From: an uncultured Bacteroidales bacterium
Lineage (GTDB): Bacteria; Bacteroidota; Bacteroidia; Bacteroidales; Bacteroidaceae
Reading direction: 5' to 3'
DNA length: 37,441 bases
Assembly (NCBI GenBank): GCA_902791295.1
Contig: CADAVI010000023.1
Location: 1-37,441 of the forward strand
Shown here: one piece after another, positions 1-37,441 of the stretch
Position numbering within the stretch: the first letter of the stretch is position 1
How the letters are laid out: each line of letters begins with the position of its first letter
The notes under the pieces: model-generated
Told to the model about the DNA's origin: nothing
What the model saw: only the letters and a program-made list of their open reading frames with translations
Databases searched by the model: none
Made by a program: the position numbers and the translations under genes

Positions 1-1633
1 AGACCGCACGCTGGCCACCGACATCATCATCCCCCGCAGCAACCTCAAGAAGGGCAAGAACGGCGACAAGGCGGTGGTGAAAATCGTGGAGTGGCCCGAG
101 GACGCCAAGAACCCCATCGGCAAGGTGGTGGACATCCTGGGCGCCACGGGCGAGAACAACGCCGAGATGCACGCCATACTGGCCGAATACGGGTTGCCCT
201 ACACCTACCCCAAGGCGGTGGAGGCCGCCGCAGACAAGATACCCGCCGAAATCCCTCAGGAGGAAATCGACCGACGGGAGGATATGCGCGAGGTGCTCAC
301 CTTCACCATCGACCCGCGCGACGCCAAGGACTTCGACGACGCACTCTCCATCCGCCGGCTCGACGAAAAGCTGTGGGAAGTGGGCGTGCACATCGCCGAC
401 GTGAGCGCCTACGTGGCCGAAGGGAGCATCATCGACCGCGAGGCGCAGAAGCGCGCCACGAGCGTCTATCTGGTGGACCGCACCGTGCCGATGCTGCCCG
501 AAAGGCTCTGCAACCTCACCTACAGCGTCATCTTCAAAATCAACGGGAAGGGCGAGGTGAAGGACTGGCATCTGGCCCACACCGTGACACGCAGCAACCG
601 CCGCTACTGCTACGAAGAGGTGCAGGAAATCCTCGAGGGCAAGGACGGCGACTACGCCGAGGAACTGCGCCAGCTGGACCGCTTCGCCAAAGTGCTCCGC
701 GCCAAGCGCTTCGAGGCCGGCAGCGTCGATTTCGACCGCACGGAGGTGCGCTTCGAGATTGACCCCGACGGCAAACCCGTCTCCGTCTATTTCAAGAAGA
801 GCCAGGACGCCAACAAGCTCATCGAGGAATTCATGCTGCTGGCCAACCGCACCGTGGCCGAGAGCATCGGCAAGGCGCCAGCCGCACGGGGGAAGAAGCA
901 AAACCAGTCGCAGAAGACCTTCGTCTATCGCATCCACGAGACGCCCGACCCAGACAAACTGATGAACCTGTCGAATTTCGTGATGAAGTTCGGCTACAAG
1001 TTCAAGGCCGGCCACGACACCAAGAGCCTCAGCAGCGGCATCAACCGCCTCATGGCCGACATCCGGGGCAAGAAGGAGCAGAACGTCATCGAACTGCTCA
1101 CGCTGCGCTCCATGATGAAGGCCCGCTACTCCACGCACAACATCGGACACTACGGCCTGGCCTTCCCCTTCTACACCCACTTCACCTCGCCCATCCGGCG
1201 CTACCCCGACCTGATGGTGCACCGCCTGCTCACCAAATACGCCCAGGGCGGACGCAGCGCCAACCGCGACAAATACGAAGAACTCTCGGACCACTGCAGC
1301 GACATGGAGCAGCTGGCCGCACAGGCCGAGCGCGCCAGCATCAAATACAAGCAGGTGGAATACATGAAGGAGCGTCTGGGCGAAGTGTTCGAAGGCACCA
1401 TCTCCGGCGTGACGGAATACGGACTCTACGTGGAGGTGAACGAAAACAAGTGCGAAGGCATGGTGCCGCTGCGCGACCTCTGCGACGACTACTACGAATT
1501 TGACGAGAAGAACTACTGCCTGCGCGGACGACGCACCCACCGCCAATACTGCCTGGGCGACCAGGTGAAGATACAGGTGGCACGCGCCGACCTCTACCGC
1601 AAGCAACTCGACTATAAACTCATCCGCGACTAA
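1..1633 (+). CDS. rnr: Ribonuclease R (3' part; 5' end lies outside the window)
   Basis: Processive 3'-to-5' exoribonuclease that degrades structured RNA in the cytoplasm. The frame is already open at base 2, so the N-terminal cold-shock/OB part is cut off by the window. The RNB catalytic motif DPRDAKDFDDALSI is encoded around 310-350, with the Asp residues that bind the two metal ions. A second RNB signature, TSPIRRYPDLMVHR, lies around 1185-1225. A C-terminal S1 RNA-binding domain follows from about 1375 (VFEGTISGVTEYGLYVEV). The stop TAA at 1631-1633 is directly followed by the GTG start of rpoN, so the two genes are very likely co-transcribed. Length after the RNB domain is normal for the family. 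RNase R rather than RNase II is chosen because of the overall layout and the Bacteroidetes context. The identification is firm; only the start is missing. Confidence 0.95.
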   Translation, partial: DRTLATDIIIPRSNLKKGKNGDKAVVKIVEWPEDAKNPIGKVVDILGATGENNAEMHAILAEYGLPYTYPKAVEAAADKIPAEIPQEEIDRREDMREVLTFTIDPRDAKDFDDALSIRRLDEKLWEVGVHIADVSAYVAEGSIIDREAQKRATSVYLVDRTVPMLPERLCNLTYSVIFKINGKGEVKDWHLAHTVTRSNRRYCYEEVQEILEGKDGDYAEELRQLDRFAKVLRAKRFEAGSVDFDRTEVRFEIDPDGKPVSVYFKKSQDANKLIEEFMLLANRTVAESIGKAPAARGKKQNQSQKTFVYRIHETPDPDKLMNLSNFVMKFGYKFKAGHDTKSLSSGINRLMADIRGKKEQNVIELLTLRSMMKARYSTHNIGHYGLAFPFYTHFTSPIRRYPDLMVHRLLTKYAQGGRSANRDKYEELSDHCSDMEQLAAQAERASIKYKQVEYMKERLGEVFEGTISGVTEYGLYVEVNENKCEGMVPLRDLCDDYYEFDEKNYCLRGRRTHRQYCLGDQVKIQVARADLYRKQLDYKLIRD

Positions 1634-2935
1634 GTGGCACAGACACTCTCCCAGACACAAACACAAACCCAGACGCAGACACAGGAGCAGCGCCTGCAGC
1701 TCACACCGCAGCAGCTCCTGACGGCACATCTCACGGCGCTCTCGCTCGACGAACTGAGGGAGCGCGTGGAGGCGGAGTGCATGGAGAACCCCTGGCTGGA
1801 AAAGCGCCGCAACCCGCACACGGCGCCCCGCCGCAACGCACTTGCCTACGAGATGGGCGAACGGAGCGAGACGCTTTCCTTCTACGACCGGCTCACGGAG
1901 CAGATGGGCGAATACGACCTCAGCGACCACGAGCGCGACATCCTGGAATACCTCATCGGCTCGCTCGACGACAACGGGTTCATCACGAAACCGCTCGGCC
2001 AGATTGCCGACGAACTGGAAATCTACCACAGCCTCTCCACCTCGGAAGAGGAGGTCGGGAGGATGCTCGCGGTGCTGCAACAGTTTGACCCGCCCGGCAT
2101 CGGTGCGAGAAACCTGAAGGAGTGTCTGCTGCTGCAACATCCCAGCCAAAGGCTGCGCACGGTGTTCGAACGACATTGGGACGACTTCACCGGCAAACGC
2201 TGGGACCGCATACAGGAAAAGATGGCGCTCACCGACGCCGAAGTGGAGCACCTGCGCCGGGAAGTGCAGCATCTCACGCCCCGTCCGGGCAACAACCTGA
2301 GCGACCCCGCGGAGCGCGCCACCGAGACCATCAAGCCCGACTTCATCGTGGAGACTGACGACGACGGCACCATCAGGCTCTCCATCAACCAGGGCGATGT
2401 GCCCACCATACGTCTGAGCGCCGATGCGGAAGACGGCGGAGGCACCGAAGAGAGCAATTCCTTCGTGCGCGAATACCGCGAACGGGGACAGATGTTCATC
2501 GACGCCCTGACGCAGCGACGCCTCACCATGACGGCTGTGATGAAGGCCATCATACGGCTGCAGAGGCCCTTCTTCCGCGAAGGCGATGAGAACCTGCTGC
2601 GCCCCATGCGCCTGGAGGACGTGGCCGAAAAGACCGGGCTGAATCTCAGCACCGTGTCGCGCGTCACCTCGTCGAAATATGTGGAGACGCCCTTCGGCAT
2701 CTATCCGCTCAAATGGCTCTTCTCCGGCAGCAGCACGCAGGACGGCGAGACGGTGTCCACACGCAAGGTGAAGGCCGTGCTCAAAGCCCTCATCGAACAG
2801 GAAGACAAAGCGGCTCCGCTGAGCGACGAAGCGCTCCGCGCAGAACTCAGAAAACAAGGCTACGACATCGCCCGCCGCACCGTGGCCAAATACCGCGAAA
2901 ACCTCGGATATCCACCCGCACGATACAGGAAATGA
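1634..2935 (+). CDS. rpoN: RNA polymerase sigma-54 factor
   Basis: Alternative sigma factor that directs RNA polymerase to -24/-12 promoters and needs an AAA+ enhancer-binding activator. At 433 aa it is near the lower end of the family. The Gln- and Leu-rich N-terminal activator-contact region (about residues 1-55, ending ENPWLE) is followed by the core-binding region and then the DNA-binding region. The RpoN box reads ARRTVAKYRE close to the C-terminus. The start is taken as GTG 1634, because it abuts the rnr stop and the next in-frame start (GTG 1766) would remove the activator region. Residues 7-16 are five consecutive Gln-Thr dipeptides, an odd low-complexity insertion at the N-terminus. 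The stop overlaps the ATG of the PAP2 gene by 2 bases (ATGA). No activator gene is visible in the window. Confidence 0.95.
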   Translation: MAQTLSQTQTQTQTQTQEQRLQLTPQQLLTAHLTALSLDELRERVEAECMENPWLEKRRNPHTAPRRNALAYEMGERSETLSFYDRLTEQMGEYDLSDHERDILEYLIGSLDDNGFITKPLGQIADELEIYHSLSTSEEEVGRMLAVLQQFDPPGIGARNLKECLLLQHPSQRLRTVFERHWDDFTGKRWDRIQEKMALTDAEVEHLRREVQHLTPRPGNNLSDPAERATETIKPDFIVETDDDGTIRLSINQGDVPTIRLSADAEDGGGTEESNSFVREYRERGQMFIDALTQRRLTMTAVMKAIIRLQRPFFREGDENLLRPMRLEDVAEKTGLNLSTVSRVTSSKYVETPFGIYPLKWLFSGSSTQDGETVSTRKVKAVLKALIEQEDKAAPLSDEALRAELRKQGYDIARRTVAKYRENLGYPPARYRK

Positions 2936-3558
2936 AACGACCCCGTTCTCTCAGCCCCCTCACTCTGGCCCGCACCGTCTCTCTGGTCTTCCGGCCGAGT
3001 TACTACCCCACCGTGGCCTTCGCGGTGCTGCTCACCGTGACCTATCTCTCGCTGCTGCCCTGGAACTTCAAACTGTGGCTGCTGGCCGTCGTGTATCTCT
3101 TCACGGTGCTGATACCCTGGGGAGGTGTGGTGCTCTATCGCAAGGCTCACGGATGGTCGGCCGCCGAACTGCGCCACCGTCACCGCCGCTTCGTGCCCTA
3201 CCTGCTGCACATCGTCTCCTACCTGTGTTGCCTCTCCATCATCCAAAATGTCCACATGCCTTCGTTTGCGGGCGCACTCATCGTGGCCTCGCTGCTGTTG
3301 CAGTGCGGCTGCACCGTCATCAACATCTGGTGGAAAATCAGCATGCACTCAGCGGCTGCCGGGGCGGCTGTCGGGGCACTGGTGGCCTACAGCCTGCTGC
3401 TCAACTACAACCCCGTCTGGTGGCTCTGTCTGCTGCTTCTGGTGGCTGGATGCGTGATGTCCTCACGCATGGTGCTGCGTCAGCACAGCCTCGCGCAGGT
3501 GCTGGCAGGCTTCGCCTACGGCATCCTCTGCGGCTTCATAGGCATCATTCTGTGCTGA
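2932..3558 (+). CDS. PAP2-family membrane phosphatase
   Basis: A 208-aa integral membrane protein with about five or six hydrophobic segments. It resembles the PAP2 superfamily (phosphatidate or undecaprenyl-pyrophosphate phosphatases). Motif 2 appears as SMHSAAAGAA (Ser-x-His) and motif 3 as SRMVLRQHSLAQVLAG (Arg plus His). The first PAP2 motif (KxxxxxxRP) is not clear, so the substrate cannot be named. The start ATG 2932 overlaps the rpoN stop as ATGA, which indicates translational coupling. The same frame stays open upstream inside rpoN, but the coupled ATG gives a sensible membrane-protein N-terminus (MKRPRSLSPLTLARTV). The 3' end overlaps the convergent SGNH gene by 14 bp. Recycling of an isoprenoid-phosphate carrier or lipid dephosphorylation is an inference only. 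Confidence 0.8.
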   Translation: MKRPRSLSPLTLARTVSLVFRPSYYPTVAFAVLLTVTYLSLLPWNFKLWLLAVVYLFTVLIPWGGVVLYRKAHGWSAAELRHRHRRFVPYLLHIVSYLCCLSIIQNVHMPSFAGALIVASLLLQCGCTVINIWWKISMHSAAAGAAVGALVAYSLLLNYNPVWWLCLLLLVAGCVMSSRMVLRQHSLAQVLAGFAYGILCGFIGIILC

Positions 3559-4198
3559 CCCAGGTCGACATCCACCGCTCCGCATAGGGGAGGTAGAGGT
3601 CGTGGCCGGCGGCATTGAGGTGCGCCTTGTCGCGCGGCGCCTGAAAGTAGCGGCGCCGGAAGTCATCGTCGAGCACGTGCACGGGACATTCGCTGCAGAA
3701 ATTGTCCAGCAGGGGCACCTTCTTCTTCCGGCATACCTTCACGATGGCCCGATGGATACCCTCAAAGCCGGGACGGTCCACCGCCCACGGCGTCACATAG
3801 CCCACGCGGGCCTTCGGACAATGCGCCCTGATGCGGTCAATCAGGACGGCCAGCGAGTCGCGGAACATACGGAGCGAATCCTTCGAACGGCCGCATTTGT
3901 CGGCATCGTTGTGACCGGCGATGATGAGCACGATGTCGGCCTCGGGCGAGAGTTCGCGGTAGCGCACCGTCATGGCGGGCCCGAAGCGCTCGCTGGTGCG
4001 GTCGAAGGCCACGCAGCCGCCGTTGCGGCCGACATTCTGATAGTCATACCCGTGACGGGCGGCCCACTTGGCGTGCCACGTCTCTTCTTTTTTCGCCCTG
4101 TGATTGGCCACATAAGAGTCGCCGAAAACCGCTATCGTGCGCCCCTCCGACAACAGGCAGAAGAACAGGCAAACGGCTGTAAAGAGTGTCTTTTTCAT
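3545..4198 (-). CDS. Secreted SGNH/GDSL-family hydrolase
   Basis: A 217-aa protein with an N-terminal signal peptide (MKKTLFTAVCLFFCLLSEG). It carries the SGNH blocks in order: block I as FGDSYVAN with the nucleophile Ser, block II Gly in GRNGGC, block III Asn in IAGHND, and block V as DKAHLNAAGHD with the Asp/His pair. Together these support an active periplasmic or secreted serine esterase/lipase/acetyl-hydrolase. The substrate cannot be told from sequence; carbohydrate de-O-acetylation is common in Bacteroidales relatives but is not shown here. The gene is monocistronic, with its own -7 box (TATCTTTG, 4210-4217) divergent from the nnrD promoter. Its 3' end overlaps the PAP2 gene by 14 bp. 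Confidence 0.85.
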   Translation of the reverse strand: MKKTLFTAVCLFFCLLSEGRTIAVFGDSYVANHRAKKEETWHAKWAARHGYDYQNVGRNGGCVAFDRTSERFGPAMTVRYRELSPEADIVLIIAGHNDADKCGRSKDSLRMFRDSLAVLIDRIRAHCPKARVGYVTPWAVDRPGFEGIHRAIVKVCRKKKVPLLDNFCSECPVHVLDDDFRRRYFQAPRDKAHLNAAGHDLYLPYAERWMSTWVSTE

Positions 4199-4209
4199 CT
4201 TTTTGCAGG

Positions 4210-4217
4210 CAAAGATA
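4210..4217 (-). promoter_or_regulatory. Promoter -7 box of the SGNH hydrolase gene
   Basis: On the minus strand the bases read TATCTTTG, matching the Bacteroidetes -7 consensus TAnnTTTG. It sits 11 bases upstream of the ATG at 4198, implying a very short leader. No good -33 TTTG is seen. Confidence 0.5.
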
Positions 4218-4249
4218 GCAGAAAAATTTTAAATCTCCCACTTTTTTCG

Positions 4250-4257
4250 TACTTTTG
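4250..4257 (+). promoter_or_regulatory. Promoter -7 box of nnrD, near-leaderless
   Basis: TACTTTTG matches TAnnTTTG. A TTTT at 4227-4230 (-33-like, three of four bases of TTTG) lies 19 bases upstream. Only 8 bases separate the box from the nnrD ATG at 4266, so the transcript should begin within a few bases of the start codon. Confidence 0.6.
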
Positions 4258-4265
4258 TCACACAA

Positions 4266-5093
4266 ATGACGACAATCACCCTCCCGCTGCTTCGTACGCT
4301 CCTCAAAGAGCGCCCCGCCGACGGCCATAAAGGCACTTTCGGTCAGGCGTTGCTCATCGCCGGCCAATGGGGCATGGCGGGAGCGTCGGTGCTCGCTGCC
4401 AGAGCCTGTCTGGCCGCCGGCGTCGGCAAGGTGTGCGTCTGTCTGCCCCGCCGGAACAACGACATCCTGCAGATTGCCGTGCCGGAAGCCGTACTGCTGC
4501 ACGACCCCTCGGAGACGCACTTCACACAGCCGGCAGATTCCGCGCCCTTCAGCGCGATAGCCGCAGGGCCGGCTCTCGGCACCCGTGAAGACACCGCCGA
4601 AGCGCTTCGCCGCCAGTGCGTCATCGCCGGCGGAAAGCCGCTGCTGCTCGATGCCGACGCGCTCAACATCCTGGCCCGCCATCCCGAATGGATTGACGAT
4701 GTGCCCGCAGGCACCGTCATCACGCCGCACGGAGGGGAACTGCAGCGCCTCAAATCCGCCGGCGCCGATCTCTCCCGCTTCATCGTGGTGAAGAAAGGGC
4801 ACCCCACACTCATCGTGCCGCCCGGAAGCGGTGAATCCGAGGCATTCGTCTGCCCCTGGGGCAACAACGGCATGGCCACCGCCGGCAGCGGCGACGTGCT
4901 GACCGGCATCATCGCCGGCCTCATGGCACAGGGCTACACCCCGTGGGACGCCGCCCTCACGGGCGTCTCGCTCCACGCCCTCGCCGGAGATGCCGCCCGC
5001 GACGCACTGGGCGAGCACAGCGTGACGGCCTCCGCACTGGTGGATTTCCTTCCGGCTGCATTCAAAACAATACGTAACATCGCATCCACATGA
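4266..5093 (+). CDS. nnrD: ADP/ATP-dependent NAD(P)HX dehydratase
   Basis: Repairs hydrated NADH/NADPH (the S epimer) back to NAD(P)H using a nucleoside phosphate. The 275-aa protein is the ribokinase-like YjeF C-terminal domain alone. The N-terminal motif HKGTFGQALLIAGQWGMAGA, a central LLDADALN and PHGGELQR stretch, and the C-terminal nucleotide-binding NNGMATAGSGDVLTGI are all present and intact. Unlike many bacterial versions it lacks the N-terminal NAD(P)HX epimerase (NnrE) domain, and no epimerase gene is seen nearby. The start is chosen because the family normally begins shortly before HKGTFG and the promoter lies just upstream. The stop overlaps the next gene's start (ATGA at 5090-5093), so it heads an operon with the SDR and MATE genes. 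Confidence 0.92.
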   Translation: MTTITLPLLRTLLKERPADGHKGTFGQALLIAGQWGMAGASVLAARACLAAGVGKVCVCLPRRNNDILQIAVPEAVLLHDPSETHFTQPADSAPFSAIAAGPALGTREDTAEALRRQCVIAGGKPLLLDADALNILARHPEWIDDVPAGTVITPHGGELQRLKSAGADLSRFIVVKKGHPTLIVPPGSGESEAFVCPWGNNGMATAGSGDVLTGIIAGLMAQGYTPWDAALTGVSLHALAGDAARDALGEHSVTASALVDFLPAAFKTIRNIAST

Positions 5094-6097
5094 AACGCAT
5101 ACTTGTGACCGGAGCCAGCGGCTTCATCGGCAGTTTTATCGTAGAAGAAGCCCTCCGACAGGGCTACGAGACCTGGGCCGCCATGCGCCGCACCAGCAGC
5201 AAGGCCTATCTGCAGGACCCCCGCATCCACTTTGTCGAGCTCAATCTCTCCGAGCCCGAAACATTGAAAAATCAGCTGAAAGACTGCGGCCGCTTCGACT
5301 ACATCGTCCACGCCGCCGGCGCCACCAAATGTCTGCGCCGGGAAGACTTCTTCCGCACCAACACCGAGGGCACACGCCATCTGGCGGAAGCGCTCATGGA
5401 GACGAATTTGGTGCCGGAGCGCTTCGTCTTCATCAGCAGCCTGAGCGTGTTCGGCGCCGTGCGCGAGACACCGCCCTATCAGCCCATCCGCCCCGACGAC
5501 GAGGCCCGTCCCAACACGGCCTACGGCGAAAGCAAATGGGCAGCAGAGGAGTTTCTGCGCACCCTGCCCGCGGAGCGCTTCCCCTACGTCATCCTTCGCC
5601 CTACCGGCGTGTATGGCCCCAGGGAGAAGGACTACTTCGTCATGGTGCAAAGCATACAGGGTCACATGGATTTTGCCGCAGGGCTCAAGCCACAGGACAT
5701 CACCTTCATCTACGTGGCCGACCTCGTGCAGGCCGTGTTCCGGGCATTAAAGGCTCCGGAAGCTTTGGGGCGTGCCTATTTCCTCTCCGACGGAGCGGTC
5801 TATTCCTCCCGCACCTTCTCCGACCTGGTGCAGCACGAGTTGGGCGACCCCTGGGTGCTGCACGTCAAGGCGCCGCTGTGGCTCATGCGCCTCATCTGCA
5901 ACGCCGGCGACTGGTGGATGCAACGCACCAAGCGCCTCATCGTGCTGAACCGCGACAAATACAACATCCTGACACAACGCAACTGGCAATGCGACATCGG
6001 GCCCGCCCGACACGACCTGGGATTCGCCCCAGAGTGGCCGCTGGAGCGCGGCGTGCATGCCACCGTCCAATGGTATAAAGAAGCCGGATGGCTCTAA
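5090..6097 (+). CDS. NAD-dependent epimerase/dehydratase (extended SDR)
   Basis: A 335-aa extended short-chain dehydrogenase/reductase. The N-terminal Rossmann motif GASGFIGSFI (about residues 8-17) binds NAD(P). The catalytic Tyr-Lys pair is in YGESKWAAEEF (about 145-155) with SSLSVFG before it as the active-site Ser region. The C-terminal part contacts the substrate and is too divergent to name one; a nucleotide-sugar or sterol-like substrate would fit the family. It overlaps nnrD by 4 bases and the MATE gene by 10 bases, so translation of the three is probably coupled. No signal peptide, cytoplasmic. The family is sure and the exact reaction is unknown. Confidence 0.85.
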   Translation: MKRILVTGASGFIGSFIVEEALRQGYETWAAMRRTSSKAYLQDPRIHFVELNLSEPETLKNQLKDCGRFDYIVHAAGATKCLRREDFFRTNTEGTRHLAEALMETNLVPERFVFISSLSVFGAVRETPPYQPIRPDDEARPNTAYGESKWAAEEFLRTLPAERFPYVILRPTGVYGPREKDYFVMVQSIQGHMDFAAGLKPQDITFIYVADLVQAVFRALKAPEALGRAYFLSDGAVYSSRTFSDLVQHELGDPWVLHVKAPLWLMRLICNAGDWWMQRTKRLIVLNRDKYNILTQRNWQCDIGPARHDLGFAPEWPLERGVHATVQWYKEAGWL

Positions 6098-7395
6098 ACC
6101 GGGAAATACTGCGCATCGCCCTGCCCAGCATCGTGTCCAACATCACGGTGCCCCTGCTCGGATTGGTGGATGTGGCCATCACGGGACACCTCGGCGCCAA
6201 GGTCTATCTGGGGGCTATCGCCGTGGGCGGCATGCTCTTCAACGTCATCTACTGGATGTTCAGTTTCCTGCGCATGGGCACCAGCGGACTCACGGCACAG
6301 GCCTACGGCCGGCAGAGCCCGCACGACATCATGGACCAACTGGCACGCGGCACGGTGGTGGCGCTGGGGCTCTCCCTGCTCCTCATCCTGCTGCAGTTTC
6401 CCGTGTCGCAGCTGGCGCTGCATCTGATTGACCCTTCAGAAGAGGTGCGGCGCCTGGCCGGCCTCTACTTCCGCATCTGCATCTGGGGCGCTCCGGCCGC
6501 CCTGCTGCTTTTTGTCTTCTCCGGCTGGTTTGTGGGAATGCAGAATTCGCGTCTGCCCATGTGGGTGGCCGTCGTGCAGAACACCTCCAACATTGTCCTC
6601 TCCCTCGTCCTTGTCTTCGGCTGCAACATGGGGCTCCGCGGCGTGGCTTTGGGCACGGTGGCGGCACAATATGCCGGACTGCTCACGGCCGCAACGCTGT
6701 GGTGGTGCCACTTCCGCAACTTCCTGCCCGTGCTCTCCTGGCATTCCGCATTGAACATGCGCGCCATGATGTACTTCTTCAATCTCAATAAAGACCTCTT
6801 TCTGCGCACGCTCTGCCTCATCGCCATCCACTTCTATTTCATCGCTGCCGGAGCATCGCTGGGCGACACCGCACTGGCTGTCAACACCATGCTCATGCAG
6901 CTCTTCACCCTCTACAGCTACATCATGGACGGATTTGCCTGTGCCGGCGAAGCCATTGTCGGGCGTGCAGTGGGAGCGGGCAACGAGACGCAGCACCGCA
7001 TGACTGTCGGACGTCTGTTCCTGTGGGGAAGCCTGATGGTCGTGCTCTTTACGACGGCCTACGGCCTCGGAGGCAGGCCGTTTCTCTCGCTGCTCTCCAA
7101 CAACGCCGATGTCGTGACGGCGGCAGAGGTCTATCAGCCCTGGACCCTGCTCATCCCGCTCTGCAGCGTCGCCACCTTCATCTGGGACGGCATCTTCATC
7201 GGCGAGACCGACACACGCGGCATGCTTTTGGCCACATCCGTCGGTATGTTGACATTCTTCGGCCTGTATTGGTGGTGGGGCCCGCTATACGGCAACCACG
7301 GCCTGTGGGCAGCTTTTCTCTCTTATCTCCTTGTGCGCGGGCTCACCCAAACGCTCTACAAAGGTCCCTGGATCATGCAGGGGAAGAAAGGCTGA
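6088..7395 (+). CDS. MATE-family efflux transporter (DinF-like)
   Basis: A 435-aa inner-membrane protein with about 12 hydrophobic segments in two similar halves, the layout of MATE drug/metabolite antiporters (Na+ or H+ driven). It starts MALNREILRIALPSIVSNITVPLLG, with the conserved Pro-rich first helix of the DinF branch, and contains GTSGLTAQAYG, typical of the N-half. The start overlaps the SDR gene by 10 bases. The 3' end overlaps convergent rsmD by 23 bases. The substrate is unknown; the operon with a cofactor-repair enzyme and an SDR gives no clear clue. Confidence 0.9.
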   Translation: MALNREILRIALPSIVSNITVPLLGLVDVAITGHLGAKVYLGAIAVGGMLFNVIYWMFSFLRMGTSGLTAQAYGRQSPHDIMDQLARGTVVALGLSLLLILLQFPVSQLALHLIDPSEEVRRLAGLYFRICIWGAPAALLLFVFSGWFVGMQNSRLPMWVAVVQNTSNIVLSLVLVFGCNMGLRGVALGTVAAQYAGLLTAATLWWCHFRNFLPVLSWHSALNMRAMMYFFNLNKDLFLRTLCLIAIHFYFIAAGASLGDTALAVNTMLMQLFTLYSYIMDGFACAGEAIVGRAVGAGNETQHRMTVGRLFLWGSLMVVLFTTAYGLGGRPFLSLLSNNADVVTAAEVYQPWTLLIPLCSVATFIWDGIFIGETDTRGMLLATSVGMLTFFGLYWWWGPLYGNHGLWAAFLSYLLVRGLTQTLYKGPWIMQGKKG

Positions 7396-7921
7396 AAAAA
7401 GAAAAGTTGACGCTGCCGTAAGCCCGGTGGTCGACAAAAGCCGGATGAGAGGAGAAATCCTGAGTCTTGCCGTGCTCCAACACGAAGAGGCCGCCTTCAC
7501 GCAACAGACCCCGGGAGAGCACCATATCGGGCAAGGTTTCCAACTCCTCCAACTGATAAGGCGGGTCGGCAAAGATGAAATCAAACTGCTCACGGCACCT
7601 GTTTAAAAATTGGAATACGTCCGCGCGTAAGGGAAGAGCCGCCGTGTCGCCCAACTGCTCCAGGAAGCTCTTGATGAAACGATGGTGGAGCGGATCCTTC
7701 TCCACACTTATCACACGGGAACAGCCGCGTGAAAGCAGTTCCAGAGTGATGCTGCCGGTGCCGCTGAAGAGGTCCAAGGCCACCGGCCCCTCCGACCAGT
7801 CCAGGTAGCCGTTGAGCACATTGAAAAGATTCTCCTTGGCAAAATCCGTCGTGGGCCGCGCCTTGAACGTGCGCGGCACCTCAAAATGGCGGCCCTTATA
7901 TTTTCCGGTGATGACGCGCAT
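7373..7921 (-). CDS. rsmD: 16S rRNA (guanine966-N2)-methyltransferase
   Basis: Methylates G966 of 16S rRNA in the 30S subunit using S-adenosylmethionine. The 182-aa length is normal for the family. The start MRVITGKYKGRHFEVP is the typical N-terminus; ALDLFSGTGSITLELLSRG is the SAM-binding motif, and FADPPYQ (about residue 117) is the catalytic N6/N2-type motif. The gene follows the DUF3822 gene with a 3-base gap, a pairing I recall from other Bacteroidetes. Its last 23 bases overlap the end of the MATE gene on the other strand. Confidence 0.93.
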   Translation of the reverse strand: MRVITGKYKGRHFEVPRTFKARPTTDFAKENLFNVLNGYLDWSEGPVALDLFSGTGSITLELLSRGCSRVISVEKDPLHHRFIKSFLEQLGDTAALPLRADVFQFLNRCREQFDFIFADPPYQLEELETLPDMVLSRGLLREGGLFVLEHGKTQDFSSHPAFVDHRAYGSVNFSFFSLSSPA

Positions 7922-7924
7922 AGG

Positions 7925-8677
7925 CTACAGATACACCAAAGAAGGCAGAGGCTGCGGCTTCACCGAAGCGATGAACTCACGCACCCGGGCCTGGAATTCG
8001 GGCAAAGCGTCATAAAGGTGACACGTGTCGTATTGCGGATCCATCTTCAGCAGGTGCCACACACTCAGAAGGAAGTAAAGGCGATCGGCATCGTTTTCGC
8101 AGGCAAACGTGTTGGCATACAGCAAACGACCGCGGGAGGTGGCTACAATGTGAAGGCCGGATCCGACGGTCACGCAATGAAAAGCGACGGCGCCGCGATG
8201 GCCTCCTTCATAGTCCGTCGAACGCACGCCCTGGGCACGGGAGGCAACATACTCCATCAGACAGGCGGAAAAATTCTGTATGACAGCCTGAGGGAACACC
8301 TCCCTGAGCGCCAGTTCTATGGCAGAGGGCAAATGGTAGATGCATACCACCTCCAGGCCGGGAAGTATCTGCACGGCCAAATCCTCCGCACGCGCCGTGC
8401 TGTCGGAAAACACCTGACGGTAGATAGCCACGATGTCCTCACGGCGGAAGTCATCAAGAGGAATCTGCGTGGTGGGCGCATAGGACAGAAAGCGTACACG
8501 CTCATAGTCGCGCCCCAACAAACGGGGATGCGTGAGCAGACGGGCAAAGTTGTCCGCCTCCGATTCTCCTTCCCTGGCCGGCACGGTGTCTTCGATGACC
8601 AGCTGCCCGGAAGCCACACTGTGGACAAGAAAAGAAAATCCACCCGCACAAGTGCGGATGGATAAACTGTAACTCAT
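7925..8677 (-). CDS. DUF3822 family protein (upstream of rsmD)
   Basis: A 250-aa protein of unknown function matching the Bacteroidetes-restricted DUF3822 family, which I recall next to rsmD. The start is placed at ATG 8677 (MSYSLSIRTCAGGFSF): a longer in-frame start at 8776 exists but would run 93 bases into the upstream gene, while 8677 leaves a 7-base gap. There is no signal peptide or membrane segment. The N-terminal SLSIRTCAGGFSFLV and later GAVAFHCVTVGSGLHIVA stretches suggest an actin/hexokinase-like ATPase fold, but no clear phosphate-binding motif can be claimed. The position between a membrane protein and rsmD, with near-zero gaps, makes one transcript likely. Confidence 0.75.
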   Translation of the reverse strand: MSYSLSIRTCAGGFSFLVHSVASGQLVIEDTVPAREGESEADNFARLLTHPRLLGRDYERVRFLSYAPTTQIPLDDFRREDIVAIYRQVFSDSTARAEDLAVQILPGLEVVCIYHLPSAIELALREVFPQAVIQNFSACLMEYVASRAQGVRSTDYEGGHRGAVAFHCVTVGSGLHIVATSRGRLLYANTFACENDADRLYFLLSVWHLLKMDPQYDTCHLYDALPEFQARVREFIASVKPQPLPSLVYL

Positions 8678-8684
8678 CAGGGAA

Positions 8685-9377
8685 TTATTCCCAGTTGCCG
8701 GCATTGTTGTTCCAACCGTTACCTGCATCACCAATCTTAAGGCCGGGATAGGCGCCCTTGGCTTCTGCAGCTTCAATACTGTTGTAAATCAATCGGGCAC
8801 CGCGCTTACCCATGCCTTTGAGATAGCTCTCGTAGGGTGCGTTGCACTCCATCACCTGAATGATGGCACCGGACTTGGTCGTGTTGGGAACAGCCACGAT
8901 CTCGAAGGTGTCGCCGCCGGAGAAGGGGATGTATCTCAAAGAGTCGGCCACGAAACCCGCTTCCTTATAGAGGGAGTCCTGAAGGCTCACCCACACCGTG
9001 TCACGACGGAAATCCTGCAGGCCGTTGGCAATGATGGCAGCCTGATCGCCGCTGTTGACAATGTCGGCAGCCTTGCGCTCGGTCAAACCCTTGTCCATCT
9101 GCTCGTCAGAAAGGGTGCCCTGCTTCATGATGATGGGCAACTTGCCGCTCTTGATGAAAGCAATCAGCACATCCCAGTCGGCACAATACTCACCGTCAGG
9201 ATGTTGGTTCTTGAATGCTTCCTCTGCATCACGGATTTGAAGCAGACGCGCCTTGACCACAGCCTCGCGTGCAGCCACCTCGGCATTGAAGTCCTGGTCG
9301 TCGGCGATGCTGCGCCAACAAATGAACAAAAGTGCCACAGCACAGATGCCCAAAACTAAGTTAATTACTTTTTTCAT
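8685..9377 (-). CDS. Membrane-anchored protein of unknown function
   Basis: A 230-aa protein with one N-terminal hydrophobic segment (about residues 5-22, VINLVLGICAVALLFICW) that acts either as an uncleaved anchor or as a signal. A short helical, charged stretch follows (about 35-60) and then a soluble domain. I recognise no family motif. The C-terminal part contains GKRGARLIYNSIEAAEAKGAYPGLKIGDA, split here only by eye and not repeated, and ends in an Asn/Gly-rich tail. It is the first gene of a unit with DUF3822 and rsmD. The -7 box TACATTTG at 9413-9420 lies upstream. A link to the cell envelope is all that can be inferred. Confidence 0.7.
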   Translation of the reverse strand: MKKVINLVLGICAVALLFICWRSIADDQDFNAEVAAREAVVKARLLQIRDAEEAFKNQHPDGEYCADWDVLIAFIKSGKLPIIMKQGTLSDEQMDKGLTERKAADIVNSGDQAAIIANGLQDFRRDTVWVSLQDSLYKEAGFVADSLRYIPFSGGDTFEIVAVPNTTKSGAIIQVMECNAPYESYLKGMGKRGARLIYNSIEAAEAKGAYPGLKIGDAGNGWNNNAGNWE

Positions 9378-9412
9378 GGTTTTATTTCATTTTTTTTCGT
9401 ATATTCGCGTCA

Positions 9413-9420
9413 CAAATGTA
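9413..9420 (-). promoter_or_regulatory. Promoter -7 box of the 9377-7373 operon
   Basis: The minus strand reads TACATTTG, matching TAnnTTTG, about 35 bases before the ATG at 9377. A TTTTG on the same strand lies slightly too far upstream (about 23 bases) to be a firm -33 element. Confidence 0.45.
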
Positions 9421-9493
9421 CGAAATTTAACGAAAACTACTCTCAAAACGGGTACTTTTTTTGGTAAAAACCGGAATTTTTCCACACTAAAGC

Positions 9494-10942
9494 ATGCATA
9501 ACGGGAATTTAGCCGCAAAGATATTGGAAAATTTTCCTCATCAGGCCACTTCGGAGCAACTCCAAGTGGTGCACCTGTGGGAAGACTTCCTGCTCAGCCG
9601 CGATTCAGACCGGATTTTCGTGCTTAAAGGGTATGCCGGAACGGGCAAAACGAGCCTCATTGCCGCCCTCGTGAAGACATGGACTGTCCTGCAACAAAGA
9701 GTGGCACTCCTGGCACCCACGGGACGCGCCGCAAAAGTCATGAGCGACTACTCCGGGCTTCCGGCTTTCACCATTCACAAATTCATCTACAGACGCAAGA
9801 GCTTCGGCGACGACGAACACTTCACCGCCATGCCCAATCTGGTGCCCGGCACTCTGTTTCTGGTGGACGAGGCCTCCATGATACAAAACTGCGGCCTCAG
9901 CGGAGGACTCTTCGGAGAAGGCCGATTGCTCGACGACCTCATCCGATTCGTCTACACCGGCCGCGACTGTCGCCTCATCCTCATCGGCGACGAAGCACAG
10001 TTGCCGCCCGTGGGAGAAGCAGAAAGCCCGGCCCTCAATGCCGACAACATGGAAAGCTACGGGTTTCCGGTAACAGAATTTACTTTGAGGCAAGTGGTGC
10101 GCCAGACCGAGGCCTCCGGCATCCTGTGGAACGCCACCATGTTGCGCACCCTGCTCACAGAAGGAGACGTCTCTGATTTTCCCCGGCTGCGACTGCAGGG
10201 ATTTGCCGACATTGCGGCGGTGAACGGCAACGAACTTCTGGAGGCGATGGAAGATAGCTACTACCGCGTGGGAGAAGACGAAACCATCGTGGTGACACGC
10301 AGCAACAAGCGTGCCGCCCTCTTCAATCAGGGCATACGCGCCCGCATCCTGGATTATGCCGAAGAGCTCTGTTCTGGCGATCGCATCATGATTGTAAAAA
10401 ACAACTACCGCTGGATGCCCGCCCCCACAGCCAAAGAAGACCAGATTTCCTCTTTCCTGGCCAACGGCGATATGGCCGTCGTACGGCGCTACAGTCACGA
10501 GCGCGAACTCTACGGGCTGCGTTTTGCCGATGCCGTCATCGAATTGCCCGACTACAACCGCATGGAAATTAACGCCACCATCATGATGGACACGCTTCAG
10601 AGCGAGAGCCCCGCCCTGCCGGCCGGTCAGCAAAAGGCCCTTTGGGATGCCGTCTGGAACGACTATGACGACATTCCCGGCAAGAAGGAACGTATGGAAA
10701 AAATGAAGCAGGACGTCCATCTGAACGCCCTGCAAATCAAATACGCCTATGCCGTCACCTGTCACAAAGCACAGGGCGGGCAATGGGCCCATGTCTATAT
10801 CGACCAGGGGTATGTCTCCGAAGACATGCTCTCCGAAGACTACTTCCGCTGGCTCTACACCGCACTGACACGCGCCACGGAGAAAGTGTTCCTCATCAAC
10901 TGGCCCCGCCATCAGCAGGAGACGACAGAAGAGGATGAGTGA
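9494..10942 (+). CDS. RecD-like superfamily 1 DNA helicase
   Basis: A 482-aa ATP-dependent 5'-3' type helicase of the RecD/Dda group. The Walker A motif GYAGTGKT is at residues 46-53, Walker B as LFLVDEASM about residue 117, motif III as LIGDEAQLPPVGE, and the C-terminal UvrD-like motifs YAYAVTCHKAQGGQW and WLYTALTRAT near the end. It lacks the N-terminal HhH region of RecD2, so it is the short stand-alone form found in Bacteroidetes. No RecB or RecC partner is nearby. The start gives MHNGNLAAKILENFPH just ahead of the Q-motif-like region, and nothing suggests another. A repair or recombination role is inferred from the family. Confidence 0.88.
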   Translation: MHNGNLAAKILENFPHQATSEQLQVVHLWEDFLLSRDSDRIFVLKGYAGTGKTSLIAALVKTWTVLQQRVALLAPTGRAAKVMSDYSGLPAFTIHKFIYRRKSFGDDEHFTAMPNLVPGTLFLVDEASMIQNCGLSGGLFGEGRLLDDLIRFVYTGRDCRLILIGDEAQLPPVGEAESPALNADNMESYGFPVTEFTLRQVVRQTEASGILWNATMLRTLLTEGDVSDFPRLRLQGFADIAAVNGNELLEAMEDSYYRVGEDETIVVTRSNKRAALFNQGIRARILDYAEELCSGDRIMIVKNNYRWMPAPTAKEDQISSFLANGDMAVVRRYSHERELYGLRFADAVIELPDYNRMEINATIMMDTLQSESPALPAGQQKALWDAVWNDYDDIPGKKERMEKMKQDVHLNALQIKYAYAVTCHKAQGGQWAHVYIDQGYVSEDMLSEDYFRWLYTALTRATEKVFLINWPRHQQETTEEDE

Positions 10943-10959
10943 AACGGCGGAACAGCAAC

Positions 10960-13575
10960 TTACGCCGTTGCCATTTCCACCACCTTATCCACCGCAGCCT
11001 TCAGACCGTCGGGATTCTTGCCGCCGGCCTGTGCGAAATGGGGCTGGCCGCCACCACCGCCTTGAATAAGACGACCGGCTTCACGCACCATTTGGCCGGC
11101 ATTCTTGCCTTCCTTGGTGAGATCCTCCGAGAGCGACACCGTGAGCGAAGGCTTCCCGTCTGCCACACCACCGATAACCACGAGCGTCTGCTCAGTGAAA
11201 GCGCCGCGCAACTGGAATGCCATATCTTTAGCCGTCTGCGCCTCAATCGGCAGAACTCCGGAAATGACACGCACGCCGCCTATCTCACGCGACCGGGCGA
11301 TAAGGTTCTCCTTGTATTTCTGCGCGGCCTCAGCCTTGAAGGCATCCACCTGTTTCCTGAGTTCGGCATTATCATTGATGGCCTTCCTGACGGTGGACAT
11401 CAAATCGGGTGCATTGTTGAACAGCGCACGAAGATCTGTCATGCTGTCCTGCAGACGGTCGAGTAAATCCTCCACGGCCTTGCCCGTGATGGCTTCTATG
11501 CGACGCACACCGGCAGCCACGCTGCTCTCCGATACGATGCGCATCATGCCGAGACAGCCGGTGGAAGAGGCGTGGCATCCGCCGCAGAACTCCACACTCG
11601 TGCCGAACTGCACCACACGCACCTTGTCGCCGTACTTCTCGCCGAACAGGGCTATGGCACCCAATTTCTTGGCCTCTTCTATCGGGGTGTCGCGATACTC
11701 CTGCAAGGGAAGGTTCTCGCGTATCTTTTCATTCACCAGATGCTCCACCTCGCGCAGCTGCTCTGCGCTGACCTTCTCAAAGTGGGAGAAGTCGAAACGC
11801 AGCCCCTCTGCACTCACCAGTGAGCCTTTCTGCTCCACATGAGCACCGAGCACCGTGCGCAACGCCTCATCCAAAAGGTGCGTGCAGGTGTGGTTGGCCT
11901 CAATGGCGCGGCGACGGTCCACATCGACACAGGCCATAAATTCCGAATCGGGATTCTGGGGTATCTTGTTAAGAATGTGTACGGAGACGCCGTTTTCTTT
12001 CTTGGTGTCCAACACCTGAACGGTTTCTTCGCCATTGACCAGCACGCCGGTATCACCAACCTCACCGCCCATCTCACCGTAGAAAGGCGTCTCATCAAGG
12101 ATGGCCTCATAGACCATACCTTTCTTCTGCTTCACCTCGCGGTATTTGAGGATATGGCAGGAATATTCCGTGAAGTCGTAGCCCACGAAACGGCTTTCGC
12201 CCTCACGCAGCACATGCCAGTCGCCCATTTCCACCTGGGCAGCATTGCGGGCACGGGCTTTCTGCTTCTCCATCTCTGCACGGAAGCCGTCCTCATCCAC
12301 CGTGAGTCCGTTCTCGCGACATATCAGTTGGGTGAGATCCAGAGGGAATCCGTAGGTGTCAAACAGCGTGAAAGCTCTTTCGCCGGAAAGTGTGTTGCTG
12401 CCGGCGGATTTGGTCTCCTCAATCTGCTTGTCCAGAAGGCGAATGCCCGTCTCAAGGGTGCGCAGGAAGGAATCCTCCTCCTCTTTCATCACCTTCATGA
12501 TGAGCTCTTTCTGAGCGGCTATCTCGGGGAAGGCCGCACCCATCTCATCCACCAGACAGGGCACCAGAGAGTACATAAACGCCTGCTTCTGACCGAGGAA
12601 GGTGTAGCCATAGCGCACGGCGCGGCGCAGGATGCGTCGGATCACATAGCCGGCTTTGGCGTTGGAAGGCAGCTGACCGTCGGCGATGGAAAAAGCAATA
12701 GCGCGCAAGTGGTCCACAATGACACGCATGGCAATGTCCTTTTCTTCATTCTCACCGTAGTGCGTACCGGCCTTTTCGGCCATCACGCGGATGAGCGGCT
12801 GGAAGACGTCAGTGTCGTAGTTGCTCGTCTTGCCCTGCATCGTGCGCACCAGACGCTCGAAGCCCATACCCGTGTCAATCACCTTGGCGGGCAGAGACTC
12901 CAGAGAGCGGTCGGCCTTGCGGTTGTACTGCATGAAGACCAGATTCCATATTTCAATCACCTGGGGATGGTCCTTGTTTACCATCTGCGCACCGGGCACT
13001 TTCCGTTTTTCCTCCTCAGAGCGGCTGTCGATATGTATTTCGGAACAAGGGCCGCAAGGACCCGTGTCGCCCATTTCCCAGAAGTTGTCATGCTTATTGC
13101 CGTTGATGATGTGGTCCTTCGGCAAATACTGCTCCCAAATCTTAGCGGCTTCTTCATCACGCTCGAGACCCTCTTCCTTGCTGCCCTCGAAAACAGTGGC
13201 ATACAAATCTTTGGGGTCGAGTTTGAGCACATCCACCAGATACTCCCAAGCCCAAGAAATGGCTTCCTTCTTGAAATAGTCACCGAAACTCCAGTTGCCC
13301 AACATCTCGAACATGGTGTGATGGTAGGTGTCGTGACCCACTTCCTCCAGGTCGTTGTGCTTGCCGCTCACACGCAAGCACTTCTGCGTGTCGGCCTGAC
13401 GGCGGCTCTTGGGAGTGGCGTTGCCCAGGATGATGTCCTTAAACTGGTTCATGCCGGCATTGGTGAACATCAGCGTGGGGTCATCCTTGATGACCATAGG
13501 GGCAGAGGGCACAATGAGGTGTCCTTTGGATTCAAAGAATTTCTTGAAAGACTCTCGTATTTCGTTTGCTGTCAT
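10960..13575 (-). CDS. alaS: Alanyl-tRNA synthetase
   Basis: Charges tRNA-Ala and edits mischarged Ser/Gly. The 871-aa length is normal and complete. The class II catalytic core is at the N-terminus ([15 protein letters not shown], then [20 protein letters not shown], motif 2 region). The editing domain has zinc ligands in [11 protein letters not shown] and CGGCHASS. The C-Ala domain ends with the conserved [14 protein letters not shown]. Start ATG 13575 ([19 protein letters not shown]) is the classic N-terminus. The gene stands alone, divergent from merR, and converges on the helicase gene with a 17-base gap. Confidence 0.98.
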
Positions 13576-13597
13576 GATAGAATGTTTTTTTCGGGTG

Positions 13598-13605
13598 CAA
13601 AATTA
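13598..13605 (-). promoter_or_regulatory. Promoter -7 box of alaS
   Basis: The minus strand reads TAATTTTG (TAnnTTTG), 22 bases before the alaS ATG. The upstream stretch is T-rich with no clear -33 TTTG at the right distance. Confidence 0.55.
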
Positions 13606-13668
13606 CAAAAAAATATCAAAAAGAGAAAAACAGTCCCTCATCTGCTTTTGTCTATCAACTATTTTTTG

Positions 13669-13676
13669 TACTTTTG
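13669..13676 (+). promoter_or_regulatory. Promoter -7 box of the merR-type gene
   Basis: TACTTTTG matches the consensus, with TTTG at 13647-13650 as a -33 element 18 bases upstream. This is one of the best two-part matches in the window. The ATG follows at 13699. Confidence 0.65.
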
Positions 13677-13698
13677 CAACGAGTTATCAGACAAAATC

Positions 13699-14043
13699 AT
13701 GGCACTGAATCCCAACAAAGACCTCAAATTGTACTACTCCATCGGAGAAGTGGCCCAGGAATTCGGGGTCAACGAGTCGCTTTTGCGTTTCTGGGAATCC
13801 GAGTTTCCCAGCATCACCCCGAAGAAGAACGGCAGGGGTGTCAGGATGTACACCAAAGAGAACATTGAGGAAATCCGCCTCATCTACAATTTGGTGAAAG
13901 TACGCGGCATGAAGTTGTCCGTCGCCCAAAAGACGCTCGCCACCAAACGCGGCGCCGTGCAAGACACCACACAAGTCTTGGAGCAGTTGCAGCAAGTGCG
14001 CCAAGAACTTGTGGAGCTACGTAAACTTCTTAACGGCCTTTAA
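13699..14043 (+). CDS. MerR-family transcriptional regulator
   Basis: A 114-aa protein made of one MerR winged-helix domain: YYSIGEVAQEFGVNESLLRFWE (helix-turn-helix, split here as residues about 12-33), then the wing GRGVRMYTKENIEEIRLI, and a C-terminal coiled coil (VLEQLQQVRQELVELRKLL) for dimerisation. There is no effector-binding domain or Cys pair, so no ligand can be named. The frame stays open far upstream across the promoter region, antisense to alaS; ATG 13699 is chosen because it follows the promoter and gives the standard MerR N-terminus. It overlaps the convergent RSH gene by 27 bases. Confidence 0.9.
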   Translation: MALNPNKDLKLYYSIGEVAQEFGVNESLLRFWESEFPSITPKKNGRGVRMYTKENIEEIRLIYNLVKVRGMKLSVAQKTLATKRGAVQDTTQVLEQLQQVRQELVELRKLLNGL

Positions 14044-15858
14044 GCCCATCTTTTCCAACTCGCGCACGACATCGTCGGCATCGTCGGCTTGCACCTCCAC
14101 TTGGAGCAGCACCGTCTGCGCCTTTTGTTCCGCTTCCTTTTTCTTGCGCCCGATGAGCGGGAGATGACGCAGCCAGTTGCGACGTTTTTTCCCCAATATG
14201 ATATTACGGTCTTCCTTGTCAAGCACGATACATCCGCTTCCGATGGCCTGATAAAGCTCTTCTCTCAAACGCACGCCGTGCCGCTCGCACAGACGGTCCT
14301 CCAAGTAACTGTTGCGCTCGATGTCCAACTCTTCGAACAACGCCGCCAGGCGTTCTTTGCCCACACGCTGCAGTTCGCGGTCGTTGCGTTTGAGCATCGA
14401 GGAGATTTTGCTGCGGGCTTTGGCGGTGGTGGCATATTCGAGCCACTCTTTGGACACGCGGTTTTGTTTGCCGGTGAGGACTTCCACCTGGTCGCCGCTT
14501 TCGAGATGATAACCCAAACCCTCCAGTTTGTGGTTGACCTTGGCGCCAATGCAATGAGTGCCCAGGAAGGTGTGGATGGAGAAGGCAAAGTCGAGCACTG
14601 TGCTGCCTGCCGGCATCGTCTTGAAGTCGCCCTTGGGGGTCACAACAAAGATTTCGCTGGCGTAGAGGTTCAGCTTGATGGTGTTGAGGAAGTCCACCGC
14701 ATTGGGCTGCGGATCGTCCAGTATCTCCTTGATGGTGGAGAGCCAGCGGTTGAGTTCGTTCTCACTGTCTTCCGCCTCTTTGCCTCCTTCTTTGTATTTC
14801 CAATGGGCCGCAAAACCCTGTTCCGCGATTTCGTCCATGCGGCGCGAACGAATCTGCAGCTCTATCCAGCGGCCGCGCTTCGACATGAGCGTTGTCTGCA
14901 GGGCCTGATAGCCGTTGGCTTTAGGGTGTGAGAGCCAGTCGCGCAAGCGCTCCGGATGCGGCCGGTAGATGGACGATGCGATGGCGTAGATGCGCCAGCA
15001 CTCTTCCACCTCGTCTTCCTGTCGGGGTGTGTCGAAGACGATGCGTACGGCCAAGAGATCGTACACCTCCTCGAAGGGCACCTTCTTGTTTTGCATCTTG
15101 CACCAGATGCTGTAGGGCGACTTGATGCGCGCCTTGATGTCGTAGTGAAGTCCGGCTGCATCCAGTTTTTCGCGAATGGGCGCCGTGAATTCATCGAAAA
15201 TGCCGATGAGATCCTGCTTCTGCTCCCCCAGTCGGGTCTGTATCTGGGTGTAGGCCGCAGGCTGCTCGTAGCGGAAGGCCAAGTCCTCCAGTTCCTCCTT
15301 GATTTTGTTCAGCCCGAGACGGTTGGCCAAGGGTGCATAGATGTAGAGCGTCTCACCCGCAATCTTATACTGCTTCGCCGGCAGCTGACTGCCCAAAGTG
15401 CGCATGCCCTGCAGACGGTCGGCGATTTTCACCAGAATCACGCGGATGTCGTTGCTCATCGTCAGGAGCAGTTTCTTGAAGTTCTCCGCCTGCACCGAAG
15501 CCTGATCGCCGAAGATGCCTCCGGAGATTTTCGTCACGCCGTCCACAATCTCGGCAATTTTCGGCCCGAAGATGTTGCCGATGTCCTCCATTGTGTATTC
15601 CGTGTCTTCCACCACATCGTGGAGCAGTGCGGCACAGATGCTGGTACTGCCCAATCCGAGCTCCTCCGAGACGATTTGTGCCACCGCCAACGGATGCATG
15701 ATGTAGGGCTCGCCGGAGATGCGTCGCACCCCCTCATGGGCCTGACGGGCAAACTTGTAGGCACGGTCTATCAGATCCACCTTTTTTCGGTGGGGCGATG
15801 CCAAATAAGTCTTGACGAGGTGCTGATAGGCTACACTGATACGTTCCTCTTCCGTCAT
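14017..15858 (-). CDS. RSH-family (p)ppGpp synthetase/hydrolase, divergent
   Basis: Stringent-response enzyme of the RelA/SpoT group, 613 aa. The HD hydrolase domain has HEGVRRISGEPYIMHP (from residue 41) and HDVVED (80-85) intact. The synthetase domain has IKSPYSIWCKM and YDLLAVR. A TGS domain follows (about 385-445). Differences from the usual sequence: the hydrolase motif normally reading DRLHNMRTL is DRLQGMRTL (Gln150, Gly151), and the synthetase NGYxSLHT motif is NGYQALQT (Gln321). The protein also ends without a recognisable full ACT domain, about 100 residues shorter than long RSH enzymes. It lies 31 bases after the transglycosylase-like gene and is probably the last gene of the parAB operon. 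Whether it makes, degrades or only binds (p)ppGpp is open. Confidence 0.9.
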   Translation of the reverse strand: MTEEERISVAYQHLVKTYLASPHRKKVDLIDRAYKFARQAHEGVRRISGEPYIMHPLAVAQIVSEELGLGSTSICAALLHDVVEDTEYTMEDIGNIFGPKIAEIVDGVTKISGGIFGDQASVQAENFKKLLLTMSNDIRVILVKIADRLQGMRTLGSQLPAKQYKIAGETLYIYAPLANRLGLNKIKEELEDLAFRYEQPAAYTQIQTRLGEQKQDLIGIFDEFTAPIREKLDAAGLHYDIKARIKSPYSIWCKMQNKKVPFEEVYDLLAVRIVFDTPRQEDEVEECWRIYAIASSIYRPHPERLRDWLSHPKANGYQALQTTLMSKRGRWIELQIRSRRMDEIAEQGFAAHWKYKEGGKEAEDSENELNRWLSTIKEILDDPQPNAVDFLNTIKLNLYASEIFVVTPKGDFKTMPAGSTVLDFAFSIHTFLGTHCIGAKVNHKLEGLGYHLESGDQVEVLTGKQNRVSKEWLEYATTAKARSKISSMLKRNDRELQRVGKERLAALFEELDIERNSYLEDRLCERHGVRLREELYQAIGSGCIVLDKEDRNIILGKKRRNWLRHLPLIGRKKKEAEQKAQTVLLQVEVQADDADDVVRELEKMGLKAVKKFT

Positions 15859-15889
15859 CTCTTTCGTGTTTAGCGTGTTATCGGATTCG

Positions 15890-16888
15890 TCAACGGCGTC
15901 TGCCTCTGCCTCTGCGGCGACGCACCGGCGTACGGCGCTTTTTCACCGTTGTCTGCGTCTTGGGGGCAACGACTGTCGTACGCTGCGTCAGGAACTTGTC
16001 GGCCTGAAAAGCATACACGTCGCTTTCGTTGCGAATAAAGTTGAGCGCTTTATCCTCCGGCAGACGCAGAGCATAGCCCTCAGGCACAATACCGGCGCGG
16101 TATTGCGGATTGAGTTTCCTGAGCATCGCGAGCGGCACCTCGCACACAGCCTCCACCTGCTCCAGCGCCACACGATGCTTCACCCGCACCGTATCTGTCT
16201 CGCGAGGCAGCGTGCCGTCGGAGGGCGTGATGCCGTGCTCGCAATAGTACGTCATGATATAGTTGGCCGCTATGAACTCCGGCACAACGGCGCGCGCCTC
16301 CTCCGGCAAATAGCCGCAGATTCTCCAAAAGTCGCGCTGATTACCGGCCCGTGCCACCGCCTTCGTCACCGCAGTCTCTCCCCCCTTATAGGCAGCCAGA
16401 GTCAACGACCAGTCACCCAGCGACATATAGAGTGTCCTGAGACGCTCCACCGCCATTTCCGTAGAGCGTACAGGATCAAGACGCTCGTCTACCAGGCTGT
16501 TCACTTCCAGGCCGTTAACCTGAGCATCGCGCACGCTGATTTGCCACAGGCCGGCGGCATCGCCCGTCTTCTTCCCGACATCCAGACGACTCAACACAAC
16601 GGGCAGATAGCGCAACTCCAAAGGCAAGTTGTTGGCTTCAAGCGCCTCCTCGAAATAAGCCATGTAGCTGTTCATCAGACCGAGCATCACGCCCACCCTG
16701 CTCTTGAGAGGCTCTTTGGTATATTGGTCAATACATTCCTGCACCGCCTCGCTGTAGGGCATCTCAATGATGTTGGGCAAACGCTCCAATCGCGCCATTA
16801 CCGCATCGGGTTGTGCGCTGAGTGTCAGAGCGGCGTGCATCATTATCAACAACAAGTATTTCTTCATTCTCATGGTATTGCTTTTCAT
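15890..16888 (-). CDS. Lytic-transglycosylase-like (MltD/SLT) protein lacking the catalytic Glu
   Basis: A 332-aa exported protein with a signal peptide (MRMKKYLLLIMMHAALTLSA region) and an SLT-type domain. The homology is clear: LEANNLPLELRYLPVV, GDAAGLWQIS, VNSLVDERLDPVRST and GDWSLTLAAYKGG match MltD relatives step by step. The catalytic Glu of the family (LPVIESA) is replaced by Leu99 (LPVVLSR), and the AAYNxGP motif reads AAYKGGE. A LysM-like stretch follows (residues about 260-300). The C-terminus is very Arg/Lys-rich (KKRRTPVRRRRGRGRRR). The start at 16888 leaves a 4-base gap to DUF5683; ATGs at 16873 and 16867 are also possible. It is probably a non-catalytic peptidoglycan-binding protein. 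Confidence 0.82.
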   Translation of the reverse strand: MKSNTMRMKKYLLLIMMHAALTLSAQPDAVMARLERLPNIIEMPYSEAVQECIDQYTKEPLKSRVGVMLGLMNSYMAYFEEALEANNLPLELRYLPVVLSRLDVGKKTGDAAGLWQISVRDAQVNGLEVNSLVDERLDPVRSTEMAVERLRTLYMSLGDWSLTLAAYKGGETAVTKAVARAGNQRDFWRICGYLPEEARAVVPEFIAANYIMTYYCEHGITPSDGTLPRETDTVRVKHRVALEQVEAVCEVPLAMLRKLNPQYRAGIVPEGYALRLPEDKALNFIRNESDVYAFQADKFLTQRTTVVAPKTQTTVKKRRTPVRRRRGRGRRR

Positions 16889-16892
16889 CGGT

Positions 16893-17672
16893 TCAAAATT
16901 CCAACTGGCACCCGATACCGTGACTGCTGCTCCAACGGTTGCCTTCCAACAGCTGACTGTTGATGGTCGCCGGTACGACGCGCAGGGTGAGATCCTTGCT
17001 GATGTCGAAGGTGGAGAGCTCGGCGTCAATATAAGCGTCCACCACACTGATGGCGTAGATGGCCAGCATCACAAAGATGGAGAGGTCGCGATAACGTCGG
17101 TAGGTGTTTTTTCTGTTCTTGAAGATTTCTTTGAAGCGCTCCTCCTTGCCCGTGATATCGTAGCCGATGGGCAACATTTTTTCGTAGCTCTTCGTATTGG
17201 GATTGGAGTCCATGATGTCAAGATAGGCCTGATTGTAGTCAGCCAGCATCTGGGCGTTCCACGTGAGGGCGTAGATGCAGCCGAGAAAACCGCCGTAGAT
17301 AATGGGCAGTTTCCAGTATTTGCGGTTGTAAATCTGCCCCAATCCGGGAACCACCAGCCCCAACCACATGGCACGAATGGGATCGGGCTTCCAAAAGGCC
17401 TTCCTGTCGTAGAGCTCCCGCTCGTCAATCTCCACCCGGGCCAGGCTGTCCGGCATCGGACTGCGCGAGAGGCTGTCGCTCACGGCTTTCACCTCTGCTG
17501 TGTCCACCGCCAAAGCGTGATCGGGCGATATCTCCGCCTCCACCACATCCGTGGCCCCTCCGTCGGCCTTGAGGAGCACCTCCAGAGAGTCTGCCGGCGC
17601 TTCTCCGCCGGTCGTCTGGGCTTCGGCCTGCACCAGCCCCAGGAGCAAAAGGATGGTCAGCGCGTGTCTCAA
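16893..17672 (-). CDS. DUF5683 family membrane protein
   Basis: A 259-aa protein of unknown function, a Bacteroidetes family I recall between parB and a transglycosylase gene. It has a signal peptide (MRHALTILLLLGLVQAEAQ), an acidic variable stretch (about 20-90), and the family core FWKPDPIRAMWLGLVVPGLG, QIYNRKYWKLPIIYGG, then two membrane segments and VDAYIDAELSTFDIS. The start is taken as TTG 17672, whose last two bases overlap the parB stop (TTGA). This is the only start that gives a clean signal peptide directly after parB; earlier in-frame starts lie inside parB. An envelope role linked to cell division or wall synthesis is inferred from context. Confidence 0.8.
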   Translation of the reverse strand: MRHALTILLLLGLVQAEAQTTGGEAPADSLEVLLKADGGATDVVEAEISPDHALAVDTAEVKAVSDSLSRSPMPDSLARVEIDERELYDRKAFWKPDPIRAMWLGLVVPGLGQIYNRKYWKLPIIYGGFLGCIYALTWNAQMLADYNQAYLDIMDSNPNTKSYEKMLPIGYDITGKEERFKEIFKNRKNTYRRYRDLSIFVMLAIYAISVVDAYIDAELSTFDISKDLTLRVVPATINSQLLEGNRWSSSHGIGCQLEF

Positions 17673-18568
17673 TCCTTGATGCGGTCGAGTGTTTCGATGA
17701 TGCGCTCCATCTCGCCGTCGTTGGCAAAAGGAATCACGATTTTCCCGCGCCCGGTCTCGCTGCACGTCAGCTCCACCTTGACGCCGAAGTAGTGCGAGAG
17801 GCTGTCTTTCAGCATCTCATACTCCTCGCGGTGTTTCTGCGACTGACGGGCCTGCAGGCGTCCCTGCGCCGTCTTGATGCTGCCGCCCTGCGCCAACTCT
17901 TTGGCCAGCTCCTCCACGCGGCGCACGCTCATGCCGCCTTCCTTGCGGATGGCCTCAAAGAGCTTCAGTTGCATCTTGGCGTCGCCCACACCGAGGATGG
18001 CGCGCGCATGGCCCATATCGATTTCACCGTTTTTGAGTGCCATCTGTATGGCGGCGGGCAACTTCAACAGTCTGAGATAGTTGGCCACCGAAGCACGGTT
18101 CTTGCCCACGCGGGCGGAGAGGCGTTCCTGTGTCATCGAGTAGCGCTCCATAAGGTTTTGATAGGCCAGGGCGATTTCGAGGGCGTTCAGGTCTTCGCGT
18201 TGGATATTCTCGATGAGGGCCATCTCCATCATCTGCTCGTCGTTGACGGTGCGGATATAGGCAGGCACGGTGGTGAGGCCGGCAATCTGCGAAGCCCTCC
18301 AGCGGCGCTCGCCGGCAATGAGGATGTAACTGCCGTCGCCCATATCGCGCACGGTGATGGGCTGCACGATGCCGATTTCGGCGATGCTCGCCGCCAGTTC
18401 GGCCAGAGCCGTTTCGTCGAACTCATGACGGGGCTGATCGGGGTTGGGCTTGATGAGGTCCACGGGCACTTCGCTGATGCTGCCGCTGCCGGCGGTCATC
18501 ACGGGCTCAGTGCTGATGAGCACGTCCAGACCTCGTCCCAAGGTGTTGTATTTCTTTTTGATGGCCAT
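17669..18568 (-). CDS. parB: ParB/Spo0J chromosome partition protein
   Basis: A CTP-dependent DNA clamp that loads at parS sites and segregates the origin region with ParA. It is 299 aa. The N-terminus has LGRGLDVLIS; the CTP-binding ParB/Srx domain includes NPDQPRHEF, LIAGERRWRAS and ENIQREDLN; the helix-turn-helix follows (YSMTQERLSARVGKNRASV). A C-terminal dimerisation segment ends the protein. It lies 3 bases after parA and overlaps the start of DUF5683. No parS-like palindrome was found within the window by eye. Confidence 0.96.
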   Translation of the reverse strand: MAIKKKYNTLGRGLDVLISTEPVMTAGSGSISEVPVDLIKPNPDQPRHEFDETALAELAASIAEIGIVQPITVRDMGDGSYILIAGERRWRASQIAGLTTVPAYIRTVNDEQMMEMALIENIQREDLNALEIALAYQNLMERYSMTQERLSARVGKNRASVANYLRLLKLPAAIQMALKNGEIDMGHARAILGVGDAKMQLKLFEAIRKEGGMSVRRVEELAKELAQGGSIKTAQGRLQARQSQKHREEYEMLKDSLSHYFGVKVELTCSETGRGKIVIPFANDGEMERIIETLDRIKD

Positions 18569-18571
18569 ACT

Positions 18572-19336
18572 TTAAGATGCTTTCCTGATGATTTCTTCCG
18601 CCAATTCCAGATGATTTTTGGCGCCCATGGAGTCGGCGTCATACTGAATGGCGGGCAGCCCGTGACTGGGCGACTCGGCCAGACGCACGTTGCGCTGGAT
18701 GATGGTGTCGAAGACCAGGTCGCTGAAGTGCTTCTTCACTTCGGCATATATTTGGTTGGACAGACGCAGGCGTCCGTCGTACATCGTCAGCAGGAAGCCC
18801 TCGATCATGAGCGAGGGGTTGAGGCGGTTCTTCACCAGGCGGATGGTGTTGAGCAGCTTGCTGATGCCCTCCAGCGCAAAATACTCGCACTGCACGGGGA
18901 TGATGACGCTGTCGGCCGCCGTGAGAGCGTTCACCGTGATGACGCCCAGCGAGGGGCTGCAGTCGATGATGATGAAGTCGTAGTCGCCCCGGATTTCGGC
19001 GAACATCTTGGCCATCACCCGCTCGCGCTGCTGCATGTTGAGCAGCTCAATCTCAGCACCCACCAGATTGATGTGGCTGGGCAAGATGTCGAGGTTTTCA
19101 AAGTCGGTGGTGTAAACAGCCTCACGGATGTCGGCTTTGCCCACAAGCACCTCGTAGATGCTGCAATCCAACTGTGAGGAGTCCACGCCCAATCCGCTGG
19201 AGGCGTTGGCCTGCGGATCGGCGTCCACCAGCAGCACTTTCTTCTCAAGCGCTGCCAGAGAGGCGGCCAAATTCATCGACGTTGTAGTTTTGCCCACACC
19301 GCCCTTCTGATTGGCCACTGCTATAATCTTTCCCAT
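18572..19336 (-). CDS. parA: ParA/Soj partition ATPase
   Basis: The partner of ParB: a deviant Walker-A ATPase that binds DNA non-specifically and moves origin regions. It is 254 aa. The motif KGGVGKTT is at residues 11-18, with the signature first Lys; [12 protein letters not shown] is the switch I region, and [11 protein letters not shown] is Walker B. Length and motifs are typical of chromosomal Soj proteins. It heads the operon parA-parB-DUF5683-transglycosylase-like-RSH, with gaps from overlap to 31 bases. The -7 box at 19391-19398 lies about 55 bases upstream. Confidence 0.96.
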
Positions 19337-19390
19337 AGGAATGTTGTTTTTCGTTGAGGATACACGATATTATGCACCCCGTTTATGCGG

Positions 19391-19398
19391 CAAAGATA
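19391..19398 (-). promoter_or_regulatory. Promoter -7 box of the parA operon
   Basis: The minus strand reads TATCTTTG (TAnnTTTG), 54 bases before the parA ATG. It is divergent from the lpxB promoter. No -33 match is seen. Confidence 0.5.
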
Positions 19399-19461
19399 CA
19401 AAATATTTGCCTAATGCGTCTGCTCCGAAGGCAAATATTTCGTTTTTTAAGGATTTTTTGC

Positions 19462-19469
19462 TACTTTTG
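19462..19469 (+). promoter_or_regulatory. Promoter -7 box of lpxB
   Basis: TACTTTTG matches TAnnTTTG and lies 25 bases before the lpxB ATG at 19495. It falls inside a longer open frame, which argues against the upstream ATG at 19354. Confidence 0.6.
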
Positions 19470-19494
19470 CAGGGAAAACAAGCACCTTCGGCCC

Positions 19495-20592
19495 ATGAAA
19501 TATTATCTCATTGCCGGTGAAGCCAGCGGCGACCTTCACGCCAGCCGCCTCATGCAGGCGCTCTCGGAGCGCGACCCCGAAGCCGAGTTCCGCTACTACG
19601 GCGGCGACGCCATGCAGCGCGTCGGCGGTACCCTTGTGCGCCACTACAAGACGCTCGCCTACATGGGCCTGGTGCAGGTTGTGCGCCATCTGCCCACGAT
19701 TCTCAGCGGCATGCGCCAGTGTCGCAGCGACATCGCCTCGTGGCGGCCCGACTGTCTCATCCTGGTGGACTATCCCGGCTTCAACCTCAAGACAGCCCAA
19801 TGGGTCAAGCAGCACACCTCCATTCCCGTGCACTACTATATCGCACCCAAGATATGGGCCTGGAAGGAAGGGCGCATACGCCTCATCAAAGCCTTTGTGG
19901 ACCGGCTCTACTGCATCCTGCCCTTCGAGGTGGATTTCTATCGCCGCCACCACTATCCGGTGGACTATGTGGGCAACCCCAGTCTCGACGAAGTGGACGA
20001 TTTCATCGCCAAAAACCCGGCCCCGAAGAGCAAGCCCACGCTGCTCCTGCTGCCCGGCAGCCGACGCGCGGAGATTGCGGACAACCTGCCCCGCATGCTC
20101 GACGCTGTCGCCAAAGTGAGCGGCTACGACGTCGTCGTCTCGCGTGCGCCCCATCTGCCCGAGTCGCTCTTCGCGGAAGCCGTCCGTCACGGAGCCCGGG
20201 TGTCCACTGAGTCCAGTTTCCGCCTGCTTCAGGGCGCCACTGCCGCACTCGTCACCAGCGGCACGGCCACACTGGAAACGGCACTCTTCGGCGTGCCTCA
20301 GGTCGTCTGCTATTACATTCGCGGCGGATGGGCGCTGCGGCTGGTGCGCCGCCTGTTTCTCAAGGTGCCGTTCGTCTCGCTGGTCAATCTGGTGGCCGGT
20401 CGCGAGGTAGTGACGGAACTCGTCGGCCCCGACATGACGCCGGAGAAGGCTCTGGCGGCCCTGCAGCGCATCCTGCCCGGAGGCCCCGGTCGCGAAACGA
20501 TGCTGGAGGGCTATCGCGACGTGCGCCGCCGTTTGGGCTCCGCCGGAGCACCGCATCATGCCGCCGCACTCATTCTCCAGTCCCTCAAGTGA
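19495..20592 (+). CDS. lpxB: Lipid-A-disaccharide synthase
   Basis: Joins lipid X and UDP-2,3-diacylglucosamine to make the lipid A disaccharide at the inner membrane (glycosyltransferase family 19). It is 365 aa. The start MKYYLIAGEASGDLHASRL is the classic N-terminus; LILVDYPGFNL, YYIAPKIWAWKEGR and LLPGSRRAEI are further signatures, and the C-terminal LVTSGTATLETALFGVPQVV is the donor-binding part. The ATG at 19495 is chosen over an in-frame ATG at 19354 because the promoter lies between them. It is monocistronic: the neighbouring AraC gene converges with 19 bases between stops. Confidence 0.96.
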   Translation: MKYYLIAGEASGDLHASRLMQALSERDPEAEFRYYGGDAMQRVGGTLVRHYKTLAYMGLVQVVRHLPTILSGMRQCRSDIASWRPDCLILVDYPGFNLKTAQWVKQHTSIPVHYYIAPKIWAWKEGRIRLIKAFVDRLYCILPFEVDFYRRHHYPVDYVGNPSLDEVDDFIAKNPAPKSKPTLLLLPGSRRAEIADNLPRMLDAVAKVSGYDVVVSRAPHLPESLFAEAVRHGARVSTESSFRLLQGATAALVTSGTATLETALFGVPQVVCYYIRGGWALRLVRRLFLKVPFVSLVNLVAGREVVTELVGPDMTPEKALAALQRILPGGPGRETMLEGYRDVRRRLGSAGAPHHAAALILQSLK

Positions 20593-20611
20593 GAACACAC
20601 CGGAGGCACTC

Positions 20612-21802
20612 TCAGCGCTTCCGCTTCTGATACACCTTGGGGCTCATGTTCAGATAGAGCCTAAAGTTGCGGTAGAAAGACGTACCGCTGTTGAATCCAG
20701 ACATCTCCGCCACCTCTATCAGCGGCATTCCGGGATTTTTGTCAATCAGAGCCTGCGCGTAGGCGAGGCGTTTGCGGTTGACGTATTCGGAAAAGGACAT
20801 CTTCATCTCCCCGTTGATGGCCTGGTAGATGTAGTTGCGGTTGGTGGACAACCTGTTCGAAAGATCCACAATCTTCAGATTGGGCTGCAGGTAGAGCCGC
20901 TCTTCGCTCATGAGCCTCTCGATGTCCCGGCACAGTTGCGAGATGCCCGTTGCCGCATCGGCAGCCGGCTCGGAAACGGGGGAGGCATTTTTTTGCTCAT
21001 CCTGCTCTATGTGCCAGATATTGAACTGCGTGTGGCTTCCCACGTAGCCGATAACGAAGAGCAGCATGGAGAAGACTGCGGAGGGAATGCTCAGCAGCCA
21101 CTCGGAATCCGCAAAACGGTAGCGTCCCACAATGTTGCAGACGAAAGACACGGCCGATGTGACGACAAAGGCCAGCAGGATGTGGCGGAGCGAGACGAGC
21201 GACTTGTTCTCGATGTCGGCATAGCTGTTGTTGAGCAAATGCTCATAGCGGGAAAGGCTGCGGTTGCCCTTCACAAGCACCACGGCGACCAGCACGGCAA
21301 ACAGCACCTTGCACGCATCGTGGACATACATCTGGCACGTGGCCGCAAGTCCCGTCTCCGGATGCCGGCCATGATAGAGATATTGCTCGATGAAAAGGCG
21401 CGTTTCGCCGTCTGTCATCCCGGCGTAGAGCAGCGCCACCGTCACGCCGGCAGCAAGGGCCGGCAACAACAGGGCGAAGCGCAGGCGACGCCCGTCTTCG
21501 CGCTGCGTGAGCGCGCAGATGTAGAGATAGTAGAGGGGGTAGACGGCCAGATTGGCGGCCACGTAGAGCGAATCGGTCGCCACCATCAGATGCGTGAGGC
21601 GGTTGAAATAGACACAGTGGCCCAGATAGAGCACGCTTGTCACCGCCAGGAACAGCAACAGATAATATCGCGGGCGCAGCCATCCCCGAACCGCCGTCGC
21701 CGGCTCTGTGTGCAGGCGCGACAGCACGATGTCGCACATCAGCGTGACGGTCCAAAACAGACAGACCGTCATCGGGAGCGAAGTAAGCAGTGAATGTATC
21801 AT
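20612..21802 (-). CDS. Membrane-embedded AraC-family regulator (7TM plus HTH)
   Basis: A 396-aa protein with about seven predicted membrane segments in the first 275 residues (for example YYLLLFLAVTSVLYLGH and AFVVTSAVSFVCNIVG), then a cytoplasmic linker and an AraC-type DNA-binding domain (about 300-396). The second helix-turn-helix reads IEVAEMSGFNSGTSFYRNFR and ends with the family's SPKVYQKRKR. This layout fits a membrane receptor that binds DNA directly. The signal is unknown. Start ATG 21802 lies only 5 bases after a -7 box, so the message would be leaderless; ATG 21772 (residue 11) is an alternative with a leader of about 30 bases. It sits 36 bases downstream of the Sel1 gene. Confidence 0.85.
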   Translation of the reverse strand: MIHSLLTSLPMTVCLFWTVTLMCDIVLSRLHTEPATAVRGWLRPRYYLLLFLAVTSVLYLGHCVYFNRLTHLMVATDSLYVAANLAVYPLYYLYICALTQREDGRRLRFALLLPALAAGVTVALLYAGMTDGETRLFIEQYLYHGRHPETGLAATCQMYVHDACKVLFAVLVAVVLVKGNRSLSRYEHLLNNSYADIENKSLVSLRHILLAFVVTSAVSFVCNIVGRYRFADSEWLLSIPSAVFSMLLFVIGYVGSHTQFNIWHIEQDEQKNASPVSEPAADAATGISQLCRDIERLMSEERLYLQPNLKIVDLSNRLSTNRNYIYQAINGEMKMSFSEYVNRKRLAYAQALIDKNPGMPLIEVAEMSGFNSGTSFYRNFRLYLNMSPKVYQKRKR

Positions 21803-21807
21803 CGGCT

Positions 21808-21815
21808 CAAAAGTA
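21808..21815 (-). promoter_or_regulatory. Promoter -7 box of the AraC-type gene
   Basis: The minus strand reads TACTTTTG, matching TAnnTTTG, with only 5 bases to the ATG at 21802. No -33 match is seen, so the call is moderate. Confidence 0.45.
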
Positions 21816-21822
21816 GTGCAAA

Positions 21823-21836
21823 TGCCGCTGACGGCA
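21823..21836 (-). terminator. Possible weak terminator of the Sel1 gene
   Basis: TGCCG and CGGCA form a 5-bp GC-rich stem around a 4-base loop just after the Sel1 stop at 21839. On the minus strand it is followed by a short TTT. The short stem and tract make it weak. Confidence 0.3.
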
Positions 21837-21838
21837 GC

Positions 21839-22807
21839 TTAATTATAGTCCGTGATGCCTTTGGCGCGCAGAGTGGCGATAGCGCTCTCGTTGCCCTGTT
21901 TGGCGCTGAGTTTGTACCACTTAACGGCCTCTTCCACGGACTGCTCCACTCCGGTGCCGGTCTCATAGCAGTAGCCGAGATTGTTCTGCGCGGTGGCGTT
22001 GCCCTGCTCTGCGGAGAGGCGATACCAGTTGACGGCTTCGCCGGCAGACTGCTCCACGCCGATGCCCTCGTCGTAGCAATAGCCCAGGTTGCATTGTGCA
22101 TCGGCATTACCCTGTTCTGCCGAGAGGCGATACCATTTCACGGCCTCTGTGACCGACGCCTCCACGCCGCGACCTTCCTCGAAGCAGGCGCCCAAGGCAC
22201 ACTGTGCGGCGGCATTGCCCCCGTCGGCGGCCTGACGATACCATTTCACGGCTTCCGCGCTGTTTCTGGCCACGCCGAAACCTTCATCGTAGCAGGTGCC
22301 CATCGTGTACTGCGCCCGGGCGTCGCCCTGTTCCGCAGCTTCGCGATACCACTTCACAGCGGCCACCTTGTCCTTGGTCACGTATTTGCCCAAAGAATAC
22401 AACTTGCCCAAGTAAAGCATTGCATCCTTGTCGCCCTTTTCGGCGCGCGACTTGAATTCCAGGAAACTCTGCTTGTAGTAGTCCATCGCCTTGGTGAGAC
22501 TGGCTTCGAGGCCGCGGCCCTCATCGTGACAGATGCCCATATAGTATTGAGCGTAGGGGTTGCCCCGTTCCGCCCAATAGCGGTACCACTTGATGGCTTC
22601 CGTGTAGTCCTGTATCACGCCGTCGCCGTTGTAGTACATCTGCGCGATTTGCAATCCGGCCTCCTCGTCGCCGGCCAGCGCCTTCTCCACCAGCGCCTTG
22701 TCGGCGGGAGAGTTGTTGTCGGGAATGACAATGTCAACAGACTTGCCGCCGCAGGCAGCAAGCATGATGCCAAAGACGGAAACTGCGATGATTTTGAACT
22801 TTTTCAT
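21839..22807 (-). CDS. Sel1-repeat lipoprotein
   Basis: A 322-aa lipoprotein: the signal MKKFKIIAVSVFGIMLAAC ends in a lipobox with the lipidated Cys at residue 19. About seven Sel1-like (TPR-type) repeats follow, each close to 36 aa and built around AQYxMGxCYDEGxGV and EAVKWYRxSAEQGNA. The last four repeats are almost identical to each other, also at DNA level, so they arose by recent internal duplication. Such repeats mediate protein-protein contacts; no partner can be named. ATG 22807 is chosen over the in-frame ATG at 22852 because it gives the lipoprotein signal and lies downstream of the -7 box at 22833-22840. Confidence 0.88.
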   Translation of the reverse strand: MKKFKIIAVSVFGIMLAACGGKSVDIVIPDNNSPADKALVEKALAGDEEAGLQIAQMYYNGDGVIQDYTEAIKWYRYWAERGNPYAQYYMGICHDEGRGLEASLTKAMDYYKQSFLEFKSRAEKGDKDAMLYLGKLYSLGKYVTKDKVAAVKWYREAAEQGDARAQYTMGTCYDEGFGVARNSAEAVKWYRQAADGGNAAAQCALGACFEEGRGVEASVTEAVKWYRLSAEQGNADAQCNLGYCYDEGIGVEQSAGEAVNWYRLSAEQGNATAQNNLGYCYETGTGVEQSVEEAVKWYKLSAKQGNESAIATLRAKGITDYN

Positions 22808-22832
22808 GACTGATTTCTTTAATGAGATGGGA

Positions 22833-22840
22833 CAAAGATA
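22833..22840 (-). promoter_or_regulatory. Promoter -7 box of the Sel1 gene
   Basis: The minus strand reads TATCTTTG (TAnnTTTG), 25 bases before the ATG at 22807. Just upstream, TAGTGT (22853-22858) and ACACTA (22865-22870) form a small inverted repeat that could be an operator, which is a guess. Confidence 0.5.
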
Positions 22841-22888
22841 TGTCTTTTTCACTAGTGTTCCAGGACACTAAAGCTGGAATATCAAGAA

Positions 22889-22918
22889 TCACCACTGTCC
22901 ATCATGGGACAGTGGTGA
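22889..22918 (-). terminator. Hairpin terminator candidate after the barrel gene
   Basis: TCACCACTGTCC and GGACAGTGGTGA form a perfect 12-bp stem around a 6-base loop, 20 bases past the barrel-gene stop at 22939. On the minus strand the hairpin is followed by TTCTTGATATTCC, which has only a weak T-tract, so termination is likely but not certain. Confidence 0.5.
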
Positions 22919-22938
22919 CAATACATATGAGGAACAGG

Positions 22939-23719
22939 TTAGAATCTTATACCAATTTTTGCAAAGTGGGTCGTGTAGCTAGCATAAGCAGCTGTGGTGA
23001 AATCCAAGCTGTAGCCAATGTAGAAGTTCTTAAACATGTGAATACCGACACCCCACGAAAGGCCGAAGCCGTGATATGTCTGGGTCGAGGTTTCGTACAC
23101 TCCGGAACTAGAACTTCCGACATAGGAAGCCTCCGAGGTAGGAAGCATACTCACCATAACCATAATCGCTTAAGATGTCAGCATAATCGGAAGGATCATA
23201 GTCATATACGTCATCATATCCATAACTATAGGAACCAGCCGGGAAAATGTTGCAGTCATAACCAACGGCGAGATCGGTGTATGCACGCATTCTGCCACCC
23301 CACCAGCTGGGAGAGTAACCGCGAGCACCAATTTTGGCACTGATTCTGTGGTTGTTGACATGCCAGTCATCGCTGGTGTAACCGATGCTGAAGAAGTCAA
23401 CAGCTACATATTTGTTGAATTCCTTCTCCAAAACAAAGTTTCCACCAAAACCGGAACCGAGCTTGGTTTCAATCATAAAATGCACCCTGGGATCATAACC
23501 GCTGTTGCTGACACTGGAAGACTTCTTCTTGGCAGGAGCCGCAGTGGTTGTGGCTCTTGTGGTTGTGGTCGTCTTCTTGGCGGGAGCTGCCGTGACGGAC
23601 TTCTTGGCAGGAGCAGAAGTGGTTACAGACTTCGACTTGGCAGTCGTCTTGGACTGGGCGCCTGCATTCAGGGCAAGAGCCGCTGCACACACGATAAGCA
23701 TTAACTTCATACTTTTCAT
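22939..23719 (-). pseudogene. Outer-membrane beta-barrel protein, frame broken near 23130
   Basis: The upstream frame runs from ATG 23719 (signal peptide MKSMKLMLIVCAAALALNAGAQ region) through a Lys/Thr/Ala/Pro-rich linker (about residues 25-70) into a barrel domain, and ends at a TAG at 23108-23110. The rest of the barrel continues in another frame and ends at 22939 with the typical last strand FAKIGIRF. The break coincides with two adjacent 16-bp near-copies (23115-23130 and 23131-23146, 13 of 16 identical). Removing one copy restores a single frame, reading EYASYVGSSSSGVYE. A single extra base is an alternative cause. The gene is visibly less GC-rich than its neighbours. It could be a true pseudogene, a phase-variable gene or an assembly error. 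Confidence 0.7.
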
Positions 23720-23771
23720 GATCGTTGGTTTTAAGTTAAACAATAGGTTGTGTGTTTCGTTAATTTTTGCA

Positions 23772-23779
23772 CAAAAGTA
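23772..23779 (-). promoter_or_regulatory. Promoter -7 box of the barrel gene
   Basis: The minus strand reads TACTTTTG (TAnnTTTG), 52 bases before the ATG at 23719. No -33 match is clear. Confidence 0.5.
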
Positions 23780-24058
23780 TTAAAAATTCTTTACTGCGAC
23801 CGTGCGTTTTCACACAAAAAACGTCCATATTCACTATTCGGCGTTCATTTTGGCTATTTTTTTTTCGTGCCGATTTGACCCGAAACGCCAAACAATGCGA
23901 TGGAATCGGAAGAAACGGCGGCGCCCCCCCGTTGGCGCAACAGCTACGCGACGATATTGTGAGCATTCGCGTTTTTTTTCAGAAAAAAAACTATATTATC
24001 TTCTCCGCTAAGGCCGTGCAGAAGCCGTCCAAACACCCGTCATCTGTCGGGGTTTTCC

Positions 24059-24124
24059 GATACATCACCGATACATCACCGATACGTTACCGACAGATGA
24101 CTGACAGATGACTGACAGATGAGA
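24059..24124. repeat. Six-unit 11-bp tandem repeat array
   Basis: Six consecutive 11-base units: two of GATACATCACC, one GATACGTTACC, two of GACAGATGACT and one GACAGATGAGA. Each begins with GA and keeps the 11-base period. GTCATCTGTCGG at 24039-24050 is the perfect reverse complement of CCGACAGATGAC at 24090-24101, so the array can also fold back on its flank. One turn of DNA per unit would suit side-by-side protein binding. Confidence 0.75.
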
Positions 24125-24142
24125 AGAAGAACGGGCAAAAAG

Positions 24143-24166
24143 AGGGCGCTGAGATTTCAGCGCCCT
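24143..24166 (-). terminator. Intrinsic terminator of fprA
   Basis: AGGGCGCTGA and TCAGCGCCCT form a perfect 10-bp GC-rich stem with a GATT loop, about 55 bases beyond the fprA stop. On the minus strand it is followed by CTCTTTTTG, a proper T-tract. Confidence 0.75.
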
Positions 24167-24221
24167 GTCTTATCCCCAAAAACGGAAAATTTACACGAAA
24201 TGTCGCACTCCGAAGCCGGCC

Positions 24222-25406
24222 TTACGCCAGGAGCGCGCGACACATTTCCTCAATGGCGGGGATGTCGCCCTCCTTCATGCGGGAGCGAATCGTCACCATC
24301 GGATCCACTATGGTGATGTCCTTCATCTGCTCCAGGAGGCCGCGCATCGTCTTGCCGGCGGAAGGTGCCCACGAGCCGTTCTCCAAGAGCGCCACACGGC
24401 GTTTTTGGAAGCCCTTGATGAGCAGATGGTGGAGGAAGTCGTACATGGGTGGGAAGACGTTGGCATCATAGCTGGCGGCGCAGCACACGAGACGCGGATA
24501 GCGGAACGCATCCTCGATGACTTCGGCCATATCGTCGCGCGAAAGGTCGCTGACAACCACTTTGGGCGCACCCTGTGAGCGGAGCACTTCGGCCACCTTC
24601 TCGGCGGCGGCCTTCGTGCCGCCGTGGATGCTGGCAAAGGCCACCAGAACGCCCTCGTTCTCAGCCTCGTAGCGCGACCAGATGTCGTAGAGGCGCAGGG
24701 CTTCGGCCAAATCCTGCCCGCGGAGCACGGGGCCGTGAAGCGGACAGATGGTGTCAATCTGCAGCGCAGCGGCCTTCTTGAGCACGTTCTGCACCTGTGC
24801 GCCGTATTTGCCGCAGATGTTGAAGTAGTAGCGGCGCGCCTCGCAGGCCCAGTCGGCCAGAGTGCCATCGGCATTGTATTCCTCCTTGGCGATGGCGCCG
24901 AACTTGCCGAAACCGTCGGCGGCGAAGAGCACATGCTCCGCGCTCTCGTAGCTCATCATCACCTCGGGCCAGTGCACCATCGGCGCGGCGACGAAATGCA
25001 GCGTGTGGTTGCCAAGTTCCAGAACGTCACCCTCCTTCACCAGCTGCAAGCGGCCCTCGAAGCTCGCGCCGTCGAAGAAGTTGGGCAGCATCTTGGCGGC
25101 AGCAGCGGAGCACACCAGCGTCATCCCGGGCCAGAGCGCCATTGCCTCCGCGATGAGGGCGGCGTGGTCGGGCTCCATGTGGTGACAGACGAGATAGTCG
25201 GGCGTGCGGCCGGAGAGGGTGTCGGCCAACTGCTGTTTCCACTGCGCTGCCACACGGGCGTCGGCCGTATCCATCACGGCAATCTTGTCGTCGAGGATGA
25301 CGTAGCTGTTGTAACTCATGCCCTCGGGCACCACATACTGGCTCTCAAAGAGGTCGATGCTCAGGTCGTCGGCACCGATATAGCGGATTTTGCTCGAAAT
25401 TTCCAT
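24222..25406 (-). CDS. Flavodiiron protein (FprA-type A flavoprotein)
   Basis: Reduces O2 to water or NO to N2O to protect an anaerobe. It is 394 aa. The metallo-beta-lactamase-like domain holds the diiron ligands: CHHMEPDHA (His-x-Glu-x-Asp-His), the His in MVHWPEVMM, the Asp in FAADGFGKFGA and the His in CPLHGPVL. The C-terminal flavodoxin domain binds FMN (VLVAFASIHGGTKAAAEKVA, about residue 255 on). No rubredoxin or flavin-reductase domain is fused, so an external donor is required. The gene is monocistronic with a clear -7 box (25440-25447) and a strong terminator (24143-24166). It is divergent from the M16 gene. Confidence 0.93.
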   Translation of the reverse strand: MEISSKIRYIGADDLSIDLFESQYVVPEGMSYNSYVILDDKIAVMDTADARVAAQWKQQLADTLSGRTPDYLVCHHMEPDHAALIAEAMALWPGMTLVCSAAAAKMLPNFFDGASFEGRLQLVKEGDVLELGNHTLHFVAAPMVHWPEVMMSYESAEHVLFAADGFGKFGAIAKEEYNADGTLADWACEARRYYFNICGKYGAQVQNVLKKAAALQIDTICPLHGPVLRGQDLAEALRLYDIWSRYEAENEGVLVAFASIHGGTKAAAEKVAEVLRSQGAPKVVVSDLSRDDMAEVIEDAFRYPRLVCCAASYDANVFPPMYDFLHHLLIKGFQKRRVALLENGSWAPSAGKTMRGLLEQMKDITIVDPMVTIRSRMKEGDIPAIEEMCRALLA

Positions 25407-25439
25407 TTGCTGACTTGTTTTTCTTTATGATTTCACGCA

Positions 25440-25447
25440 CAAAGGTA
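25440..25447 (-). promoter_or_regulatory. Promoter -7 box of fprA
   Basis: The minus strand reads TACCTTTG (TAnnTTTG), 33 bases before the ATG at 25406. Confidence 0.55.
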
Positions 25448-25552
25448 TGAAAAAAACGGGAGATAGCCCCAACTTTTCGCTTTCAACTTCCAATTTTCCG
25501 CTTTTTACCTGTAAAATAGCGGTACGCGTGCGGACAAAGGCAACTTTTTTCG

Positions 25553-25560
25553 TATCTTTG
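25553..25560 (+). promoter_or_regulatory. Promoter -7 box of the M16/feo operon
   Basis: TATCTTTG matches TAnnTTTG and lies 25 bases before the GTG start at 25586. It probably drives all genes to 29669. Confidence 0.55.
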
Positions 25561-25585
25561 CCTGAGAAAGTAGCCAAAAACCGCT

Positions 25586-26167
25586 GTGACTGTCGCGTCA
25601 ATCAAGGCCAAACTGCCCGAAGGCATGAGATTCGTGAGCGCCGGAACGCCCTCGCACGTTGCCTATGTGGGCATCGCCGTGAAGGCCGGCACACGCAACG
25701 AACTCGACAGCGAGAGCGGTATGGCGCACTATCTGGAGCACCTCTCCTTCAAAGGCACGGAGCGGCGCAACGCCGCCGCCATCATACGCCGCATGGAGAG
25801 CGTCGGCGGCGAACTCAACGCCTTCACCGGGAAGGAGGAAACGGTGTTCTACTGCGCCTGCGAAGCACAATACGTGGGGCGCGCCGCAGAACTGCTGCTC
25901 GACATCGTCTTCCACAGCACCTACCCCGAGGAGGAGATGCGCCACGAGGTGGAGGTGGTGCTCGACGAGATAGAGAGCTACAACGACTCCCCCGCCGAAC
26001 TCATCTACGACGACTTCGAAGCCCTCATCTTCGAGGGACAGCCCCTCGGACGCAGCATCCTGGGCAAAGCCGAAGCGCTGAGACAATACCGCAGCGACGA
26101 CGTGAAGCGCTTCGCCCGACGTATGTACAAACCCGAAAACTGCCTGATGTTCGTCTATGGCGCGTGA
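25586..26167 (+). CDS. M16 peptidase, N-terminal half (split gene)
   Basis: Zinc-peptidase half of a pitrilysin/M16 protein, 193 aa. The inverted zinc motif HYLEH is at residues 48-52 (in SGMAHYLEHLSFKGTERR), and the third ligand region HEVEVVLDEIES lies about 77 residues later. SYNDSPAELIYDDFE and GQPLGRSILG are the usual substrate-side motifs. The frame ends with FVYGA and a TGA, exactly where family members continue into the linker before the C-terminal half. That half follows in the +1 frame from 26157. By family spacing, roughly 40 residues of linker are missing. The start is GTG 25586, just after the promoter and ahead of LPEGMRFVS. It may be a disrupted gene or a two-subunit peptidase. 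Confidence 0.75.
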   Translation: MTVASIKAKLPEGMRFVSAGTPSHVAYVGIAVKAGTRNELDSESGMAHYLEHLSFKGTERRNAAAIIRRMESVGGELNAFTGKEETVFYCACEAQYVGRAAELLLDIVFHSTYPEEEMRHEVEVVLDEIESYNDSPAELIYDDFEALIFEGQPLGRSILGKAEALRQYRSDDVKRFARRMYKPENCLMFVYGA

Positions 26168-26708
26168 AGTCATCATAGAGAAGCACACCCACCAGGCCCA
26201 CGTGATGATGGGTCATGCAGCCTACGGCGGCAGAGACCGCAGGCATCTGGCCCTCGTGCTGCTCAACAACATCCTGGGCGGACCGGCGATGTCGAGCCGC
26301 CTCAACATGGCGCTCAGAGAAAAGGCCGGACTCGTCTACACCGTGCAGAGCAGCCTGACCACCTACACCGACACCGGCGTGTGGAGCATCTACTTCGGCT
26401 GCGACCAGAAGGACGTGAAGCGCTGCCGCCGACTGGTGACGAAGGAACTGGAGCGGCTCGTCGCAGCGCCGCTGTCGGAGCGCGCCCTCAATGCCGCCAA
26501 AAGGCAACTGAAGGGGCAGGTGATGCTCTCCTACGAAAACCGCGAGGAAGTGGCGCTCGGCATGGGCAAACGTATGCTGCACTACGGGCACTACCGCACC
26601 CCCGAAGAACTCATTCGCGCCATCGACCGGCTCACGGCCCAAGAGCTCTACGACGTGGCCCGCGAGGTGATGATGCCCGAAAATCTCACCACACTCATCT
26701 ACCGATAA
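26157..26708 (+). CDS. M16 peptidase, C-terminal half (split gene)
   Basis: A 183-aa product with the M16 C-domain features: IEKHTHQAHVMMG, LLNNILGGPAMSSRLNMALREKAGLVY (split by eye; the Arg and Tyr of LREKAGLVY contact substrate in the family), and TYTDTGVWSIYFG. Its first ATG (26157) lies in the last codons of the upstream half; the two share 11 bases (ATGGCGCGTGA), which would allow termination-reinitiation. It has no zinc motif of its own, as expected for the C-half. If both halves are translated they could pair as a heterodimer, as in some two-chain M16 enzymes. The simpler reading is an internal deletion that shifted the frame. Confidence 0.7.
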   Translation: MAREVIIEKHTHQAHVMMGHAAYGGRDRRHLALVLLNNILGGPAMSSRLNMALREKAGLVYTVQSSLTTYTDTGVWSIYFGCDQKDVKRCRRLVTKELERLVAAPLSERALNAAKRQLKGQVMLSYENREEVALGMGKRMLHYGHYRTPEELIRAIDRLTAQELYDVAREVMMPENLTTLIYR

Positions 26709-26739
26709 CCCTGAATCAGCCACCAACACCAGACACACT

Positions 26740-27153
26740 ATGAAATACCAGCTCGTCCTCCACGATGACCTCTCCGAAATCGACCGCCTGGCCAAATTCA
26801 TGGAGACTCTTACCGAAGCGGAAAGCCTGGATCCGGCAACAGGATTCAACCTGCATCTGGCCCTCGAAGAAGCCTGCTCCAACATCATACGCTACGCCTA
26901 TCCCGGAGAGACGGGCAAGGAGTTCCGCCTCGACGTCGCCTCCGACGAGCATCAGATACAATTCACCCTCACCGATGAGGGCATTCCCTTCAACCCGCTT
27001 GAGAGCGCACCCAAAGTGGATGTCACGCTGTCGGCCGAAGACCGCGAAATCGGCGGCCTCGGCATCTTCCTGATAAAGCAGTGCATGAGCACCGTCCGCT
27101 ACGAGCGCCGCGGGGAGCACAACATACTCACTATGACCTATTCCCGTATTTAA
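26740..27153 (+). CDS. RsbW-like serine kinase/anti-sigma ATPase
   Basis: A 137-aa stand-alone GHKL ATPase of the HATPase_c_2 group. The N box is EEACSNIIRYAYP (about residues 43-55), the G1 box is LTDEGIPFNPL, and the G2 box is GGLGIFLIKQC. These motifs are those of RsbW/SpoIIAB anti-sigma kinases. No STAS-domain partner or PP2C phosphatase gene is visible next to it. It lies 31 bases after the split M16 gene, and its stop is directly followed by the feoB ATG (zero spacing), so it is probably co-transcribed with iron uptake. Whether it regulates FeoB, a sigma factor or something else cannot be told. Confidence 0.85.
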   Translation: MKYQLVLHDDLSEIDRLAKFMETLTEAESLDPATGFNLHLALEEACSNIIRYAYPGETGKEFRLDVASDEHQIQFTLTDEGIPFNPLESAPKVDVTLSAEDREIGGLGIFLIKQCMSTVRYERRGEHNILTMTYSRI

Positions 27154-29520
27154 ATGACTCTTTCCGATCTATCCATAGAACAGTCGGCTCGCATCATCTC
27201 CGTGGGCGGCAACGGCGCCTTGCGTCAGCATCTGCTCGACATGGGCGTCATCCCCGGCGTGCGCGTCACGCTCGTCAAGCACGCCCCCATGGGCGACCCC
27301 ATCGAGGTGCGCATCCACGGCTACGAACTGACCATGCGCAAGGCAGACGCCGCCAACATCACCATCGACACCGACCTACAGCGCTCCGCGCCCGAAGAAG
27401 ACCCCGACGAGCAGGCCTACGTCGCCGCTCTGCAGGAAATCCCCCACCCCGGTTTGGGCGAAGGCGGACGCTACCACGAAGAACAAAGCGCCCGACTGCC
27501 GTCGAAGCCGCAAGCAGCAGCACCCGGCACCCCCGTGCGTCTGGCCCTTGTGGGCAACCAAAACTGCGGCAAGACCACCCTCTTCAACACCCTCACGGGC
27601 AGCAACCAGCACGTGGGCAACTTCCCAGGCGTCACCGTCGAGCGCAAGGACGGCACCGTGAAGGGCCACCCCGAAGTGACCATCACCGATCTGCCCGGCA
27701 TCTACTCCCTCTCGCCCTACACGAGCGAGGAGCGCGTTTCGCGCAGCTTCGTGCTGGAGCAGAAGCCCGACGCCATCATCAACATCATCGACACCACCTG
27801 CATCGAGCGCAGCCTCTACCTCACCATGCAGCTCATGGAACTGGGACGCCCGATGGTCTTGGCCCTCAACTTCATCGACGAGATGGAGAGTCAGGGCGGC
27901 GCCGTGCGCGTCAACGAGCTGGAGCACCAGCTCGGCATCCCCGTGGTGCCCATCAGCGCCGTTGACGGAGAGGGTGTGGACGAACTCATCGACCACGTGC
28001 TCCACGTGGCGCGCTATCAGGAAGGACCCGCCCGACAGGACTTCTGTCCCTCCACCGGCATCCGATCCGCCGTCCACCGCTCGCTGCACGCCATCATGCA
28101 CCTCATCGAGGACCACGCCGAGCGGGCGGACATCCCCCTGCGCTTTGCCGCCAACAAACTCATCGAGGGCGACACGCTCACCCGCGACGCACTCGACCTT
28201 TCGCAAAACGAAATAAAGACCATCGGCCACCTGCTCCGGCAGATGGAAGAGGAGCGCGGCCTCGACCGCCAGGCCGCGATGGCCGACATGCGCTACGCCT
28301 TCATCCTGAGCGTCACCGCACGCACGGTGGTGCATCCCAAAGAGAGCCGCGAGCACAAGCGCAGCCGCCGCATCGACAGCATCCTGACCGGACGATGGAC
28401 CGCCCTGCCCGCCTTCATCGGCATCATGGCGCTCGTCTTCTGGTTCACCTTCAACAGCGTGGGCGCCTGGCTCCAGGAACTCTTCGAGGCGGGCATCGAC
28501 GCCTCCACCGCATGGATCGACGACCTGCTCACGGCGTGGGACATCGCGCCCACCGTGCACTCGCTCGTCACCGACGGCATCCTTGCCGGCGTGGGCTCCG
28601 TACTCTCCTTCCTGCCCGTCATCGTCTGCCTCTTCTTCTGCCTCTCCATGCTGGAAGACAGCGGCTACATGGCCCGCATCGCCTTCGTGATGGACCGCGC
28701 ACTGCGCCGCCTGGGGCTCTCCGGACGCAGCATCGTGCCGCTGCTGATGGGCTTCGGCTGCTCCGTGCCCAGCATCATGGCCTCCCGCACGCTGCCCAGT
28801 GAGCGCGACCGCAAGATGACCATACTGCTCACGCCTTTCATGTCGTGCACCGCCAAGATTCCCATCTACGCCTTCTTCGTGGCGGCCTTCTTCCCGAGCA
28901 ACGGCGCGTGGGTGATGACCTCGATGTATCTCATCGGTATCTTCGCCGGCATCCTCGTGGCCATTGTGCTCAAGCGCACCGCCTTCCGCGGAGAAGCCGT
29001 ACCCTTCGTCATGGAGCTCCCCAACTACCGCATGCCCGTGGCCCGCAATGTGGGACACCTGCTGTGGGACAAGGCCAAGGACTTCCTGGAACGCGCCTTC
29101 ACCGTCATCTTCATGGCGAGCGTCGTCATCTGGGTGTTCCAGACGTTTGATTTCCACCTCAACACCGTGACGGACAACCACGACAGCATACTGGCTCAGA
29201 TTGCCGCTCCCCTTGCCGTACTCTTCGAGCCGCTCGGGCTCGGCGACTGGCGCATCGTCACCGCCCTCATCTGCGGCTTCCTGGCCAAAGAGAGCGTCGT
29301 GAGCACCCTGGGCGGACTCTTCACGCCCGAAACGCTGCAGGCCACCCTGACGACCGCCACGTGCTACACACTGATGGTCTTCTGCCTGCTCTACACCCCC
29401 TGCGTGGCCGCCATTGCCACCGTGCGCCGCGAGTTGGGCAGCCGCTGGGCGCTCATCATCGTCGTCACCCAATGTCTGGTGGCCTGGCTCGCCGCCTGGC
29501 TCGTCTCCCTGATGCTATGA
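27154..29520 (+). CDS. feoB: Ferrous iron transporter FeoB with fused FeoA domain
   Basis: Inner-membrane Fe(II) importer with a cytoplasmic GTPase. It is 788 aa. Residues 1-75 are a FeoA/SH3-like domain (GGNGALRQHLLDMGVIPG), fused as in other Bacteroidetes. The G domain follows from about 125: G1 GNQNCGKTT, G2 in VGNFPGVTVE, G3 DLPGIYSL, G4 NFIDE, G5 in PISAVDG. The membrane part has two gate repeats, with LLMGFGCSVPSIMAS and FMSCTAKIP in the first and LAKESVVSTLGGLF in the second. The start ATG directly follows the RsbW-like gene. The stop overlaps the start of the Cys-rich partner (ATGA at 29517-29520). No Fur box is evident. Confidence 0.96.
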   Translation: MTLSDLSIEQSARIISVGGNGALRQHLLDMGVIPGVRVTLVKHAPMGDPIEVRIHGYELTMRKADAANITIDTDLQRSAPEEDPDEQAYVAALQEIPHPGLGEGGRYHEEQSARLPSKPQAAAPGTPVRLALVGNQNCGKTTLFNTLTGSNQHVGNFPGVTVERKDGTVKGHPEVTITDLPGIYSLSPYTSEERVSRSFVLEQKPDAIINIIDTTCIERSLYLTMQLMELGRPMVLALNFIDEMESQGGAVRVNELEHQLGIPVVPISAVDGEGVDELIDHVLHVARYQEGPARQDFCPSTGIRSAVHRSLHAIMHLIEDHAERADIPLRFAANKLIEGDTLTRDALDLSQNEIKTIGHLLRQMEEERGLDRQAAMADMRYAFILSVTARTVVHPKESREHKRSRRIDSILTGRWTALPAFIGIMALVFWFTFNSVGAWLQELFEAGIDASTAWIDDLLTAWDIAPTVHSLVTDGILAGVGSVLSFLPVIVCLFFCLSMLEDSGYMARIAFVMDRALRRLGLSGRSIVPLLMGFGCSVPSIMASRTLPSERDRKMTILLTPFMSCTAKIPIYAFFVAAFFPSNGAWVMTSMYLIGIFAGILVAIVLKRTAFRGEAVPFVMELPNYRMPVARNVGHLLWDKAKDFLERAFTVIFMASVVIWVFQTFDFHLNTVTDNHDSILAQIAAPLAVLFEPLGLGDWRIVTALICGFLAKESVVSTLGGLFTPETLQATLTTATCYTLMVFCLLYTPCVAAIATVRRELGSRWALIIVVTQCLVAWLAAWLVSLML

Positions 29521-29669
29521 ACCTGCAGAGTTGGATTGTGCTCCTGGCGGTGGTGGCGCTCTTCGTCGCCGTGTTCCGCTTCTACATGAAAAAGCAGCGC
29601 CGCAACAAAGGCTGCGGCTCCTGCGGTTGCTCCTGCGGATGTGACAACTGCGAGCGCTGCGGCCACTGA
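29517..29669 (+). CDS. FeoB-associated Cys-rich membrane protein
   Basis: A 50-aa protein: one N-terminal membrane helix (about residues 5-22), a basic stretch MKKQRRNKG, and a tail with seven Cys in 16 residues (CGSCGCSCGCDNCERC). This is the layout of the small FeoB-associated Cys-rich family, which plausibly plays the part of FeoC or passes on iron. Its ATG overlaps the feoB stop, so it is translationally coupled and is the last gene of the operon. The Cys cluster could bind Fe(II) or an Fe-S cluster; that is inference. Confidence 0.88.
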   Translation: MNLQSWIVLLAVVALFVAVFRFYMKKQRRNKGCGSCGCSCGCDNCERCGH

Positions 29670-29689
29670 GCCGGCGGCGTCCCTATACC

Positions 29690-30358
29690 TTATAATAAAC
29701 CCTCCAGCACGAGGTTCGGACACACCTCGACGTCGCCCTCAAGCGCCATCGGCAGTCCTCCGGTGTAGAACACTTTCACGTCGCGACACTTCTTCCGCGC
29801 TTCGCGGATGTAGCCCTCCGTCTCGAAGCGCAGCCCGTTCATCGCACCGCCACGCATAGCCTCATCCGTGGTGAACGCCCACAGAGGCGCCTCGCCCTCA
29901 AGGGACACCTGCGGCAACGCCGCCGTGTGTTCGTGCATACTCTCCAGGCGGAGCCGCAATCCCGGCGAGATGATGCCGCCGAGATGCCTGCCGTCGGCGG
30001 TGACGAGGTCGGTGGTCAGACAGGTGCCGCAATCCACCACGAGCACATCCCGTCCGGGCGCTCTTCTGCGCGCTCCGCGAATGGCGGCGCAACGGTCTTC
30101 GCCCAAACCTTCGGGGAACAGTGTCGGATGCGACGCCAGTTCGCGCACGCGTCGCACCTTAATATTGCGCGCAGCCGCCAGACGGAACAATGCGTCCGGC
30201 TGCGGACCCACACAGGAGAGGTGCACTTCGTCCGCGCCGTCGAGCCACTGCGCCCAATCTGCCCCGTCGTAACCCGTGCGCACCACTTCGCCCGGGGTGC
30301 TCCCCTCCGAGCGACTCAGCTTCACACAGGTGTTGCCGATGTCCGCCAGCAGTATCAT
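29690..30358 (-). CDS. coaX: Type III pantothenate kinase
   Basis: Catalyses the first step of CoA synthesis: pantothenate plus ATP to 4'-phosphopantothenate. It is 222 aa. The phosphate-binding motif DIGNTCVKL is at residues 6-14, GLGEDRCAAI holds the pantothenate-binding Asp-Arg, DCGTCLTTDLV is the second phosphate motif, and GGIISPGLRLRLESMHEHTA is the family signature. It is slightly shorter than usual. Its ATG overlaps the GH51 stop (4 bases, ATGA type), so it is co-translated with a carbohydrate enzyme, an unusual partner. It converges on the feo operon with a 20-base gap. Confidence 0.92.
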   Translation of the reverse strand: MILLADIGNTCVKLSRSEGSTPGEVVRTGYDGADWAQWLDGADEVHLSCVGPQPDALFRLAAARNIKVRRVRELASHPTLFPEGLGEDRCAAIRGARRRAPGRDVLVVDCGTCLTTDLVTADGRHLGGIISPGLRLRLESMHEHTAALPQVSLEGEAPLWAFTTDEAMRGGAMNGLRFETEGYIREARKKCRDVKVFYTGGLPMALEGDVEVCPNLVLEGLL

Positions 30359-32811
30359 CGCTTCAGACGCAGCACCTGATAGGAATAGGGCGGCAGAGTG
30401 AGGGATGCGGGCACGCTGCCCAGTTCTTCTGTCGCGGGGGCGGCCACGTTTCTGTCCGTTGCGTGACCGGCGAGTGTGGTTTTCACGGCACGCGTCCAGG
30501 CGCCTCCGCCGTTGACGGTCAGTGACATCACGGTGGATTGGGGTAAAGCGTTCACCACCTTGATGATGAGGTCGCCCGTCTCCTTGTCGAGCGTCACCGA
30601 GTGGGACACACGCAGAGCGGCGTCGGCCCGGTTTGTTCCCTTCATGCTGAACTTGGCGTCGGCATAGACGTATTCGTCACCGGCGTTCTGTCCGGCCATC
30701 ATCTGCACGTAGTAGTTGGGGGTGGGCTTCACCTCGGTGTTGTTGAAGTAAATCATGTCGGGGTTCCACTGCGTGTGGCCCTCCTTGGCCAGCAGCGGAG
30801 CGTAGCTGCTCATGCACACCACGTCGCCGTTGCGCTCCAATCCGTTGATGTGCAGCGCCTCGGCCAGGGCGTTCTCCAGCAGATTACCCTTGCTGGCCCA
30901 CTCGCCGAGATACACCTTGGTGCCCTCGCGCTTGTATTTGTCGTAGAAGTCCTGGTTGTGGAGATACCATCCCACGGGGTTGTAGTAGTGCTCGTCCACG
31001 ATGCTGAGATTCTTCTCAGCAGCATGCTGCCAGCCGTATTCGTAGTCGCTGCCCTCCCAGAAGGGGCCCACGGTGCCCACCACGGTGATTTCGGGATGCG
31101 CCTTCTTCACGCCCTCGTTGAGGTAGTCGAAGCGCTCGTTGAACACGTCACCCAGGAGGTCTTCGTTGCCGATGCCCAGATACTTCAGCCCGAAAGGTTT
31201 CGGATGTCCGGCTTTGGCACGCATGGCGGCCAGCTTGCTGGTGGCGGGGTCGCCGTTGGCCCACTCGATGAGGTCGAGCAGTTCCTGCAGATAGGAGGCC
31301 ATGGTGAGGGGCTTACCGTTGTAGGTGTAGCGTCCGGGCTCCCAGGGGATGCCGCCCTGCTGTCCGTGTCCGCCGTGACTGCTGTTCTGACAGGGCACAC
31401 CGGCCGAGAGCACGGGGAGGGGCTCCGCACCGATGTCTTCGCAGAACTGGAAGTATTCATAGAATCCCAGGCCGCGTGTCTGATGGTAATGCCAGATGTT
31501 GAAGTCCGGCTGACGTTCCCACAGTTCACCCACGGTGGCCTGCCAGTGGTAGATGTTGTCGATGCCGTTGCCGTGACTCATGCAGCCGCCGGGGAAGCGC
31601 ACAAACTGCGGACGCAAATCCGCCAGTTTCTCGGCCAAATCCCGGCGCAGACCGTTTTCGCGGCCCTTATAGGTGTCCACGGGGAAGAGGCTCACCATGT
31701 CGAGGTCGTACTGTCCAGCCTCCTGCGGCTCAATCACCAGACGGCCGTGTGCGGTGGAGCCGGACATCTTCAGCACGGTTTTCTGCTGTGTCCAGGCCGG
31801 AGTGGCCTTGAAGGACGTCTTGGCCAGCGTCGAGCCGGACTTGTCCACGAGGCGCACCCTCACCTCGCCCTTGCCTCTCAGGAAGAGCGACAGGCGATAC
31901 TTCTTACCCTCCTCCAGAGCGATGCCGTCCCAGCCTTCGTTCTCCAGGCGTGCGCCCTTTTTGTTCACGGTCAGGCGTGTGTAGTGGCGATTGTTCTCGT
32001 GGAGCGGATTTTCGGTGAGCACCGTCCACTCTGTGCCGTCGCCGTGGAGGCTCCAGGCCGTCTTGGCCGACCAGGCACCGTTGCGGCCTGACCAGTCGGC
32101 TTTGGTGTATTCGAAGTCGCGGTTCTGCACCAGTTCGGCATAGAGTCCGCCGTCGGCGGCGTAGTTGATGTCCTCAAAGAAGATGCCGAAGAGCATGGGT
32201 GAAATCGCCTTTTTCTGCGTCATATCCACCGTCACCTCGTATCTCGCGCTGTCCAGGTCCTTGAAGCGGGCGCCGTCCTCCCTCATGTTGTCTCGCTCCT
32301 GGCGGGCACGGAATTTGTGGGCCTCCATCTTCTTCTCCAGATTGTCGAGCACGCCGTAGGCCACACGCACGGCTTTCAGCGAGTCGGCTTTCAACTGTGC
32401 CATCTTGGCCTCAAAGGCTTCCTGCGACAGCACGGGATAGTCCTGGGGCTTCCACAGCCAGAGGTCTTCCGTCTCAGTCTGCGCAATCTGGTGAATCTTC
32501 GGGCTGACGACGAATTCGCAGCGCACCTTGCCGCCCTCCGCACTCAAGACGGGGTAGTACATCTTCTTCTGCGCGCCCCATTCTCCGAAGTCCGAGGAGA
32601 GCACCTTGTAGCCCTGCCCCACCTTGTTCCACACGCGCCCATCCACGGAGTATTCCAAAAACATGCCGTCGGCGGGCTTCAGGTTGCGGGCTCTCACCCA
32701 CACGGAATCGGGATGGTTGCCCAGTCCCAGGGTTGAGGCGTTCACACTCTCTGCCGCTCCGAAGAGACCGGCTGTCAGCAGCACCGCTGCCATCGTCTGT
32801 TTGCGTATCAT
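30355..32811 (-). CDS. GH51 alpha-L-arabinofuranosidase with N-terminal extension
   Basis: An exported glycosidase of 818 aa that removes terminal L-arabinofuranose from plant polysaccharides. The signal peptide is MIRKQTMAAVLLTAGLFGAA. Residues about 25-115 form an added beta-rich domain, and about 120-170 a charged coiled-coil-like segment. The GH51 part starts near 195 (SPMLFGIFFEDINYAADGG). The acid/base Glu550 is in YLGIGNED, and the nucleophile Glu637 in YLGEWAS. RFPGGCMSHGNGIDN is another family signature. The length is 150-200 residues above a minimal GH51. No susCD pair or other glycosidase lies nearby, so it is not part of a visible polysaccharide locus. It sits between the DUF4954-like gene (27-base gap) and coaX (overlap). 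Confidence 0.93.
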   Translation of the reverse strand: MIRKQTMAAVLLTAGLFGAAESVNASTLGLGNHPDSVWVRARNLKPADGMFLEYSVDGRVWNKVGQGYKVLSSDFGEWGAQKKMYYPVLSAEGGKVRCEFVVSPKIHQIAQTETEDLWLWKPQDYPVLSQEAFEAKMAQLKADSLKAVRVAYGVLDNLEKKMEAHKFRARQERDNMREDGARFKDLDSARYEVTVDMTQKKAISPMLFGIFFEDINYAADGGLYAELVQNRDFEYTKADWSGRNGAWSAKTAWSLHGDGTEWTVLTENPLHENNRHYTRLTVNKKGARLENEGWDGIALEEGKKYRLSLFLRGKGEVRVRLVDKSGSTLAKTSFKATPAWTQQKTVLKMSGSTAHGRLVIEPQEAGQYDLDMVSLFPVDTYKGRENGLRRDLAEKLADLRPQFVRFPGGCMSHGNGIDNIYHWQATVGELWERQPDFNIWHYHQTRGLGFYEYFQFCEDIGAEPLPVLSAGVPCQNSSHGGHGQQGGIPWEPGRYTYNGKPLTMASYLQELLDLIEWANGDPATSKLAAMRAKAGHPKPFGLKYLGIGNEDLLGDVFNERFDYLNEGVKKAHPEITVVGTVGPFWEGSDYEYGWQHAAEKNLSIVDEHYYNPVGWYLHNQDFYDKYKREGTKVYLGEWASKGNLLENALAEALHINGLERNGDVVCMSSYAPLLAKEGHTQWNPDMIYFNNTEVKPTPNYYVQMMAGQNAGDEYVYADAKFSMKGTNRADAALRVSHSVTLDKETGDLIIKVVNALPQSTVMSLTVNGGGAWTRAVKTTLAGHATDRNVAAPATEELGSVPASLTLPPYSYQVLRLKR

Positions 32812-32838
32812 CTTGCAGTGTCGATTGTTCTTCCGTTA

Positions 32839-34371
32839 TTATTCCTTGCCGTCGTGGAAAGCCAGCATCACGGTTTCCTTCTCACGGTCGATATCCACCA
32901 GCCGGCTCAACTCCTCCCAGACCTCACCCTCCGCAGCGCCCTGTCCGAGACTCTGTCCGCGGCGGTAGAACTCCTCCAGCGCCGGACGCAGCAGCGCGGC
33001 GTCGCCCGTCTCCTCGATGCGCTCGAGCAGCGCCTCGACATCTTTCTTCGGCGCCAACAGGCCGGCCATATCCAGCCACTGCTCTTCCGTCTGTCCGCCC
33101 CAGAGGCTCTCATACAGCGCCAGCCCCAGTTTATACAGATGCATGCCGCGCTTCACGGCGTGCGCCGAGAGCACACAGCCCTCGTAGATTGTGTCGCTCT
33201 TGGGGTTCACTTTGTGGAAGGTTTCCAGCAGCTCCAGGCCGCGACGCATCTCGGCCGCCGTCAGCGGGTTGAGCCAATGGAAGTGTATCAGGTCCAGGCG
33301 CTTGCCGTCGTCGGGCCGCTTGTCGCGCTTGGGCCATTTCTCCGTGTCGCGCTTCGTACCCAACGTGCCCAGATTGGCACCGGGCGACACGCGCGTCACC
33401 CCGTCTTTGCTGATGATGTAGCTGAAGGGCAGCGCCGTGAGGTCGGGGTGGCTGTCCAACTTGCCCATCACCATCGAGAAGACACCGATGCGCGCCGGCC
33501 ACAGGATGTGCGAGCCGCTGGCGGTCTTGCTGCCGCGCTCCAGCACGCCCCAGTGCACGGGACCGCTCTTGTACATGTGGTTGCTCTGATTGGTGCCCGA
33601 TCCGGCGTTGAAGAAGGAGAACATGCCGCCGATGAGCAGCGTGGACTTGTGGTGGGTCACGGTGTAGGGACCTCCGAACACGGCGCAGGCCTCTCCGTTC
33701 TCACCCTGACAGTTGGCGAAGAAGACGCTGTCCGAGGCGGAGTATCCGTGACCGATTACGCTGGATTCACCGATATAGACGCGCTCCGCGAGGGCCGCAC
33801 TCTCAAGCTTGGCGCCGCGCTGCATGATGAGGTGTTTGGCTTGCACGCCGCGCCCGACAACGGCGGGCACGTCGCAGCTGCTCACGATGGTGGCGTCTTC
33901 CAGCAGCGTCACGCCCTCCAGACGGGCGCCCTCGCCCACATTCACGTCGCGCAGCAGGCCGCAATCGGTGATGACGGCGCCGCTGCCTATCTTCATGGGC
34001 GTGCCCTTCAGCTGCGCCGCACGCGCCTCCACAGCGCCGTGAAGCACGCCGATGAGCGCCTCGCGCCCGCTATAGACGGCTTCTATCCAGGCCTCCTGCG
34101 CCGAGAGCGTTTCGCTGAGCAGGATGTCCTTGCCGCCGGCTTCGTTGAGCACGCTGACCCGCGTGCCGACGCCGTAGGCGGAAGAGCCCGTCTGCTCCAG
34201 ACGGCTGTTCTCCAGACGCACATCACGGCCTATTTCCATACTGCCAGCAAAGCGCACATCCCAGATGGCGCCGAGGTCGGCCTGTTCGTCAAAACGCACG
34301 CAACTCCAGTCACGGGCACGACAACCCTGTCGCTCCAATTGCCCTATTTCAGCGGGGGTAAGTGTTTTCAT
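32839..34371 (-). CDS. DUF4954-like left-handed beta-helix protein
   Basis: A 510-aa protein resembling the Bacteroidetes DUF4954 family (putative sugar nucleotidyltransferase-like). The N-terminal half has hexapeptide-like beta-helix repeats (IGSGAVITDCGLL, VGEGARLEGVTLLEDATIV, VYIGESSVIGHGYSA), then conserved GGPYTVTHHKSTLLIGGMFS and GTNQSNHMYKSGPVHWG. The C-terminal half is helical. No catalytic residue can be named. It has no signal peptide. The start is ATG 34371 (MKTLTPAEIGQLERQG), not the in-frame ATG 34413, because the -7 box at 34401-34408 lies between them. It is the first gene of the unit with GH51 and coaX. Confidence 0.75.
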   Translation of the reverse strand: MKTLTPAEIGQLERQGCRARDWSCVRFDEQADLGAIWDVRFAGSMEIGRDVRLENSRLEQTGSSAYGVGTRVSVLNEAGGKDILLSETLSAQEAWIEAVYSGREALIGVLHGAVEARAAQLKGTPMKIGSGAVITDCGLLRDVNVGEGARLEGVTLLEDATIVSSCDVPAVVGRGVQAKHLIMQRGAKLESAALAERVYIGESSVIGHGYSASDSVFFANCQGENGEACAVFGGPYTVTHHKSTLLIGGMFSFFNAGSGTNQSNHMYKSGPVHWGVLERGSKTASGSHILWPARIGVFSMVMGKLDSHPDLTALPFSYIISKDGVTRVSPGANLGTLGTKRDTEKWPKRDKRPDDGKRLDLIHFHWLNPLTAAEMRRGLELLETFHKVNPKSDTIYEGCVLSAHAVKRGMHLYKLGLALYESLWGGQTEEQWLDMAGLLAPKKDVEALLERIEETGDAALLRPALEEFYRRGQSLGQGAAEGEVWEELSRLVDIDREKETVMLAFHDGKE

Positions 34372-34400
34372 CCTGTTTGAATATTTACGTATTGCGCGTA

Positions 34401-34408
34401 CAAAGTTA
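34401..34408 (-). promoter_or_regulatory. Promoter -7 box of the DUF4954-GH51-coaX unit
   Basis: The minus strand reads TAACTTTG (TAnnTTTG), 29 bases before the ATG at 34371. It is divergent from the porin promoter. Confidence 0.5.
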
Positions 34409-34472
34409 TACATTTTTTTGCAAAAACTCTAAAATCTCCCGCTGGAGACTGCCTTATGATAGGATTTTTTAG

Positions 34473-34480
34473 TACTTTTG
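34473..34480 (+). promoter_or_regulatory. Promoter -7 box of the porin gene
   Basis: TACTTTTG matches TAnnTTTG and lies 18 bases before the ATG at 34499, giving a short leader. Confidence 0.55.
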
Positions 34481-34498
34481 CAACAAATCAGGCTTAAC

Positions 34499-35668
34499 AT
34501 GAAACATTTCTTCACACTTCTTTTTCTTTCCTGCTCCATCCTGACACTTGCTGAGGATGAAGCGTTTATACAGGGCGATGCCTGGAGCCTCCAGGACGCC
34601 GTCACCAAAGCCGTCACCGGGGGCAGAAACAACAACGACAGCGTGGCGACGCGCTGGCGACGCTCCGAGTGGGTCACGGTGCCCAAATTCGGCGGTTACA
34701 TCGTGGGTTCCTACAAATATGACAGCGCCGACGAGGACCGCAACGAGGGCTTCGGCCTGCGCTTTGCCCGCGTCTATGTGGACGGCTCGATACTGCGCGA
34801 CTTCAACTACCGCGTGCAGGTGGACTTCGCCGGTTCGCCCCGCGTGCTGGACGCCTATCTGGAGTGGGCGCGCTACAAGTTCGTCACGGTGAAGGCCGGC
34901 GAATTCAAGCGCTGCTTCACCCTCGAGAATCCCATGAACCCCTGGGACGTTTCCTTCGGCGACTATTCCCTGCTTTCAAAGAAGTTTGCCGGTTTCGGCG
35001 ACCGTGTGGGCGAGCCCTCGATGGGCGGACGCGACCTCGGCGCGCAGGTGGCGGGCGACCTCTTCAAGTCGAAGCGCGACGGCCACTATCAGTTCCGCTA
35101 CCAGTTCGGCGTTTACAACGGCCAAGGCATCAACCAGAAGGACCTCGACCGCAAGAAGGACTGGATAGGCACGCTGCAGTATTCTCCCGTGAAGAATCTG
35201 CGCCTGGCCGTCTTCGGCTGGTGGGGCAACTACGTGATGAAGGACGCGGGCAGCGTCGATCGCCACCGCTGGGCCGCCAGTGCGCAGTATGAGGGCACCA
35301 ACTATCAGGCCGGCGACTTCTGGGGCCGCGTCTCCTTCCGCGCCGAATATGCCCAGAGCTACGGCTACAAGTTCGGCCGCAGCGCGGGCGGCAGCTATTT
35401 CATTGACACCCGCGCCGGCGACAAGGCCGATGCCTGGTACATCATGGTCGGCGTGCCCCTGTGGCGCTGGATTAAGGGCAGCCTCAAGTGGGACGTCTAT
35501 CGCGACGATGCCACCTGGGACACCGAGCACTCCATCTACAGCGCGGCCCTCATGCTCCAGCCCCACAAGAACCTCATGCTCCAGCTGCAGTACAACTACC
35601 ACCACGACCTCACCACGGCCGTGACGGACTACCACCAGTTCTGGACGCAGCTCTATGTCCGCTTCTGA
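34499..35668 (+). CDS. OprO/OprP-type outer-membrane porin
   Basis: A 389-aa beta-barrel protein with signal peptide MKHFFTLLFLSCSILTLA. Features of the phosphate-selective porin O/P family: alternating strands with Tyr/Phe/Trp girdles, GFGLRFARVYVDGSILRDFN, YRVQVDFAGSPRVLDAYLEW, AGEFKRCFTLENPMNPWD and the last strand FWTQLYVRF, with Phe at the C-terminus as needed for outer-membrane insertion. Anion or phosphate preference is an inference from the family; the Lys-rich constriction cannot be checked here. ATG 34499 is chosen over ATG 34478, which overlaps the -7 box. It is monocistronic and converges on the DUF4488 gene (43-base gap). Confidence 0.88.
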   Translation: MKHFFTLLFLSCSILTLAEDEAFIQGDAWSLQDAVTKAVTGGRNNNDSVATRWRRSEWVTVPKFGGYIVGSYKYDSADEDRNEGFGLRFARVYVDGSILRDFNYRVQVDFAGSPRVLDAYLEWARYKFVTVKAGEFKRCFTLENPMNPWDVSFGDYSLLSKKFAGFGDRVGEPSMGGRDLGAQVAGDLFKSKRDGHYQFRYQFGVYNGQGINQKDLDRKKDWIGTLQYSPVKNLRLAVFGWWGNYVMKDAGSVDRHRWAASAQYEGTNYQAGDFWGRVSFRAEYAQSYGYKFGRSAGGSYFIDTRAGDKADAWYIMVGVPLWRWIKGSLKWDVYRDDATWDTEHSIYSAALMLQPHKNLMLQLQYNYHHDLTTAVTDYHQFWTQLYVRF

Positions 35669-35711
35669 GGCCTGCCGCAGTGTCGGGGAATTCGCATGAG
35701 GCGCATTCGGC

Positions 35712-36560
35712 CTATTTCTGCTCCTGTGCGCCGGATTCCGTCGCGAAGGCGTCCATAAAGGCGGACTCGGAGCCGATGCGCGAGTAGATGGCATAGTCGG
35801 TGCGCCAGTCGCGCGTGAGAGCTATGGCAATCGTGTTTTTGTTCACCCATGTGACCTTTCTCACCTCATCGCCCACTTTTATCGTGTTGCGGTCGGGAAT
35901 CGAATGGTCCTTGCCCACCGCCCCCTGCACACGGAATCCTTTGTCGCCGGAACTCATCACATAATAGACAACGTTGTCGGGCATGATGATCATCATCGTG
36001 CCGTAATAGGGGCTTGTGGCGTAGTTCTTTTCCAAAGCGGCAACCGTCTTTTTCGTGTTGCGCAACTCGTCCATCCACCCCAACTGGCGCCAGGCGCCGA
36101 CGAGAGGTTGGGCGGGATCGGCCGTAAACTTCTGCAGCAGAGCGTCGAAGATGATGCGCCCGTTGTCGGAATACTTCCCGCTCTCATAGTGTTCCGTCAC
36201 CCACCCTCCTTCGGGGAAATACATGTGACCGCGTACCGTGCTCCACCATTTGAGTTTGAAGCCGCGGGCATCGCTGTCGTAAATCCGCATACTGTGATCG
36301 CCCTCAGTCTTGGGCTCGCTGCCCGTATAGTTGAGTGTCTGCCCGTCGGTGTTGGCGATGTTAAAGCTGCCGTCAGGCTGCACAAAGAGCGTCAGCGTGA
36401 TGTCGTTGGTGACAACTTTGTATTGGTCGAAGGGTGCGTTGACGAGCGGTGTCTTGCCCTCCAGCGCCACCAACCGGTAGATGCCGCGCGGGTTCTCTGT
36501 CTGTGCTCCCGCTCCTGCGGCAAAGAGCACAACAAACAAGGTTAGGAAAATATTTTTCAT
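35712..36560 (-). CDS. DUF4488 domain protein (exported, two similar halves)
   Basis: A 282-aa protein with signal peptide MKNIFLTLFVVLFAAGAGAQ. Two lipocalin-like halves: the first begins NPRGIYRLVALEGKTPLV (about residue 23), the second PLVGAWRQLGWMDELRNT (about 155). DUF4488 members share this G-x-W/Y-R start and a small beta-barrel. The ligand is unknown. The start is ATG 36560, which gives the signal peptide and lies downstream of the -7 box; an in-frame ATG at 36626 lies upstream of the box. No operon partner. Confidence 0.78.
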   Translation of the reverse strand: MKNIFLTLFVVLFAAGAGAQTENPRGIYRLVALEGKTPLVNAPFDQYKVVTNDITLTLFVQPDGSFNIANTDGQTLNYTGSEPKTEGDHSMRIYDSDARGFKLKWWSTVRGHMYFPEGGWVTEHYESGKYSDNGRIIFDALLQKFTADPAQPLVGAWRQLGWMDELRNTKKTVAALEKNYATSPYYGTMMIIMPDNVVYYVMSSGDKGFRVQGAVGKDHSIPDRNTIKVGDEVRKVTWVNKNTIAIALTRDWRTDYAIYSRIGSESAFMDAFATESGAQEQK

Positions 36561-36584
36561 GGTACGGTATTTATGATTTCGGAG

Positions 36585-36592
36585 CAAAGATA
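36585..36592 (-). promoter_or_regulatory. Promoter -7 box of the DUF4488 gene
   Basis: The minus strand reads TATCTTTG (TAnnTTTG), 24 bases before the ATG at 36560. Confidence 0.55.
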
Positions 36593-36685
36593 CAAAATCT
36601 TTTTTTAAAATCCTTAATTGACGCAAAAGATTTTACAAAAGCCGCAAGAATGCTGCGCCATGCAGAAAAAATGTGAATACTCTGC

Positions 36686-36836
36686 GGTCATTTTGGTCAT
36701 GGTCATTTTGGTCAAACTCGTTTCGCAAGGCAAAAAGTGCCACAATATATAATAAAAATATATTTTTATTATTATTGTGAGCTGAAAACGACATCCGATT
36801 TTCAATTTGACCAGTTTGACCTTGACCAATTTGACC
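36686..36836. repeat. Nested inverted-repeat element with eight GGTCA/TGACC sites
   Basis: Left arm 36686-36716 carries four GGTCA at 36686, 36695, 36701 and 36710. Right arm 36806-36836 carries four TGACC at 36808, 36817, 36823 and 36832. Spacings between site starts are 9, 6 and 9 on both sides, so the arms are mirror images (24 of 31 bases match as an inverted repeat). The 89-base centre holds an AT-rich near-palindrome at 36741-36779. Confidence 0.8.
36741..36779. repeat. AT-rich palindrome inside the GGTCA element
   Basis: CACAATATATAATAAAAATA (36741-36760) faces TATTTTTATTATTATTGTG (36761-36779). The arms are complementary except for one unpaired base, giving a stem of about 19 bp with almost no loop. 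Confidence 0.7.
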
Positions 36837-36915
36837 ACACCCCCCCAAAAAAAATTCAGTACAAGACATTTTGAAAAAAGTTGCTCAAAAATTTTAGACC
36901 GCAATGTCGCTGCCG

Positions 36916-36923
36916 TACCTTTG
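36916..36923 (+). promoter_or_regulatory. Promoter -7 box of the HU-family gene
   Basis: TACCTTTG matches TAnnTTTG. The likely start site near 36928 leaves a leader of about 215 bases before the HU ATG at 37145, much longer than other leaders here. Confidence 0.5.
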
Positions 36924-37041
36924 CAGCGTCAATTCCGGAACGACAAAATTTGCGCGCTAACTAAAGAATTTTTGTGCGCCAGTTAGAAAGGCCATTTTGG
37001 TCCCTAACCCTTTTCTAAGCGCCAGCGATGAGGCTGAGCGC

Positions 37042-37159
37042 AGCGAAAGCAACCCTTAATCATTAACCCTTAACCATTAAAAACTATGTCTCTCAAAGTA
37101 AGCGAAAGCAACCCTTAATCATTAACCCTTAACCATTAAAAACTATGTCTCTCAAAGTA
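37042..37159 (+). repeat. Perfect 59-bp tandem duplication at the HU start
   Basis: 37042-37100 and 37101-37159 are identical 59-base copies. Each holds two AACCCTTAA-type blocks, CCATTAAAAACT, and ATGTCTCTCAAAGTA. The second ATG (37145) begins the HU gene. The first (37086) begins a 10-codon frame ending in TAA at 37116-37118, because 59 is not a multiple of three. Confidence 0.9.
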
Positions 37160-37441
37160 AAAGCAAAAGAACAACTCATCAAGATTGGCAAATACGCCGA
37201 CACCTACCGCTACGTGATGGCCCCCGAACTCTACATCGCCCTCTCGCAGAGCAAGGTGATTCAGGAGGCCGCCCTCCGTTCCGGTATCAACAAGGGCATC
37301 ATGCAGGCCTGCTGGGACGCCGCCGGTGAAGTCATCAAGGCATGGGCCACCGAAGGTCACGCCGTAGCACTGCCCGGCCTGGGCACCATGCGCTTCGGCC
37401 TGCGCGCCAAGAGCGTGGCCGACGTCAACGACGTCAAGGCC
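37145..37441 (+). CDS. HU-family DNA-binding protein (HU-HIG type; 3' end outside window)
   Basis: The frame is open from ATG 37145 to the window end (99 codons). The start MSLKVKAKEQLIKIGKYADT, then YRYVMAPELYIALSQSKVIQ, and IMQACWDAAGEVIKAWATEGH with ALPGLGTMRFG match the Bacteroidetes histone-like family (TIGR01201/HU-HIG type). A single HU fold binds DNA as a dimer; many members carry a variable C-terminal extension, which lies beyond the window. The role is nucleoid or regional DNA binding, with target unknown. It is preceded by a repeat-rich leader and a duplicated start codon. Confidence 0.9.
   Translation, partial: MSLKVKAKEQLIKIGKYADTYRYVMAPELYIALSQSKVIQEAALRSGINKGIMQACWDAAGEVIKAWATEGHAVALPGLGTMRFGLRAKSVADVNDVKA

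What the first reader, a model, noticed from the sequence alone, without database searches (positions are those of the whole stretch)
36686..36836. Mirror-symmetric array of eight GGTCA sites around an AT palindrome
Four GGTCA on the left and four TGACC on the right have identical 9-6-9 spacing and flank a nearly perfect AT-rich stem of about 19 bp. The whole 151-base element is an imperfect palindrome. No gene lies in it. It looks like a multi-site operator, a miniature inverted-repeat element or a replication/partition-type site, and it lies just upstream of an HU-family gene.
Basis: seen in the sequence. Interest (0 to 1): 0.7.

Follow-up and report, generated by a model that had tools for sequence, protein, structure and literature searches.

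The report
Primase-island origin-like palindrome beside HU gene
The mirror-symmetric repeat is real and belongs to a family of DNA sites that accompany a replication-type primase gene and an HU-like gene at the two ends of variable bacterial gene islands, several of them carrying anti-phage genes; it probably works as a replication-origin-like docking site for the matching primase, although nothing has been tested at the bench.

Summary
It is no one-off: a second copy lies in the same genome, and 28 further distinct double-array elements were found, mostly in Prevotellaceae/Bacteroidaceae MAGs. The same array, as one half, lies behind DUF3987 primase-helicase genes; other primases carry other units. 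Where primase and HU-HIG genes share a contig, the array behind the primase matches the array upstream of HU (own 9-mer score 377; permutation mean 73, maximum 310 of 20,000). Such loci are islands; at least six of ten carry restriction, Dnd/Pbe or methylase genes. The window holds only the HU end, with no primase in 36 kb. Best reading: an iteron-type, origin-like site read by the primase's C-terminal winged helix, with the anatomy of satellite origins (two iteron sets around an AT-rich core). Binding and replication are inferred, not shown. A transcriptional operator is the main rival; a MITE is less likely, since no target duplication was found.

The parts
36686..36714 (+). left array: 4 x GGTCA, starts 0/9/15/24
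   Evidence: same array in 28 other distinct elements with both arms from genome contigs and behind DUF3987 primases
36741..36779 (.). AT-rich core palindrome (perfect 12+12 at 36749-36772)
   Evidence: core more palindromic than all 40 shuffles in 24 of 31 rows, 25 distinct stem sequences
36808..36836 (-). right array: 4 x GGTCA on the minus strand, same spacing
36683..36839 (.). whole imperfect palindrome, origin-like element
   Evidence: searches (I1 arms; single-strand fold), 96% copy at G000:C58
36867..36937 (+). promoter-like block (TACCTTTG at 36916-36923; the Bacteroidetes -7 consensus is recalled, not from a call), found at ten places in this genome, this one included, behind palindromes with various arrays
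37042..37160 (+). perfect 60-bp tandem duplication (37042-37101 / 37101-37160) that doubles the HU start region
   Evidence: the first ATG (37086) reads only about 10 codons, the HU frame starts at 37145
37145..37441 (+). HU-HIG family gene, 5' part; runs off the window and appears to continue on contig C94 (43-base overlap)

Best explanation
The element is the HU-side site of a family of primase islands. Two sets of iterons (GGTCA, 9-6-9) flank an AT-rich palindrome. The cognate protein is a primase-helicase (an archaeo-eukaryotic-type primase domain by recalled family knowledge and weak fold hits, plus DUF3987 ATPase, plus a C-terminal winged helix) encoded at the other end of such islands; its gene carries the same array close behind its stop codon. 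Proposed steps: the winged helix binds the iterons; the protein multimerises over both arms; the AT core melts or extrudes as a hairpin; the primase starts DNA synthesis. An HU-like protein encoded just downstream may assist DNA bending. Shown: the anatomy, the recurrence, the adjacency to primase and HU genes, and the matching of array units within islands. Inferred: binding, melting, replication, and the role of HU. In the window only the HU end is present, so this copy is either a relic or a solo site that depends on a primase elsewhere in the genome (contig C13).
For: Half arrays lie close behind DUF3987 genes. Array units differ between primases (by eye), and within an island the primase-end and HU-end arrays agree: 11 loci, 9-mer score 377 against permutation mean 73, maximum 310 in 20,000; without two redundant GGTCA loci the own pairing is best in 8 of 9 rows (7 of 9 at k = 7 and 8). 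Genomes with an exact array have a DUF3987 hit in 9 of 10, others in 24 of 71 (within the genus 9 of 10 against 17 of 39). All 13 C-termini scored as GGTCA (two proteins appear twice), and L081, scored 'other' by the script because its array lies farther off, have Arg before QMLKNW or MMLKNW; the 7 other readable C-termini have H, Q, H, Q, Q, K, R. That residue lies in the predicted third helix of a helix-turn-helix with local pLDDT 79-85. All eight sites are kept between the C58 copy and its copy in G034 while the sequence between the arms diverged. In G019 the primase array and the dispersed arrays have identical spacers (6 of 6 arms). Published PICI origins have two iteron sets flanking an AT-rich region, 3' of the initiator gene (PMC6092414, passages); pRN1 has a stem-loop needed for replication 3' of a primase-helicase-winged-helix gene (PMC4234260, passages).
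Against: No replication, binding or excision data exist here. The window copy has no primase in 36 kb. The genome shows one DUF3987 gene but seven array types, so most of its palindromes have no visible partner; the genome is 85% complete. At the GGTCA primases the site is a half array without the AT core. In G045 the spacers of primase and dispersed arrays differ. The similarity tests are not corrected for phylogeny; the strongest single-column association with GGTCA (0.81) lies about 95 columns before the winged helix, the Arg column is second (0.78); windowed correlation with array similarity was 0.47 at the winged helix but also 0.41 in a conserved stretch. The whole AlphaFold model is poor (mean pLDDT 58, pTM 0.32), Foldseek gave no match at E <= 0.001 (best hits were primase domains at E about 0.2, with winged helices at E 0.5 and above). 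No PDB sequence relative at E 0.1.
Confidence: 0.55

Rival explanations
1. Transcriptional operator: a regulator of the island (the primase, the about 135-aa protein encoded behind it, or HU itself) binds the arrays to control the HU promoter and the gene behind the primase. The arrays match within an island because one regulator serves both ends.
For: A promoter-like block follows the palindrome in ten G000 copies and, by eye, in 26 of 28 printed genus loci, two of them G000's own. The array or palindrome lies upstream of HU-HIG in 10 of 12 genome-contig loci with an HU hit. At 8 of 10 primases the array lies just before the about 135-aa ORF.
Against: Eight sites, two arms and a conserved AT palindrome are more than an operator needs. 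In 19 of 35 listed loci the first long ORF downstream of the block is on the other strand (no proper gene calling). At 7 of 10 GGTCA primases the half array starts within about 30 bp of the stop, and in L279, L284 and L286 the array begins inside the reading frame, which suits an origin behind an initiator gene.
Confidence: 0.27
2. Non-autonomous mobile element (MITE-like): the arrays are terminal inverted repeats for a recombinase, and the dispersed copies spread by transposition.
For: Dispersed multi-copy element with inverted ends and a sharp left end in the window against the C58 copy.
Against: No target-site duplication over offsets -2..5 and seven lengths of 2-9 in 31 rows. No integrase or transposase among the 30 proteins scanned with Pfam (not all ORFs were scanned). 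The 'ends' recur as half arrays behind primase genes.
Confidence: 0.12
3. Hairpin-forming RNA or DNA structure only (terminator, or attenuator of HU): selection is on base pairing, not on protein sites.
For: Strong single-strand fold (z -8.5).
Against: Spacer letters between sites do not pair with the element's own other arm better than with other elements (4.06 of 9 own, 4.43 of 9 cross), while the sites are kept. No Rfam family at gathering threshold in window 30000-37441.
Confidence: 0.05

Closest known systems
Replication origins of phage-inducible chromosomal islands (PICI/SaPI)
   Same: [quoted passage not shown] site directly 3' of a primase/replication-initiator gene; iterons differ between elements; accessory cargo (PMC6092414, passages seen).
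   Different: Here the complete two-set site is at the HU end, thousands of bases from the primase, which in the GGTCA type has only a half array; no integrase or terminase was seen among the 30 proteins scanned; HU-HIG gene instead; solo copies are dispersed in the chromosome.
pRN1-type origin (stem-loop 3' of ORF904)
   Same: Primase plus helicase plus winged helix protein; about 100-nt stem-loop with low sequence conservation, required for replication (PMC4234260, abstract and passages).
   Different: pRN1 is an archaeal plasmid; iteron arrays of the kind seen here are not reported in the passages I saw.
Phage P4 ori and crr, two distant sites for one primase-helicase (recalled; not read here)
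   Same: Two separate cis sites with the same repeats, one near the primase gene (recalled).
   Different: Recalled only; I read no text on ori/crr (one search was a listing).
BrickBuilt and other P. gingivalis MITEs
   Same: Dispersed intergenic repeats with promoter activity in Bacteroidales (PMC4596501, outline with abstract, section 5, section 7 part 1).
   Different: 23-nt tandem repeats, IS5-like terminal repeats; no link of the repeat to a primase described in the parts read (one of 19 copies lies beside a PF00216 DNA-binding gene).

Membership tests
[quoted passage not shown]
PICI-type replication origin | Lies immediately 3' of the initiator gene | tested here: not met
   Window copy: the only own-genome DUF3987 match is on contig C13, none in the window. 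For the family, a half array does lie there.
PICI-type replication origin | Element carries integrase and attachment sites | tested here: inconclusive
   No integrase among 30 proteins scanned with Pfam, 29 from 7 islands and one from L081; not all ORFs scanned, ends not mapped.
PICI-type replication origin | Supports autonomous replication with its initiator | not testable with these tools
   needs a plasmid maintenance assay
Iteron array read by the island's own primase | Array unit behind the primase equals the array unit at the HU end of the same island | tested here: met
   (not corrected for phylogeny)
Iteron array read by the island's own primase | DNA-reading residues co-vary with the array unit | tested here: inconclusive
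   Arg in the predicted recognition helix goes with GGTCA, but another column far from it associates more strongly
MITE | Inverted repeats at the ends, multi-copy, non-coding | tested here: met
MITE | Target-site duplication | tested here: not met
   31 rows
MITE | Ends match a transposase-coding element | not tested
   no IS database at hand
BrickBuilt MITE | 23-nt tandem repeats | tested here: not met
   5-bp sites spaced 9-6-9

The most novel reading that the evidence does not exclude
Bacteroidales carry a family of defence-cargo islands without a classical integrase, each with a private iteron alphabet shared by its primase end and its HU end. The iteron palindromes are swapped in and out of a conserved scaffold, and the dispersed solo palindromes are landing sites or footprints of such islands, so that movement runs through replication from, and recombination at, these sites. 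The window is one such HU-end site without its island.
Probability: 0.25. Interest if true: 0.85.

Novelty: new variant of a known kind. Interest (0 to 1): 0.62.

Why it matters
It ties an unnamed class of chromosomal repeats to a concrete candidate partner (DUF3987 primase-helicases) and gives a natural panel of matched protein-DNA pairs for working out how their winged helix reads DNA. It also suggests that restriction, Dnd/Pbe and similar defence genes in rumen Prevotellaceae-type bacteria sit in islands marked at both ends by such arrays, which makes the mobility of defence islands without a visible integrase directly testable.

Tried and rejected
Target-site duplication test over many offsets and lengths: negative. 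Rfam, window 30000-37441: nothing at gathering threshold. Hairpin-only reading: spacers are not complementary between own arms. Empty-site search through homologues of the left neighbour gene: 23 of 61 genomes have a homologue; I checked 19 loci (L304-L322), none with the array, but most are remote homologues and synteny was not shown, so this is no clean empty site. Viral contigs: 9 stretches with at least one exact array; two (L039/L041) have it behind a large gene (L041's is Prim-Pol/AAA) but with GGGTCA-type repeats in another context, so not used as evidence; the other seven were not followed. AlphaFold/Foldseek gave only weak support. Literature: the searches listed no paper on these arrays or islands that I recognised; passages of PMC6231650 on DUF4248 had nothing on them; subscription papers are missing from the library. 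A dispersed scaffold with a second, left module exists around several G000 copies (output partly cut); its function stayed unexplained.

Full report
What is there. The window ends with an intergenic stretch holding four GGTCA (36686-36714), an AT-rich palindrome (36741-36779), and four TGACC (36808-36836), spaced 9-6-9 on both sides. The four-site pattern occurs twice, and in none of 100 dinucleotide shuffles. The strand folds strongly (z -8.5). About 30 bp behind it begins a promoter-like block (36867-36937), and an HU-HIG gene starts at 37145. A perfect 60-bp tandem duplication doubles the HU start region.

It is a family. The genome (G000, 2.26 Mb, 145 contigs, 85% complete) has a second copy at C58 with 96% identity, and one half array at C13. 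From the loci held, allowing 3 mismatches per arm, I collected 31 rows with both arms. L083 and L154 are the same sequence read in opposite directions on two contigs of one MAG, so there are 30 distinct elements: 2 from G000 and 28 from the scan. One of these (L122) is from a Parabacteroides MAG; the others are from records titled Prevotella, Prevotellaceae, Bacteroidaceae or Bacteroidales, many of them named as rumen or other gut samples. Pattern hits in other phyla often lie inside long ORFs and were not counted. In relatives, 0-mismatch arrays occur in 10 of 81 genomes, G000 included, and in 2 of 198 genomes of the order, G000 included.

What is conserved. The sites and the 9-6-9 spacing are conserved (this was also the search criterion, with up to 3 mismatches). 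The spacer letters are not, and they do not match the element's own other arm better than arms of other elements (4.06 of 9 against 4.43 of 9). The core is more palindromic than all 40 shuffles in 24 of 31 rows, with 25 different stem sequences. Between the C58 copy and its copy in G034 (688 bp of neighbouring sequence are 99% identical) all eight sites are kept, while the sequence between the arms differs. No target-site duplication was found.

Primase link. Among array loci one recurring neighbour family is a primase-like protein of about 800 aa with the DUF3987 domain. Ten distinct such loci were seen (L007, L044, L047, L077, L081, L091, L094, L108, L127, L151). In seven the half array starts within about 30 bp of the stop; it is farther off in L081, L091 and L151. 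An ORF of about 135 aa follows in 8 of 10. I then took DUF3987 hits from relatives: 33 of 81 genomes had one. Genomes with a 0-mismatch array have such a hit in 9 of 10, the rest in 24 of 71 (Fisher p about 0.001); within the genus it is 9 of 10 against 17 of 39. I read the sequence behind the stop in the 29 of these loci that the search returned beside G000's own (L172-L200). Four have GGTCA arrays (L183, L184, L190, L192). Several others show other short repeats, judged by eye, such as GTGTCA, GTCATTA, GTGGCATTT, TTTGTAAC and a GTTGCAAT array inside the last codons; some show none that I could recognise.

HU link and matching. In genome-contig loci with an HU-HIG hit, the array or palindrome lies upstream of HU in 10 of 12 (L064 and L080 are the exceptions). 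The promoter-like block occurs in 15 of 61 genomes of the genus. Of 28 copies printed, two of them G000's own, 26 have repeat arrays in front by eye, with different units; L254 has none, L239 is unclear, and L233 and L245 are cut off inside the array by the contig end. In G000 the block stands behind GGTCA, GGTCATTT, TGTCA, GTGTCA, GTGGGACA, TGTTACAG and CTGCAACA arrays. All ten fetched loci with both a primase hit and an HU hit, plus L259 (primase and palindrome, no HU; its stretches set by hand), were compared. The array behind the primase matches the array upstream of HU in the same locus: 9-mer score 377 against permutation mean 73, maximum 310 of 20,000. L257 and L258 are from one genome and share their array. 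Without L258 and L259 the own pairing is best in 8 of 9 rows; with 7- and 8-mers it is 7 of 9. The weaker cases are L270 and L287, whose arrays resemble those of other loci; for L287 no array was visible by eye in the 520 bp printed upstream of HU, and for L282 the match is short. In 9 of the 10 loci primase and HU point outward from each other; L285 is the exception.

Cargo. Pfam scans covered 30 proteins: 29 end and cargo proteins of L257, L258, L270, L276, L284, L286 and L287, and one ORF of L081; not every ORF was scanned. Found were type ISP, IIG-like and other DNA methylases or restriction enzymes, a KAP NTPase, a weak PAPS-reductase match (DndC by PADLOC), AAA_23 proteins (Pbe/Dnd by PADLOC), a helicase with a PLD-like domain, and Rha, Bro-N, KilA-N and ORF6N proteins. 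No integrase appeared. PADLOC models matched all 10 proteins that I gave it, from six islands, chosen because they looked like defence genes. L258 was not given to PADLOC; the cargo of L279, L282 and L285 was not scanned. The 140-aa protein beyond the about 135-aa ORF in L257 and L258 resembles a phage endolysin family.

Which protein reads the array. The C-termini carry a sequence of the type VRQMLKNWRKQGL. The 13 rows scored as GGTCA (L257 = L258 and L091 = L259 over the last 120 residues), and L081 by inspection, have Arg at the second place; the seven other readable ones have H, Q, H, Q, Q, K and R. L272, the one with R, has a mixed array with one GGTCA. L151 was dropped because its frame is cut short. 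Against this, the most strongly associated column lies about 95 columns earlier. In the model of L108 the residue lies in the third helix of a helix-turn-helix at local pLDDT 79-85, although the whole model is poor. Foldseek hits are all above E 0.2. This points to the primase as reader, but does not prove it.

Comparison. PICI origins have two iteron sets flanking an AT-rich region and lie 3' of the initiator gene (PMC6092414, passages). pRN1 needs a stem-loop 3' of its primase-helicase-winged-helix gene (PMC4234260, passages). DUF3987 was predicted to be a helicase of mobile-element replication (PMC5862659, passages). The window element works like such an origin by anatomy. It is not filed as a PICI origin, because it does not lie behind an initiator gene.

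Window copy. The only DUF3987 match of the genome is on another contig (C13), so no such primase lies in the 36 kb to the left. The contig overlaps C94 by 43 bases; behind the end of HU, C94 has, by my own reading, an ABC-transporter-like gene on the other strand. So this is the HU end alone: a relic, or a solo site depending on the C13 primase.

Limits. 

Noticed in passing
window 37042-37160: Perfect 60-bp tandem duplication that doubles the HU-HIG upstream region, start codon and first codons; the first copy reads only about 10 codons. Could be recent or an assembly effect.
   Followed up: partly
L006 about 4541-4764 (G000:C58) and G000 contigs C17, C28, C66, C35, C2: A second conserved non-coding module lies left of several palindromes, so the composite scaffold is several hundred bases long, yet its arrays are of different types: as if arrays were exchanged inside a conserved frame.
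   Followed up: partly
L006 4762-5449 against L263 3354-4041: 99% identity over 688 bp next to the palindrome between two genomes, but only about 85% with gaps across the palindrome and its scaffold, suggesting replacement of the element as a unit.
   Followed up: no
L257, L270, L276, L284, L286, L287: Islands between primase and HU carry type IIG/ISP restriction enzymes, Dnd/Pbe-like genes or DNA methylases.
   Followed up: partly
window 21839-22852 (-): ORF with Sel1-like tandem repeats (own reading); DNA self-similarity 67-70% at steps of 108 and 216 bp.
   Followed up: no
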